Shown: one piece after another, positions 1 through 53,394 of the stretch
Layout: each line of letters begins with the position of its first letter
Numbering within the stretch: the first letter of the stretch is position 1
Source: a virus
Length of the DNA stretch: 53,394 nucleotides
Direction: 5' to 3' (one strand)
IMG/VR virus record: IMGVR_UViG_3300021425_002207
Coordinates: 1 to 53,394 of that record
The notes under the pieces: generated by a model
What the model saw: the letters and a program-made list of their open reading frames with translations, nothing else
What the model was told of the DNA's origin: nothing
The model's database searches: none
Position numbers and translations under genes: made by a program

Positions 1-3000
1 GAGGTGGAAAGCGTCGTAGTCGTAGTGTTCGGCGTGTTAGGAGCACTGCTCGTCGTGCCAAGTCAGCACAGTTGCTTTCACATAACGAAATTGTTGAGGT
101 TTCACCTTTACGCATTGCCGTTCGTGAATCTAGAGACTTCGGTGGTGTTTTAGTACAGCCTATTGCTGGCCGTCAATCCGCTGTTGACATGAAGGCGGCT
201 ATGTTCGCCATGTATACTGCGAAGGTTCCGGTTAATGGCGAGGTCAGCGAAAAACGTGTTGGCGTTTTTGGTAGTTCTAGCCGTGCAGGTCAGGCGGCTC
301 AGGCGGCTGGTACAATTATTCTTCCGGGTGACATTTCAGATATTCGCAGTCCTATCCGTTCGCAGATTTACGAGACTTTGACTCCGGGTGGCGGTCGTGG
401 GTTGCCGAGTGGCCGTCGTTTGATTCGTGGTGCTGGCCGTACTGGTAGGGGCGCACGCAACAAGTTCCGTTGTCCTCCGGGTTTCCAGAAGGGCGGCACT
501 TTTACGAACGCACAGTTCAGTACTTGTGGCGCACAGATTTTGGGTATTCCGGGTAAAGGTGTAGGTTCGCCTTCTTCTGGCGCTCAGCGTGCTTTGGCTG
601 CTTTGGCTAGGGATGCTTCGCTTGTGCGTGAGATTGGCGATCTTCGCAGCAACCGTAATCCTTATGATATTATTCGTGCGGCGCAGATTCCTGTAGCACC
701 TAAGAAGGGTAGCCCAACTCGCCGCCAGATTTCAATTAACACTGTTCTTGCCCGAGCCGACGAGCAAGACTTTTCAGTTCGTGCTGTCCGTAGGGATGGC
801 GTGATCCTTGAACCTGTTGTTTCATTGCAGGCTCTTGGTAAACTTGATGAGTTTGACGACTTGGCTGATGGTACACTGATTGATCGTTATGAGAGCGGTC
901 AAATTGGTAAGGATATTGTTCCTGCTTTCTCTACCGGTCTTCGTGATATCTATGTTGATATTCCTGAGTCTGGTGCTGTACGTGTGAGTAGAGTTGGTGG
1001 AGAGTTGTCTCCTACCGAGGTTGAAAGTTTGCGTCGTGTGTTCCCGACTTCTTTGCGGCGTGCCGCAGACTTGCCTGATCCTAGTGCTGCTATTCGTAAT
1101 TATGCGGATGGGACAGACGGTAGGTTGACTGTTGAGTTTGGTGAACTTAAAAACAACAAGTTTGAAGTTAGTGCTAGTAAGAACGAGTTGATTCGTGTTC
1201 AGACTGCTGGTGGCAAGTCGCTTACAGTTCCTCGCTGGGTGTACGAGACATTCTTGTCTCGGTCTGCTCCTCGTCGTGCAAAAGATGCGCCTGTTTACGA
1301 AATCATGTCAGAAGAGAAGGTGTCAAACCCTTTTTTCTTGTCCACCAAGACGATTACCTCTCTCACACATCGAACCGCTAACTATCACGAGTTGATTGAG
1401 GTTCGGGCTGCTATCTTTGCGGCTAACCGTGAAAACATTCAGGTAAAGCGGATTGGTGGTGGCGCACGTCGTGCTGGTGGCCGTTCTAGGGCTTTGTTTG
1501 ATCCGGGCTTGAACCGTTACAGGTGTCCTCCGGGAACTCGTTATGGTGGTCGCATTGCTGACCAGTTTGGACGTAATTGTGGCTATTCTCTTCCACGTAC
1601 TGTCGTGAATAGTCTTGTCGATTTGGGTATCCGTATTGAGGACGCTATGGAGAAGCGTCGTCAGCGTAGGCTGGAGCGGGGTTCTCGGCGTGAGCGTCTT
1701 GGCGCAGCAATCAAGGAAAAGTATGATAATGCTTTGAATGGTCTTGCTGATGTCATGGATAAACTTGCTAATGTTTTGGATAAGACTGAGGATAAGCGTC
1801 CGGGGAAGATTGGTCCTAGTATTGCTGAGCGTCGTAATGCTGCTCAGTTAACTGATGAAGATCGTGATTTGCTTAGTGGTGAGCCGTTGGCAGATGCGTT
1901 GGATAATTTGAAGAATGTGTTGGACGATCAGGATTTCCAGAATCCTGATATTCCTGAGATTCAGAAGGCATATAAGGCTGTTGAGAAGGCTGCTGGTTTG
2001 GAGGCTGGTCGTCTTACTGATAATCCTGCGAAGAATGAGAAAGATCGTAGTATTGGCCGTCGTATCCTTGATGCTATTGCTAACATCATGGATAGGTTGG
2101 CTGATTTTGTTGATCCTGATACTTCTCGCCGTGATCGGCGTGAGCGTCGTCCTGCTGCTTCTGCTGCACCCGCTCCTAAGACTCCTCAGGCTCCGAAGAA
2201 GTTCGATTCTCCACGTAAGCCCGAAAAACTGGACAACTTTGGTCAACTTTCTATTGGTGGTCGCCGCAAGAAGGTAGACGTTCCTGAACTTCGTGATTTG
2301 TCAGATGAGGATAAGAGTAAGTTAGATAATGCTGTTCAGTCAGAGTTTAACTTTTTGTCAGGATTCTGGGCAAGTCGTTTAAACAAGGGTATTAACGATT
2401 TCTCTGAAAAAGATATTCGTAAGTACTTAAAAGCAAACAAGAACAGCACAGATGCTCGTGTTGAGCGTCGTCGGTATAACGATTGGCTTGAACTTAACGA
2501 GTTGAAGCGTGCCCAAGATGACGGGTCGTTTGATGGAGATTACGAAGATTTCGTGGGTAGGCTTGCGCCGAACCGTCGTGATTCTATTGTAAGTTCGATC
2601 AAGCCTCCTGAAGACCCTCCGGGTGATGCTGGCGATGCGGCTGGTGCGGTAGATATAGAGACTCCTGCCGATGAGTTACCTTCTCCCGGCGTAGATTACT
2701 CTTCGCAGGGCTTCGCAAAAGCACGTGGCAGCGTCGATACGCTTGAATTTTTGAATGGTCTATCTGACGAGGACTTAGAAAACTATAAGCAGGCTCACAT
2801 TGCTGAAAATTCTGCCCAGCAGGCTGCGGGTGGTCCACCTAGCAAGGTAATTGAGGACCGGATTGCACAGATTGGTCTGGTTCAGGCTATTCGTGATAAG
2901 CAGCGAGGTGTTTCTAAGCAACCGCCGACCAACAAAGACTTGTCTACAGAGGGCTTCTTTGAAGAGCGTAATAAGTTTGGCAAGCCGGTTGACAATTTTA

Positions 3001-6000
3001 TAAAGTCTTTGACCGACGAAGAACTTGACGGATACATCGAATCTTTTGATAAGAAGAAGAACGATCCTTTTGAGCCTCCTCCATCTGCCTCAATGAAGAA
3101 AGCACGAGAGTTGCTTGGCGTGGAGCGTGAAGAACGTGACGCTAAGAATAAACAAGATGCTCTAGTTGATAACGCAGATTTAGAAATGGGTGACCCTGAT
3201 CCTGATGGGTTCCATCCTGCGAGCAAGGTTGAGGACGCTGTAAACAATCCTGACCTCAATGATACCACGAATGTACCAGACAGTATCATTGACGAGAGCG
3301 CTAGCAATGTCACGGGCGTAAAGTCTACGGCAAGTAATTACAAGTATGTAGAAAACATTTATGATGATGAGCCTTTTAATGCTGAGCAGATTGGAAAAGC
3401 CAATCCAGCAACTTTGTTTGATGATCCCGATTTCGATATCAACGATCCTAAGACTCGTGTTGGCGTCCTCGTAGTAGACCGGGAGACTGGTCGTGTGATG
3501 GTGCGTCACACTAAGGACAACTTTGACGGTTATGGTTGGACATTCAGCAAGGGCGGAATCGACAATGGTGAGACTGTACATGATGCGGCTATGCGGGAGT
3601 TGTTTGAAGAAACAGGTTTGTCGGCAGACGATGTTAATGTTGTTGGTGCCTTAAATGGGTCGTATGGTGGCGGGGGCGGTAGTAAGAACTATTTCTTCAT
3701 TGCTCAGGTCAGCAATGGTGCAGATAAGTTTAATATTGATGGAAACGACGAGACAGATGATCTTGTTTTTGCTGATCCTGCTGATGTGGCTAGTTTCATT
3801 GACAAAGACACCACAAATACTGTTGGTAAAGCACGTGATTTGAAGATTGCCCAAGATTTAGATTCGTGGATTACTAGTGGCGGTGTTACTGGGGAAAAGA
3901 ATGAGAAGTTCCAGACTTCTGTTATCAACAACTTAAATGAGAGTTCTAGCCCGACAAAATCTTCTGGGGGTATTCCTGAAGATACACTGACTCCAACGAA
4001 GCATAAAGCATCTCTTGTACCCAATAACGATATGGTGCAAAAGTCAAAGCAGACAGATTTACCTCTTAAAAAAGTTGCTGCAACTATTGATGAGAATGAT
4101 GGGGCTAAGCGAGAGGCTGCTGCACAACTGTTGGCAGACTCTGGCACTGTCGATGCTTTGAATGATCCAGAGTTCTTGTTAACCGACTTTGATGTCAACG
4201 ATGAAATGTTTGACGCTATTAGCGACGGGTCAGTTAGCCGTTACGTTGAGATTCCTACGGGTGATCAGGGCATCAATGGTCAGGTCGGGTTCCCGACCAA
4301 GATGTTCCGTGATGAAGAAACCGGAAATATTTACGTTCTGAAGAAGCCCGCCCGCAACGATAAAGAGCACTTGTCTGAATCTTCAGCAGCGATTGTGGCA
4401 CAAGACTTGGGACTTCCTGTTCCTGATGTGACATTTGCTGGCAACGACTACCTTGTTAGCGGTGATGCTGAAGGGCCTTATGGGCAGAAGGTTACCAAGT
4501 TTGGTGATACAACCAACCGCCCTATGATTATTCAGCATGTCGGTAACGTGTTAGACATGAACGAAGGTGGCGGGTCAACAATTAACCATAAGCAGATGGG
4601 TGCCATGCTTGCTCAGCAATATCTAATTGGTGAGCCAGATAACCACGGTTCTAACAGGGTCAACATGGTGGATGCTAACGGCAAGAAATCAGTCTTTGCC
4701 TTTGATGCTGGTAAAGCATTCATTCCCCACGACGAAAAGTTTGGTGAAGAATTCTTTGGTTCTAGGTTTGGTGAAAGCATCAAGAGTCTTCCGGCTGAAG
4801 ATCGTAAGGCCATTATTGCTGAAACACAGAAAGCACTGAGCGGATTCGATGTGGAGGCTTCTCAGAAACGAATCCGGGATCAGGTTGATGCTGGCAATTT
4901 AACTGAGGAAGAGGCTGGCCGCTTGTTAGAGATTTCTGACTTTGTTGCACAACGCCACGGGGCGTGGAAGACTGCACTGGGTAAGGATTTTGCTGATGAT
5001 GCTTTGACTGACGATGAGTTAGAGTCAGAACTGTCGCCGTCCATTAAGATGTTCACTCCGCCTGAATCATCTTCTAAGTTTGGTAAGATTGCTGACCCTA
5101 ATGGAAATCCAACCGATCCTGATACTTATGCTGAGGGTGTTGGCCCACTGGCTTCTAAACTTTCCATTTCAGCGAATGATGTGACCAACATTCAACAGTC
5201 CTCGTCGCAGGGTGTAGTTAAGGCAATGAATAGTCCTTCGCAGATAAACAGCAAGGATGATGGCGGATATAGCCCAATGCCGGTGGTGAATGAGTTTTCG
5301 TTGGACGGTCCTGCAATTCAGGGTCAGAAAGTTTCCTTTACTGCTGGACATTTTGTAAATGAGGGCGGCGTGAACGATGGAGAGACGAAGTTTGTTAAGA
5401 ATGCCGAGTTCTCTTTAAATCTTTCCCCTGAAGCACATCAGAATTTGATTGATCAGATTGACTCTAGTGATATCCCATCTTATAAAATTTCTGGCGCACA
5501 GGAAACAGTGTTTCATTTTTCTGGAACGAACTCACCTACTTTGAAGGTTGATTCGTCTATAGACGGTACGACTATTTCAAAGAGTAAGTTTGATGGTGCT
5601 GGAAGAACTACCCTTTCCTCTTCTTATGGTCCGGGGAGTGGTAATGAATTTATTCCTAGTGACGATGGCCTTGTACGGGTTGCGGATTTTGGTGATGTTA
5701 AGGTGATGGTTTACCCTGAAGTAGCCACTGGACAAGGTGGGGAGCATGGGCTAAACCGTCGTGTCCGTGTCTTTGTTGGCGGGGATACTAGGGAATCTCT
5801 AAAGGATGGCACTGCAACGCAGGCTAGCATTGAAAGCATTTTTGCTAAAATTGGCGTTGACGCTTCGCCTCCTACAGAAACACAAATCAGGGATCAGTTG
5901 GCTCGTGACTTCTTGCGACATGCCACAAAGATGGATGCAGGTAAGAATCCTTCACCGACTTATCATAGTGGATATGGTACAGACTACGATAGTCCTGAAA

Positions 6001-6959
6001 CAATTAGCACGGCGTTAAGTAATTTATCTGCTTTCGGTATTAAGCCTGAAGATATTTCTTATTCGCTGGCAGGAGGTAAGGCTCATGTTACTTTAACTCC
6101 TGAAGCATCAAAGCGGGCGGCAAAAGAATTAGGAAAGTTACGGGCAGAAAAATTAGGACAATCTGATAAGCACACTGGCAATGTTCCTAAAGTACCGTGG
6201 TTCTACTCTAACCAGAACATCAGTATTGGAGGCTCTGACGAGCGGCAAAAGTTGATTAGCCGACTGTTCATTGATGGATCACATACCGGTTCTCTGGATA
6301 GGGCTGAAAAGTCGCAAAGTGCTGCGGCGTTTACTAATAGACGAGGCATGTCTGGAGATACCGACGCTGCTACCGGTTCAGGTGAAGGTATGTATCTACG
6401 TATGGCAGACCACGCTACTAGCGGCGCTGATGGTTCTTCTGGTGTAATTTTATTTAGCGATGATATGGTCGGTAAATTAGATGCCCAGTGGGCCGACTTT
6501 GACGTGTGGGGTAACCCTCATAGTTCGACACCTAAGAAGTGGAGTTCTACTGGTGGTCCATGGCAACATTATGTTAATGGCAATCAAACAGCCTCTTCAT
6601 CAAATGAGGTGTACATTCCTCATCAGGTTCCGTGGGCTGAATCTATGGTTAACTTAGGTGATGTGTCGTCAACAAGTCTTGAATCGCTTGAGAGCGACAT
6701 CCGTGACAGCAATATTGATTTGAGCGTTTTGAATAGCAGAAACATTATTGTGAAGAGCGGGTCGGGATATCGTTTCGTGGTTTGGGAGCAAGGTCCGAAC
6801 GGTCCTGTCATGAAGTTAGGCCCAGTTGTTAAGCGGGCACAACTTCCGAGTGCAAAGATCACTGGAAAACTAGACACATTCAAGACCGCAGAAATTAACG
6901 TATCAGAAAATACTCCTGCTACACCTAGCACTAGTACCTTTGATCCGGGTATAATTTAA
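1..6959 (+). CDS. Giant minor head (MuF-like?) polyprotein with Nudix, PI3/4K-like kinase and probable ADP-ribosyltransferase domains; 5' partial
   Basis: The frame is open from position 3, upstream of the first usable start (TTG at 72), and that upstream part reads as an Arg/Lys-rich stretch, so the gene begins outside the window. At least 2,295 residues are visible. Numbering from the TTG: two copies of a C-P-P-G...C-G motif with identical C-x17-C spacing (near residues 133 and 483); a charged, low-complexity middle; a full Nudix box at about 1161-1183 (GGIDNGETVHDAAMRELFEE then TGL); a kinase-like domain at about 1390-1620 with a VLKK lysine, a DNHGSN catalytic loop (about 1523) and a FDAGKAF metal motif (about 1544), as in PI3/4-kinase/HipA-fold kinases; and a C-terminal region (about 2050-2190) ending in SNEVYIPHQVP, which resembles the last motif of ADP-ribosyltransferases. 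The position just before the capsid genes suggests a virion protein, possibly delivered into the host. The Nudix call is firm, the kinase good, the transferase tentative. Confidence 0.85.
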   Translation, partial: GGKRRSRSVRRVRSTARRAKSAQLLSHNEIVEVSPLRIAVRESRDFGGVLVQPIAGRQSAVDMKAAMFAMYTAKVPVNGEVSEKRVGVFGSSSRAGQAAQAAGTIILPGDISDIRSPIRSQIYETLTPGGGRGLPSGRRLIRGAGRTGRGARNKFRCPPGFQKGGTFTNAQFSTCGAQILGIPGKGVGSPSSGAQRALAALARDASLVREIGDLRSNRNPYDIIRAAQIPVAPKKGSPTRRQISINTVLARADEQDFSVRAVRRDGVILEPVVSLQALGKLDEFDDLADGTLIDRYESGQIGKDIVPAFSTGLRDIYVDIPESGAVRVSRVGGELSPTEVESLRRVFPTSLRRAADLPDPSAAIRNYADGTDGRLTVEFGELKNNKFEVSASKNELIRVQTAGGKSLTVPRWVYETFLSRSAPRRAKDAPVYEIMSEEKVSNPFFLSTKTITSLTHRTANYHELIEVRAAIFAANRENIQVKRIGGGARRAGGRSRALFDPGLNRYRCPPGTRYGGRIADQFGRNCGYSLPRTVVNSLVDLGIRIEDAMEKRRQRRLERGSRRERLGAAIKEKYDNALNGLADVMDKLANVLDKTEDKRPGKIGPSIAERRNAAQLTDEDRDLLSGEPLADALDNLKNVLDDQDFQNPDIPEIQKAYKAVEKAAGLEAGRLTDNPAKNEKDRSIGRRILDAIANIMDRLADFVDPDTSRRDRRERRPAASAAPAPKTPQAPKKFDSPRKPEKLDNFGQLSIGGRRKKVDVPELRDLSDEDKSKLDNAVQSEFNFLSGFWASRLNKGINDFSEKDIRKYLKANKNSTDARVERRRYNDWLELNELKRAQDDGSFDGDYEDFVGRLAPNRRDSIVSSIKPPEDPPGDAGDAAGAVDIETPADELPSPGVDYSSQGFAKARGSVDTLEFLNGLSDEDLENYKQAHIAENSAQQAAGGPPSKVIEDRIAQIGLVQAIRDKQRGVSKQPPTNKDLSTEGFFEERNKFGKPVDNFIKSLTDEELDGYIESFDKKKNDPFEPPPSASMKKARELLGVEREERDAKNKQDALVDNADLEMGDPDPDGFHPASKVEDAVNNPDLNDTTNVPDSIIDESASNVTGVKSTASNYKYVENIYDDEPFNAEQIGKANPATLFDDPDFDINDPKTRVGVLVVDRETGRVMVRHTKDNFDGYGWTFSKGGIDNGETVHDAAMRELFEETGLSADDVNVVGALNGSYGGGGGSKNYFFIAQVSNGADKFNIDGNDETDDLVFADPADVASFIDKDTTNTVGKARDLKIAQDLDSWITSGGVTGEKNEKFQTSVINNLNESSSPTKSSGGIPEDTLTPTKHKASLVPNNDMVQKSKQTDLPLKKVAATIDENDGAKREAAAQLLADSGTVDALNDPEFLLTDFDVNDEMFDAISDGSVSRYVEIPTGDQGINGQVGFPTKMFRDEETGNIYVLKKPARNDKEHLSESSAAIVAQDLGLPVPDVTFAGNDYLVSGDAEGPYGQKVTKFGDTTNRPMIIQHVGNVLDMNEGGGSTINHKQMGAMLAQQYLIGEPDNHGSNRVNMVDANGKKSVFAFDAGKAFIPHDEKFGEEFFGSRFGESIKSLPAEDRKAIIAETQKALSGFDVEASQKRIRDQVDAGNLTEEEAGRLLEISDFVAQRHGAWKTALGKDFADDALTDDELESELSPSIKMFTPPESSSKFGKIADPNGNPTDPDTYAEGVGPLASKLSISANDVTNIQQSSSQGVVKAMNSPSQINSKDDGGYSPMPVVNEFSLDGPAIQGQKVSFTAGHFVNEGGVNDGETKFVKNAEFSLNLSPEAHQNLIDQIDSSDIPSYKISGAQETVFHFSGTNSPTLKVDSSIDGTTISKSKFDGAGRTTLSSSYGPGSGNEFIPSDDGLVRVADFGDVKVMVYPEVATGQGGEHGLNRRVRVFVGGDTRESLKDGTATQASIESIFAKIGVDASPPTETQIRDQLARDFLRHATKMDAGKNPSPTYHSGYGTDYDSPETISTALSNLSAFGIKPEDISYSLAGGKAHVTLTPEASKRAAKELGKLRAEKLGQSDKHTGNVPKVPWFYSNQNISIGGSDERQKLISRLFIDGSHTGSLDRAEKSQSAAAFTNRRGMSGDTDAATGSGEGMYLRMADHATSGADGSSGVILFSDDMVGKLDAQWADFDVWGNPHSSTPKKWSSTGGPWQHYVNGNQTASSSNEVYIPHQVPWAESMVNLGDVSSTSLESLESDIRDSNIDLSVLNSRNIIVKSGSGYRFVVWEQGPNGPVMKLGPVVKRAQLPSAKITGKLDTFKTAEINVSENTPATPSTSTFDPGII

Positions 6960-6973
6960 AGAAGAAAGGCAGG

Positions 6974-7435
6974 GTGCAGATGTTAGATTTAGAAAAACTT
7001 CCGAAGTGGTTTACAGACGAAGGAGAAAACGAAGAAGGCTATTTACGGTTTGTGCCGTTCACTAAAGCGCATTTCTTCTTGTTGGACAAAAAGGTTAATC
7101 CTTTTGGAAATATTGAGTTTCCTGATGAAATTAAAGGACGTATCAAAGTTAAGGGAGACGATGCGATGGTCGTCAACGGGTTCACAGTTACCTCCACTTC
7201 TGATCCACGACGGCTTAGGGTTAAGACTAATACTAACGAAGAATACGATTTAAAGTTTTTAACAGACTCAATTACATTAGAGCCGGAGATTGACGGTGAT
7301 AGCATTAGTTTCACGGTCGAAGAAGACGGTGTGACGCCTGCGGGAGACCCTTTTACGAAACTAGTTATATCTGAATTGTCGCCAGATGAACTAAGCGCCG
7401 TTAAGTCTGCCTATCAGGGAGATGATTCAGAATGA
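6974..7435 (+). CDS. Hypothetical protein, head region
   Basis: A 153-residue acidic protein that I do not recognise. It looks soluble, with alternating beta-type segments in the second half (IKVKGDDAMVVNGFTV, RRLRVKTNTNEEYDLKFL), and has no membrane segment or cysteine motif. GTG at 6974 lies 4 nt after an AAAGG box; ATG at 6980 is 10 nt after it and only two codons downstream, so either could be the start. It follows the giant head protein by 14 nt and overlaps the next gene by 4 nt (ATGA), so the three genes are probably translated together. A small head or decoration-type role would fit the location, but nothing in the sequence proves it. Confidence 0.75.
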   Translation: MQMLDLEKLPKWFTDEGENEEGYLRFVPFTKAHFFLLDKKVNPFGNIEFPDEIKGRIKVKGDDAMVVNGFTVTSTSDPRRLRVKTNTNEEYDLKFLTDSITLEPEIDGDSISFTVEEDGVTPAGDPFTKLVISELSPDELSAVKSAYQGDDSE

Positions 7436-7770
7436 TTTTTGCTTTTGATCTTCCGATTACTCCTGTAAGGGCGATGGCTCTTGAGCGGGCACGTCCTTCA
7501 GATAGACGAAAGTTGGGTTTCAGTCCGTTGGCGGCTGAGCGTGTTTGGGCTTGGGACCCAAAAAACGAAACATTGAAAGTATTTTTGAAGCCTGATTCTT
7601 TTGCTTCAAGAGACCATAAACAGTTTAGGGCAGACTTCGGAAAGCGTCCTCCCGCCGAGCAGTGGGAGATTGTTTCTCGTGGAGATGCAAGTCCTAAATA
7701 TATCCGCCAATTTGTTGATGATCCTGAGTTGTTCAAAGACTTGAAGTGGGTTAAGTTGACAGACAAGTAG
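7432..7770 (+). CDS. Hypothetical protein
   Basis: A 112-residue protein of unknown function, starting inside the stop of the previous gene (ATGA overlap), which implies translational coupling. The N-terminal third is basic (RAMALERARPSDRRK) and the rest contains aromatic and acidic patches (VWAWDPKNE, LFKDLKWVKL). There is no recognised domain, membrane segment or metal motif. Its last codons overlap the -35 element of the promoter that drives the next gene, so it is the final gene of the head-protein transcription block. Confidence 0.7.
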   Translation: MIFAFDLPITPVRAMALERARPSDRRKLGFSPLAAERVWAWDPKNETLKVFLKPDSFASRDHKQFRADFGKRPPAEQWEIVSRGDASPKYIRQFVDDPELFKDLKWVKLTDK

Positions 7771-7785
7771 GAGTCGTGCTATAAT
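7756..7785 (+). promoter_or_regulatory. Sigma-70 type promoter, consensus
   Basis: TTGACA at 7756-7761 and TATAAT at 7780-7785 with an 18-nt spacer: both hexamers match the housekeeping consensus exactly. It would give a short leader of about 22 nt before the gene at 7814, which has an AAAGGAG ribosome binding site. Confidence 0.8.
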
Positions 7786-7813
7786 TGTATGATTCACACG
7801 AAAGGAGAAAAAC

Positions 7814-8167
7814 ATGTGGATGTACACAAAGCACGGCGCTTATTCGGTTGTCGAAGACTATTCTGGAAATGAGATGGTTGTTCGCACCCGTCATCGCCAG
7901 TACCTTGAAAATTTGATGGAGGCGGCAGAGGTTTCTCACGAAATCATTGTCACCCCGGAACGAGACTACGAGTTCCGCATTGTGATTAGCAAGGCGGAGT
8001 GGGAAGTTATCGGAAAGTATCTACTTTCTTCGATTACATACCCAGACTTTAAGAGTCATCTTCACCGGTCGGGATTCTTCGATGATTCCGTGAAGGAGAC
8101 TTACGCAATCTACACAGGCGCATATAATAGTTATGTGAAGAATTCTAATTCTATTTATGCTTACTAA
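7814..8167 (+). CDS. Conserved phage protein of unknown function
   Basis: A 117-residue protein beginning MWMYTKHGAYSVVEDY, with a following V-V-R-T-R-H-R-Q-Y-L-E-N-L segment and a later ITYPDFKSHLH stretch. This layout (opening W-x-x-T-x-x-G-x-x-S, an arginine-rich beta strand, then Y-x-x-F-K) resembles a family I know from many actinobacterial phage genomes, whose function is unknown. It has its own consensus promoter and an AAAGGAG box 6 nt before ATG. It is probably a cytoplasmic protein made in quantity. The family match is from memory and unverified. Confidence 0.8.
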   Translation: MWMYTKHGAYSVVEDYSGNEMVVRTRHRQYLENLMEAAEVSHEIIVTPERDYEFRIVISKAEWEVIGKYLLSSITYPDFKSHLHRSGFFDDSVKETYAIYTGAYNSYVKNSNSIYAY

Positions 8168-8181
8168 CATGGAGTAATAAA

Positions 8182-9693
8182 ATGGCTAAGGACCCCTTAG
8201 TTGGGCAGACGGTACCAACAAAGAAACTAGCGGAAGAACTGTCACGCATTTTGGGCTGTTCTGGTTCGCACCGAGTTGGTGACGATGCTTGGGGTCCTTG
8301 CGAGTCTCCACGTGACTTGATGAAACTCATTGAGTTAGGTAACCCTGCTTTCCGTGAATGGAAGAAAACCCAGACACGGCGTAAAGCAATTGAAGACATG
8401 ATGTCCCTTAAGGCTGCTAAAACCAAGGGCGTTTTCAAGACTCGTGATGAAGCCGAAATGGCGGCTGTTCGCCTAGGTTGTACTGGTGCTCACCAAATCC
8501 GTCAGGGTGTTTGGGCACCATGTTCTACACCTGAAGAACATAATGCGGCTCACGGCAATGCTGGCGCTGGTCGTTCTCGTATTTTGAGGGCACAGCGACC
8601 GGCACGCCGTGTGGTCGTTGATCGTCGTGTTTGGGAGAATCTGCGTGAGCGTGGCCCTCGTGGTATTGAAACTTTGCCCGGAGGTGGGTTGGTTTCAGGT
8701 AAGGCTGCTGCTAGCGATTCGTTTAAACCTACTGCTGGTATGGTTGAAGAAGCCAAGAAGGGTTTGAAGTGGCGTCGTGAGACTGGCCGTGGTGGAACGA
8801 TGGTCGGCATTGCTCGTGCTCGTGATATTGCGAATGGTAAGAATCTTCCTTATCGCACGGTCAAGAGAGTAAAGGCGTATTTTGATCGTCATCAGAGTGA
8901 TTCAAAGGCTGAGGGCTATCGTCCCGGCGAGAAGGGTTTCCCATCTAATGGTCGGATCGCTTGGGCACTGTGGGGCGGCGATGCCGGATATACGTGGGCG
9001 AAAGATATTGTTGAGCGGGTAGAGGGCACTCAGAAGTCTTTTGAGACTATTGAAGAGAAGCGTTTCTACACCCGTGCCCGCCGTATGGATTATGCGAAGC
9101 GGGGTCTAGCCCTTCCTGATGGCTCGTACCCTATTCGTGATGTGGGCGATCTTCGGAATGCTATTCAGGCTTACGGACTTGGTAAAGATCGTGAAGCGGC
9201 TAAAAGGCATATAATGAAGCGTGCCCGTGCATTGGGACGAACTGACTTGATCCCTGATAATTGGAAGACTCGGGAGAAGGCGGCTAGACGATATGGTCCG
9301 AATGATCCGAAGACTCCTGCTAAGCCGTCTGAGCGTATTAGTGGTTCACGTCGGAATAAGCCGGGAACGGCTTCTGGTACTCGTGGTGGTATCAAATTGT
9401 CGGCGGCTGTTGAGGCATCTTTAAAGAATAAAGTAAAAGAGCACAATGAGAAGATGGACAAGCGCAACAAGGAAGAGCGTCGTGTCACTCTCGGAATGTT
9501 GAAAGCCGTATGGCGACGAGGGGCTGGGGCTTTCTCCGCTACTCACCGTCCGGGCATGGGACGCCAGCAATGGGCAATGGGCCGTGTCAACGCATTCTTA
9601 AGACTTGTGTCTAGCGGTAAACCGTCAAACCCTAAGTACACAACCGACAACGATTTGCTCCCTAAGAAGCATCCACGGTCCACTCGCAAGTAG
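8182..9693 (+). CDS. Modular capsid-region protein with two C-x3-H-x9-C motifs
   Basis: A 503-residue basic protein upstream of the major capsid gene. The N-terminal part has two copies of a C-x3-H-x9-C motif (starting at C26 and C100: LGCSGSHRV...WGPC and LGCTGAHQI...WAPC), plausibly metal-binding. The middle has three modules that recur in phage head-region proteins: GRGGTMVGIARARDI with a following SNGRIAWALWGGDAGYTWA; a DGSYPIRDVGDLRNAIQAYG...RHIMKRARALGRTDLIPDNW block resembling DUF6582; and a C-terminal RRGAGAFSATHRPGMGRQQW block ending in DNDLLPKKHPRS. It sits where scaffold or protease genes usually sit, but I see no protease triad. The start ATG has a GGAG box. A structural or head-assembly role is inferred from position. 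Confidence 0.8.
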   Translation: MAKDPLVGQTVPTKKLAEELSRILGCSGSHRVGDDAWGPCESPRDLMKLIELGNPAFREWKKTQTRRKAIEDMMSLKAAKTKGVFKTRDEAEMAAVRLGCTGAHQIRQGVWAPCSTPEEHNAAHGNAGAGRSRILRAQRPARRVVVDRRVWENLRERGPRGIETLPGGGLVSGKAAASDSFKPTAGMVEEAKKGLKWRRETGRGGTMVGIARARDIANGKNLPYRTVKRVKAYFDRHQSDSKAEGYRPGEKGFPSNGRIAWALWGGDAGYTWAKDIVERVEGTQKSFETIEEKRFYTRARRMDYAKRGLALPDGSYPIRDVGDLRNAIQAYGLGKDREAAKRHIMKRARALGRTDLIPDNWKTREKAARRYGPNDPKTPAKPSERISGSRRNKPGTASGTRGGIKLSAAVEASLKNKVKEHNEKMDKRNKEERRVTLGMLKAVWRRGAGAFSATHRPGMGRQQWAMGRVNAFLRLVSSGKPSNPKYTTDNDLLPKKHPRSTRK

Positions 9694-9807
9694 ACTACTT
9701 GATCTAACTGAGTGATATACACTACACTAGTATTTAGTACCGCATAAACAGATTATTACAAAAGTTCCCGTGATTCTCTTTACGTTGGTGCTAGCATAAT
9801 AAGTGAC

Positions 9808-9830
9808 TGGTGCCGCCACCATATTTTTTT
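9808..9830 (+). terminator. Probable intrinsic terminator upstream of the capsid gene
   Basis: TGGTG (9808-9812), loop CCGC, CACCA (9817-9821), then TAT and a run of seven T. The stem is short (5 bp) but is followed by a good T tract. It lies in the 194-nt gap between the modular head protein and the capsid gene, so the capsid gene probably has its own transcript. I see no convincing promoter after it; TTGGGT-17-TATGTG is a weak candidate. Confidence 0.5.
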
Positions 9831-9887
9831 ATGTTGGGTCGCCTGTCATCTAACAGTATGTGAAACTCAAACATTAAGGAGAACAAC

Positions 9888-11183
9888 ATGAGTTTTGATG
9901 AAGGTCGGCTCAACGAACTGAAGAGCGCTCTAGACTCAAAGATGTCAGAGCAGCAGCAGATCGCTGATTCGATGCAGTTTGAGGGTAGCACCCTCATCGC
10001 TGACGACGAGAAGAAGTCAGCATTCCAGAACAACATGACCCAGATTCGTGAAATCAAGGGTCTTATTGAGGACATGACCGCTCTTCGTGACGTGTCAGCA
10101 TGGTCATCAGAGGCTGAGTACAAGTCAGTCGCTGCTGAGGTTGCTGCGGGCGTTGAGGCTGAGGTTGCCGCTCACCGTCGTGGTTCGGTTGGCGAGCAGT
10201 TCCTTGCTTCAGAAGAGTTCAAGTCACTTCAGGGCGGTAAGGCTGGCGTTAACATGTCATCTCCTTTCCAAGCCAAGTCACTTCACACCAAGGACATCTA
10301 CTCAGGTCTGCCCACCGGCACCCCTGACGCCTTTGGTGCTGTTGAGCGTGATGGCATTGTCCCAATTGCACAGCGTCGTAGCCGTGTGCGTGACCTTTTC
10401 CCGGCACGTACCACCAACGCTGCTGTCATTGAGTACTTCCGTCAGAGCGGTTTCACGAACGCTGCGTCCGTTGTTCCTGAGTACTCCTCAAGCAACTTCG
10501 GTGCGAAGCCACAGTCGTCAATGACTTTCGTTGGCGAGCAGGCTCCTGTTCGTACCATCGCTCACTGGGAAGCCGCTCACCGGAACGTTCTCGCTGACGA
10601 GCCGCAGTTGCGTTCGATCATCGACAACGAACTCCTTTACGGTCTTCGTCTGACCGAGGACAACCAGATTCTCTCAGGTGCTGGCACCGGTGAGGACCTT
10701 ACTGGTATCCTTAACACTTCAGGCATTCAGACCTATGCATGGTCAGATGGTGCAACCGATCCGGTTGCTGACACTAAGGCTGACGCTCTTCGTCGTGCGG
10801 CTACGCTTGCGTACCTCGCCTACTACGAGCCGACCGGCATGATTGTCCACCCATCAGACTGGGAAGACATCGAACTCACCAAGAACGAGCAGGGCACGTA
10901 CCTTCTTGCCATGTCAGTTGCTGGTGGTGCCGAGTCACGTGTCTGGCGTATTCCTGTCATCGACACTCCTGCCATTGATGAGGGCACTGCTCTCGTTGGT
11001 GCTTTCGGTACCGGTGCTCAGTTGTACGACCGTGAGGCCGCTTCAATCCGTATTTCGGAACAGCACTCAGACTTCTTCGTCCGCAACGCCATCGTGGTGC
11101 TTGCTGAAGAGCGTCTGGCTCTCGCTGTGAAGCGTCCAGAGGCATTCGTCAAGGTTGACTTCGACGCTGCTCCTAGTGCCTGA
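9888..11183 (+). CDS. Major capsid protein, HK97 fold
   Basis: A 431-residue protein with the typical layout of HK97-type capsid proteins: a coiled N-terminal region of about 110 residues rich in Glu, Gln and Ala that may act as a built-in scaffold, a junction around 115-140, then the core with motifs such as IIDNELLYGLRLTEDNQIL and GAGTGEDLTGIL, and a late VWRIPVIDTPAI segment (P-domain type). An AAGGAG box lies 6 nt before ATG. Codon use differs visibly from its neighbours (TTC, TAC, AAG and CGT favoured; few TTA or ATA codons), as expected for a very highly expressed gene. A strong terminator follows. I see no separate protease gene nearby, so processing may depend on a protein encoded upstream of the window. 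Confidence 0.95.
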   Translation: MSFDEGRLNELKSALDSKMSEQQQIADSMQFEGSTLIADDEKKSAFQNNMTQIREIKGLIEDMTALRDVSAWSSEAEYKSVAAEVAAGVEAEVAAHRRGSVGEQFLASEEFKSLQGGKAGVNMSSPFQAKSLHTKDIYSGLPTGTPDAFGAVERDGIVPIAQRRSRVRDLFPARTTNAAVIEYFRQSGFTNAASVVPEYSSSNFGAKPQSSMTFVGEQAPVRTIAHWEAAHRNVLADEPQLRSIIDNELLYGLRLTEDNQILSGAGTGEDLTGILNTSGIQTYAWSDGATDPVADTKADALRRAATLAYLAYYEPTGMIVHPSDWEDIELTKNEQGTYLLAMSVAGGAESRVWRIPVIDTPAIDEGTALVGAFGTGAQLYDREAASIRISEQHSDFFVRNAIVVLAEERLALAVKRPEAFVKVDFDAAPSA

Positions 11184-11231
11184 TCCTAGAGATTAGATGA
11201 GTGGTCGCTGAAACCTAGCGACTAGTTCAAA

Positions 11232-11260
11232 GGCCCCCCGGCTTAGGCTGGGGGGCTTTT
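11232..11260 (+). terminator. Strong intrinsic terminator after the capsid gene
   Basis: GCCCCCCGGC (from 11233), loop TTAG, GCTGGGGGGC, then TTTT: a 10-bp stem with one G-U pair. It ends the capsid transcript and abuts the extended -10 element of the next gene. Confidence 0.9.
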
Positions 11261-11273
11261 GCTATACTAGGGT
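11261..11273 (+). promoter_or_regulatory. Extended -10 promoter, nearly leaderless start
   Basis: TGC-TATACT (TATACT at 11263-11268) is an extended -10 box that overlaps the end of the terminator tract; ATG follows after only 5 nt. No clear -35 is seen. There is no ribosome binding site, so the mRNA probably starts at or near the ATG. Confidence 0.55.
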
Positions 11274-12005
11274 ATGCCTATTTTTGATAACGACTCCAAC
11301 TTTCCAGTGCCTACGTGGACGAAGGATGACGTTGTTGTTTTAGAAGCGATTGATGATTACTATGCTGTAGGTATCGTCAGGTTCTTGGGGTTCTTAATTA
11401 GCAATGAAGGAATGGTTGCTGACTCCACGTTGGATTTGATTTTAGTTGTTCAGTCTATAGTCAATAATGCGGACGAAAAGTATTCGTTTGATGATGCGGA
11501 GAGAATTGTCACACTTTCCAGTGAGTTCTGTTTAGTGGATTGCGTGTACGAGAATCAGGTTCTTGCGATGATAGAGTTGCAGGATAACGCTGTTTTGTTT
11601 TTGGCTATTCAAGGTGAGGACCACTACGCTTTGGAAGCCGCCGTGTGCTTGGCCGAGGACGAGAAGTCTTTACTCCACGATGGTTTAGTTAGGCCGTCCC
11701 TTTCTTTGTTTGGGGACTGGGAAAACATTGGTGCTGTAGTGTTGGAATCTATGTTGACTCGCCGTCTACTATCTGATAGTATAGGCTCTCTTATGGATCA
11801 CACTTCTAACTCCGGTCTATGGATCACGTCTGAAGTTGAGTTCGTAGATGTTATACGCAAGTTGTGTGCTGTTGGTTTGTTGAGTGTTGACATTGTTGAC
11901 ACTGGTAGAGCAATGGTTGCTGTTCAGGAGAAGGCTGCTGGATTGTTTCTTTTGTTTTCCGGCAGGACTGAACTGGCCAAAGAGTTGGCTGACTTGTCGA
12001 TTTGA
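11274..12005 (+). CDS. Hypothetical protein
   Basis: A 243-residue acidic protein without a recognised domain. It is rich in hydrophobic helices with interspersed acidic residues (DLILVVQSIVNNAD, IGAVVLESMLTRRLLSDSIG, LAKELADL) and looks like an all-helical soluble protein. It lacks a ribosome binding site; its ATG lies 5 nt after an extended -10 box, so it appears to be translated from a leaderless mRNA. It stands alone between the capsid terminator and nrdJ. Codon use (TTG, GTT, GAT) differs from that of the capsid gene just upstream. Confidence 0.75.
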   Translation: MPIFDNDSNFPVPTWTKDDVVVLEAIDDYYAVGIVRFLGFLISNEGMVADSTLDLILVVQSIVNNADEKYSFDDAERIVTLSSEFCLVDCVYENQVLAMIELQDNAVLFLAIQGEDHYALEAAVCLAEDEKSLLHDGLVRPSLSLFGDWENIGAVVLESMLTRRLLSDSIGSLMDHTSNSGLWITSEVEFVDVIRKLCAVGLLSVDIVDTGRAMVAVQEKAAGLFLLFSGRTELAKELADLSI

Positions 12006-12030
12006 CACGACTGTTACAGAGTGATATGAT
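12002..12030 (+). promoter_or_regulatory. Sigma-70 type promoter upstream of nrdJ
   Basis: TTGACA (12002-12007), 17-nt spacer, TATGAT (12025-12030). It would give a leader of about 100 nt before the GTG start of nrdJ. A second TTGACA at 12064-12069 and a TAGAAT at 12092-12097 lie downstream but are 22 nt apart, so they are not a clear pair. I see no B12-box sequence in this leader. Confidence 0.75.
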
Positions 12031-12139
12031 TTCTTCACGAAATTGTGCAAGTCTCATGATGACTTGACAGTTGCAGACTCGCCATAGGCGTTAGAATACT
12101 AAAACCATTTAAATCACACCCACAGAAAGAGAGACAAAC

Positions 12140-14095
12140 GTGGACCCTTTTTTCATTTCCGACGACTTCGCTGACCAGTATGCTGACAAGATGCCCCCTT
12201 GGGGTTTCAACGGCCTTGGGTACGTTACCTATAAGCGTACCTACGCTCGTCCTATTTTTGAGGAGGGCACTAACGTTGTCGCCCGAACTGAAGAGTGGCA
12301 CGAGACTATTCAACGTGTGGTGAATGGTGCTCAGAGTATCGGTGCGCAGTTGACGGAAGATGAGGCTCAGCGTCTCTATGACTATCTGTTCAACCTTAAG
12401 GGTTCAGTTGCTGGCCGGATGTTGTGGCAGTTGGGTACTGAGAACAATCAGCGCCTCGGCGGTGACAGCCTTGTTAACTGCTGGTTCGTTGACGTTCAGA
12501 AGCCAACTGACTTTTCTTGGGCTGTTGAGCGTTTGATGCTTGGCGGCGGCGTAGGTTTCTCTTGTGATAAGCCTGAGCGACTTGGTGTTGTCCGCTCTGC
12601 GTGGGTTTCACATCAGGATGCGAACGACTCTGACTTTATCGTTCCCGATACTCGTGAGGGTTGGGGTAATCTTATTCGCAAGGTGTTTGAGTGCTACCTT
12701 GGTGGCGACGACGACCCGCAGTATATGAGTTACGCCACGCATCTTATTCGTCCTGCCGGTGTCCCAATCAAGACCTTCGGTGGTACTGCTTCAGGTCCTG
12801 ACATTCTTATCTCTGGTGTGGAGAAGATTTGTGATGTTCTTGATGGTGCGGTTGGCCGCACGATGACTTCAGTTGAAGTTCTTGATTGCATGAACATTAT
12901 TGGCTCTATCGTTGTTGCCGGTAACGTTCGCCGCAGCGCTGAAATTGCTGTTGGCCGTATTGACGACGAGGATTACTTGATGGCTAAGCGTTGGGACTTG
13001 GGTGACATTCCTATTGAGCGTGCCATGTCGAACAACACTGTTTTTGTCTCTCCTGAGCAGATGAAGGACATGCCTGACCTGATCTGGGAAGGATACAAGG
13101 GCAATGGTGAGCCTTATGGTTTCTTTAACCTTGAGGCTTCTCGCCAGTTTGGGCGTATGGGTGAAGAGCGACCTGATCCGTCTATTGTCGGCGTTAACCC
13201 ATGTGCCGAAATCCCGCTGGCTAACCGTGAGTCTTGCAACTTGTCTGAGATTTTCTTGCCTATGATTGACTCTCCTGAAGAGTTGAAGGATGTTGCACGC
13301 CTACTATACAAGGTGCAGAAGGCGACTGCGGCTCTGTCGTACCTTGACCCTGCATCGGACAAGATCACTTCACAGAACATGCGTCTTGGTCTTGGTGTTA
13401 CTGGTGTTACTCAGGCTATGGACAAGATTGACTGGCTTGATGAGACCTATGTTTCGTTGCGTGCTTTGGATGCCGAGTGGTCAGCAGAGCGTGGATGGCC
13501 TGAGTCTGTTCGCCTTACCACGATTAAGCCTTCGGGTACTTTGAGCCTTCTTCCGGGTGTTACTCCCGGTGTTCACCCCGGCTTCAGTCAGTACTTTGTA
13601 AAGCGTATGCGTATGGCTTCGGGTGACGTTCTTGTCAACTACTGCCGGTCAAAGGGCTTCTATGTTGAGCCTCTTCGCAACTTTGATGGTTCAGAAGATC
13701 ACCGTACAGTTGTTGTTGAGTTCCCTTGTGCGTTCCCTGATGGTACGATTGAGGCTAAGGATATGACTGCTATTCAGCAGATGGACCTTGTTCGTCGTCT
13801 TCAGAAAGTGTGGGCGGATAACGCTATTTCTGTGACGGTCTACTACAAGAGCGAAGAGTTGGACGGTATTCGTGAGTACCTTGCTGAGCACTGGCATGAG
13901 ATGAAGTCTGTATCATTCCTCTTGCACAGCGAGCACGGATTCGATCAGGCTCCTATGGGTGAGTTGACAAAGGATGAGTACGAGCACGTGCTCAGCACTA
14001 CATCACCACTCGGTGAGAAGTTGACTGGCTCAACGATGATGTCAGACGATGAGTTTGACGCCGAATGCGCCACAGGTGCGTGTCCAATCCGATAA
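12140..14095 (+). CDS. nrdJ: Adenosylcobalamin-dependent class II ribonucleoside-triphosphate reductase
   Basis: A 651-residue monomeric class II ribonucleotide reductase, which makes deoxyribonucleotides without oxygen, using coenzyme B12. All key residues of the Lactobacillus leichmannii type are visible with the right spacing: C114 (LVNCWF), N353-P-C355-A-E357 (thiyl radical cysteine and proton-shuttling glutamate), C366 (ESCNLSEIF), and the C-terminal pair C643/C648 (ECATGACPIR) that is re-reduced by thioredoxin-type partners. GGGVGFSCDK is also typical. GTG start with a GAAAGAGAG purine tract upstream. The phage must rely on cobalamin from the host or medium. The location, between capsid and connector genes rather than in a replication module, is unusual. 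Codon use is of the highly expressed type, like the capsid gene. Confidence 0.96.
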   Translation: MDPFFISDDFADQYADKMPPWGFNGLGYVTYKRTYARPIFEEGTNVVARTEEWHETIQRVVNGAQSIGAQLTEDEAQRLYDYLFNLKGSVAGRMLWQLGTENNQRLGGDSLVNCWFVDVQKPTDFSWAVERLMLGGGVGFSCDKPERLGVVRSAWVSHQDANDSDFIVPDTREGWGNLIRKVFECYLGGDDDPQYMSYATHLIRPAGVPIKTFGGTASGPDILISGVEKICDVLDGAVGRTMTSVEVLDCMNIIGSIVVAGNVRRSAEIAVGRIDDEDYLMAKRWDLGDIPIERAMSNNTVFVSPEQMKDMPDLIWEGYKGNGEPYGFFNLEASRQFGRMGEERPDPSIVGVNPCAEIPLANRESCNLSEIFLPMIDSPEELKDVARLLYKVQKATAALSYLDPASDKITSQNMRLGLGVTGVTQAMDKIDWLDETYVSLRALDAEWSAERGWPESVRLTTIKPSGTLSLLPGVTPGVHPGFSQYFVKRMRMASGDVLVNYCRSKGFYVEPLRNFDGSEDHRTVVVEFPCAFPDGTIEAKDMTAIQQMDLVRRLQKVWADNAISVTVYYKSEELDGIREYLAEHWHEMKSVSFLLHSEHGFDQAPMGELTKDEYEHVLSTTSPLGEKLTGSTMMSDDEFDAECATGACPIR

Positions 14096-14110
14096 TACTG
14101 AAAGTGCTAC

Positions 14111-14145
14111 TTGCTTATTTATTTCGACGCAGGTAGTATATCTGT
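14111..14145 (+). promoter_or_regulatory. Leaderless promoter of the peroxiredoxin gene
   Basis: TTGCTT (14111-14116), 17-nt spacer, TAGTAT (14134-14139), then exactly 6 nt to ATG at 14146. No ribosome binding site is present. Confidence 0.7.
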
Positions 14146-14658
14146 ATGATTGGAGTAACACAGCAATTTCCCCCGTTCGGCATGGTTGGTGTCGATAGTA
14201 ACAACGAATTTGTCGATATCACGCTTGATGACTTCGACGGCATGTGGAAGGTATTTTATTTCTACCCGAAAGATTTTACCTTTATTTGTCCTACAGAGAT
14301 TCAACAAATGGATCGTCTTGTAGATGATGATGTTGCAGTTGTTGGGTTCAGTGGAGACAACGAATATTGCAAGTTGAACTGGAAACAGTCCAACGATTTG
14401 ATTGGCGCTATTTCACACACTCTTGGTGCCGACACTGGCCTGTACTTAGTTCGGACATTAGGCATTGAGGACGACATCGAAGGCGTCGCTTTGCGTGCCA
14501 CGTACATTGTTGACGACTTTAACGTTATCCGGTCTGTCACTGTGAACGACTTAGACACTGGTCGGAATGTGGATGAGACTATCAGAACGTTGAATGCTTT
14601 ACGGGCAGGTGGGTTGACTGGTTGCTCGTGGAATCCGGGTGACTCATTTGTTGGATAG
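14146..14658 (+). CDS. 2-Cys peroxiredoxin, AhpC/Prx1 type
   Basis: A 170-residue thioredoxin-fold peroxidase. The peroxidatic cysteine is C48 in FYFYPKDFTFICPTE, the hallmark of the AhpC/Prx1 subfamily; C160 near the C-terminus (GCSWNPGD) is in the place of the resolving cysteine, although the usual V-C-P-x-x-W is changed. It reduces H2O2 and organic peroxides and needs a thiol donor, as does the neighbouring reductase. The protein is slightly shorter than host AhpC (about 187). It is read from a leaderless promoter 50 nt after nrdJ. Peroxiredoxins are rare in phage genomes; it may protect B12 chemistry or cellular thiols late in infection (inference). Confidence 0.92.
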   Translation: MIGVTQQFPPFGMVGVDSNNEFVDITLDDFDGMWKVFYFYPKDFTFICPTEIQQMDRLVDDDVAVVGFSGDNEYCKLNWKQSNDLIGAISHTLGADTGLYLVRTLGIEDDIEGVALRATYIVDDFNVIRSVTVNDLDTGRNVDETIRTLNALRAGGLTGCSWNPGDSFVG

Positions 14659-14666
14659 GACGATAT

Positions 14667-14841
14667 TATAATTTCTAAAGTTGCAATCTGATGAAAGTTT
14701 GGGGTGTAAATTAATACTTGTACCGGCAAGTAGGCTAACCCCGAAGGAGGAGATTGTGGATATCGGTTAAAGTGCCGGTAGCCGATAGGCAATCAAATTA
14801 TCTAGGCGGGGTCTGGTCGCTTGAACCGGACCCCGCTTTTT
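14667..14841 (+). ncRNA. Candidate structured RNA ending in an intrinsic terminator
   Basis: A 198-nt gap without a normal gene. After TATAAT (14667-14672, no good -35) the strand can form TTTGGGGT/ACCCCGAA (14698-14705 with 14738-14745), ATCGG/CCGAT (14762-14766 with 14782-14786) and an exact 8-base long-range match, TACCGGCA (14721-14728) with TGCCGGTA (14773-14780), which would cross the other helices as a pseudoknot or be an alternative fold. A strong GAAGGAGG box precedes a GTG with only four codons (14756-14770). The transcript would end at the terminator at 14806-14841. It could be a small RNA or a leader/attenuator. No known class is recognised. Confidence 0.45.
14806..14841 (+). terminator. 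Strong intrinsic terminator
   Basis: GCGGGGTCTGGT (14806-14817), 7-nt loop, ACCGGACCCCGC (14825-14836), TTTTT: a 12-bp stem with one G-U pair. The right arm and T tract form the spacer of the next promoter, so end and restart of transcription are only a few bases apart. Confidence 0.92.
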
Positions 14842-14856
14842 GTTTAGGATAATAGC
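14821..14856 (+). promoter_or_regulatory. Leaderless promoter embedded in the terminator
   Basis: TTGAAC (14821-14826), 18-nt spacer, TAGGAT (14845-14850), 6 nt, ATG at 14857. No ribosome binding site. The -35 lies in the loop and right arm of the preceding terminator. Confidence 0.65.
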
Positions 14857-15210
14857 ATGTCTAGTCTCGGGGAACTAAAGCAAAGTAAAGTCTTTATTGA
14901 TTTGTCGTATCTTGCCGACTTGATTGAGACCCGTGGTATTTCCACTACGACTCCATTGAACGATGATGGGGAAGTGTCACTTTCTTTTGCCCTTGCATCA
15001 CTTTGTGGTTATAAAGGTTATCCTGAAGTAGACGACTTTTTTTATTTTGTGGATAATGTTCCCGCTTTGTATCGCCCGCAGTTTATTCGCTGTTGGGAGG
15101 CGATTGAGTTAGAGGTTGAACAAGATATTGTTTCGTGGTCAGAAAAAGTAGGTACTGCTGAGACTGTTCGCAGGTTAAGGTCACTTTCAAAAGAAATTGA
15201 GTTATCTTAA
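14857..15210 (+). CDS. Hypothetical protein
   Basis: A 117-residue acidic, probably helical protein of unknown function (SLGELKQSKVFIDLSYLADL at the start, RRLRSLSKEIELS at the end). No domain, membrane segment or metal motif is seen. ATG lies 6 nt after a -10 box, without a ribosome binding site, so it fits the leaderless class. The next gene again has its own promoter, which means these small genes between terminator and DUF1599 gene are separately switched. Confidence 0.72.
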   Translation: MSSLGELKQSKVFIDLSYLADLIETRGISTTTPLNDDGEVSLSFALASLCGYKGYPEVDDFFYFVDNVPALYRPQFIRCWEAIELEVEQDIVSWSEKVGTAETVRRLRSLSKEIELS

Positions 15211-15217
15211 CGTCCAC

Positions 15218-15252
15218 TTGACACCAGCCTCGCTTTGTATTACGATAGACTC
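15218..15252 (+). promoter_or_regulatory. Leaderless promoter
   Basis: TTGACA (15218-15223), 17-nt spacer, TACGAT (15241-15246), 6 nt, ATG at 15253. A TTG at 15235 in the same frame lies inside the spacer and so cannot be the start if this promoter is used. Confidence 0.78.
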
Positions 15253-15636
15253 ATGAACCACCATGAGCGATGGAAGAAACATTATACTGCTTTGGTACAG
15301 TACCAGAATCGGTACGGTGATGCAATGCCACCCAGCGGTCACACTGAGTTCTTGCCAAGTGGAGAAGAAATCAACTTGGGTAACTGGGTTAGTTACATGA
15401 GAACACGGTATAAGCAGAATGCGTTGTCAGATGACCGTGTTAGATTGCTGGAGTCGCTGCCCACGTGGGAGTGGGGTCCTGTGCGGCCCGGACCAAAGTC
15501 AAAGAATGAAGTAACTGAACGTAACGACAGTATTGTTGAGAACCACAAGGCGGGTATGTCTTTGTCGGTAATTGCAAGGCGTTATGGTTTATCTAGACAG
15601 AGAGTACATCAAATCGTAAAGGAGAGTTATGTCTAG
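15253..15636 (+). CDS. Helicase-associated (HA) domain fused to a sigma-region-4-like HTH
   Basis: A 127-residue protein. The first 80 residues match the Helicase-associated domain pattern: W-x(3)-Y-x(2)-L-x(2)-Y-x(3)-YGDA, then LGNWVSYMRTRYKQNALSDD and LESLPTWEW. The last 35 residues are a helix-turn-helix, SLSVIARRYGLSRQRVHQIV, of the type found in region 4 of sigma factors and in resolvase-like DNA binders. HA domains bind nucleic acid and are common in actinobacteria and their phages. It is probably a DNA-binding regulator. I chose ATG 15253 over the in-frame TTG at 15235 because the TTG lies upstream of the predicted transcription start. It overlaps the next gene by 8 nt. Confidence 0.85.
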   Translation: MNHHERWKKHYTALVQYQNRYGDAMPPSGHTEFLPSGEEINLGNWVSYMRTRYKQNALSDDRVRLLESLPTWEWGPVRPGPKSKNEVTERNDSIVENHKAGMSLSVIARRYGLSRQRVHQIVKESYV

Positions 15637-15940
15637 TCCACAGAATCCCCAAGATTGGGAAACTATTTTGAGTAAACTTACTGAGGAAAAAGAAAGCAAG
15701 CAGTCTGTTGTAGGATCATTTACGGGCGGTATTTTTGCGTTTGCTGCGTTCAACGCTTTGAGTGCGTTGGCTGTGATGCTGCTTAACTCTACAATTAATC
15801 GTGCTTGGGAAGACTTTGAGTTGTTGCGTCCGGGTATCGGCTACGCTGATGCTTTCTCGCTTACTGGTCTTATTTGGCTTCTTTACTTTTTGAAGGTGGG
15901 AGTTTCTATGGCTTTTGGGAGGTCTAATGTCGGTAATTAA
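15629..15940 (+). CDS. Small membrane protein with two transmembrane segments
   Basis: A 103-residue protein with a charged N-terminus (about 30 residues, rich in Glu and Lys), then two hydrophobic segments at about 35-53 (GGIFAFAAFNALSALAVMLL) and 77-93 (FSLTGLIWLLYFLKVGV), and a short basic tail. It begins inside the end of the HTH gene with AAAGGAG before ATG. The 2-TM layout and size could suit a holin or other membrane-active protein, but a better holin candidate lies in the lysis cassette, so the function is open. Confidence 0.75.
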   Translation: MSSPQNPQDWETILSKLTEEKESKQSVVGSFTGGIFAFAAFNALSALAVMLLNSTINRAWEDFELLRPGIGYADAFSLTGLIWLLYFLKVGVSMAFGRSNVGN

Positions 15941-16418
15941 TTATGTGGCACCTGCCGGTACGTGGGATGCCTCTGCTAGACTTTATGTAGATAATATATT
16001 TCGCACCAGTGTTTCTGAAACTGTTGGCGACTGGAACTACGAGATTCGTCAGCACTTGGATGGCATGATCGACTCTTACTTTGGTGTGGAAGACACCTCT
16101 CCTGCCCCTCATGAATGGGAATTGCTGGGTAGGTTGTCGATTGAAGCCAGCGGGCTTTTGAATCCAGACGAAACTACAATCACATTGTGCAACAAGCAAC
16201 GGGATTACGGCCCTAATAACATCGCACGCTTTGGACAGTCTGGATTGCTTCTTCGCCTCCACGATAAGGTAGCCCGACTGGAGAACCTTATCTCAAATGG
16301 TAGAGAGGCACAAAATGAATCTTTGCACGACACATATCTGGATATTGTCGGTTATTCTGCGATTGGTATAATGTTGCTAGATGGGAGTTTCTTCTATCCC
16401 ATGGCATCTTTCGATTAA
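15927..16418 (+). CDS. DUF1599 / nucleotide-modification-associated domain (Nmad1) protein
   Basis: A 163-residue protein. The second half carries the family pattern: KQRDYGPNNIARFGQSGLLL, R-L-H-D-K-V-A-R-L-E-N-L, then NESLHDTYLDIVGYSAIGIM. Pfam DUF1599 (also called nucleotide modification associated domain 1) is found in phages beside nucleotide-metabolism genes; the ExxD-type pattern is reminiscent of all-alpha nucleotide pyrophosphatases. I chose ATG 15927, 4 nt after GGGAGG, rather than a TTG at 15915. It overlaps the membrane-protein gene by 14 nt. The exact reaction is unknown. Confidence 0.8.
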   Translation: MSVINYVAPAGTWDASARLYVDNIFRTSVSETVGDWNYEIRQHLDGMIDSYFGVEDTSPAPHEWELLGRLSIEASGLLNPDETTITLCNKQRDYGPNNIARFGQSGLLLRLHDKVARLENLISNGREAQNESLHDTYLDIVGYSAIGIMLLDGSFFYPMASFD

Positions 16419-16487
16419 GGAGTGACCTGTAGATACTGTTAAGGTACGGTATCATATACATGGAGCAGATGTTATCTAGGAGGAATT

Positions 16488-16640
16488 ATGCCAGAACCAA
16501 TTGATGTTGATGACGTAGAACTTGATGATGAGGATGCATCTGCTAGGCGTCCGGGTCTTCTTACTCGTGCTCGGCGTGCCTTGGCAAGAGGTCTACGTCG
16601 GGGCGCTAATCGCTTACGTCGTGGACGCAACCGTTCGTAA
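16488..16640 (+). CDS. Small two-faced peptide: acidic head, arginine-rich tail
   Basis: A 50-residue gene with a strong AGGAGG box 6 nt before ATG. The first 18 residues are very acidic (MPEPIDVDDVELDDEDAS); the remaining 32 are strongly basic (14 Arg, no Asp or Glu), ending GRNRS. There are no hydrophobic segments. It lies between the DUF1599 gene and the head-tail connector. The tail could bind nucleic acid and the head could mask it or mimic DNA; a small virion component is another option. No homologue is recognised. Confidence 0.7.
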   Translation: MPEPIDVDDVELDDEDASARRPGLLTRARRALARGLRRGANRLRRGRNRS

Positions 16641-16664
16641 TTTTACTTTTTTTGGGGTGACGTG

Positions 16665-17306
16665 ATGGCGCTCATTACAGTTTCAGATATAACCACATAC
16701 ATGGATATTAGCCTTACGAACGTGCAGGAAGATGCTGCACAGTTTGTCATTGATGGGCTGCAAGCAGAACTTGAAGCGTATTTGCGTCGTCCAGTTGAAC
16801 AGACTGAATTTACGGAAACTTATCGTGTACCAGATGTAGGCCGTGGCATTGTTAATCAGCAATATTACTACAACTATACCACCGATCCCTCCACGAGTCT
16901 TACCTCTCCGGGAATCATTTACACTCCTATGTATACGTTATATTTGGAGAACAGTCCTGTAGTTTCTGTTTCTTCCGTGAGCATTACTCCGGCTTCGGCA
17001 TCTGCCACTGCTACTGCTCAGGTAGCGGAACGTGATTACATCACTCGTGATTTTGGTATTGAACTTTTTAATGCTTATGCGAATGATCGAATTACTATTA
17101 CGTATACGGCTGGACTTGACGGTGCAAATATTAAGGCTTTCAAGATTTTGATGTTGCGTGCGGCTACTCGTGAGATGCAGAACATGCATGACGACGTGGT
17201 TGGTTTGAAAGACTTGGATACCCGTAACGTTGCTCCTTTGGATACTGGTTTTTCTGAGCGAGAGTTACAAAGCATTAAGAGGTATCGTAGAGTAAGGGTG
17301 GCCTGA
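16665..17306 (+). CDS. Head-tail connector (adaptor) protein
   Basis: A 213-residue protein with the shape of phage head-tail adaptor proteins: an N-terminal helical part (VSDITTYMDISL, QFVIDGLQAELEAYLRRPVE), a beta-rich centre (YLENSPVVSVSSVSI) and C-terminal helices (KAFKILMLRAATREMQNMHD). The opening and the EAYLRRPVE segment are typical of gp15/gp6-type adaptors. A GTG lies directly before the ATG (16662); I take the ATG. The gene is 1 nt from the tail completion gene, and this order (adaptor, completion protein, terminator, sheath) is classical. Confidence 0.78.
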   Translation: MALITVSDITTYMDISLTNVQEDAAQFVIDGLQAELEAYLRRPVEQTEFTETYRVPDVGRGIVNQQYYYNYTTDPSTSLTSPGIIYTPMYTLYLENSPVVSVSSVSITPASASATATAQVAERDYITRDFGIELFNAYANDRITITYTAGLDGANIKAFKILMLRAATREMQNMHDDVVGLKDLDTRNVAPLDTGFSERELQSIKRYRRVRVA

Positions 17307-17307
17307 T

Positions 17308-17814
17308 ATGGGTGTTCAGGTTAGAATTACAGACGTTGATTTAAGTAAAGTTCGCAGACGTTTTGCGGTAATGACTCGCCGCTCACAGAACTTTAAACCT
17401 GTTTTCCGTTGGGTGCTGCAAGAGTTGCAGAAGGCACACCGTGATAACTTCAGAACACAGGGTTCGTCTTCTGGTTTTCCTTGGCAACCGCTTGATCCAC
17501 AGTATGCCTCTTGGAAGTTGGAGAATTACGGGGCTAAAGGTATCCTTGCTAGAACTGGCGATTTGCAAAACAGTTTGACTATGAACAGTGGCCGGGGAGC
17601 AGTACGTGACATGGGGTTGCGGACTGCTGAGTTCGGTACCCGTATTCCTTATGCTAAGTTTCATCAGAGTGGTACATCCAACATGGCTCAGCGTAAGCCT
17701 GTATTTTATCCGCCTTTGATGGCGAACAGGACTGCTAGAGTGGTTGGCGAATATATTGTTCACGGTTCAGTTGGCGTTCGCTATTCGGATGCTATGAAAG
17801 GGTTTTTGATCTAA
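17308..17814 (+). CDS. Phage virion morphogenesis / tail completion protein (gpS/gp10-like)
   Basis: A 168-residue basic protein. The pattern NFRTQGSSSGFPWQPLDPQY followed by LARTGDLQNSL and IPYAKFHQSG is that of the virion morphogenesis family (F-x-x-x-G...W-x-x-L, then iL-x-x-T-G-x-L, then YA-x-x-H-Q-x-G). Members join head and tail or complete the tail. It lies 1 nt after the adaptor gene and 1 nt before the next gene, as expected for one translational unit. Confidence 0.85.
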   Translation: MGVQVRITDVDLSKVRRRFAVMTRRSQNFKPVFRWVLQELQKAHRDNFRTQGSSSGFPWQPLDPQYASWKLENYGAKGILARTGDLQNSLTMNSGRGAVRDMGLRTAEFGTRIPYAKFHQSGTSNMAQRKPVFYPPLMANRTARVVGEYIVHGSVGVRYSDAMKGFLI

Positions 17815-17815
17815 A

Positions 17816-18691
17816 ATGATGTCAGGACCTAGATTAGCAAAAAATTATGTTTCTAACTATCTCTCAAACGACTTACCTTCTAGGTTGGTAACGTACCGCA
17901 ACCATTGGGGATTGAGTCAGAGGCAGTTACCTGATCCTGTACGCTATTTGAGTTATGAGCCGTTTGCTTTAGACAGGTGGCCCACGATTATCACACTTGT
18001 GATCAACACCCGTTCTGTTACTCGTGACGGCTACGAATCTGATGCCGATCCGAACTATCGGGTTGCTTATGAGATGCGGACTTATGTGTGGGCACGTGCA
18101 AATGGTGCCGAGACTGTCACTGAGCAGCGAGACAATCTTACAACCGTTGTCCGAGAGGCGCTTATGGATGGCCCGTCTTTGTCGGCTCACGATTCCAGTG
18201 TGCCGTGTTACCCAAAGATTGATGAAGGAACAATCCGAGAAGAATTTTCTGATTTAACTTTGATTAAGGGTGAGCGGTTGCTTGCGGGAGCATACATTGC
18301 GTATGATCTTGCACTCAATGAGATTATTGATGTGGACGCTCTGGGCGTTATGCAGGACGGTCAGCCTACAGTCTCTAAGATTGCGATTACTCCAAATTCC
18401 CCAACTAACGTAATTGCGGTTAGCGGTAACTCCCAAGTTACTTTGACATGGGATACCTCAACTTGGAACGGGGGTGTCCATCCTATTACTGGGTATGCTA
18501 TTCAGCAGTCTACGGATGGGGGAACCACGTGGACTTCTACTATTTCTGATACAGGTTCAGTCGATCCGTTGTATATTGCTACGGGTCTAAATAATGGTAC
18601 GGCTTACAAATTTAGAGTTGCTGCTCTGAATAAGGCGGGATCAAGCGACTATTCGTCGGCTTCTGTTTCAGTGACACCTGCGGCTAGTTGA
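17816..18691 (+). CDS. Probable tail terminator with C-terminal fibronectin type III domain
   Basis: A 291-residue protein. Residues 1 to about 190 have no clear signature but lie where the tail terminator gene is expected (after the completion protein, before the sheath) and have a suitable alpha/beta composition. Residues about 198-291 are a complete fibronectin type III domain: SPTNVIAVSGNSQVTLTWD, GYAIQQSTDGGTTW, LNNGTAYKFRVAALNKAGSS. FN3 domains on virions are thought to bind cell-surface carbohydrate weakly. Such a fusion to a terminator-type protein is less common than to tail tube or fibre proteins. Start at ATG 17816 or 17819; no good ribosome binding site, so coupling is likely. Confidence 0.72.
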   Translation: MMSGPRLAKNYVSNYLSNDLPSRLVTYRNHWGLSQRQLPDPVRYLSYEPFALDRWPTIITLVINTRSVTRDGYESDADPNYRVAYEMRTYVWARANGAETVTEQRDNLTTVVREALMDGPSLSAHDSSVPCYPKIDEGTIREEFSDLTLIKGERLLAGAYIAYDLALNEIIDVDALGVMQDGQPTVSKIAITPNSPTNVIAVSGNSQVTLTWDTSTWNGGVHPITGYAIQQSTDGGTTWTSTISDTGSVDPLYIATGLNNGTAYKFRVAALNKAGSSDYSSASVSVTPAAS

Positions 18692-18836
18692 TCGGGATAG
18701 ATTCAAGTAATAGTATAGTTCCGGTGACTGCTAGACGTTTGGTGGTAATATAATAGTTGATAGAGCAGACGCTTTGCGTTTTGCCCGCAGGGCAGACAAT
18801 ACTGGTATTGTAATCTAATGAATATGGAGGCTAAAC
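18692..18836 (+). promoter_or_regulatory. Intergenic region before the sheath gene: -10 box and two inverted repeats
   Basis: A TATAAT at 18749-18754 (weak or absent -35), a small hairpin TGCCC-GCA-GGGCA at 18782-18794, and a near-perfect palindrome CAATAC-TG-GTATTG at 18797-18810, followed by a GGAGG box. The palindrome is operator-like. The combination suggests a control point for the tail genes. Confidence 0.4.
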
Positions 18837-20327
18837 ATGCCGGGAGTTAATATTACAACCGCAGTGCGCACTGGTCCTGTGGGTACAGGCGACATTGTAT
18901 CAGGTCAGGTGTTTATGGTTGGTGAGACCGAGCGTGGTCCTTTGGACGAGCCTACGCTTCTTAGGTCTTTCAGCGATTTCACCACCTACTACGGAAACTA
19001 TAAATCAGGAACCCTTTACTCGCACGTAAAGACATTCTTTGATGAGGGCGGAAGCCGTTGTCAGGTAATGCGAGTTCTTGGTTCTAACAGTGCAGCAGGC
19101 GCAATTTCGCTTGTTGACTCTGCTGGTTCGGCTACGATGACCATCACCGCTAAGAACGCTGGTGCTTGGTCAGACAACCTTGATGTTGATGTTGTTGAGG
19201 CCGACAGTTCTGGTTTCCGAATTGAAATTTATCTAGACGACGCTCTCTTGCTTCGGACTCGTGACCTTACATCCACCACGGATGCAATCAACGTTCTGAA
19301 TGCTTCAGAGGTCAACCACCTTATTACGGCGGCTGATTCTGGTACGAGCAATGATCCTGATCCTACCGAGAATACCAAGACTGCCCTTAGTGGTGGCGAT
19401 GATGGTGATGCGATTGCGGCGGCAGACATTGTTTCCGCTATGGACAATGTTAGCATTAACCTTGGTCCGGGTGCGATTTGCGCTCCGGGTCAGACCGGTA
19501 CAACGATTTGGGAAGGTCTACGTGATCACGCTAAGGATAATAAGCGTATCGCCCTCCTTGGCTTTGGTTCCGGCGATAGTGCGGCTGCGGCAAAGACTTC
19601 GGCTGCGTCTTACTATGCTGATGCCAATGCTAAGAGTATGGCTTTCTACTGGCCGCATGTCAAGGTTCCTGCTCCGAACGTTTCAGAGTTGGCTACTGGC
19701 GAATCAACGATTCAGGGCGGCACAGTAACGATTTCTCCTGAGGCTTATGCTGCGGCGGCTCGTGCTCGTGCAGTTCAAGCGGCGGGTGGCCCATGGCGTG
19801 CAGGTGCTGGTCTTATTTCAGCGGCCAGTACCGTTACGGCTTTGGCTCAGGATGTCACTCCTGCAACCGGTGATGCGCTTGATGCGGCTCGCATTAACGC
19901 TTTGCGCAAGGTTGGTAACTCCATCCGTGTGTACGGTGCACGCTCAGCGTCTAACGATGAGGCCAACTGGCGTTACATTACTCAACAGGATACCATGAAC
20001 TATATTATTGATGGAGTGGAGAACCGCATGGAGCGCTTCGTCTTCTCAACCATTGACGGCAGAGGTGGACTGTTTGGTCGAATCAGAGGCTCAATTAAGG
20101 GCTTCCTTGATCCGATTCGTGTTGCTGGTGGCTTGTTTGAAGCCTACGACGATGACGGTGTTCTTATTGATCCCGGCTACAACGTTGTGGTTAACTCAAA
20201 CATTAACCCTGCAACCCAGTTGGCAACCGGTGTTGTCAAGGCTCAGGTCGGCGTGCGAGTTTCAGGCGTTGCTGATTTGATTGATATTGTTATCACCAAG
20301 AGCAACTTGTCGGCTCCCATTATCTAA
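18837..20327 (+). CDS. Contractile tail sheath protein
   Basis: A 496-residue protein with the standard sheath N-terminus (MPGVNITT, then VFMVGETERGPLDEPTLLRS and FFDEGGSRCQVMRV) and a C-terminal domain with IDGVENRMERFVFSTIDGRG and IKGFLDPIRVAGGLFEA, matching the conserved sheath subdomain that grips the inner tube. It forms the outer contractile layer that drives the tube through the cell envelope. GGAGG lies 7 nt before ATG. The tube gene follows after 11 nt. This gene settles the myovirus-type morphology. Confidence 0.95.
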   Translation: MPGVNITTAVRTGPVGTGDIVSGQVFMVGETERGPLDEPTLLRSFSDFTTYYGNYKSGTLYSHVKTFFDEGGSRCQVMRVLGSNSAAGAISLVDSAGSATMTITAKNAGAWSDNLDVDVVEADSSGFRIEIYLDDALLLRTRDLTSTTDAINVLNASEVNHLITAADSGTSNDPDPTENTKTALSGGDDGDAIAAADIVSAMDNVSINLGPGAICAPGQTGTTIWEGLRDHAKDNKRIALLGFGSGDSAAAAKTSAASYYADANAKSMAFYWPHVKVPAPNVSELATGESTIQGGTVTISPEAYAAAARARAVQAAGGPWRAGAGLISAASTVTALAQDVTPATGDALDAARINALRKVGNSIRVYGARSASNDEANWRYITQQDTMNYIIDGVENRMERFVFSTIDGRGGLFGRIRGSIKGFLDPIRVAGGLFEAYDDDGVLIDPGYNVVVNSNINPATQLATGVVKAQVGVRVSGVADLIDIVITKSNLSAPII

Positions 20328-20338
20328 GGAGAATATAA

Positions 20339-20788
20339 ATGGCTAAGGCAACTCAGAGACAGATTGTAGCAGAAATTGTAGCACGGAACGACGTGGGTCA
20401 TGGTACTGGCCCTAACTGGGACGACTACTTTGCTACCGTCAGCGGTGGTGAGATTAGTGCCGCAGTTGAGAAAGTATACGATGGTAACAGTACGTTCCCT
20501 GAGGTACTTTGTGCTCCTGCTGAAATTGGCGACATTACGATCAGTCGATTCTTCGATCCTGATAATGATATCCCCAAACTTGCACAAATCCGTCCGCTTG
20601 TTGGCATGACCTACTATGACCTTACTATCGTGACTCTCAACTGTGAGTTGCGTGAGGTTGGTTCAGAGCGTGTTTATCCGAAGGTGCTTCTCGTTGGCTT
20701 GACTGAGCCTGACGGTGACGCTTCATCGGGTGCTCCTGCTTCTTTCTCACTGACATTTGCGGTGAGTCAGGTCAGCCCTGCTGCGTGA
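20339..20788 (+). CDS. Tail tube protein
   Basis: A 149-residue protein immediately after the sheath gene (AAGGAG before ATG). Its size, position and beta-rich composition (DYFATVSGGEISAAVEKVYD, ISRFFDPDNDIPKLAQIRP, SFSLTFAVSQV) are those of the inner tube protein of contractile tails, which forms stacked hexamer rings. A strong terminator closes the sheath-tube transcript. Confidence 0.88.
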   Translation: MAKATQRQIVAEIVARNDVGHGTGPNWDDYFATVSGGEISAAVEKVYDGNSTFPEVLCAPAEIGDITISRFFDPDNDIPKLAQIRPLVGMTYYDLTIVTLNCELREVGSERVYPKVLLVGLTEPDGDASSGAPASFSLTFAVSQVSPAA

Positions 20789-20814
20789 TCTAAATAACTA
20801 AAACTTATAGGAAG

Positions 20815-20841
20815 GGCGCTACGTGGGTAGCGCCTTTTCTT
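20815..20841 (+). terminator. Intrinsic terminator after the tube gene
   Basis: GGCGCTAC (20815-20822), loop GTGG, GTAGCGCC (20827-20834), TTTTCTT. An 8-bp perfect stem. Confidence 0.9.
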
Positions 20842-20857
20842 ATTTATAGGGTACTGC

Positions 20858-20884
20858 TTGCAGTTCCCCTAATAATGTTATAAT
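20858..20884 (+). promoter_or_regulatory. Probable promoter of the endolysin gene
   Basis: A perfect TATAAT at 20879-20884 with TTGCAG at 20858-20863, but the spacer is only 15 nt. It would give a leader of about 27 nt before ATG 20918, which has a GAGGT box. Confidence 0.55.
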
Positions 20885-20917
20885 CTAAAAACATCCATTG
20901 TCTACATGAGGTAAATC

Positions 20918-21655
20918 ATGAGTATTCCAACAGTTAGTAGTCGGGTGAATGTTAAGGACCTTCATCCAAAGTTTAAGGCACGTCTAGAGGCTTTCTTTGC
21001 TGACCCACGTATTAAGGGCAACGTTTCCGTTGTGTCTGGGGTTCGTACCTATCAGCAGCAGAAGTACCTGTATGACGGTTACAAGAGCCGTAAGCCCGGA
21101 TTCAATCTGGCAGCGAACCCTGACCGTATCAATCGGGCGGGCTTCCAAGGCTCATACCATATGAGCCAGCCGAAGTTTGACGGCTACGGTTATGCGGTTG
21201 ACTTTCGCATCATCAAGAAGGGCGCTATCTCCACCACGCAAGTGAACCGAATTGCCGAAGAATACGGTATTCGCAAGACTGTGGCCTCAGAGTGGTGGCA
21301 TCATCAGCCGTGTCGTGTTAGCGGTTCTAAGATGGAGTGGTTCCCTGTTAAGGGCGATATCAAGGTTCCTAAGGCGTCTTCTGTTAAGTCTGAGCAGGCT
21401 GGTGCCCTTGAATTTATCGCTGCTTGTTTGAAGACGGTTGTTCGCAAGGGTGATAAGGGTCCGGTTGTTGAGTTCCTTCAGAAGATGCTTGATAAGAACG
21501 GTTACAAGTTGACTTCTCGTCCTCGCAAGAACTCTGGTGTTGACGGCGATTTTGGTCCGAAGACGTTGCGTGCTGTGAAGCAATTCCAGCGTGATGAGGG
21601 GCTTGCCGTTGATGGCGTTGTTGGTCCCAAGACGTGGAATGCTCTAATTGACTAA
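20918..21655 (+). CDS. Endolysin: M15 (VanY-like) peptidase plus peptidoglycan-binding domain
   Basis: A 245-residue two-domain wall hydrolase without signal peptide. The N-terminal 140 residues are an M15 zinc peptidase: SGVRTYQQQKYLYDG, then GSYHMSQPKFDGYGYAVDF (S-x-H-x(n)-G-x-A-x-D, zinc ligands His and Asp) and SEWWHHQP (third zinc ligand His). Residues about 170-245 are a PG_binding_1 domain: VRKGDKGPVVEFLQKML, SGVDGDFGPKTLRAVKQFQR, AVDGVVGPKTWNALI. M15 enzymes cut peptide stem or cross-bridge bonds. Unusually it lies between tube and chaperone genes rather than in the lysis cassette, so it may be a virion-associated or early enzyme. Confidence 0.92.
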   Translation: MSIPTVSSRVNVKDLHPKFKARLEAFFADPRIKGNVSVVSGVRTYQQQKYLYDGYKSRKPGFNLAANPDRINRAGFQGSYHMSQPKFDGYGYAVDFRIIKKGAISTTQVNRIAEEYGIRKTVASEWWHHQPCRVSGSKMEWFPVKGDIKVPKASSVKSEQAGALEFIAACLKTVVRKGDKGPVVEFLQKMLDKNGYKLTSRPRKNSGVDGDFGPKTLRAVKQFQRDEGLAVDGVVGPKTWNALID

Positions 21656-21670
21656 TTTTTTTCTGATTAG

Positions 21671-21706
21671 TTGACACCCCCCACAGAAATTACTATCATA
21701 CCTAGT
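21671..21706 (+). promoter_or_regulatory. Leaderless promoter of the tail assembly chaperone gene
   Basis: TTGACA (21671-21676), 17-nt spacer, TATCAT (21694-21699), 7 nt, ATG at 21707. The TTG of the -35 box could be misread as an in-frame start codon. Confidence 0.75.
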
Positions 21707-22228
21707 ATGGATACTGATAACGAAATCATTGAAGTGGCCGGTGCAGACAATGCTGCTGCTCCGCCCGAAAAGAAGAAGTCAACGAAACTGACAGTGTTGG
21801 ATCAGTTAAAGGAAGAGATTTCTAAGGAAGTTACTCGTCCTGAGATTGAGATGCCTGTTCCTGAGCGTAAGGGTGTTACTGTTCGGTTCTCTCCGAATAT
21901 CACTAACGAGCAGTTGAAGGCGTGGCGGCGTAACTCCACGAACCGTAAGACTGACGAGTTGGATTCAATCAAGTTCTCCTGCTATGTTGTGGGTCAGACT
22001 GTCACTGGTATTTATTACAATGATGATCTGGTGCTTGATGACAATGGTAATATCGTTACGTTTGCATCTCCGATTATGATGGAGATGACTGGTACAGATC
22101 GTCCGCTCCCTGATGCTATTCGTGCGTTCTATGGGGTTGATCCGCATCTTGAGTCTGTCGCTTTGAAGATTCTTGATTACGCTGGCTACGGCGACGATGT
22201 GGACGCTGAGGACCCTACGAAGGGCTAG
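21707..22228 (+). CDS. Tail assembly chaperone, short (G-like) form
   Basis: A 173-residue acidic protein in the canonical place between tube and tape measure genes. The N-terminal 50 residues are charged and probably disordered; the remainder has the alpha/beta character of G-type chaperones (VTVRFSPNITNEQLKAWRR, SIKFSCYVVGQTVTGIYY, LESVALKILDYAG). It ends at TAG 22226-22228, but the -1 frame is open from 22210 onwards and continues for 65 codons, so a longer fusion form is expected by ribosomal frameshifting, as in lambda G/GT. The start at ATG 21707 is chosen because a TTGACA/TATCAT promoter ends 7 nt before it; there is no ribosome binding site. Confidence 0.82.
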   Translation: MDTDNEIIEVAGADNAAAPPEKKKSTKLTVLDQLKEEISKEVTRPEIEMPVPERKGVTVRFSPNITNEQLKAWRRNSTNRKTDELDSIKFSCYVVGQTVTGIYYNDDLVLDDNGNIVTFASPIMMEMTGTDRPLPDAIRAFYGVDPHLESVALKILDYAGYGDDVDAEDPTKG

Positions 22229-22419
22229 TAGAAGAACTAGCCCAAGATATTAGGATTCGTTCCGCAGCGAGACTTGCGGAGGCGTTTCATTGTGACCCCA
22301 TCCAATTGTTAAACGTTGATTATGATGAGTGGTTAATTAGATTGGCTGCTGCTAAAGCGTTGGCTCATGATCATGCTGAGCGAGATAGACAACGTAGAGG
22401 TGCACAAGGTGGCTACTGA
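22210..22419 (+). CDS. -1 frame extension of the tail assembly chaperone (T-like part)
   Basis: The -1 frame is open from 22210 to TGA at 22417-22419 and has no credible start codon or ribosome binding site. Read from 22222 it gives 65 residues: GLVEELAQDIRIRSAARLAE, a middle with CDPIQLLNVDYDEWLIRLAA, and a basic tail DRQRRGAQGGY. This helical, charged part is typical of the T half of G/GT chaperones that binds the tape measure protein. Slippage must happen between 22210 and 22228, where the 0 frame reads GAC CCT ACG AAG GGC TAG. No perfect X-XXY-YYZ heptamer is present; GAAGGGC just before the stop or GGACCCT are the nearest. Confidence 0.75.
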   Translation, partial: GPYEGLVEELAQDIRIRSAARLAEAFHCDPIQLLNVDYDEWLIRLAAAKALAHDHAERDRQRRGAQGGY

Positions 22420-22422
22420 GAG

Positions 22423-22469
22423 CCGGGAATTTCTGTAGAATAACTCTATAGGGATTCCCGGTTTTCTTT
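22423..22469 (+). terminator. Long-stem intrinsic terminator between chaperone and tape measure
   Basis: The arms 22423-22439 and 22445-22461 pair over 17 bp with three G-U pairs around a 5-nt ATAAC loop, followed by TTTTCTTTGTTTT. It would cut transcription just before the tape measure gene, or act as an attenuator that sets chaperone to tape measure ratio. Confidence 0.88.
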
Positions 22470-22484
22470 GTTTTAGGGGCGAAT

Positions 22485-25400
22485 ATGGCTGTCGAAGAAA
22501 AAGTTGTAATTAAGGTTGAGGTTGATGCTGATATTAGCAATGACCTTGTTGGAATTGAACGTCGTCTTAAGTCTCTAGAAGACCGTTCTCGTGCGTTCAA
22601 CCGGCAGACCCGTGACATGGATCGAAGTGTTGATCGGGTTACTCGCCGGTTCGACAAGATGAGTCGTGCCCTTAAAGGCATTACGGGAATGTTCGGCAAG
22701 TTGATCACCACGCTGGGCAAGTTTAGTTTTATTGCTTTAGCAGGCCAGATCGGTTTGTTTACAGCAGGGCTTCTTGCTGCTAAGGCGGCGCTTGTTACTG
22801 GCCGTGCGGCTGTTTCAGCATATCAGGCATCTTTGCGTGGTTTATCGGTTGTTGCAGCCGGTGTTGCTACTGCATTATCTGTTGCTGCTGCGGCGATGCG
22901 TGAGTTCCAAGAGGCGCAACTTAGTCCGTTCCTTGGTGGTGGTCAGTCTGGCCGTTCTCGTGCCGCAACCTTAAACCGTAGTATTAGTGCTCGTATGACT
23001 GGTCTTTTGGGCAGCGAGGCCGCTACTGCAATCACTGGGTCATTTGCTCGGGCGGGTGTTCGTGGCAGTCAGGCGAACGCTTTGGCTCGCCAGTTGTTTA
23101 ATATTACTGGTGGTGACGCTAAGGCTGCTCAGTCTTTGGCGGCTGCTTTTGCTACGGGTGATTTCACTAAGGCTCGTACTGCTGTTCGTGGTGCGGCTGG
23201 TTTCCAGAAAGGTTCGCTCGGTGGAGTGACCACGATGGGTGGCTTGATGAGTACTGTCGCTGGTGGCGGTGCCACTACGGGTGCGTTCTCTGGTGTTGCT
23301 GAAACGATGGCGAACACTATGATCGGAACTCTTAAGACAGAGTTTGCCGGTCTTAAAGGTATTTTTGCGGATATTGGTGAGCCACTTCTAGGCCCATTCC
23401 GTGATGCTTTCTTGCAGATTTCTCGTATTCTGCGTGAAGACATTATTGCGATGACTGGTGTTCTTCAGAAGTTTGGTGCCGAGTCGTTTGCTCCCACGCT
23501 GGTTAATGTCGTTGATAAAGTTAGCGAATTTGTCCGTTCTAACGTTATTAACAACATGGGCCGTGTTGAAGAAATGGGCCAGTCGTTTGTTAACTTCTTC
23601 AAGGGTGTGCGTGATTTCTTCCAAGCGATTGGTGACTACTTGGGACGTTTAGAGCCTGCTGCTAATGTTGTTATTGACATGTTTAAGGCTATGGGTGAGG
23701 CGGCTGGTGGCCGTGGGTTGTTCCAGCAGTTTAATACTTTGATTACTGAGAATGCCGATGCGTTTGTTCAGTTTGGTACTTCGATTGGTAATGTTTTCGG
23801 GGCCTTGTTTGATCAGTTGGCTAACGGCCAGATGGGCTTCTTCAATAAGTTGCCGTTGTTGTCTGAGATTTTGGATACGATGGCGTCAGATGTTATTCCT
23901 GCTTTGTTTAATGTTTTTAATAAGTTTGCGCCTTTGATGGAACGTTTGCCCGGAGCGTTAGAAGGTTTGGCGACTGTTCTAGATATTTTGGCTCCGATTA
24001 TTGGTAGCCTTGTGGGTGCGATTAATACGCTGATTGGTATTATTAGTGGAATTGGAGGCATTTTCACGGCCCCCTTCGGCGGGGGTGGTTCTGGTATTGG
24101 AGAATTGGCGGGTATCGGAGCGCTTATATACGGTGGCCGCAAGATGGGCATGTTTGGCAAGGGTAAAGCAACTAGACAGGCTATGTCTGCCGCTTCCAAA
24201 GCGGGTGGAACGTTTGTGGCTGGTGCCAATACCGCCAAAGTCGCTTCAAAAGCCGGAATGCTGACCAAACTGGGGAATTTTGCTAAAACTCCAATGGGGA
24301 AGGTTGCAGGTAGAATAGCGGCTCCTCTAGGTATGTTGGACGTGGGTATGACTGCGTTTGATGCATACCAGACTGGTGAATTTACTGGCAGTTCAATGTT
24401 GTCTGGTGGTATGGCGGGTGCCACTATAGGTACTATGGTTGGGGGTCCGGTAGGCACAGTTGTTGGCTTTATTATTGGTACTGCTACGGCTGCCGTATTT
24501 GAAGGAGTAGCAGCATTTTTCGGTGGGCGTAGAAAGAAAGGCTACACTGATGACGTAGTAAAACAGTTAGAATCTTCAGCCCGTAATATGAATATTAGGG
24601 GAATGGGTTCTGAGACATTTGCTCAGCAACAAAATATTTTAGACTTATTCCTGAAAGCACGAAACGCAAGTATGGACGACGATGGGCGGTTCACCGAAGG
24701 CGACACCCGTGAGATGAATGAGTTCCTGTTGGCTATCGGTCAGGACCCGACAAAGGTTCACCGGGATGACATGATTAAGAAACTAGCGAACGGTACTTTT
24801 GCTCAGGATATGGAGCAGGGGCTTATCAATGCTTTAAATTTCATGGAAGAGCAGGTTAATAATATTGCTAAAGCATTAGGTATGGGTGCGGAAACAGTCA
24901 TGCAGTCTTTAGAAGTGTTGGGCATTGATCCCATGTCTGACTTTAATGACACGGCGGCGGCTGGTTTGATTGCTCTTTTGAATAGCCCTGTTATTGATCG
25001 TAGTCGTTTGGTTCTTCCTGATTTTAGTACTTCTCAGGCAGGTGTGGCTAACAGGTTTAATAGTGCGTCTGATATGTTGAATACCTTAATTGGTGAAACC
25101 AATGAGGGTATATTTGATGATGCTACTGTGTCGGATTTTGTGGATAGGTTTGCTGCTGCGGAAATTGCTGGAGGTATGTCCGCAGATGTTGCAGGTTTGA
25201 GTGGTCTGAAAGAGATTCGTGAAAAGGTTCGTTCTGGTGAACTTGATCCTAGTGTGCTGTCTAAGTTTGGTATTCGTGATCAGGAAATGTTTATCTTTAA
25301 CCAGTTGGAGCAGCAGTATGGTTTGGGTGAGGGCGGCGCTGAGCGCCTGTATCAGTCGTATAGCGACGGTGGTTTCAGTATTGAGCGTGTGAGCGGTGAA

Positions 25401-25883
25401 ATTCAGAAGATTTCTGATGATCGTGAGCGTTTGCGTTCGGGTCTGCTTGGTGGAGATATTGCCGCTTTTGCGCAAGTCGCTGGTCCAGACGGTACCAGTG
25501 CTTTTGAGTCCTTTATACAGCAGTCAGGGATGTTCCCCGGCGAAAGACATAGTGCGGCAAGGGGTAACTTCTCTAGAGCGATTCGGGAAGGTGACTTTGA
25601 TGCCGTTACAGCGCAACTAGATGAAGGTTATGAGGGAGGTGCGGCAGCAGCCACTATTGACTTCATGATTGAAAACGGCTTCTTGCAGGAAGCACAAATT
25701 GGTATTTTGGAGCAGATTCGTGAAAACACTGGTAATGCTGTGGCGTTCAACATTACCGGCGAGGTTGCTGAGAACAACTTGACGAGTGGTCAGGTTGTAT
25801 TCACTATTGAGTCAATTCCGGGTGAGTCTGCTGACAGCGGCGACAACTCCGGCGGTATTGTGCGTACTGGCCGTCAAAGTTAA
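22485..25883 (+). CDS. Tape measure protein
   Basis: A 1,132-residue protein, the length ruler of the tail. The start is a helical, charged region (VVIKVEVDADISNDLVGIER, RRFDKMSRALKGITGM), then a hydrophobic helix block at about 75-150 (FIALAGQIGLFTAGLLAAK, LSVVAAGVATALSVAAAAMR). A second hydrophobic, glycine-rich zone is at about 485-690, including SGGMAGATIGTMVGGPVGTV and FIIGTATAAVF, which may insert into the membrane during DNA entry. The C-terminus is beta-rich (AFNITGEVAENNLTSGQVVF), as in proteins that anchor to the hub. By the usual 0.15 nm per residue rule the tail would be about 170 nm long at most, less if parts of the protein are not extended. Confidence 0.93.
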   Translation: MAVEEKVVIKVEVDADISNDLVGIERRLKSLEDRSRAFNRQTRDMDRSVDRVTRRFDKMSRALKGITGMFGKLITTLGKFSFIALAGQIGLFTAGLLAAKAALVTGRAAVSAYQASLRGLSVVAAGVATALSVAAAAMREFQEAQLSPFLGGGQSGRSRAATLNRSISARMTGLLGSEAATAITGSFARAGVRGSQANALARQLFNITGGDAKAAQSLAAAFATGDFTKARTAVRGAAGFQKGSLGGVTTMGGLMSTVAGGGATTGAFSGVAETMANTMIGTLKTEFAGLKGIFADIGEPLLGPFRDAFLQISRILREDIIAMTGVLQKFGAESFAPTLVNVVDKVSEFVRSNVINNMGRVEEMGQSFVNFFKGVRDFFQAIGDYLGRLEPAANVVIDMFKAMGEAAGGRGLFQQFNTLITENADAFVQFGTSIGNVFGALFDQLANGQMGFFNKLPLLSEILDTMASDVIPALFNVFNKFAPLMERLPGALEGLATVLDILAPIIGSLVGAINTLIGIISGIGGIFTAPFGGGGSGIGELAGIGALIYGGRKMGMFGKGKATRQAMSAASKAGGTFVAGANTAKVASKAGMLTKLGNFAKTPMGKVAGRIAAPLGMLDVGMTAFDAYQTGEFTGSSMLSGGMAGATIGTMVGGPVGTVVGFIIGTATAAVFEGVAAFFGGRRKKGYTDDVVKQLESSARNMNIRGMGSETFAQQQNILDLFLKARNASMDDDGRFTEGDTREMNEFLLAIGQDPTKVHRDDMIKKLANGTFAQDMEQGLINALNFMEEQVNNIAKALGMGAETVMQSLEVLGIDPMSDFNDTAAAGLIALLNSPVIDRSRLVLPDFSTSQAGVANRFNSASDMLNTLIGETNEGIFDDATVSDFVDRFAAAEIAGGMSADVAGLSGLKEIREKVRSGELDPSVLSKFGIRDQEMFIFNQLEQQYGLGEGGAERLYQSYSDGGFSIERVSGEIQKISDDRERLRSGLLGGDIAAFAQVAGPDGTSAFESFIQQSGMFPGERHSAARGNFSRAIREGDFDAVTAQLDEGYEGGAAAATIDFMIENGFLQEAQIGILEQIRENTGNAVAFNITGEVAENNLTSGQVVFTIESIPGESADSGDNSGGIVRTGRQS

Positions 25884-25906
25884 TATCTGGTTAGGGAGAT
25901 GAGATA

Positions 25907-26680
25907 ATGCCCACTATCGTTAAATCGTTTACATCAACAAACGGCACAATTGTAAACCCTAATGGGTTCAGGTCTGCTGTTCCCCCACGGGCAAAGTTGA
26001 CTACGGTTCCGCTGGACGACAACATTCAGATTATTTTTCCTTTTGGTCCGCAAAATATCAAGCATGACAAGTTGGCTGGTAAGACCGTTGAGATTGCTCG
26101 TCCGGGCAAGAAACCTATTTTGTTTTTGGAGAATCCTAATCTTCGATCAGTTTCTTTTCAGGCTGTTCTTGCAGATAAAGATAGTGGCGGTGCTCGCCCT
26201 ATTACCGAACTTTTGGAACAGTTAGAAACCGTTGCGGCTAATGCTTACCCGTGCAACTTTACTTACGGTTTGACTTCTTTGGCTTACAACGTGGTCATTA
26301 CTCAGTTTAGTTATGATGTGTCGTATCGTAATAATGCTGGTGAGCCGTTGCGGGCGCAGGTTAGTCTTCAGTTGACTGAGACTCCTGTGTTTACTCAGGA
26401 AATTGTTGAGTTGAAGGCTGTCACTAAGGAGGCTGAACCTGCTAAGAACACCTACAATAAGGGCGGCGGCGATGACGACAATAATGACGAAGACGATAAT
26501 GAGTCAACGGCAACATCGAATAAAAACGATAACACCGTGTTTGTCCGTACTGACAACCCGTTGACATACTATGGCTCTGTTGCTGCTGTAGAACGTGCCG
26601 CTGAAGCACGGCGGGTTGCGACTGAGCAGCAAATTGAGAGAGACCTAATAATTTTAAGAAACCGTTACGGAGTTTCTTGA
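25907..26680 (+). CDS. Tail/baseplate hub-associated protein
   Basis: A 257-residue protein between the tape measure and hub genes. The first 170 residues are beta-rich (IQIIFPFGPQNIKHD, VEIARPGKKPILFLENPN, TSLAYNVVITQFSYDVSYRN, RAQVSLQLTETPVF), consistent with the XkdP/gp53 or CIS tube-initiator class of hub-adjacent proteins. A low-complexity acidic linker follows (GGGDDDNNDEDDNEST) and then a helical C-terminus (VERAAEARRVATEQQIERD). It is the usual place for a protein that joins tube to hub. The family assignment is by position and composition, not by a firm motif. Confidence 0.7.
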   Translation: MPTIVKSFTSTNGTIVNPNGFRSAVPPRAKLTTVPLDDNIQIIFPFGPQNIKHDKLAGKTVEIARPGKKPILFLENPNLRSVSFQAVLADKDSGGARPITELLEQLETVAANAYPCNFTYGLTSLAYNVVITQFSYDVSYRNNAGEPLRAQVSLQLTETPVFTQEIVELKAVTKEAEPAKNTYNKGGGDDDNNDEDDNESTATSNKNDNTVFVRTDNPLTYYGSVAAVERAAEARRVATEQQIERDLIILRNRYGVS

Positions 26681-26693
26681 GTGAGTTGATGCT

Positions 26694-28031
26694 ATGAGTT
26701 ATCTAGTAGAGTCTATCACTGTAGGTGAAGTTGGTGAAAAGAACGTTGAAATTCGTGATTCGGTCACTGACTTAACGTTTGCTTTGAGTGCTTCGTCTGT
26801 CAGCGAAATCAAAGTGACTGTTCACGACCCCGGCTTCAAGATGCACAACAGTAACTACTTTATGATTGGCCGTAGAGTGGTTTACGATAAAGTCGCATAC
26901 GAAATTTCTGCCGTGGAAGTTAAGCACGGTCGTCGTGACTCCTGCATGTTCACTGCACGTTTGGAAGCAACCCAGAAACTTCGTAGAGAAAAAGGACAGC
27001 AAAACTTCGGCGCTATTTCACCGACCACGTTTGCTTCAGGTGCAGCACAACGAGTTGGGCTAAAGTTCTTTGGGGAGAGTTCTCCGGTAGACGGCCAAAT
27101 TTTGAGAGAGTCAACCGACAACAAAGACGAGTCCACGATGGACGTTTTGCAGCGTTTGTGTCGTGACCTTGACTTTATGTGTTTTGAAGCGAAAGGTATC
27201 CTGTTTTTTGCTTCGCAAGATTTTATCATGGAGAATCAGGCTTCTCTAAATATCAACGTTCCATCGGAAGAAACCGATGCGTTCTTTGCTTCTTCTTTGA
27301 GTGCCCGCCGCACGACAGACGGAAGGTCTGCGGCTACTATGAATGCGCAACTTATCAAAAACGAGTCGTCTTTGTCGATTTATCCGGGGGCTGTTGTGGA
27401 AATAACAGGGTTGGATCATTTCACTACGTTCATGGTTGATAAAGTGAACTATAATGCGTCCCCGTCTGCTTTGGTCGCTATTTCTGGTTCTTCACCTGAA
27501 GAGGACGGCGAGGCCGCTTGCGCACTTCAGTCTTTCACGCAAGGTGCTAAGGGTGACTGTGTGAAGCGTATTCAGCAGGCTATCGGCACGACTGCTGACG
27601 GTATTTGGGGGCCGGTCACTCAGCGTTTCGTGTTGTCGTTCCAGAAAGCAAACAACCTGCCTGCCGATGGTGTGTGGAATGCCGATGACTGGGCTGAGAT
27701 TAAGACAGATGATTATGTCAGAGGCTCTTCAGGGTTCGTGGCTACGACCACCACGACGACTTCTACTATTAAGATTTCAGACATATTCTATGCGGACAAG
27801 GTTGTCAATGGTTCTAAGGGTTGGGAGTATGTTCGTGCGAATCAGAGACTGCCTTTGCCTTATCCATGGAACTACGGTAACTTTAAAACAGACGAATACG
27901 TTGGTGTTAACTATATGATGACTCAGTGGCTCAGGTACTTGAACAATCATATTCCTCCGAGGGAGTACGCTGAGGAAGCAGCAAAGGTTCGTAACGCCGG
28001 TGTAACGCCCGGAGCAGGACAGCCATGGTAG
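26694..28031 (+). CDS. Baseplate hub protein (gpD/gp27-like) with peptidoglycan-binding insert
   Basis: A 445-residue protein. Residues 1-265 have the order of hub proteins of the gpD/gp27 type: VSEIKVTVHDPGFKMHNSNY, R-R-V-V-Y-D-K-V-A-Y-E-I-S-A-V-E-V, VLQRLCRDLDFMCFEAKGIL (a typical LA-x-x-x-G/D-x-x-x segment), and YPGAVVEITGLDHFTTFMVD. A PG_binding_1 domain lies at about 276-340 (GDCVKRIQQAIGTTADGIWG, VLSFQKANNLPADGVWNADD). The tail has a Thr-rich linker (TTTTTTST) and an unassigned end. The wall-binding module suggests that the hub touches peptidoglycan during injection. It overlaps no neighbour; the next gene begins 12 nt on. Confidence 0.82.
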   Translation: MSYLVESITVGEVGEKNVEIRDSVTDLTFALSASSVSEIKVTVHDPGFKMHNSNYFMIGRRVVYDKVAYEISAVEVKHGRRDSCMFTARLEATQKLRREKGQQNFGAISPTTFASGAAQRVGLKFFGESSPVDGQILRESTDNKDESTMDVLQRLCRDLDFMCFEAKGILFFASQDFIMENQASLNINVPSEETDAFFASSLSARRTTDGRSAATMNAQLIKNESSLSIYPGAVVEITGLDHFTTFMVDKVNYNASPSALVAISGSSPEEDGEAACALQSFTQGAKGDCVKRIQQAIGTTADGIWGPVTQRFVLSFQKANNLPADGVWNADDWAEIKTDDYVRGSSGFVATTTTTTSTIKISDIFYADKVVNGSKGWEYVRANQRLPLPYPWNYGNFKTDEYVGVNYMMTQWLRYLNNHIPPREYAEEAAKVRNAGVTPGAGQPW

Positions 28032-28043
28032 ACGGAGGTAATC

Positions 28044-31000
28044 ATGTCTCGTAGAACAAGTAGAAACAATTCTTACACTAGTGGTATAAGCCCGTCTGGG
28101 TTCTATATTGCTGACGTGGTTGCTGTTGATGGCGGCTATGTTTCGGTGAAGGTCCCACGTTTAGGTTTGAACAACATTTACGAAAATGTTCCTTTTACCG
28201 GTTTTACTCCTTCTGTGGGTGACCGTATTTGGGTTTCTTTCGTAGAAGGCAAGGCTTCTCATCTGTTGGGCTTTGTTGGTGCTGGCGATACGGGAACCGA
28301 TATTACGGAGATTATTGCCGGTCTTGGTTTGAGCGGTGGCGGTAGCGGTGGTTCGATAACTGTTGATTTTGAGCCAAGTGAACTAACCACCGCCACTTTA
28401 GCATACGAAGATAAAGTAGTCATTAGTGATGCTAGCGACGGCGGAGAACCTAAACTCGTTCCTATCTCTGAAGTGATCACAACTGCTAATGGTGACGGTG
28501 GTGAACCTATCGGCCATGAAGATAAATCTGAGAGCGTTATCTCTTTTGATCATTCCACGAGAACTTTCACTATTGCTCCCGTAGGTGATAGTTATGTGGT
28601 TTGGTGTGCCGGTCAGAAGTTTGTTAAGACTGCTTCTGAGAGCGTAGTTATTGGTAGTTCTTCAGATTTGTACTATATTTCGTTTGACGCTGACGGCGTG
28701 TTGCAGGCTACTACGACATTTTACCAGTGGGATTCAGAAACCCCTACTGCCTACATTCATTACAACTCTGGCGAGCCTGCTAAGTACATGCTGTTTGATG
28801 AGCGGCACGGTATTGTTTTGGATTGGCAGACTCATGAGTATTTGCACCGGACCCGTGGAGCGGCGATTGCTAATGGCTTTGATGCGTCTAATTTTGATGT
28901 TTCTACACAGAATGGTAGCACTGACGATCAGGCGTATATTGATATTGCTGATGGCACGTTCTTTGATGAGGACTTGCAGGTAGACATTGTTCATTCTAAC
29001 ACTCCCACGGCGAATACTTGGGAGCAGGATTTGCAGGGGCCTGCTCAGATTCCTGTGTTTTATCAGAGTGGTACTACTGGGTGGACTTATGATGCTCCCA
29101 CTAACTTTCCTTTGAAGTATGGCGGCACTCCTAGTCCGACTTATAATTTGAATTCTGGTGGCACGTGGAGCACTCCTGAGATCACTTCAAACAATTACGG
29201 TATTAGTTGGATTGTGGCGACTAATCAGTTGAATTACCCTGTTATTGCGATTATGGGTCAAGACTTTTATACCAATTTGGGTGATGCTGAGGCGGTGACT
29301 TGGGATTCGATGAATCTTGACGATTTGCCTGTGGTTGAGTTGCGGGTGTTGTATAAGGTTGTTTATCGTGCTTCTGGGTCGAACACTCCGGGCGCTTATT
29401 TTGTTGAGGTTGATGATTATCGTAGGGCGTTGTCGTCTGCTACGAGCACTGCTGCGGCTGTGGTGGATCATGGTAATTTGACTGGTTTGGGTGATGATGA
29501 TCATACTCAGTATTTGTTGGTTGATGGTAGTCGTTCAGCGACTAACTTGTTTGTTAGTGATGCTAGCAGTTTCAATGTAGATGTTACTGACTCAACGTAT
29601 GTTCGTATTGGTAACACTAGTTCGTCTGCCGACGAGTTTGAGATGGTTTCTCTAGGTTCAATGGACTTTGTTATTGATTCCAACGATAACTCCACGGGTA
29701 AAACATTCCAGTGGGTGACAAACGGCGGTAAAGGTGCTGGCACTACTCTGATGACTTTGACTGATTTAGGTGTGTTGACTCTAGGTAGTGATCGTGTTCT
29801 TACCGTTGCTGATGAAGGTACAGGCAATGGTCTTGATGCTGACACTGTAGATGGAATTCAAGCATCTTCTTTCTTGCGGTCAGATGTTGCTGATACTGCA
29901 ACTGGACAGATTACTTTTACCGGAAATGTAGTAATTGATAATAGTACAGTCAATACTATTACTTTGTACACTGAAGCGCCGGGAGCAAAAATTGCGGATA
30001 CCTTCACTGACAACACTACGTACAAGTCGTACATTAGTTTTAGTGCTGGTTCAAACTCTAACGACCCCGGATATATCATGCATGAAACGTCGAACTTGAC
30101 TTCGCCAGATGAAAGAAATGAAGGCGTTCTACATATAGTCCCCTCAGATGATAACCAATACGGCGACTACGTTTCTATCCACGGAACAAATGATCCCGAC
30201 TCTGTAAGGATTCATACAAACGGTGCGTTTGAGGGTGTTGCATCTATTAACGGGCTAGGTATTCACAGCGGGCGCAACAACGAAGTCAACAAAATTGTTC
30301 GGACTGATGGTAGCGGCTACATCCAAGCAGGCTGGATTAACACCACCAGTGGCGGTCATTCAGGTACGGTTAATCGTATTTATGCTTCCAACGACGCTTA
30401 TATCCGTTACATGACACCTGCAAACTTCAGGGCGTCTGTTACAGACGGTGTGTATGCTGCTGCGTCGCACTCGCACTCCTACATCTCTACATCATCGACG
30501 CAGAGCAGTAATCTATATATCCGAAATTCCTCTCCAACGATCTATATGCGAGATACTGATCATCGGGCGGCAATGCTTCACCAAAATTCACACATCTTTT
30601 ACGTGTTGAGGGCGTCGGGCAACGATTCGACAACGTGGCAGACTACACAGGGCGAATGGCCTCTAGTTGTGAGAGTGGACAACAACGAAGTTGTGGCAGG
30701 CGGACAGGTAAGAGTACCTAACATGGATGGTACCGGCTCGTATAACACTGTGAGGTATAACACTTCTAATGGTCACCTTATGCAGTTCACCTCATTGGCC
30801 GAGTACAAGACTGATGTAGTAGAAATTAATGCCATTTTGGGTTCATTAAATGAGCGTTCGCTACTTCACGATTTGCGTCCCATTTTGTTCCATGAAGATC
30901 AAGAAACAGCGAACACACGAGGTGAGTACATTCCCGGTTTCATTGCTGAGGAAGTCCATGAGGTAGCCCCAGAGTTGACGTATTATGACAAAAACGGCGA

Positions 31001-31247
31001 ATTGATATCTTATTCTCCTGAAGCGTTGGTTCCTCATCTTGTTGCTGAGATTCAACGGCTGAATGGTATGGTTGAAGAACTGTATCAAAGCGCTCATCCT
31101 GACTGGACGCCTCCGCAACCTCGTCCGTTAGATCGTGGCGCTGCCGAGAAGGCTGTTTTTGATGCTGGTGCTGCTTATACGGTAGCGAATCCAGTGGTGA
31201 TTCCTCCACCAAATGTTCCTATTGAGCCAGAAGAACCCACAGAATAG
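28044..31247 (+). CDS. Baseplate spike/fibre protein: N-terminal OB fold, C-terminal S74 intramolecular chaperone
   Basis: A 1,067-residue protein. The first 85 residues look like the OB domain of gp5/gpV spikes (FYIADVVAVDGGYVSVKVPR, VPFTGFTPSVGDRIWVSFVE). A long beta-structured fibre region follows, with repeats such as VDHGNLTGLGDDDHTQYLL and VADEGTGNGLDADTVDGIQA, which are common in phage fibres. The last 140 residues are a Peptidase_S74 chaperone: S917-L-A-E-Y-K922 gives the Ser-Lys dyad at the standard five-residue spacing, then GEYIPGFIAEEVHEVAPEL and YSPEALVPHLVAEIQRLNGM. S74 domains fold the trimeric fibre and then cut themselves off before the Ser. CGGAGGT precedes ATG. Confidence 0.85.
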   Translation: MSRRTSRNNSYTSGISPSGFYIADVVAVDGGYVSVKVPRLGLNNIYENVPFTGFTPSVGDRIWVSFVEGKASHLLGFVGAGDTGTDITEIIAGLGLSGGGSGGSITVDFEPSELTTATLAYEDKVVISDASDGGEPKLVPISEVITTANGDGGEPIGHEDKSESVISFDHSTRTFTIAPVGDSYVVWCAGQKFVKTASESVVIGSSSDLYYISFDADGVLQATTTFYQWDSETPTAYIHYNSGEPAKYMLFDERHGIVLDWQTHEYLHRTRGAAIANGFDASNFDVSTQNGSTDDQAYIDIADGTFFDEDLQVDIVHSNTPTANTWEQDLQGPAQIPVFYQSGTTGWTYDAPTNFPLKYGGTPSPTYNLNSGGTWSTPEITSNNYGISWIVATNQLNYPVIAIMGQDFYTNLGDAEAVTWDSMNLDDLPVVELRVLYKVVYRASGSNTPGAYFVEVDDYRRALSSATSTAAAVVDHGNLTGLGDDDHTQYLLVDGSRSATNLFVSDASSFNVDVTDSTYVRIGNTSSSADEFEMVSLGSMDFVIDSNDNSTGKTFQWVTNGGKGAGTTLMTLTDLGVLTLGSDRVLTVADEGTGNGLDADTVDGIQASSFLRSDVADTATGQITFTGNVVIDNSTVNTITLYTEAPGAKIADTFTDNTTYKSYISFSAGSNSNDPGYIMHETSNLTSPDERNEGVLHIVPSDDNQYGDYVSIHGTNDPDSVRIHTNGAFEGVASINGLGIHSGRNNEVNKIVRTDGSGYIQAGWINTTSGGHSGTVNRIYASNDAYIRYMTPANFRASVTDGVYAAASHSHSYISTSSTQSSNLYIRNSSPTIYMRDTDHRAAMLHQNSHIFYVLRASGNDSTTWQTTQGEWPLVVRVDNNEVVAGGQVRVPNMDGTGSYNTVRYNTSNGHLMQFTSLAEYKTDVVEINAILGSLNERSLLHDLRPILFHEDQETANTRGEYIPGFIAEEVHEVAPELTYYDKNGELISYSPEALVPHLVAEIQRLNGMVEELYQSAHPDWTPPQPRPLDRGAAEKAVFDAGAAYTVANPVVIPPPNVPIEPEEPTE

Positions 31248-31274
31248 TTTAGTTAAACTTTATATAATACGGGG

Positions 31275-31302
31275 TTGACATTTACCTCCATTCTGGTAGA
31301 AT
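31275..31302 (+). promoter_or_regulatory. Promoter of the lysis cassette
   Basis: TTGACA (31275-31280), 16-nt spacer, TAGAAT (31297-31302). It gives a leader of about 30 nt with a strong AAGGAGG box before ATG 31339. A small palindrome, AGTTTA-GT-TAAACT, lies just after the stop of the fibre gene upstream. Confidence 0.75.
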
Positions 31303-31338
31303 AATAAGACATGTTTATAACTGATGAAGGAGGTAGAC

Positions 31339-32127
31339 ATGTCCTATCAAAATAGACCGTTACTAATTCTATTTATTTTTACGGCATCACTAGTTTCGCT
31401 GGGATTTGTGAAAGATTCAATTCAAGCAGTGGACGATTCAGATTCAGCCTACGAGGCAATCGAAGTTCAGACTGTCGTGCCGGTAACGTGGGAAGTTGAA
31501 CTTCCTGCCATTCTTGAAACAACCACAACTGTAGCACAAGAATCTGATCCTGCCCCTAACTACACGCCAGCCGCACATGTAGACTTTATGGCACTAGAGC
31601 CTGTGCTCACAGTTCTGTTAGACGAGTACATGTGGGGTAACGGGGGCAATGTAGAAGAACTACAAGAGTTCTTGGGCGTTACGGTAGACGGCGACTACGG
31701 GCCTCAAACCCGAACGGCTCATGTTAAGTTGCTAGAAGGTATGGGGTGGAGCACGGACAATGTTCCCAATGCGCCTTCCACGGGGTCGTCTATCACGTAT
31801 AACCCGAACGCTACTCCTCAGTGTACCGAGTGGTGGGATACGGCTAGGGCGGCTGGTTGGGCAGAAGATCGTCTGCCTAGGTTGGGTAGAATTATGTTTG
31901 CTGAGAGCCGCTGTACGCACGATGTGGTTTCTCCGACCAAGGATTACGGTTTGACTCAGATCAACTGGGCGGCTCACGGCAGTAGGCTTACAGATGCTGA
32001 TATCACTCGTGATATGTTATTGGACCCTTACATTAACTTGGTGCAGGCAAAGTGGATTGCGGACTACGCCGAGCAACACTACGGTTGCTGGAGTCAGCCG
32101 TGGTACATGTCTGGCGATTGGTGCTAA
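31339..32127 (+). CDS. Exported lysozyme-like transglycosylase with peptidoglycan-binding domain
   Basis: A 262-residue protein. Residues 1-26 are a signal peptide or N-terminal anchor (RPLLILFIFTASLVSLGFV), then a Thr/Pro/Glu-rich linker, a short PG_binding_1 unit at about 98-130 (NVEELQEFLGVTVDGDYGPQ), and an SLT/lysozyme-fold domain with GRIMFAESRC (catalytic Glu in AES) and DYGLTQINWAAHGSRL. It would cut the glycan strands of the wall. I chose ATG 31339 rather than ATG 31324, because AAGGAGG lies 5 nt before it and inside the longer reading. Export without a holin is possible because of the signal. Confidence 0.88.
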   Translation: MSYQNRPLLILFIFTASLVSLGFVKDSIQAVDDSDSAYEAIEVQTVVPVTWEVELPAILETTTTVAQESDPAPNYTPAAHVDFMALEPVLTVLLDEYMWGNGGNVEELQEFLGVTVDGDYGPQTRTAHVKLLEGMGWSTDNVPNAPSTGSSITYNPNATPQCTEWWDTARAAGWAEDRLPRLGRIMFAESRCTHDVVSPTKDYGLTQINWAAHGSRLTDADITRDMLLDPYINLVQAKWIADYAEQHYGCWSQPWYMSGDWC

Positions 32128-32219
32128 ATACCTAATTTAACCAAGTTAACCATTTTGGCTAACTATTCTTACTAGAATATAAGTGATTACATAACTTCTA
32201 GTGAAAGGTATTCCCCGAC

Positions 32220-33182
32220 ATGGCAAAACGACCCTATACTGGCTGGGACCGGAACAGTTCTGGTAGGCGTGCAGGTACTGAAGCACTTATCAAACAAATT
32301 AATTTTTGGAGTGGTGGGGGCTTGTGGAATAATGGTTCTTGGTTGGTTAGGCCGATGAGAGGAAAAAGTAATCCAAGTGTTCACGGAACGGGCCGTGCTT
32401 TTGATGTTTCTTGGCGTGGCGGAAAATATGGTGGATACGGAAACTACGATGAAGCAAAAGTTTGGTATGACTTTTTCTGTGAGCACGCAGATGAACTAGA
32501 GATTGAAGCGGTTTTCGATTATTACCCTAGCCCTTACGGACGAGGCTACAAGTGTGATAGAGACGCTACAGTCGTGTATTCACGCAAAGCGTTCTCTGGT
32601 GTTCCCAAAGGGGATTGGTTGCACTTAGAAATTTCAAATAAATATGCCGATGATGCCGATTTCTATAATGAAAAGATGCCAGAGTTGATCGCAGGTATCA
32701 AGCCTGAGGCTCCGGCTAAGCCCGCTCCTGTGGAAGATGCTCCGGCTGTCGTAGATAACCCGACCGGTGAAGATTATCCCGGTCACCCGATTGACAAGGG
32801 CCATGAACATAAAGACGAAGTAAAGATGGTTCAGTCCAAGATTGGTGCCACAGTTGACGGCGATTTTGGACCTAAGACCGAAGCCGCAGTTAAGGCTTGG
32901 CAGAAAGCCAATGGCCTTACCGCAGACGGTGTAGTTGGCCCCGTGACTTGGAAAGCCATGTTTGGTGAAGAAAAGAAGACCACCCGTGAGTACCCCGGAA
33001 CTCCTCTCAAGGTCGGCTCCGAAGGTGACGACGTTAGAGCAGTGCAGGCTGTCGTAGACGCCCACGTTGATGGAGACTTCGGTCCAAAGACTGAAGCGTC
33101 TGTTAAAGAATGGCAGGAAGCCAATGGTCGGCTCGCTGATGGTATTGTTGGACCTAAAACATGGAAAGCGATGTTTGACTGA
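32220..33182 (+). CDS. Endolysin: M15-like peptidase with two peptidoglycan-binding repeats
   Basis: A 320-residue wall hydrolase without signal peptide. The N-terminal 165 residues have NPSVHGTGRAFDVSW (S-x-H-x-x-G-x-A-x-D) and GDWLHLEI (W-x-H-x-E), the zinc-site motifs of M15 D-Ala-D-Ala peptidases. A Pro/Ala-rich linker (about 163-180) joins it to two PG_binding_1 repeats: TVDGDFGPKTEAAVKAWQKA with GVVGPVTWKAMF, and HVDGDFGPKTEASVKEWQEA with GIVGPKTWKAMF. The two repeats are close copies, suggesting recent duplication. Its stop overlaps the start of the holin gene (TGATG), the standard holin-endolysin pairing. Confidence 0.92.
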   Translation: MAKRPYTGWDRNSSGRRAGTEALIKQINFWSGGGLWNNGSWLVRPMRGKSNPSVHGTGRAFDVSWRGGKYGGYGNYDEAKVWYDFFCEHADELEIEAVFDYYPSPYGRGYKCDRDATVVYSRKAFSGVPKGDWLHLEISNKYADDADFYNEKMPELIAGIKPEAPAKPAPVEDAPAVVDNPTGEDYPGHPIDKGHEHKDEVKMVQSKIGATVDGDFGPKTEAAVKAWQKANGLTADGVVGPVTWKAMFGEEKKTTREYPGTPLKVGSEGDDVRAVQAVVDAHVDGDFGPKTEASVKEWQEANGRLADGIVGPKTWKAMFD

Positions 33183-33397
33183 TGAAAGAAAAGATTATGT
33201 ACGTCCTCGCAGTCGGCGTGATGGCTTGTATTCTAGTGGCCATCATTGGTGACTATGTAGTGGCATCTTTTGAGACTTTTGAAACTGGTGAGCCGGTTGA
33301 TGTGTCGTCTGACGTAATGACTCTTGTGCAGACAGCACTTGGTGGCGTAATCGGTATCATTGGCGGTTACTTTGGTGCTAAAGGCTCAAAGGATTAA
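33182..33397 (+). CDS. Holin
   Basis: A 71-residue membrane protein with two hydrophobic segments (IMYVLAVGVMACILVAIIGD at about 5-24, and ALGGVIGIIGGYFGA at about 52-66), an acidic loop between them, and a charged end (KGSKD). Size, topology and one-base overlap with the endolysin stop (TGATG) match class II holins. It would form the membrane lesion that releases the signal-less endolysin. Confidence 0.85.
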   Translation: MKEKIMYVLAVGVMACILVAIIGDYVVASFETFETGEPVDVSSDVMTLVQTALGGVIGIIGGYFGAKGSKD

Positions 33398-33756
33398 TGC
33401 GGTTTTTCTACGAAGCCAGTATTGATAGAATCGTAGACGGCGATACAGTTGATCTTATCATTGATTTAGGTTTTGATGTCTCGTACAAAGCCCGTGTACG
33501 ACTTCACGGCGTCAACACTCCTGAAACCCGTACCCGAGACCTAGAGGAAAAGGCGTTAGGTCTTGCTGCTAAAGAGTACGTGTCTGATTGGCTTGCGGAA
33601 CACGACACAGTGTACGTTAGAACCATTAAAGATGGTAGCGGTAAGTATGGTAGGATTCTAGGCTACATTTACTCGGATGCACTTATGTCGCACTGCCTAA
33701 ATGACGACATTATTGATTCTGGTCATGGTGAGTCGTATTATGGCGGTAAGCGTTAG
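33397..33756 (+). CDS. Staphylococcal nuclease-like (thermonuclease) protein
   Basis: A 119-residue SNase/OB-fold nuclease: VDGDTVDLIIDLGF, then VRLHGVNTPETR (catalytic Arg and Glu) and KYGRILGYIY (second catalytic Arg). The calcium-binding Asp of VDGDT is also present. It has no signal peptide, so it would act in the cytoplasm, on host nucleic acid for example. ATG overlaps the stop of the holin gene (TAATG), an odd partner for a lysis gene. It is the first gene of the nucleic-acid module. Confidence 0.9.
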   Translation: MRFFYEASIDRIVDGDTVDLIIDLGFDVSYKARVRLHGVNTPETRTRDLEEKALGLAAKEYVSDWLAEHDTVYVRTIKDGSGKYGRILGYIYSDALMSHCLNDDIIDSGHGESYYGGKR

Positions 33757-33758
33757 GC

Positions 33759-33793
33759 TTGACACTCCTACGGAGTTAGACTAGAATACTGCT
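33759..33793 (+). promoter_or_regulatory. Leaderless promoter
   Basis: TTGACA (33759-33764), 17-nt spacer, TAGAAT (33782-33787), 6 nt, ATG at 33794. No ribosome binding site. Confidence 0.82.
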
Positions 33794-34309
33794 ATGGATA
33801 AAAAAGTTGTTCAACACGCTGTGTCCTCCGTGCCCATCCCTAAACGGGCAGACGCTACTAGACGTGCCGTTGAGTTACTTGTGGCAAAAGACGGAGTTTT
33901 CAGGACGAGCGAAAAGTGGGTGTACGCTAGTTTACGTGACCTGATTGATTCAGGACATATCAAGGTATCAGGAACCACCTTGTCTGTGGGCGCTGATTTT
34001 GAAAGCCACTTACTTAAGATGTCTGATATCGACGCAGCGTATACTCCTATTTTGCGTGATTATCGTCGTGCGATTTCAGAAAAGGTCAGCGAGTACAACG
34101 TATCTAGTGATGCGGTAATGGATAAGATTGCTGCCATGCCGAACACTGATGAGAAGATTATTTATTTGACCAGTGTTCTTGCTGATGCTTACGGCAAGTT
34201 AGAGAAGGCTTTGGAGAAGACAGCAAAGTTGGAAGCGACGTTACACGAACTGGACATTTCGTTGTCCGTTATGGAATCTATGACGTTCGATGAGAATACT
34301 GACGGCTAA
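33794..34309 (+). CDS. Hypothetical protein with C-terminal coiled coil
   Basis: A 171-residue protein of unknown function. It is mostly helical; residues 130-160 form a likely coiled coil (LEKALEKTAKLEATLHELDI). The N-terminal part (RADATRRAVELLVAKDGVFR, YASLRDLIDSG) has a weak winged-helix look. Leaderless start. It overlaps the next, a winged-helix gene, by 20 nt, so the pair may act together in regulation. Confidence 0.7.
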   Translation: MDKKVVQHAVSSVPIPKRADATRRAVELLVAKDGVFRTSEKWVYASLRDLIDSGHIKVSGTTLSVGADFESHLLKMSDIDAAYTPILRDYRRAISEKVSEYNVSSDAVMDKIAAMPNTDEKIIYLTSVLADAYGKLEKALEKTAKLEATLHELDISLSVMESMTFDENTDG

Positions 34310-34532
34310 TGCTCGGGTTTTGTTGGCGGTGTTAGAGCACCCTGATAAGAGTCAGCGAGAAATTGCGAAGATGCTTAATATGCATTATCAACATGTTTGG
34401 CGAGCACTGGACAGGCTTGTTAAAGAAAATATATTAGAAAAGCACAGAGAGAATAGGAGAACATACTTTGTTGCGGCGGAAGGCTTTTGGGAGATTGAAG
34501 ACATCAAGCGCCTAAAGGCTTGCGTTATTTAA
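34290..34532 (+). CDS. Winged helix-turn-helix regulator, MarR/ArsR-like
   Basis: An 80-residue protein formed almost only by a winged helix: VLLAVLEHPDKSQREIAKML, then NMHYQHVWRALDRLVKENIL (recognition helix) and EKHRENRRTYFVAAEGF (wing). It is a DNA-binding protein, most likely a small transcriptional regulator. It starts 20 nt inside the previous gene, and its last codons contain the -35 box of the exonuclease promoter. Confidence 0.82.
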   Translation: MRILTANARVLLAVLEHPDKSQREIAKMLNMHYQHVWRALDRLVKENILEKHRENRRTYFVAAEGFWEIEDIKRLKACVI

Positions 34533-34555
34533 CCGAGTGTGTTATACTTACAGAG
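34520..34555 (+). promoter_or_regulatory. Leaderless promoter of the exonuclease gene
   Basis: TTGCGT (34520-34525), 17-nt spacer, TATACT (34543-34548), 7 nt, ATG at 34556. The TTG of the -35 is in frame with the gene and could be mistaken for its start. Confidence 0.7.
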
Positions 34556-35317
34556 ATGGCAAAGATACTTTATTACGATATAGAGACCGCACCGAACCTT
34601 AGTTTCGTGTGGGGACAATTTGAACAGAATGTGATTGAGCACGAGCGAGAATGGTACATGCTTTGTGTTTCCTACCGATGGGAACACGAGAATAAGACAC
34701 ATGTAACTTCGCTTGTTGACTTTCCTTCCGCATACAAGAAGGACCCAGAGAACGACTACCATGTAGTTAAGAAGTTGTGGGACTTGATTGATGAGGCAGA
34801 CGTAGTTATTGCTCACAACGGCGACAAGTTCGACATGCGAAAGGCTAACGCACGCTTCGTTGCCCACGACTTAGGACCGGCTTCGCCTGTAAAGCAGGTT
34901 GACACGCTTAAGGTTGCACGTCGGTACTTCATGTTTAACAGCAATAAGTTAGACCATTTGGGCGCACACTTAGGTCTTGGCCGCAAGGTTGACACAGGTG
35001 GCTTTGAAACATGGGCTGGCTGTATGCGTGGCGATATGAAGTTTTGGAAACTTATGACAAAGTACGCTAAGCAGGATGTTGACTTGCTACGAAAGGTCTA
35101 TATGAAGTTGCGTCCTTGGATGACAAACCATCCGAATCTCAATATTTTCGATGGCACAGATGGTTGCCCGACTTGTGGGTCTCGTAGGCTTCAGAAGCGT
35201 GGTACTCGTCGGACACAGGTGGCTATCTATCAACAGTATCAGTGCAACAATTGCAAGGCTTACTCAAGGGAGCGGTTGTCTAACTCTGATCACATCAAGC
35301 CCGAGATTGTACCCTGA
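34556..35317 (+). CDS. DEDDy 3'-5' exonuclease (RNase H-like) with C-terminal zinc ribbon
   Basis: A 253-residue protein. The three exonuclease motifs are clear: YYDIETAP (D-x-E), VIAHNGDKFDMRKANARF (N-x-x-x-F-D) and YAKQDVDLLRKVY (Y-x-x-x-D), so the DEDDy group, as in PolB proofreading domains and YprB-type nucleases. A four-cysteine zinc ribbon follows at about 203-230 (CPTCGS ... YQCNNCKAYSRE). It may trim DNA ends or process RNA. Start at ATG 34556, 7 nt after a -10 box, without ribosome binding site; an in-frame TTG at 34520 lies within the -35 element. Confidence 0.85.
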   Translation: MAKILYYDIETAPNLSFVWGQFEQNVIEHEREWYMLCVSYRWEHENKTHVTSLVDFPSAYKKDPENDYHVVKKLWDLIDEADVVIAHNGDKFDMRKANARFVAHDLGPASPVKQVDTLKVARRYFMFNSNKLDHLGAHLGLGRKVDTGGFETWAGCMRGDMKFWKLMTKYAKQDVDLLRKVYMKLRPWMTNHPNLNIFDGTDGCPTCGSRRLQKRGTRRTQVAIYQQYQCNNCKAYSRERLSNSDHIKPEIVP

Positions 35318-35329
35318 TATAGTTTAACT
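35318..35329 (+). promoter_or_regulatory. Possible -10 box with leaderless spacing
   Basis: TATAGT (35318-35323) directly after the exonuclease stop, then 6 nt to ATG 35330. No convincing -35 (TCAAGC at 17-nt spacing). No ribosome binding site. Confidence 0.45.
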
Positions 35330-35569
35330 ATGCTTACATCAGAATATCTCTACAGTCAGACTCCAGACAGGCTGTTTGTTCATCGTGACTCTGAAACGTG
35401 GTATGCGTTTTACGACAAGGCGTTGTCTGTGTTGACTAATGCTGAAGGAGAACTGCGTTCGTTTTCGTATGATACTAAATCTGAGTATCGTGACGTTCGT
35501 AGGCACATTGTAGAAGAGTATAATTTAATAGATACTAAGGTTTACAATTATAATGAAGATTATAGGTAA
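35330..35569 (+). CDS. Hypothetical protein
   Basis: A 79-residue protein rich in Tyr, Asp and Arg (SQTPDRLFVHRDSETWYAFY, EYRDVRRHIVEEYN). Function unknown; no recognised domain. It has no ribosome binding site but a -10-like TATAGT 6 nt before ATG. Its last 17 nt overlap the start of the IMPDH/GMPR-family gene, so it is probably co-transcribed with it. Confidence 0.65.
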   Translation: MLTSEYLYSQTPDRLFVHRDSETWYAFYDKALSVLTNAEGELRSFSYDTKSEYRDVRRHIVEEYNLIDTKVYNYNEDYR

Positions 35570-36578
35570 GGGTTACACCTTTGATGATGTTCTGCTGGTT
35601 CCTAAGTTTTCTGAAGTTAGGAGCCGTGCAGAAGTTGATCTTTCGCTAACTTTAGGTAAAGTTGAGATGCGCATACCTATTGTTGCTGCGAATATGGATA
35701 CAGTTTGCGGGCCTGAGATGGCAAGCGCTCTTGATTCTTTAGGCGGTTTCGGTGTCGTTCACAGGAACATGCCGGTTGTTGGCGATATAACTACTGGCAG
35801 GTTTGGATGTGTTGCAGGCAGGACTATCCGTTCAGCCGTTGCATTCGGCGTGAATGATGATTTAGACGCTGTTATCCAACAGGCAAACTCGTGGAGGACG
35901 AAGATTCTAGTGCTTGATATTGCCCACGGTCATAGTGCTCATGCCCTCAAGGCATTGCAGTATGTGATGTCTGAAATTGACCACGAGGCTACTTTCATTG
36001 GCGGCAATGTCGCTACTGCACAGGCGGTAGAAGATTTCGCCAAGATCGGTACAGATGTAGTTAAGATTGGCATTGGTCCCGGAAGTGTGTGTTCTACTCG
36101 TGTGGTTGCCGGTGTGGGCGTTCCTCAGTTGACTGCTATTGCGGAATGTTCTGCGGCGGCTGATGCTTTAGGTATCCAGACGATTGCTGACGGTGGGATT
36201 AAGACTCCGGGCGATGCTGCTAAGGCTCTTGCCGCTGGCGCTGATGCTGTTATGATTGGGGGCATGTTTGCTGGCACTAAGGAGTCTCCCGGAAAGACAG
36301 TTACGCTTGATGATGGATCAAAAGTTAAGGTGCATAGAGGGATGGCTTCTTCGGAAGCGGGTTCCGCCTACCCTGAGGGGGTTGAAGGCGTTGTTCCGGT
36401 GACAGGTCCGGTAAGCGATGTTGTTGAGTCGATTTTGCGTGGCATTCGGTCAGCGTGTAGTTATGTGGGGGCTAGTTCTTTGAAGGATTTTGCGAACAAG
36501 TCAGAATTTATCGAAATCTCGCCCTCCGGGTTGCGAGAGTCTGCCCCACATGATATAATGAACGCTAACTTATGGTAA
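35553..36578 (+). CDS. IMP dehydrogenase / GMP reductase family enzyme, without CBS domains
   Basis: A 341-residue TIM-barrel purine enzyme. The opening [18 protein letters not shown], the barrel motif [20 protein letters not shown] and the catalytic loop [20 protein letters not shown] (nucleophile C180) are diagnostic; [20 protein letters not shown] is the phosphate-binding part. There is no CBS pair, and the length (341) is that of GMP reductase, although VVAGVGVPQ and the PEGVEGVVP end resemble IMPDH. So it either makes XMP from IMP or IMP from GMP, shifting the guanine pool. It overlaps the small gene upstream by 17 nt and DNA polymerase downstream by 7 nt. Purine enzymes of this family are uncommon in phages. 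Confidence 0.88.
36531..36559 (+). promoter_or_regulatory. Promoter of the DNA polymerase gene
   Basis: TTGCGA (36531-36536), 17-nt spacer, perfect TATAAT (36554-36559). It lies in the last codons of the upstream gene. ATG 36572 follows 12 nt after the -10, leaving a leader of only about 5 nt. Confidence 0.7.
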
Positions 36579-38509
36579 ACGAAGATTCAATCACACTTTT
36601 TGACGACTGGCTACATCAGCAACAAGCAGACGGCGAGGGAAGTTTAGGCAAGGTTACCCTAGTACGTTCTGATGAGCAGTTTGCTGATTTCCGTGACTGG
36701 TTGTTTAGTAAATCACGTCCTATTGCTTACGACATTGAGGCCACAGGTCTTGATACGTATTCTCCTGAGTGGGAGATTAAGAGTATTCAGTGGGGCGATA
36801 TTAGCGAAGCGTTTGTGTTCATTTGGCGTGAGCCTTGGTTTCAGAAGTCTATTGACTTGGTTATGAAAGAAACTAAGCACCGTCTATTAGCACACAACGC
36901 CACATACGATGCGCTCGGCTTGGACCGGCACGGGCACGTAGATGCTCTTGCTCTTCTGGACAGAACTTTTGATACAAAGATTCTTGCCCATCTTGCTGAT
37001 CCCCGAAGCCGTGCCGAGGGTGGTGTAGGTCACGGCCTCAAGAACCTTGCATTTCACCACGTTGATAAATCTGCACCTGACTCTGATAGTGCGCTCAAAG
37101 ATTTGTTTAAGCAGAATAAATGGTCTGTTCAGCAGGGTTGGAAAAACATCCCTGCGGCCCATCCTACGCTGGTGCACTACGCTGGAATGGACGTTATTCT
37201 GACTGCTCGTCTTTTTCCTAAGTTACGTGATGAGATTAAACGTCAGACTATGGATCATCTGGTTAAGTACGAACACACTATTCTGAAACTCGTTGCGGCT
37301 ATGGAACGTCGTGGTATGCGGATTGATGTGAACTATGCTGAGCAACTTATTGAAAGCATGACTGCTGAGGAAAAAAAGAATATTGGTATTGTTAACTCTT
37401 TCGGTGTTTCTAATCATAACGCTACTAAAGATGTTGCTGAAGGATTACAGAAACTTGGTGTGACACTTATCGAAACGACGGCTTCTGGTGCCTTGAAGGT
37501 TGATAAGACAATTTTGTCTGCTATTGCTGCTGACGAGAATGCAGGAAATGCTGGTATGCTCGCTAGAGCGGTGATGGCGGCTAAGAACAATGCTAAGTGG
37601 CGAGACAGTTATGTTGTTGCGTCTCTGGAGTCTATGGACTCTAATGGTCGTGTTCATCCCAAGATTAACAGTTTGCAGGCCCGCACTGGCCGAATGTCTG
37701 TAAACAACCCTCCTTTGCAACAGTTACCTTCAGGTGGCGATGCTATACGTAGAATGTTTTTGGCGGAAGAAGGATGCCGAATGGCATCTATCGACTTCTC
37801 TGGTGTTGAGTTGCGTGTCCTTGCGGCTCTTTCTCAAGACCCCGTTATGTTGAAGGTTTTCCGTGAAGGTGCTGACCTGCACCAAACCACTGCCGACAAC
37901 ACAGGAGTTACCCGAAAAGTAGCCAAGACCGTAAACTTTGGTAAGGTGTACGGTGCTGGGCCTAAAACTTTGGCTAGACAATCTGGTTTGTCGATTGACG
38001 AAGCACAACAGGTGTGCGATCTTTTCGACTCTACATACAAAGGTGTGACCGAGTATTCTCACAAGTTAGCGTTTCCTGTGAAGAAGGGACATAGAAACTA
38101 TGTGATTACGCATACAGGACGCAAGTTACCTGTGGACTCAGAGCGACCGTATGCGGCTCTAAACTATTGCATTCAGTCCACGGCACGTGATATACTTGGC
38201 AAGGCCATGATAGATGTGGCGGAACAAGGACTGTGGGACTATGCGGTTCTACCAATTCATGACGAGATTCTATTCAGTTTCCCTGAGGGACAGGCTGAGG
38301 AGTTGTGCCGACATGCAGGGGTCGCTATGGAGACAGTCCTGAAAGAAGTACATATTTCAACTGAGCCTGACTTGGGTGGCGGCTCTTGGGGAACCCTATA
38401 TACAGACGGCGAGCATGACGTGATCGACCTTACGGACGATGATCGCCAAAAGTACGGGGATGAAAAACTCAAGAGACTGCTTTTCAGCGAGCAGGACTTC
38501 AGATTTTGA
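36572..38509 (+). CDS. DNA polymerase, family A, with 3'-5' proofreading domain
   Basis: A 645-residue replicative polymerase. Proofreading motifs: AYDIEATGLD (D54, E56), LLAHNATYDALGL and YAGMDV. Polymerase motifs: A, SIDFSGVELRVLA (D408); B, RKVAKTVNFGKVYG (K452, F456); C, LPIHDEILF (H563, D564). There is no 5'-3' exonuclease domain. F456 matches Phe762 of E. coli Pol I, the common state; marine phages often have Tyr or Leu there. Motif A has G in place of the usual Q (D-F-S-G-V-E versus D-Y-S-Q-I-E), which is worth noting. No helicase or primase is in this window, so those genes must lie elsewhere. Confidence 0.95.
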   Translation: MVNEDSITLFDDWLHQQQADGEGSLGKVTLVRSDEQFADFRDWLFSKSRPIAYDIEATGLDTYSPEWEIKSIQWGDISEAFVFIWREPWFQKSIDLVMKETKHRLLAHNATYDALGLDRHGHVDALALLDRTFDTKILAHLADPRSRAEGGVGHGLKNLAFHHVDKSAPDSDSALKDLFKQNKWSVQQGWKNIPAAHPTLVHYAGMDVILTARLFPKLRDEIKRQTMDHLVKYEHTILKLVAAMERRGMRIDVNYAEQLIESMTAEEKKNIGIVNSFGVSNHNATKDVAEGLQKLGVTLIETTASGALKVDKTILSAIAADENAGNAGMLARAVMAAKNNAKWRDSYVVASLESMDSNGRVHPKINSLQARTGRMSVNNPPLQQLPSGGDAIRRMFLAEEGCRMASIDFSGVELRVLAALSQDPVMLKVFREGADLHQTTADNTGVTRKVAKTVNFGKVYGAGPKTLARQSGLSIDEAQQVCDLFDSTYKGVTEYSHKLAFPVKKGHRNYVITHTGRKLPVDSERPYAALNYCIQSTARDILGKAMIDVAEQGLWDYAVLPIHDEILFSFPEGQAEELCRHAGVAMETVLKEVHISTEPDLGGGSWGTLYTDGEHDVIDLTDDDRQKYGDEKLKRLLFSEQDFRF

Positions 38510-38530
38510 GCAAAGATTAGGAGCAAAAAG

Positions 38531-38749
38531 ATGAACTTATTTACAAAAGTTTGGAATTACTTGCAAGACTTGAATGTTTACAACGGGAAGAACCGTGGAG
38601 AGACGATTGATGAGGATGTTATGGCTATCAATCGGCGTCCAACGGAACGATCTTCAGTATATACCCCCAAAACGGGCGTATATGACTGGGAGAGGGAAGA
38701 AGCCAAGTTAAGGCATCCCTCAAACTACAAGAATAGGAGCAACAAATAA
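38531..38749 (+). CDS. Hypothetical small protein
   Basis: A 72-residue basic protein (MNLFTKVWNYLQDLNVYNGK, YDWEREEAKLRHPSNYKNRS) with AGGAG 7 nt before ATG, so leadered, unlike many genes nearby. It overlaps the sigma factor gene by one base (TAATG), so the two are translated together. No domain is recognised. A partner or regulator of the sigma factor is possible but only by position. Confidence 0.7.
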   Translation: MNLFTKVWNYLQDLNVYNGKNRGETIDEDVMAINRRPTERSSVYTPKTGVYDWEREEAKLRHPSNYKNRSNK

Positions 38750-39675
38750 TGGCAGGATACGCTAGAAGTTCAAAGCATAAAATTCTTACCCGAGAAGAGG
38801 AAGTGGTTCTTGGTCGGGCGGTTGCGGCTGGTTTGGAAGCAGCGAAAGAACTTAACCACGCCCACATTGAGGGTATTCAGTTAGAGTTTTCTGAACGACG
38901 TAAACTCAATATTGCTGTAAGAGAAGGCAAGCGGGCGAAAGACACTTTCGTTGAGCACAACCTTCGTCTAGCAATGGACACGGCGGCACGATATGCCCGC
39001 TCTCAGTCTCGCATGGAGTACGAAGACTTGATTCAAGAAGCGACTATCGGACTTATGCGTGCGGTGGACAAGTTCGACCCCGAGCGGGGTTTCAAGTTTT
39101 CTACGTATGCTACTTGGTGGTGCCGTCAGGCTTGCCAGAGGGCTATCGCCAATTATGGTAGAGCGATCCGTCTACCCATGCATGTGGAGGCCGATGTTCG
39201 TAAACTTGCGGCTGTTGTGGAAGAGTTTGAGTTGGTCGCTGAAGAGTTTTCTCGTGAGTTCCTTGCTGATTTCTTAGACTGGGACATGGATAAATTAGAT
39301 GAAATTTGGTCTTATATGGAGAATACACGGCTAGAATCACTAGACAATCCTTTGGGTGAAGACAGTTCAGTTTCGCACGCAGACGTGCTAGTTGACCCCG
39401 ATCAGTCATCAGTGGAAGATGTTGGTATTGAAAATAGTTTTGCGGCTGACATTTTGAAGGCTCTTTCGGTGCTTCCTGAGCGGGAGTATCGGGTTTTGGT
39501 GATGCACCACGGTCTCGGTGAGCAGAAGTCTGCTATGACTTTGCAAGAGATTGGTGAGACTATGGGGTTGACTCGTGAGCGTGTTCGCCAGTTGGAGGCT
39601 AAGGCTATTGCTCGTCTTCGGCATCCTTCTTCTGGGGTTGCGTGGGCGTTCACTGAGGCTCCTGAAGATAACTAA
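38749..39675 (+). CDS. Sigma-70 family RNA polymerase sigma factor
   Basis: A 308-residue sigma factor of the RpoD-like group. Region 1.2 (ILTREEEVVLGRAVAAGLEA), region 2 (DLIQEATIGLMRAVDKFDPE, RGFKFSTYATWWCRQACQRA), a reduced region 3, and region 4 (MTLQEIGETMGLTRERVRQL, EAKAIARLRHP) are all present. Region 4.2 keeps the TRERVRQ residues that read TTGACA. In region 2.4 the Gln at the Q437 place is kept, while the T440 place is Gln (CRQACQR versus IRQAITR), which may slightly change -12 preference. It could direct host polymerase to the phage promoters found in this window. AGGAG precedes ATG. Its end overlaps the convergent HNH gene by 4 nt. Confidence 0.94.
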   Translation: MAGYARSSKHKILTREEEVVLGRAVAAGLEAAKELNHAHIEGIQLEFSERRKLNIAVREGKRAKDTFVEHNLRLAMDTAARYARSQSRMEYEDLIQEATIGLMRAVDKFDPERGFKFSTYATWWCRQACQRAIANYGRAIRLPMHVEADVRKLAAVVEEFELVAEEFSREFLADFLDWDMDKLDEIWSYMENTRLESLDNPLGEDSSVSHADVLVDPDQSSVEDVGIENSFAADILKALSVLPEREYRVLVMHHGLGEQKSAMTLQEIGETMGLTRERVRQLEAKAIARLRHPSSGVAWAFTEAPEDN

Positions 39676-40148
39676 CACTTACCTTTGTTCTTGCCCCGGT
39701 AGGTATCAGTTTGAGCGTGGCAGTTTGGACACAGGATAGTTAGGTTTTCTAGCCGATTGTCCGTATTGACACCGTTGATGTGTTCTAACTCGGTAGGGAT
39801 TGGCTGTCCGTTCCATTCTGTCCGCTCACACTGATAACACTTCTGCTGAAACACTCCTTCATTAAAAAGACGCTTCTTCAGGCTATGGGAAGTCTTGTAT
39901 GTGGAGTTTTCGACTAATACTTCTTCCAGTGGCCGTTTCGGTGCCCATGTGTGGGTTTTACCTTTAAGGTGCCCTTGTCCTGTGAAGTGCCCAATATCAA
40001 TACCAAACGACTTGATATGGCTCTTGATGTTTTTGTAGTTACCGCCAGTAGGTTGCAGGTTGAGTTCTTTAAGTACACTACGGATAGACATGCTACATTC
40101 GCAAGCATCCCGTAACTGCTCTTCCGTCCAAGTTCTAATTTTTGCCAC
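39672..40148 (-). CDS. HNH endonuclease, probably mobile
   Basis: A 158-residue protein and the only gene on the minus strand. The N-terminal part is an HTH-like segment (WTEEQLRDACECSMSIRSVL), the C-terminal half an HNH nuclease with two zinc knuckles: QKCYQCERTEWNGQPIPTEL, EHINGVNTDNRLENLTILCP, NCHAQTDTY. E-H-I-N-G with N and H in the following helix form the active site. Free-standing HNH genes of this build are selfish homing elements in phages. It is squeezed convergently between the sigma gene (4-nt overlap) and the tRNA promoter (10 nt away), as expected for a late insertion. Confidence 0.88.
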   Translation of the reverse strand: MAKIRTWTEEQLRDACECSMSIRSVLKELNLQPTGGNYKNIKSHIKSFGIDIGHFTGQGHLKGKTHTWAPKRPLEEVLVENSTYKTSHSLKKRLFNEGVFQQKCYQCERTEWNGQPIPTELEHINGVNTDNRLENLTILCPNCHAQTDTYRGKNKGKC

Positions 40149-40157
40149 CGCTTCTCC

Positions 40158-40187
40158 TTGACTTTGTTTAGGGACCTATGTTATACT
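40158..40187 (+). promoter_or_regulatory. Promoter of the tRNA and following gene
   Basis: TTGACT (40158-40163), 18-nt spacer, TATACT (40182-40187). Transcription would begin about 28 nt before the tRNA. Confidence 0.72.
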
Positions 40188-40221
40188 CTAGCAAACGGCA
40201 AACACATTACCCGCAACTCTC

Positions 40222-40295
40222 GCCCCCGTATTCCAATTGGCAGAGAAAGTCGGCTTAAAACCGATACAGTGTGGGTTCAAGTCCCACCGGGGGTA
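40222..40295 (+). tRNA. tRNA with anticodon UAA (Leu codon UUA), short variable loop
   Basis: A 74-nt cloverleaf: acceptor GCCCCCG/CGGGGGT (40222-40228 with 40288-40294, one G-U), discriminator A at 40295, no encoded CCA; anticodon stem GTCGG/CCGAT with loop CTTAAAA, so anticodon UAA at 40256-40258; T stem GTGGG/CCCAC with loop TTCAAGT. The D stem is weak (TTC/GAA, three pairs, T rather than G at position 10). The variable loop is only 5 nt (ACAGT), although bacterial tRNA-Leu should have a long variable arm. So the anticodon says Leu, but the shape is class I. It lies before and is probably co-transcribed with the next gene. Confidence 0.82.
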
Positions 40296-40310
40296 CTAGA
40301 AAGGAGCATT

Positions 40311-40829
40311 ATGAATATTTTTGTAGTAGATGAAAGTCCGTCTGAAGCGGCTGAGGCACTGTGCGATAAGCATGTACCTAAGATGATTGTTGAGACCACG
40401 CAGATGCTTGTTAGCGCCCTTAGGCGGCACGGAGCGAGCGATGAGCAAGTTCCACTTACTAAGTCTGGGACGCCCCACAAGGGTGGCTACAAGAACCATC
40501 CTGCTACGGTTTGGGTAGGTGATAGCCGAAGTAACGCTGAATGGTTGCTTGAGCATGGCTTTGCTTTGTGTGATGAGTTTGAATTTCGTTTCAATAAAGA
40601 GCACGCTTGTCTACAGCAACTAGAGAAAATTAGTCTAGAACTTGATTTAATCCCAGCGGGGGAAATGACCGACGTGGCGTTGTGTGTTGGGGAAGAATTG
40701 CAGAATGGTCGAACTCATGCCCCTATTCAAGAAGCAGTTGACGTGTACAGGAATTTCTATAGAATAGATAAGGCTGATTTCGCTAAATGGGAAAAAGGTT
40801 CAAATGTTCCTGTTTGGTGGGTTCAGTAG
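40311..40829 (+). CDS. Conserved phage protein of unknown function (CDKHVPKMIVETTQML family)
   Basis: A 172-residue protein. The N-terminus MNIFVVDESPSEAAEALCDK followed by HVPKMIVETTQMLVSALRRH is a hallmark of a family I know from cyanophages and other environmental phages; the function is not known to me. Further conserved-looking parts are KNHPATVWVGDSRSNAEWLL and YRNFYRIDKADFAKWEK. GAAAGGAG lies 6 nt before ATG 40311. A longer reading from 40158 is rejected because it would run through the tRNA. The DKH...E pattern could be catalytic or metal-binding (inference). Confidence 0.82.
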   Translation: MNIFVVDESPSEAAEALCDKHVPKMIVETTQMLVSALRRHGASDEQVPLTKSGTPHKGGYKNHPATVWVGDSRSNAEWLLEHGFALCDEFEFRFNKEHACLQQLEKISLELDLIPAGEMTDVALCVGEELQNGRTHAPIQEAVDVYRNFYRIDKADFAKWEKGSNVPVWWVQ

Positions 40830-40864
40830 TTGACACATATCTTTAAGAAAGGTAAACTATAATC
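40830..40864 (+). promoter_or_regulatory. Leaderless promoter
   Basis: TTGACA (40830-40835), 17-nt spacer, TAAACT (40853-40858), 6 nt, ATG at 40865. A TATAAT at 40858-40863 also lies here but is 22 nt from the -35 and 1 nt from ATG, so the first reading is better. Confidence 0.7.
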
Positions 40865-41011
40865 ATGGCTGATATCAATGTTAATCCACAAGACGTAATC
40901 AATGATTTGCTCCGTCAGATCACTGATCTTACAGGACAGAATGCTGTTCTTCGTGCTGCTTTGAATGCGGCGCAAGCGGAGACCGCCGAGTCTGATGAAG
41001 AGGACTCCTGA
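40865..41011 (+). CDS. Small helical protein
   Basis: A 48-residue gene: MADINVNPQDVINDLLRQIT, then DLTGQNAVLRAALNAAQAET and an acidic end AESDEEDS. One amphipathic helix with heptad-like leucines suggests a short coiled coil. No ribosome binding site; the ATG has leaderless spacing to a TTGACA promoter. It opens the second structural block. Similar short coiled-coil proteins are common in phages, but no function can be given. Confidence 0.68.
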   Translation: MADINVNPQDVINDLLRQITDLTGQNAVLRAALNAAQAETAESDEEDS

Positions 41012-41042
41012 TTCGATATAATATCGTAGAGGAGGTCAGACT

Positions 41043-41387
41043 ATGAGTGCTGGAGCATACGACATAACTTGTGAACAGGGCGCTACGTTTAGTAGAACTC
41101 TTACTGTTAAAGATAGTAACGGTGATGCCCGAGACTTAAGCGACTATACTGCTAGAATGCAAGTACGGAGAACTACTTCTTCCTCCACGACACTTGTAGA
41201 GTTGACTACCGAAAACGGTAAAATTTCTTTAAACTCTAATGGTGAAATTTCTTTGTCACTGTCTGCCACCGAAACAGCGGCCTTGACTGATGAAGGGGTG
41301 TACGACTTGGAGATTGAGGACTCTTCTGGTAACGTAGAACGTGTAGTAGAGGGATCATTCAATCTTGATTTAGAGGTGACTCGTTAA
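41043..41387 (+). CDS. Phage fibre/baseplate-associated beta protein, copy 1
   Basis: A 114-residue beta-rich protein beginning SAGAYDITCEQGATFSRTLT, with a DLSDYTARMQVRRT middle and EGVYDLEIEDSSGNVERVVE at the end. This pattern (YDI-x-x-x-Q-G-x-x-F ... M-Q-V-R ... YDLEI) is common in cyanophage and environmental phage genomes beside fibre genes. It is paralogous to the gene at 50185: both share the (M)QVRRT, LTTENG and YDLE motifs in the same order. AGGAGG before ATG, and a TATAAT (41016-41021) upstream. A small fibre-attachment or baseplate-decoration role is inferred. Confidence 0.75.
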   Translation: MSAGAYDITCEQGATFSRTLTVKDSNGDARDLSDYTARMQVRRTTSSSTTLVELTTENGKISLNSNGEISLSLSATETAALTDEGVYDLEIEDSSGNVERVVEGSFNLDLEVTR

Positions 41388-41590
41388 TGTTTAACTACGA
41401 TGATGGTTTGCTGGCTGGCAAAATTTGGCAGAAGTACATTGCTGCCGTAGAAGAGAATGTCCGGCTAGAGGCTCAACTAGAAGTTGCGAAAGTAACAGTC
41501 GTCCGCTTGCAAGAAGTTCTTGATCTGAAAGAAGGTGCAAACGAAGACAATAATTACCTTCTGAATGACGATCTAGATTCTGATGATTAA
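41387..41590 (+). CDS. Small coiled-coil protein
   Basis: A 67-residue protein: a helical part with heptads (YIAAVEENVRLEAQLEVAKV, TVVRLQEVLDLKEG) and an acidic tail (LNDDLDSDD). It starts within the stop codon of the previous gene (TAATG) and overlaps the next by 8 nt, so it belongs to a tightly coupled operon. Function unknown. Confidence 0.68.
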   Translation: MFNYDDGLLAGKIWQKYIAAVEENVRLEAQLEVAKVTVVRLQEVLDLKEGANEDNNYLLNDDLDSDD

Positions 41591-41912
41591 AGAACTACAG
41601 TGGAACGTTGACGGACATCGCCTCATCTTAACTGTAAACAAGAGCGAAGTCACTGTTATTCCAAATATTTGTCCCCACGGCAATACCCCTGACTCTCCTT
41701 GCTATCATGCAGGGATTGAGTCATGCTTGGTTAACTACTTTGTCCACAACTACGGGCTAGAGACAAACCATGGTACAGTTCGGGCTGATGAAAACATTGA
41801 GATAGCGTGGGCGATGTCAGGTAGCCCTTGGGATATTGATTTGGTTGAGTTCCACATGATGCCTGTGGAGGATGCTCGTTTTGCAGATTGGTTGGCTTCT
41901 GTCTCTGAGTAG
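41583..41912 (+). CDS. Hypothetical protein with Cys/His cluster
   Basis: A 109-residue protein. A cluster CPHGNTPDSPCYHAGIESC at about residues 30-48 has three Cys and two His that could bind a metal. The remainder is alpha/beta (RLILTVNKSEVTVIP, EIAWAMSGSPWDIDLVEFHM). No family is recognised. It overlaps the coiled-coil gene by 8 nt. The next gene has its own promoter. Confidence 0.68.
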   Translation: MIKELQWNVDGHRLILTVNKSEVTVIPNICPHGNTPDSPCYHAGIESCLVNYFVHNYGLETNHGTVRADENIEIAWAMSGSPWDIDLVEFHMMPVEDARFADWLASVSE

Positions 41913-41942
41913 TTGATAGGTCGCCCATATTTTCGGTAGAAT
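41913..41942 (+). promoter_or_regulatory. Promoter of the baseplate operon
   Basis: TTGATA (41913-41918), 18-nt spacer, TAGAAT (41937-41942). Leader of about 25 nt with CGGAGG before the GTG start at 41973. Confidence 0.7.
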
Positions 41943-41972
41943 GTATATGAGGACTTTTTTTCGGAGGCTACT

Positions 41973-42272
41973 GTGTCAGAATTTGTACTTTCATATCCAT
42001 TGAGTTTGGATTTCAACAGGTTTAGTACTGTTCGTCTAGATTCGGATACATACAAAGCACAACAGATCAAGGCGTTTCTTCGTACCGAGAAGAATGAACG
42101 ACCGCTTGTTCCTGACTTTGGTATGAACGAGCCGACTTTCAACACGTTTGACAGTGGTGAGTTTTTCGATGCATTCCTCAACTTTTATTCCAGCCAGACT
42201 TTAGAAATTTCTGAAGTAAAGGTGTTAGAAACTTCAGGCGTAGTGTCTGACGTACAGATTAGTTTTAAGTGA
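41973..42272 (+). CDS. Baseplate wedge protein, gpW/gp25 family
   Basis: A 99-residue protein: FVLSYPLSLDFNRFSTVRLD, then AQQIKAFLRTEKNERPLVPD and FGMNEPTFN. The R-T-x-x-x-E-R-x-x-x-P-x-F-G pattern (usual: lltt-p-GER-x-x-x-P-x-F-G) identifies the gp25/gpW wedge family, which sits at the sheath-baseplate junction and starts sheath polymerisation. GTG start with CGGAGG 7 nt upstream. It lies 7 nt before the gpJ-like gene, the normal order. Confidence 0.88.
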   Translation: MSEFVLSYPLSLDFNRFSTVRLDSDTYKAQQIKAFLRTEKNERPLVPDFGMNEPTFNTFDSGEFFDAFLNFYSSQTLEISEVKVLETSGVVSDVQISFK

Positions 42273-42279
42273 GGGTATC

Positions 42280-43911
42280 GTGGCTAATTCACCCGATTTA
42301 AAAAAGTATGTTGATTTAACTGTTTACGACGAGGACCCCGTTCAGTTGATGAACGAAATTTTGGGTGCGGCTCGTGGCCTGTTGCCTAACTGGCGTCCTG
42401 AGGCTGGTCAGATCGAAACTGTTCTTTCAGAGGCGTTCGCTATTCGTTCTGCTAGTTTGGCTAACTCTATCAACCGTGTTCCTGCTGCGACTACTGAAGT
42501 TTTGTTGCAGTTGTTTGGATTGACCCGCAGTGACGGTACCAAGGCTACTGCTACTTTGACTATTACGTTTACGGATTCGGATTCGTTTGAGCGTACTCTT
42601 GATGCTGGAACAGAGTTCTTGTTTGTTGATGCCGTGACTGGTATTTCGTATTCGTTTGCTTTGGATTCTGCGTTTACTTTGAATGGTCCGCTTTCCGGCA
42701 CGGCGGCTGTTACTGCTGTCGATGTTGGTAGTGCCTACAATGTTGCGGCGTCCGGTAAAAATCTGACTTTGATTTCTGCTAATGCCACGTTCTTTGAATC
42801 GGCTGTGTTTAGTACTAACGCTTCTGGTGGTACGGATGCTGAGACGGACGATGAATATTTTGACCGTGGCGTGAATCTTTTAGCGAGTTATACTTCAGCG
42901 GCTACAACTGCGACGCAAATCAAGTACTATGTTGGGGCTAACAAATCTTACGCTAAGCGAGTTGAGGTTTTTAACCGGCGTAGGTATCGTGACCGTGACA
43001 CTACTGCGGATGATTACGGTACGCATGATGGGGCTGTTCTGGTTGCGATTGCTTCCACGGTGAGTAACCCTGCTTCGGCGGCTGCTGAAGTTGTTGTGAC
43101 TTCATCTAATCTTGCCGATTTGCATTCTTCTTTAGCAGATCGGACTCCTTCTGGTCTGATTGTTGACGTTATGTCTGCCGAGTTGGCAGAGATTGATGTG
43201 ACTGCTTCCGTTGTGAAGAAGAGTGGGTTCGCTGGCTCAGATGTGAACACTGCTATTCAGACGGCTTTGAAGGCGTACTTGAATGCAAACACTTGGAACT
43301 GGTCAACTAACACGGTCCGACGCAATGAAGTCATTGCTTTGATTGACAGTGTTGACGGAGTTGATTATGTTGCGTCTTTGACTATGGATGCATCAACTCT
43401 TGTGGGTAGTAACAACGTGGGGCATTATACTTCTGCGGGCGGTTCTAAGACTACTGTCAATTTGGACATTACTGGCGTTTCGCCTGATGATGCGTCTACT
43501 GTTCGTGGTTCTGGCGGCTCCGATTACGCTGCCGGGGAACTAAGTTTCTATTATGTAGACGCTGCTGAGTCCGTTCCGGTTATCTACGAGTTCACCAACA
43601 CTAGTGCGGTCACGATCAGTTCTGGGGCTGCAACTAACGTGGCTTTTGAGGCTGTCGCTAACGGTGTTAACTACAATGATACAAGCAACAGCGGTCAAGT
43701 TGATCCAACGGCCACCTACCCCGGAACCGGCACGCTTGCAACAACTTTGGGGAGCGCCACCAAGAATTCAGGTAGTTCTTTCACGGGAGGAAGCAACGAT
43801 TCCAACACCTTTACCGCCCTCAACGGAACAGGTGCCGTATCCGACGATATTGTTTTGCGGAATCTCGGTACTTTGGTGACTTACGGTACGTTGAATATTA
43901 CAGTGACTTAA
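42280..43911 (+). CDS. Baseplate J-like wedge protein
   Basis: A 543-residue protein. N-terminus WRPEAGQIETVLSEAFAIRS and VLLQLFGLTRSDGTKATATL, then a beta-rich centre (LDAGTEFLFVDAVTGISYSF) and GGTDAETDDEYFDRGVNLLA, all typical of gpJ/gp47/gp6 baseplate wedge proteins. The C-terminal 130 residues (from about 415) are Gly/Ser/Thr-rich and may be an extra beta domain that binds the next fibre protein. It forms the wedge ring around the hub. Confidence 0.92.
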   Translation: MANSPDLKKYVDLTVYDEDPVQLMNEILGAARGLLPNWRPEAGQIETVLSEAFAIRSASLANSINRVPAATTEVLLQLFGLTRSDGTKATATLTITFTDSDSFERTLDAGTEFLFVDAVTGISYSFALDSAFTLNGPLSGTAAVTAVDVGSAYNVAASGKNLTLISANATFFESAVFSTNASGGTDAETDDEYFDRGVNLLASYTSAATTATQIKYYVGANKSYAKRVEVFNRRRYRDRDTTADDYGTHDGAVLVAIASTVSNPASAAAEVVVTSSNLADLHSSLADRTPSGLIVDVMSAELAEIDVTASVVKKSGFAGSDVNTAIQTALKAYLNANTWNWSTNTVRRNEVIALIDSVDGVDYVASLTMDASTLVGSNNVGHYTSAGGSKTTVNLDITGVSPDDASTVRGSGGSDYAAGELSFYYVDAAESVPVIYEFTNTSAVTISSGAATNVAFEAVANGVNYNDTSNSGQVDPTATYPGTGTLATTLGSATKNSGSSFTGGSNDSNTFTALNGTGAVSDDIVLRNLGTLVTYGTLNITVT

Positions 43912-43926
43912 GGCTTAGGTTGAGTT

Positions 43927-46900
43927 ATGTCGCACAAAAATTTTAACATTTTTTCTAACGAACAATCACTGTTTGGTTCTGGTAATACCTATGCAGGTTG
44001 GGAAGTTACTTCTTCAAATGGCCAGTTGTTCCGAATTAACGAAAAAGGCTTCTACCCTACCTACGTTCCCGGTGACCGACCGGGATATTCTTTTATCAAG
44101 AACACCCTTCTCGTATACTCTGCCGGGACCGACGACGTTGTAGTCAAGTCGCCGTGGATTTCCGCAAAGTCTGCGTATAGTTACATGGCTAGCATGTACA
44201 TGTCGGTAGAAGATACGTCGGCTACAGTGACATTGGATTTAGAAGTAAGTACAACTTCTTCAGGAACAGGCGACACGTACTCGTCTAATTCTTCGTTGCG
44301 TCAACCCACGACGGCGGACTTAGTGGATGGCGACAGTGTAATGATGTTTCAGTCGTTCAACACGTTGTCTAACACTTCGTTTGTGCGTATGGTTATCACG
44401 TTTGGGGGTCAGGGTTCCGATCCTTTGACGAGTCAGTCTGGCCTGTTTTTGTATGACCCTGTAATTTCGGAAGATAACATCACAGATTCTGCAACTTTTG
44501 CGAATGTTATGTATAACTTGCTGCCGTCGTTTATGCTTTTAGACGATCAGAACATTACAGATTTTTCGGAAACTCAGCCCAGTATTCTTCCGTTACCGCT
44601 GCTTCGCTTTGTTGAAGTTTTGACACGACCAGCATCAGAGATTGCTGATATAACTATCGACTTTGATTACATTCGCCCGACAGCCGGTACGGAGAGTAAA
44701 TCTAAGTTGACCGACCCTGATACTGCTGCGGCAGGTAGCCTTCTGTGGTTGGCAAACGTGACCGGCTCAACCTTGCTGACTGCTGCTTCTGGTTTCACCC
44801 CGTGGGCTGCGTTCGACGGGTACGACTGGGATGACTTCGACTTGATTGACGGTGTTGATGACGATTCGGTTGAGTGGATTGACCTTCAAAGTTTCTCGGA
44901 AGACTTTTTCGATACTGTTCAGGGTTATCGTGACCAGATCAGGACAGGGTTCTCTGGTTTGAATGCTGGACGGCGAGACGCTATTGTGAATTATCTGCGT
45001 ACTCAACTCCAGACGGATTCACCAACGACTGCTGTTCTGACTGTTATGACTAGCGACAAGGACAGCCCGTACAGGGTTGAGTTGCTGGTCGATCCTAACG
45101 TTGACCCTGATGCTTCTGGTACACAGTTGTCTGACGCTGTAAACAACAGCATGGTTGTTGGCGGTATCACAACAAAGGTGAGCCAAGTCACCGAGTCGGC
45201 ACAGGGCGGTTACGATTTCACAACTGCTGTCTACCCTGCAACTGAATCAGATGCTGGTTCTGGTGGCGTCACTTACTATGGTAAGAGTTTTATTTCCGAT
45301 GTTGAAGGATATGGGCGTAACATTCTTTTGAATGAAAACTCCGCTTCAGCAACGGTGCCTGAACTTGGCGGTGGCGTGGGCCATGCCCATTTCACTACAG
45401 GTTCACAATACTTCTACGGCGATCTAACGTCTTCAACCTACGGAAGCCTGCTTACTGCTTCTTCTAGTTCTTGTGATTTGGGTGCGTCTACTACAGGTTT
45501 TGATATTATTGCTGTAGTTTCTGATCTGAAGGCACCCACGGCTGCGGTTGATACTGCTGGGGATGGTGGCGCTACTCCAGCGGATTGGCTTTTCCGTGAG
45601 AAGCGTCTACTTGTTTCCGGGCATGATTCTGGTGGCTCCGATAACGACTGGGCAATTTATGTTGTTTCAGGACTGACTGCCGGGAGCGACAATGATGCAC
45701 GTTTGTTGTTCGTTGAAGGTTATAACGTTCAGAATTCGACGAACTATGCCTATTCTACTCCTATTGATTTTTCTGAACTAAATCATGGCGGCGAATTTGT
45801 GCTTAGAGTTTCCCGGTCTGCGCTAGACGGCGGCGATGCCACTGTTTCGTTCTATGCTCAGAGAAGCCTTTACGACGACTGGGCTACTAACGCTTTAGGC
45901 TCTGGCACGATCACGCCTGATACGGCGGCTGCTGGGGCCGATGCACAAGTTCAGGTTCTAGGTGAAATAACTGGTTCAGGTGGTGGAGATTGGGCTGATG
46001 CTGGTCCTGCCTCTTGTGCTGTGAGCCGAGTGATGGTTTTCTCTTCTCCCATTTCGTTTGGTGGAGATTCGGACACTTCGGCGTCTGCTCATGCCTACGT
46101 GGATGGTGGGGCAACATCAAACTTTGGATACTACACGTATTCCCCAACGGTCGATATTGACTTGAGCGGTGTTAGCGTCTACAGTGCTTCATTCAACTCT
46201 GTTATTGACGGCATCACGAACCTTACGACTACTGTTAATGAGGCAAGTTCAAACGATTTGGATATTTTGGCGATGCGGAGAATCGGCGGCACAACAAACT
46301 TTTGGTACTACGGTCATGCTGCTAGTGGTGGCGATACTTTAAGTATTGATGGGTTGACGGCTTCTACCAGTCACGATGTTAAAGTCACCGTGTACACTGT
46401 TGCGGATGGTACTGAAACTGAATATTCTCATGCAGTGAGTACAGACGGGTCCGGTGTTCTTACGATTGACGCCCAAGACACATATACTGGTTCTACAACT
46501 TATGCTGGCTCTTCGATTAAGCAAATTAGCGTGGAAGAGAGTGCTACCGAGGTGGCGAAGTTCTTACCTACCACGATTGCTGTGGGCGACACGACTGGTG
46601 CCGACTCAGTTGATTCAAATAACACGTGGACTCTGACTCGGACGTTCCCTGCTTCGTCTGTTGCTTACGCTCCTAGCCAGTTGGTCAACAAAGATTCAAT
46701 TCATGTTTTTGAAGGCTCGCCTAAGATTCACCGCCCCATCAAGTTTGAAACGCACATGCCGTTCTCTGTAGCCATGCAGATTAGAAGGTTCTGGGACTCC
46801 GGCACTTACGACATTTTTAAGTTGCACACATCGGACAGCGATGGTTTAACAATTTATTTTGAAGACGACTATCTGAAGGCAAGTTTTACCCAAGGTTCTG

Positions 46901-47184
46901 TAGTTGAGCGTGTTGAATGGCAAGAAACTAGTTATGGAAGTTGGCATTCTGTAGTTGTCCGTCGTGACCCTGAAGGAAACTTCAGTCTAGTTGTTGACGG
47001 GACAGAGCAAGACACTGCTGCTACTGGCAACACGAGCGCTTTTGCTAACGAGATTACGTTGGGAGTGATTGGTGAAGGTGCAGCCAGCGAGTTCAACCCA
47101 CGGTTCGGGCTTGCAGAGTTCGGTATGTTTGATAGATACCTGTCTGACGCCGAAATTACACTGTTGGATACTCAAATTTCGTAG
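43927..47184 (+). CDS. Large baseplate/tail fibre protein with C-terminal LamG-like domain
   Basis: A 1,085-residue protein following gpJ, the usual place of gpI-type proteins. The N-terminal 180 residues resemble a carbohydrate-binding type beta sandwich (SYMASMYMSVEDTSATVTLD). Residues about 185-420 have a gpI-like part (MYNLLPSFMLLDDQNITDFS, LLRFVEVLTRPASEIADITI). A long beta region with a large share of Ser/Thr follows. The last 160 residues are a concanavalin/LamG-type sandwich (FSVAMQIRRFWDSGTYDIFK, WHSVVVRRDPEGNFSLVVDG, RFGLAEFGMFDRYLSDAEIT). It probably links fibres to the baseplate and binds glycans. Confidence 0.82.
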   Translation: MSHKNFNIFSNEQSLFGSGNTYAGWEVTSSNGQLFRINEKGFYPTYVPGDRPGYSFIKNTLLVYSAGTDDVVVKSPWISAKSAYSYMASMYMSVEDTSATVTLDLEVSTTSSGTGDTYSSNSSLRQPTTADLVDGDSVMMFQSFNTLSNTSFVRMVITFGGQGSDPLTSQSGLFLYDPVISEDNITDSATFANVMYNLLPSFMLLDDQNITDFSETQPSILPLPLLRFVEVLTRPASEIADITIDFDYIRPTAGTESKSKLTDPDTAAAGSLLWLANVTGSTLLTAASGFTPWAAFDGYDWDDFDLIDGVDDDSVEWIDLQSFSEDFFDTVQGYRDQIRTGFSGLNAGRRDAIVNYLRTQLQTDSPTTAVLTVMTSDKDSPYRVELLVDPNVDPDASGTQLSDAVNNSMVVGGITTKVSQVTESAQGGYDFTTAVYPATESDAGSGGVTYYGKSFISDVEGYGRNILLNENSASATVPELGGGVGHAHFTTGSQYFYGDLTSSTYGSLLTASSSSCDLGASTTGFDIIAVVSDLKAPTAAVDTAGDGGATPADWLFREKRLLVSGHDSGGSDNDWAIYVVSGLTAGSDNDARLLFVEGYNVQNSTNYAYSTPIDFSELNHGGEFVLRVSRSALDGGDATVSFYAQRSLYDDWATNALGSGTITPDTAAAGADAQVQVLGEITGSGGGDWADAGPASCAVSRVMVFSSPISFGGDSDTSASAHAYVDGGATSNFGYYTYSPTVDIDLSGVSVYSASFNSVIDGITNLTTTVNEASSNDLDILAMRRIGGTTNFWYYGHAASGGDTLSIDGLTASTSHDVKVTVYTVADGTETEYSHAVSTDGSGVLTIDAQDTYTGSTTYAGSSIKQISVEESATEVAKFLPTTIAVGDTTGADSVDSNNTWTLTRTFPASSVAYAPSQLVNKDSIHVFEGSPKIHRPIKFETHMPFSVAMQIRRFWDSGTYDIFKLHTSDSDGLTIYFEDDYLKASFTQGSVVERVEWQETSYGSWHSVVVRRDPEGNFSLVVDGTEQDTAATGNTSAFANEITLGVIGEGAASEFNPRFGLAEFGMFDRYLSDAEITLLDTQIS

Positions 47185-47211
47185 TACAATATACGGAGGA
47201 GGTGCGTTTTT

Positions 47212-48645
47212 ATGGCTCTTAATAAGACCGGACGATTTGAAATTTATGAATGGAGTGCGGCTACTGACCCCTTTACTCGTGACCAGATGACTGAATCACA
47301 TCAGGTCTTGAAGACCCGTGCGGCTGGTTTCGTTACAACTGAGGAGTCACAACCTGACACCGACTTGAACGGGTACTTCTACTACACCAGCACTGACAGC
47401 AGCGCCGGTATCCTCAAGTACTCTAACGGTGTTGACTGGTTTAACATCAACGAGTCTGGTACGGTAGTTTCTCTTGATGGTACTACGTCTGACGGTACTG
47501 GTACTACTTTTGCTCTTGCTAATCACAAGCACGCTTTGGATGACAGTATTGTTACGACAGCGAAGATTAATGATCTTGCTGTGACTACAGGCAAAATTGC
47601 TACTGGTGCTGTTACTGAAGGTAAGATTGGTTCTGGTGCGGTCACTAACGCTAAACTTGGTAGCGATTTGGATGCTTCTAAGTTAACTGCTGGCACGCTG
47701 CCTGCTGCTAGGATTGGTTCTGGTGCTATTACGAATATTAAACTTGGTTCAGATTTAGACGCATCTAAGTTGACTGCGGGCACGTTGCCCGCTGCTCGTA
47801 TTGGGGCTAATGATATCACTCTGGGTAAGATTGAGCAGGTCGCTGCGCACGGTATTCTTGCTCGTGTTGATAGCACTACTGGCGATTTGTCGGAGTTGAC
47901 TGCTTCTACGAATCAGGTGTTGGGCCGTGGGGCATCAGGCAATTTGACGTTTGCTCAGGTTTCGACTGACCAGATTGCGAACGACGCAGTTAGTTACGCT
48001 AAGATGCAGAACGCTAGCGGTTACAGTATTTTAGGTAAGGCTGGTACGGGGTCTGGTGCGCTTGCTGAAATTACAGCAGGGACAGATTCGGTTCTGCGTC
48101 GTGATGGTTCTGGCAATTTAGCGTTTGGTAAGATTGACGGTAATCATATTACCAATAACTCTATTACTGCGACTCAGATTAATACTAATGCTGTTGGTTC
48201 GTCCGAGTTGGCTAACGATGCTGTCGATACGGCTGCGATTCAAGACGATGCTGTTACTAGTGCCAAGATTGCTAATAATGCTGTTGCATTGAGTACGCAA
48301 ACCACAGGTAACTACGTTGCTACAATAACTGGCGGTACAAGTATTTCAGTTTCCGGGTCCGGCTCAGAAGGTGCAGGTGTTACTATCAATCACTCAGACA
48401 CCTCTACATTAGACGGCTTCTACGGCGGCAGCGATAACGGTGTTGTTATCGAAGACATTACTGTTGACGCCCGTGGCCATGTTACTGGTATAGGTACCCG
48501 TGACCTTGATGGACGCTTCCCTCCTAAGGGAAGTACGTACACAAACAGCACGGGTGGCGGCGGTTACTGGGTTACTTACGGCACAGGCAACCCCAATAAC
48601 GGCGACGGCGCTCCCAACGGCTCTATCTATCTCCAGTACTCGTAA
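47212..48645 (+). CDS. Tail fibre protein with repeated beta-helix units
   Basis: A 477-residue fibre. The N-terminus (KTGRFEIYEWSAATDPFTRD) probably attaches to the baseplate. The middle contains many short N-D-A-V-x-x-A-K-I-x-x-N-A-V units, and two 29-residue tandem copies (GSGAVTNAKLGSDLDASKLT then AGTLPAARI, about 140-197), as in triple-stranded beta-helix shafts. The C-terminus is Gly/Asn-rich with VVIEDITVDARGHVTGIGTR, a fibre motif, and a NPNNGDGAPNGSIYLQYS tip. GGAGGAGG box upstream. Confidence 0.88.
   Translation: MALNKTGRFEIYEWSAATDPFTRDQMTESHQVLKTRAAGFVTTEESQPDTDLNGYFYYTSTDSSAGILKYSNGVDWFNINESGTVVSLDGTTSDGTGTTFALANHKHALDDSIVTTAKINDLAVTTGKIATGAVTEGKIGSGAVTNAKLGSDLDASKLTAGTLPAARIGSGAITNIKLGSDLDASKLTAGTLPAARIGANDITLGKIEQVAAHGILARVDSTTGDLSELTASTNQVLGRGASGNLTFAQVSTDQIANDAVSYAKMQNASGYSILGKAGTGSGALAEITAGTDSVLRRDGSGNLAFGKIDGNHITNNSITATQINTNAVGSSELANDAVDTAAIQDDAVTSAKIANNAVALSTQTTGNYVATITGGTSISVSGSGSEGAGVTINHSDTSTLDGFYGGSDNGVVIEDITVDARGHVTGIGTRDLDGRFPPKGSTYTNSTGGGGYWVTYGTGNPNNGDGAPNGSIYLQYS
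47629..47802 (+). repeat. 87-bp tandem repeat, two copies
   Basis: Copies at 47629-47715 and 47716-47802 encode the same 29-residue unit with about 20 mostly silent differences. It is an in-frame duplication in the fibre shaft. Confidence 0.8.
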
Positions 48646-48656
48646 GGGAGGTAAGG

Positions 48657-49502
48657 ATGCCTGCAAAAGTTAAGATTAGTGGTACTTACCGAACAGTTCC
48701 TAATGCTGACCTATTCCTTAAACAAAACAGCAACTATAGTAGCCCTGTTATTGGGGGCTACGTTAAAGTTGGAGGCGGTTACCGTCAGTTTCATCAAGGC
48801 TCTGATCCTGTAACCTACTACTTTGTTGCTAGTGCTTCAAAGGCCGGTCGTGGAACGTCTTGGAAAACTAGCGGTGGTCAGGGTGGCGCTGATTATCCGC
48901 AGATTAGCCGGTACATAACAGCGTACCCTTGGTATGGTCTAGTGAAGTTCACCAACGACACTTCTGGTGTGTCTTTGTCATCCAGAATGTCTGTTCGCCC
49001 AGTAGTAAAGTCAGCCTACTTTAATGTTCAGCGTTGGAATGATGGTGGCTTTGGTTCAGGTTACGGTAACTTGTATGTTGGGCGATACACTGGCTCTTAT
49101 ACGGCGACGAACCCCAATCCCGGCTACTGTAACTTTACTTATTATGCTAGTAAGAATTGGTCGGGTTCTGGTTCTTCGGCGGGGTCTGTGAATTATTCTG
49201 ATAACTTTTTGTATCGTGGTGAGTTTGTGGGCGGTGATCCCGGCAGTTTCCCCGGTGGTGTTGCAGCAGGCGGTATTGAACTTGGTAGCAACCGGCAAAA
49301 CCTTGTTGATCACGTTAAGAATGGCAACGCTTTATGTTTATCACATACTACAAACAATGGTTCTTCAACGGGCGGATTGGCTCATTACGGTTCTGCAACT
49401 TATGCTGAGCAGGCTAACTATTGGAACTTTTGGCCAGCAGGGTACACAGCGTTTGGCGTCAACATCGGCCCTACACTTATTGTCACTTTAGATTACGTTT
49501 AA
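48657..49502 (+). CDS. Probable adhesin / receptor-binding protein
   Basis: A 281-residue protein after the fibre gene (GGGAGG before ATG). The start KISGTYRTVPNADLFLKQN with VGGGYRQFHQG is a small attachment motif; the remainder is rich in Gly, Ser, Tyr and Asn (YGNLYVGRYTGSYTATNPNP, YASKNWSGSGSSAGSVNYSD), typical of variable adhesin tips. The Gly-rich loops suggest polyglycine-type receptor recognition. It is the best candidate for the host-range determinant. Confidence 0.75.
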   Translation: MPAKVKISGTYRTVPNADLFLKQNSNYSSPVIGGYVKVGGGYRQFHQGSDPVTYYFVASASKAGRGTSWKTSGGQGGADYPQISRYITAYPWYGLVKFTNDTSGVSLSSRMSVRPVVKSAYFNVQRWNDGGFGSGYGNLYVGRYTGSYTATNPNPGYCNFTYYASKNWSGSGSSAGSVNYSDNFLYRGEFVGGDPGSFPGGVAAGGIELGSNRQNLVDHVKNGNALCLSHTTNNGSSTGGLAHYGSATYAEQANYWNFWPAGYTAFGVNIGPTLIVTLDYV

Positions 49503-49521
49503 TACTCCGAAAGGAGCCACT

Positions 49522-49653
49522 ATGAGAGGAGAACAGAATGTGGATAGAATTCTTAAACATGACTGTGCCCGCTCTGGTGGGTTCAGGGGTGACATTGACG
49601 GCAATTGTTTTAACAAATCAGCGCAAAACCAAAAAGTTGAACATGGAGGTTGA
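49522..49653 (+). CDS. Possible small overlapping ORF
   Basis: A 43-codon frame (MRGEQNVDRILKHDCARSGG ... KVEHGG) whose ATG has a strong GAAAGGAG box at 5-nt spacing. It overlaps in another frame the gene that begins at 49538. Its first codons contain the AGAGGAG box of that gene. It may be a real small protein or only a device that feeds ribosomes to the inner start. There is no membrane segment or lipobox. Confidence 0.35.
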   Translation: MRGEQNVDRILKHDCARSGGFRGDIDGNCFNKSAQNQKVEHGG

Positions 49654-49840
49654 TGCTGCTCAAGATTTCGTGTGGCTGGATTTAGTGAAGCAAAGTCGGA
49701 TAGAATATGCGTTACAGAGAAAAGAAAACAACAGGTTACGTTACATAACTCATCATTTGCAGGAAGAAGTCACTGTGTTAGAGCAGAAGAATTCTGATTT
49801 GCAGCAGGAACTGATGCGGCTACGTACTTTAGAAGAATAG
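49538..49840 (+). CDS. Membrane-anchored coiled-coil protein
   Basis: A 100-residue protein with one N-terminal hydrophobic segment (FLNMTVPALVGSGVTLTAIV at about 5-24), a basic stretch (NQRKTKKL) and a helical coiled-coil remainder (LQEEVTVLEQKNSDLQQELM). The topology is that of inner-membrane spanins or phage-encoded anchors. AGAGGAG lies 6 nt before ATG. The position among fibre genes, away from the lysis cassette, does not favour a spanin; function open. Confidence 0.72.
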   Translation: MWIEFLNMTVPALVGSGVTLTAIVLTNQRKTKKLNMEVDAAQDFVWLDLVKQSRIEYALQRKENNRLRYITHHLQEEVTVLEQKNSDLQQELMRLRTLEE

Positions 49841-49849
49841 GAGTCTGGA

Positions 49850-50188
49850 ATGTCAGAAGATTTTGTGCCTTGGAGTGAACGTGGTGATGACGACAATGTT
49901 GACGATCTGTTAGGGTTGTTGGCGGATGCTCTGGAGGACAGTCAATCTTCTGATGCCACGACCTTACACACTCAACCTGATGACATGGTTAACGAGTTGG
50001 TGTCTAACGTTTTTGCTGCTCGTGGCGAGACTGGTGTTTTGGGTCATTTTATTTTTGCTGGTGAAATTATTGGTGAGAATGGTGATCCGCATTTAATGGT
50101 TGTGACTTCTGATAATCTTCCTGATTGGGTTGCTCGTGGTATGATTATGGCTGCGGATGACTATATTGCTGGGGGTGTGATCGAATGA
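49850..50188 (+). CDS. Hypothetical phage protein
   Basis: A 112-residue acidic protein: DDDNVDDLLGLLADALEDS at the start and GVLGHFIFAGEIIGENGDPH, LPDWVARGMIMAADDYI at the end. The second part looks like a compact alpha/beta fold (beta strand, turn, beta strand, helix). I have an impression of similar proteins in other environmental phages but cannot name a family. Overlaps the next gene by 4 nt (ATGA). Confidence 0.68.
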   Translation: MSEDFVPWSERGDDDNVDDLLGLLADALEDSQSSDATTLHTQPDDMVNELVSNVFAARGETGVLGHFIFAGEIIGENGDPHLMVVTSDNLPDWVARGMIMAADDYIAGGVIE

Positions 50189-50526
50189 CTGCGGGAAGTT
50201 TAGATATTATTTGCACGAAGGGTTCCAGTTTTTCCACGTCGCTTACTATAAAAAATCCTGATAACGAGTTAGCGTCTTTAACTTATTGGGGTTCCCGTAT
50301 GCAGGTACGGAGAACCGTGTCTGCTAATTCGCCACTAATTGAGTTAACAACTGAAAATGGTAGACTTCAACATGACACAGAAAATGCTAAAATAACTATG
50401 AGCCTTACAGCGGAAGAGACAAATGGTTTAGAACTCGGTGACCATGTGTATGATTTGGAGTTGTATTCCACAGGTTCTAAAAATGCTGTTTTGCGACTAG
50501 TTAAGGGTAATTTTATTGTGGAGTAG
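50185..50526 (+). CDS. Phage fibre/baseplate-associated beta protein, copy 2
   Basis: A 113-residue paralogue of the protein at 41043: TAGSLDIICTKGSSFSTSLT, RMQVRRTVSANSPLIELTTE, ITMSLTAEETNGLELGDHVY, DLEL. The two share length, order of motifs and gene context (immediately before fibre or baseplate genes), but only about a third of residues by eye. Translation is coupled to the gene before (ATGA). Confidence 0.75.
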   Translation: MTAGSLDIICTKGSSFSTSLTIKNPDNELASLTYWGSRMQVRRTVSANSPLIELTTENGRLQHDTENAKITMSLTAEETNGLELGDHVYDLELYSTGSKNAVLRLVKGNFIVE

Positions 50527-50528
50527 TT

Positions 50529-50978
50529 ATGGCAGATTACGTGGTAACAGTTGAAGACATTGTAAATGCTGTATCCATTTCAGAGACTACGGCTAATTCT
50601 GTAACTGTAGTTGCTTCGACTTTCGTTAATGATGCAGGTGCGTCTTCTAACCTGTTTTATGCTGCTTCTAGCCCTAGCGACAGTTTGGGCACTGAGGGCG
50701 ATTTCTATATCAATACGTCTTCGGGTGAGTTGTGGGGGCCTAAGGGTGAATCGTCGTGGGGTAGCGATCCTTTACCTTTAATTCCTAAAAGGTTTACGCA
50801 CAATCAGGCATCTGCGTCTAGTTCGTGGGACATTACCCATACTTTAGATGGTTTTCCCTCTGTAACTGTTGTCGATTCTGCCGGTACAGTCGTTGTTGGT
50901 ACGGTATCATATAATAGTACAAGTAGTGTGACTGTTTCGTTTGAATCAGCATTTGCGGGTAAAGCATACCTAACATGA
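50529..50978 (+). CDS. Small tail fibre protein
   Basis: A 149-residue protein: an N-terminal part with VVTVEDIVNAVSISETTANS, a linker GTEGDFYINTSSGELWGPKG (the G-D-x-Y-x-N-x-x-x-G-x-x-x-G-P motif of phage fibres), and a C-terminal beta domain (WDITHTLDGFPSVTVVDSAG, TVSFESAFAGKAYLT) that recurs at the ends of phage fibre proteins. It lies 2 nt after the previous gene. Confidence 0.8.
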   Translation: MADYVVTVEDIVNAVSISETTANSVTVVASTFVNDAGASSNLFYAASSPSDSLGTEGDFYINTSSGELWGPKGESSWGSDPLPLIPKRFTHNQASASSSWDITHTLDGFPSVTVVDSAGTVVVGTVSYNSTSSVTVSFESAFAGKAYLT

Positions 50979-50991
50979 GTTCGGAGAGGTA

Positions 50992-52599
50992 ATGGCTCAG
51001 AAATTCTTAACTAATCTTGACCTAAATAAGAATGAATTGCAGAATGCGAAGATTCAGAATCTTGGCACCGCTCCTTCATCTCCTGAAGACGGTCAAGTTT
51101 ACTTTGATACCGGTGATAATGCCCTTAAGGTTTACGACGGTACGTCATGGGTGAACCTTCAGGAAGGTGACATTTCTGGCGTTACTGCCGGTACTGGTCT
51201 TTCTGGTGGCGGTACTAGCGGTGCTGTTACTATTAACCTAGCGGACACTGCTGTTTCGGCAGGTTCGTATGGTTCTGCCACTGCTATCCCTACGTTCACT
51301 GTTGACGCTCAGGGTCGTTTGACGGCTGTCAGCACTGCTTCGATTTCTACCAACCTTTCCTTCACTGACGATAGTAGTACTTCCGCTAGCGTGGCCCTGA
51401 ATGGTGGCACGCTAAGCATTCTTGGCGGTACTGGCGTTGCTACCACGGCTAATGATTCTTCTGATTCGCTCACCGTGGCGATTGGTCAGGATGTTGGAAC
51501 CACAGCCGATGTAACATTTAACACTGTTACGGCCAACCTGACTGGGAATGTTACAGGCGATGTGTCTGGCAATGCAGGTACGGCAACTGCGTTAGAGACT
51601 GGTCGCACGATTGCTCTTTCTGGTGATGTTACTGCCACGGGCGTATCCTTCGACGGTACTGGCAATATTACGCTTACTACCGCAATGGCTAATGACAGTG
51701 TTGACCTTGGTACACACACGACAGGCGACTATGTTCAGAATTTGGTTGCTGGTACAGGTGTTTCTGTTTCTGTTACTTCTGGTGAAGGCCAGACACCTAC
51801 GGTTGCGATTGGTCAGGCCGTTGGTACGAGCGATAACGTAACCTTCAATGATGTTACAGTTTCTGGCAACCTTACTGTTAGCGGAACAACGACAACGATT
51901 GATACTGCTACGCTGTCTGTTGAAGACCCGCTGATTGTTCTTGCTAGCGGCAACGATAGTGCTGACGCTGTTGACATCGGTTTCTACGGCCTCTATGACA
52001 CTTCTGGTTCGCAAGACCTGTACGCTGGTCTTTTCCGTGACGCTTCAGACGGTAAGTTCCGACTGTTCGTAGATTCTCAGGTTGCTCCGACGACGACGGT
52101 CAACACTGGTGGGACTGGCTACACTGCGGCTACGCTAGTTGTAGGCACTCTTGAAGGCGCTGTTACCGGCGACTTGACAGGTAATGTTACGGGTAACGTA
52201 ACCGGCGACTTGACTGGTGACGTAACCGGCGACTTGACCGGTACTGTTCTCACTGCATCACAGACCAACATTACAGCGATTGGTACGATTGCTACTGGTG
52301 AATGGCAGGCAACCGATATTGCTGTTGCCCACGGTGGTACTGGCGCTTCGGATGCTGCCGGTGCAAAAACTAACCTTGGTTTCATGACCCGCCATGCGGC
52401 GACTATTGGAAATAACTCAGATACCGTTATTGCTGTCACACACAACCTTGGCACCGACGATGTTGTTGTGGAAGTTTATGATGCTTCCACGAAGGAAACC
52501 GTAATCTGTGATGTTGACCGCACAAGTACAAACGAGGTAACATTGACGTTCTCCTCAGCCCCAGCCACTAACGCTCTCCGGGTCGTTATCATTGGCTGA
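50992..52599 (+). CDS. Tail fibre protein with T-G-D/N repeat shaft
   Basis: A 535-residue fibre. The start KFLTNLDLNKNELQNAKIQN and DGQVYFDTGDNALKVYDGTS is a common phage fibre N-terminus. The shaft has many VTAGTGLSGGGTSGAVTINL-type and (G-D-L-T-G-N-V-T) repeats (the latter at about residues 391-417), and a WQATDIAVAHGGTGASDAAG segment. The C-terminal 70 residues (TVIAVTHNLGTDDVVVEVYD) form the same kind of end domain as in the fibre gene just upstream, so the two genes may share tip function. GGAGAGG upstream. Confidence 0.88.
   Translation: MAQKFLTNLDLNKNELQNAKIQNLGTAPSSPEDGQVYFDTGDNALKVYDGTSWVNLQEGDISGVTAGTGLSGGGTSGAVTINLADTAVSAGSYGSATAIPTFTVDAQGRLTAVSTASISTNLSFTDDSSTSASVALNGGTLSILGGTGVATTANDSSDSLTVAIGQDVGTTADVTFNTVTANLTGNVTGDVSGNAGTATALETGRTIALSGDVTATGVSFDGTGNITLTTAMANDSVDLGTHTTGDYVQNLVAGTGVSVSVTSGEGQTPTVAIGQAVGTSDNVTFNDVTVSGNLTVSGTTTTIDTATLSVEDPLIVLASGNDSADAVDIGFYGLYDTSGSQDLYAGLFRDASDGKFRLFVDSQVAPTTTVNTGGTGYTAATLVVGTLEGAVTGDLTGNVTGNVTGDLTGDVTGDLTGTVLTASQTNITAIGTIATGEWQATDIAVAHGGTGASDAAGAKTNLGFMTRHAATIGNNSDTVIAVTHNLGTDDVVVEVYDASTKETVICDVDRTSTNEVTLTFSSAPATNALRVVIIG
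52162..52243 (+). repeat. 24-bp direct repeats in the fibre gene
   Basis: Repeated G-T-(A/T)-A-C-C-G-G-C-G-A-C-T-T-G-A-C units coding for V-T-G-D-L-T-G-x. They are in frame and could recombine to change shaft length. Confidence 0.7.
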
Positions 52600-52603
52600 T
52601 AAG

Positions 52604-52711
52604 ATGTCACGGGAAAACAAACCGTGGCGCTACGGGTCCAGACGACAGTTGGGATCAGTAGTTACTCCGCCGTGCAGGCGATTACCCGACAGGGGGTGGG
52701 GCTGGTTGTAG
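52604..52711 (+). CDS. Possible very small ORF
   Basis: A 35-codon frame (MSRENKPWRYGSRRQLGSVV, then TPPCRRLPDRGWGWL), rich in Arg and Trp. It has no ribosome binding site, and its stop lies in the loop of the hairpin at 52695. Low confidence; the 196-nt gap may be wholly non-coding. Confidence 0.2.
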   Translation: MSRENKPWRYGSRRQLGSVVTPPCRRLPDRGWGWL

Positions 52712-52724
52712 TTCCAGCCCCACC
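52695..52724 (+). terminator. Perfect 11-bp hairpin, terminator or RNA element
   Basis: GGTGGGGCTGG (52695-52705), loop TTGTAGTT, CCAGCCCCACC (52714-52724). There is no T tract (TCTTATG follows), so classic intrinsic termination is doubtful; it could be a Rho-type, processing or regulatory hairpin. Confidence 0.5.
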
Positions 52725-52729
52725 TCTTA

Positions 52730-52738
52730 TGCTACAAT
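52730..52738 (+). promoter_or_regulatory. Extended -10 box
   Basis: TGC-TACAAT directly after the hairpin; no -35. It would give a leader of about 50 nt for the last gene. Confidence 0.4.
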
Positions 52739-52795
52739 AAGGGAAGTACTACTGTTGTGCTTGAGGGCACACTGTCTTAAGGATCGGTTGAGGCC

Positions 52796-53394
52796 GTGGC
52801 AAGAAAATTCAAAACTCCTATAACTATTGATGAGTTGGGGTCTGCTTCTTCGCAGGCTCTCGCCGCTAATGTGGATGGTGATTCACAGAATCGTATCAAT
52901 ATTGATGCGGGCGGTAAGATTACTTGGGGTTCTGGTTCTGCCACTGGTGACACGACGCTTTATAGGTCTGCTGCTGATACTCTGAAGACGGATGATGCTT
53001 TTACTGCCACGTCTTTGGCCGTTACTGGTCAGTTTACTTTTCCTACGTCGGATGGTTCTGCGGATCAGGTTATTACGACTAATGGTTCTGGTACGTTAAC
53101 TTGGTCTGATGTTTCTGCGAATGCTACGGTGTCTGATACGGCTCCGTCTTCTCCTGCTACTGGTCAGATTTGGTATGAGTCTGATACTGGTAGGACGTTT
53201 GTGTATTATGATTCGTTTTGGGTTGAGGTTGGTGCTTCGCCGCCTGCGTCTCCTTTTATTACGGATTTGGATGAGGATACGAAGATTCAGGTTGAGGAGT
53301 CTGCGGATGAAGATAAGATTCGTTTTGATACTGCCGGTTCGGAGCGGATGATTATTGATTCGTCTGGCAATGTCGGTATCGGCACAACGTCGCC
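52796..53394 (+). CDS. Tail fibre protein, 3' partial
   Basis: A GTG start (GTG GCA AGA AAA) opens a frame that runs off the window; 199 residues are visible. Motifs are those of phage fibres: QNRINIDAGGKITWGSGSAT, GDTTLYRSAADTLKTDDAFT, SSPATGQIWYESDTGRTFVY, and SGNVGIGTTS. The last motif usually lies upstream of an S74 chaperone domain, so the full protein probably ends in one. Codon use is strikingly T-rich at third positions here (runs of GGT, TCT and GAT). A GAGG purine patch precedes GTG. Confidence 0.82.
   Translation, partial: MARKFKTPITIDELGSASSQALAANVDGDSQNRINIDAGGKITWGSGSATGDTTLYRSAADTLKTDDAFTATSLAVTGQFTFPTSDGSADQVITTNGSGTLTWSDVSANATVSDTAPSSPATGQIWYESDTGRTFVYYDSFWVEVGASPPASPFITDLDEDTKIQVEESADEDKIRFDTAGSERMIIDSSGNVGIGTTS

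What the first reader, a model, noticed from the sequence alone, without database searches (positions are those of the whole stretch)
12140..14658. B12-dependent ribonucleotide reductase next to a phage peroxiredoxin, inside the head cassette
nrdJ (all catalytic Cys present) is followed by an AhpC-type 2-Cys peroxiredoxin with its own leaderless promoter. Both depend on thiol reductants, and both lie between capsid and connector genes instead of the replication block. Peroxiredoxins are rare in phages. The pair may be an auxiliary metabolic unit that keeps dNTP synthesis going under oxidative stress.
Basis: partly seen in the sequence, partly recalled or inferred. Interest (0 to 1): 0.58.

Follow-up and report, generated by a model that had tools for sequence, protein, structure and literature searches.

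The report
Phage antioxidant enzyme beside nucleotide reductase
A virus that probably infects aquatic actinobacteria carries, right after its gene for making DNA building blocks, an optional extra gene for a peroxide-destroying enzyme that belongs to a large, little-noticed family found in uncultured phages.

Summary
nrdJ (12140-14095) is an intact monomeric B12-dependent RNR. prx (14146-14658) is a 2-Cys-type peroxiredoxin with its own promoter, placed to give a leaderless mRNA; this geometry recurs in 10 of 10 distinct upstream sequences against 44 of 4196 control ATGs. Both lie between capsid and connector genes.

nrdJ is a core gene of a phage family that probably infects Actinomycetota (WhiB in 15 of 22 records). 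prx is an optional insert in the slot after it: 15 of 47 resolvable loci. Two relatives carry prx far from nrdJ. Peroxiredoxins are not rare: a scan found at least 580 viral relatives. The 120 loci examined all keep three cysteines; the second catalytic one lies two residues from the usual resolving position, and they form one clade apart from cellular enzymes, except for one SAR86 gene beside a LysR regulator and a KatG-like peroxidase.

One unrelated phage lineage has nrdA-prx-nrdB, but that gap holds other cargo in relatives. Most likely prx is a self-transcribed, thioredoxin-dependent peroxidase cassette, not an obligate nrdJ partner. A conserved structured RNA lies just downstream.

The parts
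12140..14095 (+). nrdJ, monomeric adenosylcobalamin-dependent (class II) ribonucleotide reductase, 651 aa; cysteines 114, 355, 366, 643, 648 conserved
14111..14139 (+). sigma70-type promoter of prx: TTGCTT (14111-14116), 17-nt spacer, TAGTAT (14134-14139), then 6 nt to the ATG, giving a leaderless mRNA
   Evidence: 10 of 10 distinct upstream sequences, control 44 of 4196 ATGs
14146..14658 (+). prx, 2-Cys-type peroxiredoxin, 170 aa
14287..14289 (+). codon of peroxidatic Cys48, in the PxxxTxxC motif
14368..14370 (+). codon of Cys75, invariant in the phage clade (120 of 120 viral loci)
14623..14625 (+). codon of Cys160, presumed resolving Cys, two residues after the canonical position (which is Thr158)
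14664..14845 (+). conserved non-coding element: -10-like TATTATAAT, pseudoknotted structure, intrinsic terminator at 14804-14838; present with or without prx (context, not part of the pair)
14857..15210 (+). g117, conserved ORF of unknown function that bounds the slot; similar promoter-to-ATG geometry
9888..11183 (+). major capsid protein (context)
11274..12005 (+). g243, unknown ORF conserved upstream of nrdJ (context)

Best explanation
prx is an optional, self-transcribed antioxidant cassette inserted after a core phage nrdJ gene. Shown by sequence: an intact 2-Cys-type peroxiredoxin fold with PxxxTxxC48, Arg117 and a C-terminal Cys160; its own leaderless promoter; purifying selection; presence or absence in a fixed slot. 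Inferred: Cys48 is oxidised by H2O2 or organic peroxide to the sulfenate; Cys160 of the partner subunit condenses with it, taking over from the missing canonical resolving Cys; a thioredoxin, from the host or from the phage itself in relatives, reduces the disulfide. The likely benefit is removing peroxide in the infected, probably actinobacterial, cell, which spares thioredoxin-fed phage processes such as NrdJ and the DNA itself. The link to nrdJ is by position and shared reductant, not an obligate partnership.
For: Fold and catalytic residues. Three invariant cysteines in 120 of 120 viral loci. Leaderless promoter in 10 of 10 distinct upstream sequences. Slot: prx in 15 of 47 resolvable nrdJ loci; nrdJ, g117 and the RNA are kept without prx. 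dN/dS 0.084/2.19 for prx against L005, and dN 0.04-0.07 with dS 1.0-1.8 for nrdJ. Phage thioredoxin in 4 of 12 nrdJ-family records, including G074, which has prx in the slot, and G014, where trx lies about 1.2 kb from prx. Glutaredoxin in 16 of 34 other prx records. The SAR86 gene nested in the phage clade sits beside a LysR regulator and a KatG-like peroxidase. Reported: in M. [quoted passage not shown] A phage NrdJm draws electrons from host thioredoxin (PMC6459318, passages).
Against: No activity, expression or infection data exist. The canonical resolving position is Thr158, so turnover with Cys160 is an inference. No thioredoxin or glutaredoxin gene was found in the 53-kb window, which is a fragment. 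Trx was found in 0 of 34 other prx records. Actinobacterial AhpC can use AhpD instead of thioredoxin. The dN/dS estimate is near saturation, and four of five prx pairs gave no dS.
Confidence: 0.65

Rival explanations
1. Dedicated RNR partner: Prx specifically protects or regulates the phage ribonucleotide reductase, so selection keeps the two genes together, whatever the RNR class.
For: nrdJ-prx adjacency in 15 of 47 resolvable loci; nrdA-prx-nrdB in lineage D, seen in L017 and L020 and in part in L018; 22 of 40 prx records also hold an RNR large subunit, 18 of these 22 within 8.2 kb of prx.
Against: 32 of 47 nrdJ loci lack prx there. In G014 the two genes are about 49 kb apart, and in G056 they are also far apart. 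Of 53 prx cluster representatives only 8 (7 with nrdJ, 1 with nrdA/nrdB) have an adjacent RNR gene, i.e. two arrangements. The nrdA-nrdB gap also holds other cargo. Separate promoter. In other lineages prx sits among general replication and recombination genes.
Confidence: 0.2
2. Positional hitchhiker: RNR genes are targets of homing endonucleases, so cargo accumulates beside them; prx is next to nrdJ because of that, without functional coupling. This concerns the place of the gene only and is compatible with the best explanation: prx may still be a working peroxidase.
For: An Endonuclease VII family ORF lies between nrdJ and prx in L008; remnants of its leader or body in the same gap of L213, L215 and L248 (my reading); about 0.9-kb insertions inside nrdJ in L235, L236, L238, L239; varied cargo between nrdA and nrdB in relatives. 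T4-type phages carry mobE between nrdA and nrdB (PMC2988022, passages).
Against: 14 of 15 prx+ loci have no endonuclease between nrdJ and prx. The prx cassette carries a constrained promoter and coding sequence, which speaks against neutral cargo.
Confidence: 0.4
3. Non-peroxidase role: Prx acts as a chaperone, a redox sensor or a virion component, which would fit its place in the head cassette and the invariant extra Cys75.
For: Place between capsid and connector genes; Cys75 invariant in 120 of 120 viral loci but absent from 13 of 14 cellular relatives aligned; it aligns with a Cys of human Prx3.
Against: In other phages the gene lies in replication regions. Its own promoter differs from a late head operon. 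All catalytic residues are kept.
Confidence: 0.1

Closest known systems
Typical 2-Cys peroxiredoxins, AhpC/Prx1 type (2bmx M. tuberculosis AhpC; 5ucx human Prx3)
   Same: Fold (Foldseek probability 1.00, TM 0.86-0.88), PxxxTxxC motif, catalytic Arg, C-terminal Cys before Trp
   Different: 31-36% identity; resolving position is Thr, with the Cys two residues on; invariant Cys75; 170 aa with a short C terminus; under every curated NCBIfam cut-off
Monomeric class II RNR, RTPR/NrdJm (1l1l; Thermus phage NrdJm, PMC6459318)
   Same: All five functional cysteines; same RNR domains
   Different: 651 against 739 aa, stretches missing; 325 bits, under the 340-bit RTPR cut-off
Phage morons / auxiliary metabolic genes
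   Same: Optional gene with its own promoter between conserved genes
   Different: No terminator of its own seen directly after prx; the next clear terminator belongs to the RNA element downstream
Peroxiredoxin of Synechococcus phage S-SCSM1 (BFVD)
   Same: Nearest viral structure in the library
   Different: 17% identity, TM 0.69, so probably another subfamily

Membership tests
Typical 2-Cys peroxiredoxin (AhpC/Prx1) | Peroxiredoxin fold and AhpC-TSA domain | tested here: met
   Pfam 70.6 bits against 26; AF2 pLDDT 91.7; Foldseek E 6.6e-18
Typical 2-Cys peroxiredoxin (AhpC/Prx1) | PxxxT/SxxC peroxidatic motif and catalytic Arg | tested here: met
   P41, T45, C48 and R117 invariant; that these define the family is recalled
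Typical 2-Cys peroxiredoxin (AhpC/Prx1) | Resolving Cys at the canonical C-terminal position | tested here: not met
   Thr158 at that position; Cys160 lies two residues on; T-x-C-x-W in 120 of 120 viral loci
Typical 2-Cys peroxiredoxin (AhpC/Prx1) | Inter-subunit disulfide, dimer or decamer, peroxidase activity | not testable with these tools
   needs purified protein
AhpC equivalog TIGR03137 / PrxU NF040737 | Score over the curated cut-off | tested here: not met
   96.5 against 272 and 83.3 against 270 bits
Class II monomeric RNR (RTPR, TIGR02505) | Thiyl-radical Cys, active-site Cys pair, C-terminal Cys pair | tested here: met
   C355, C114/C366, C643/C648; roles recalled from RTPR
Class II monomeric RNR (RTPR, TIGR02505) | Score over the curated cut-off | tested here: not met
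   325.2 against 340.05 bits; PHROG 367 covers residues 14-651
nrdJ-prx as one functional unit | Genes kept together across the family | tested here: not met
   15 of 47 resolvable loci; apart in G014 and G056
nrdJ-prx as one functional unit | Joint transcription | tested here: inconclusive
   prx has its own promoter; read-through from nrdJ not testable here
Moron / accessory gene | Own promoter, present or absent between conserved genes | tested here: met

The most novel reading that the evidence does not exclude
Uncultured phages of very different kinds (T4-like, other nrdAB phages, actinophages) share one ancient, phage-specific peroxiredoxin lineage in which the resolving cysteine has moved two residues and a third cysteine is fixed. 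It travels near DNA-precursor and replication genes as a general viral defence of replication against peroxide, and it has passed from phage to bacterium at least once, into a SAR86 locus with a LysR regulator and a KatG-like peroxidase.
Probability: 0.35. Interest if true: 0.62.

Novelty: new variant of a known kind. Interest (0 to 1): 0.46.

Why it matters
If true, peroxide defence is a common phage trait in the samples behind these contigs, almost invisible in cultured phages: 17 of 50,697 named phage records match at all, none at 60% identity or more. The relocated resolving cysteine gives a clean test of how peroxiredoxins tolerate moving it. The precise prx+/prx- slot in otherwise similar genomes is a natural experiment on what an antioxidant gene does for a phage.

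Tried and rejected
Rejected: 'nrdJ-prx operon as an obligate unit' (32 of 47 loci without prx, own promoter). Rejected: the SAR86 MAG locus L122 being a mis-binned phage contig; its neighbours look chromosomal. Considered and left open: recent acquisition of prx. GC is 45.6% against 47.3% for the window and 50.8% for nrdJ, not decisive.

Led nowhere: no Rfam family for the downstream RNA; no glutaredoxin in 12 nrdJ-family records and no thioredoxin in 34 other prx records. Literature: ('viral peroxiredoxin', 'phage-encoded peroxiredoxin', 'phage peroxiredoxin', 'alkyl hydroperoxide reductase phage') found 0 papers; some searches gave listings, of which I opened passages of PMC5931967 (host ahpC only), PMC7238727 (a reference only), PMC13059738 and PMC9402790; none of these passages describes a phage peroxiredoxin family. 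Of PMC12028322, PMC2988022, PMC3653736 and PMC6459318 I saw passages. The other listed papers were not opened.

Limits: contigs in the counts overlap in origin and are not independent. The 40 records were my choice, mostly longer contigs, out of the 120 viral loci. In one search similar sequences were merged (122 viral at 90% to 53, 79 cellular at 85% to 55) and one fused cellular row was dropped. The tree used the quick method without bootstrap. Cellular relatives came from one capped scan whose patterns favour the phage consensus. In one search, 13 of 67 loci were set aside for NrdJ identity under 65% and 7 as unresolved.

Full report
What is there. The window is an IMG/VR virus record of 53,394 bases. 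ORFs at 12140-14095 and 14146-14658 are as described. The first is a monomeric adenosylcobalamin-dependent RNR. Cysteines 114, 355, 366, 643 and 648 align with the functional cysteines of the L. leichmannii enzyme (roles recalled) and show no substitution in the 61 to 66 aligned hits that cover each. The second is a peroxiredoxin with a confident AlphaFold2 model (pLDDT 91.7) that matches typical 2-Cys enzymes. Upstream are the capsid protein and an unknown ORF; downstream are connector and tail genes; DNA polymerase lies at 36572-38509.

Promoter. prx is preceded by TTGCTT-17-TAGTAT with 6 nt to the ATG. In the prx+ relatives the sequence between nrdJ and prx differs, yet the geometry is kept in all 10 distinct upstream sequences, while 44 of 4196 ATGs in the same DNA pass the same test. 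Similar spacing precedes the genes at 14857, 15253, 33794 and 40865, so leaderless promoters look general in this phage. The consensus scan alone did not list the prx site.

The phage family. A search with NrdJ gave 67 loci. Where the slot after nrdJ could be read, 15 of 47 hold prx and 32 do not; 13 further loci have NrdJ under 65% identity and 7 were unresolved. In prx- loci nrdJ is followed, most often after about 200 bases, by g117, so prx is a clean optional insert. Two family records, G014 and G056, have prx elsewhere, near a thioredoxin and a ferredoxin gene in one and near thyX in the other. Of the 34 prx- records searched whole, three more (G045, G047, G061) gave only weak AhpC-TSA hits; the one in G061, like a second weak hit in G056, coincides with a thioredoxin hit. 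WhiB, found only in Corynebacterium glutamicum among 14 control genomes, is present in 15 of 22 family records, not in the window itself. The host is therefore probably an actinobacterium.

The peroxiredoxin family. In the 120 viral loci examined, Cys48 and Cys75 are invariant and the second catalytic cysteine sits in T-G-C-x-W (118) or T-P-C-x-W (2). In most of the 80 cellular hits the motif is C-x-C, with the first Cys at the canonical place. All 53 viral representatives fall in one clade (SH-aLRT 100, quick tree) with a single cellular member, from a SAR86 MAG. That gene lies next to a TonB receptor, a LysR regulator and a KatG-like peroxidase (a reading as OxyR and KatG is mine, from LysR and peroxidase Pfam hits). 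Named phages hold only distant matches (17 of 50,697 records), and a library of viral protein structures holds 2 at E 0.001 or less, the best at 17% identity.

Link to RNR. In L017 and L020 (and in part in L018) prx lies between nrdA and nrdB. None of the 79 other nrdA loci shows a prx hit, and where both subunits are present the gap is empty or holds other ORFs. Of 40 chosen prx records, 22 show an RNR large subunit; in 18 of these 22 it is within 8.2 kb of prx. In other lineages prx stands among uvsX, DnaB-like helicase, RNase H, ligase and polymerase genes. So prx favours the DNA-metabolism neighbourhood, with two arrangements directly beside an RNR gene. Since RNR genes attract homing endonucleases in T4-type phages (PMC2988022, passages), and an Endonuclease VII ORF or its apparent remnants occur in the nrdJ slot, position alone does not prove function.

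Mechanism. Cys48 should form the sulfenate; Cys160 is the only C-terminal cysteine and is invariant, so it most likely resolves it. A 2025 review reports that in M. tuberculosis AhpC the peroxidatic Cys61 is brought to Cys174 or Cys176 (PMC12028322, legend); the phage cysteine aligns with the second of these (my reading of the alignment). Thioredoxin genes in 4 of 12 family records and glutaredoxin genes in 16 of 34 other prx records show that such phages often bring a redoxin. Activity, partner and benefit are inferred.

Novelty. No paper on a phage peroxiredoxin family was found in the searches. I call it a new variant of a known kind: the chemistry is known; the phage-wide clade with a displaced resolving cysteine is, to the extent of these searches, undescribed.

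Noticed in passing
window 14664-14845, and 26 aligned loci (A3): A conserved structured RNA element lies between nrdJ/prx and g117 whether or not prx is present: -10-like TATTATAAT, a pseudoknot or kissing pair ACCGG/CCGGT (four of its five pairs invariant in 25 sequences, the fifth in 23), and an intrinsic terminator. 88.2% of cells pair against 29.9-48.8% in slid controls; fold z-score -4.6; no Rfam family. A pattern scan found 46 IMG/VR stretches, 44 of them apparently in this phage family and 2 (L366, L395) apparently chance.
   Followed up: partly
L122:3683-9882 (SAR86 MAG): A chromosomal peroxiredoxin nested in the phage clade sits beside a TonB receptor, a LysR regulator and a KatG-like peroxidase.
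   Followed up: partly
window 35553-36578 and 40158-40829: The phage also carries an IMPDH/GMP reductase-type gene and a pyrimidine-dimer glycosylase-type gene.
   Followed up: no
window 72-6959: A 2295-aa ORF with an embedded Nudix/MutT domain near residue 1130 and a weak portal match.
   Followed up: no
L235, L236, L238, L239: nrdJ is interrupted by about 0.9 kb, possibly an intron, intein or endonuclease insertion.
   Followed up: no
upstream of nrdJ, window 12064-12107: A conserved TTGAC-rich block, about 22-23 nt, then TAnAAT and TAAAACCA-like sequence precedes nrdJ in most family members shown; the spacing does not fit sigma70 (my reading).
   Followed up: no
L274, L340: The nrdA-nrdB gap in T4-type relatives holds an oxygenase-like ORF (my reading), and elsewhere a zinc-ribbon-like ORF: a variable cargo slot.
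   Followed up: no
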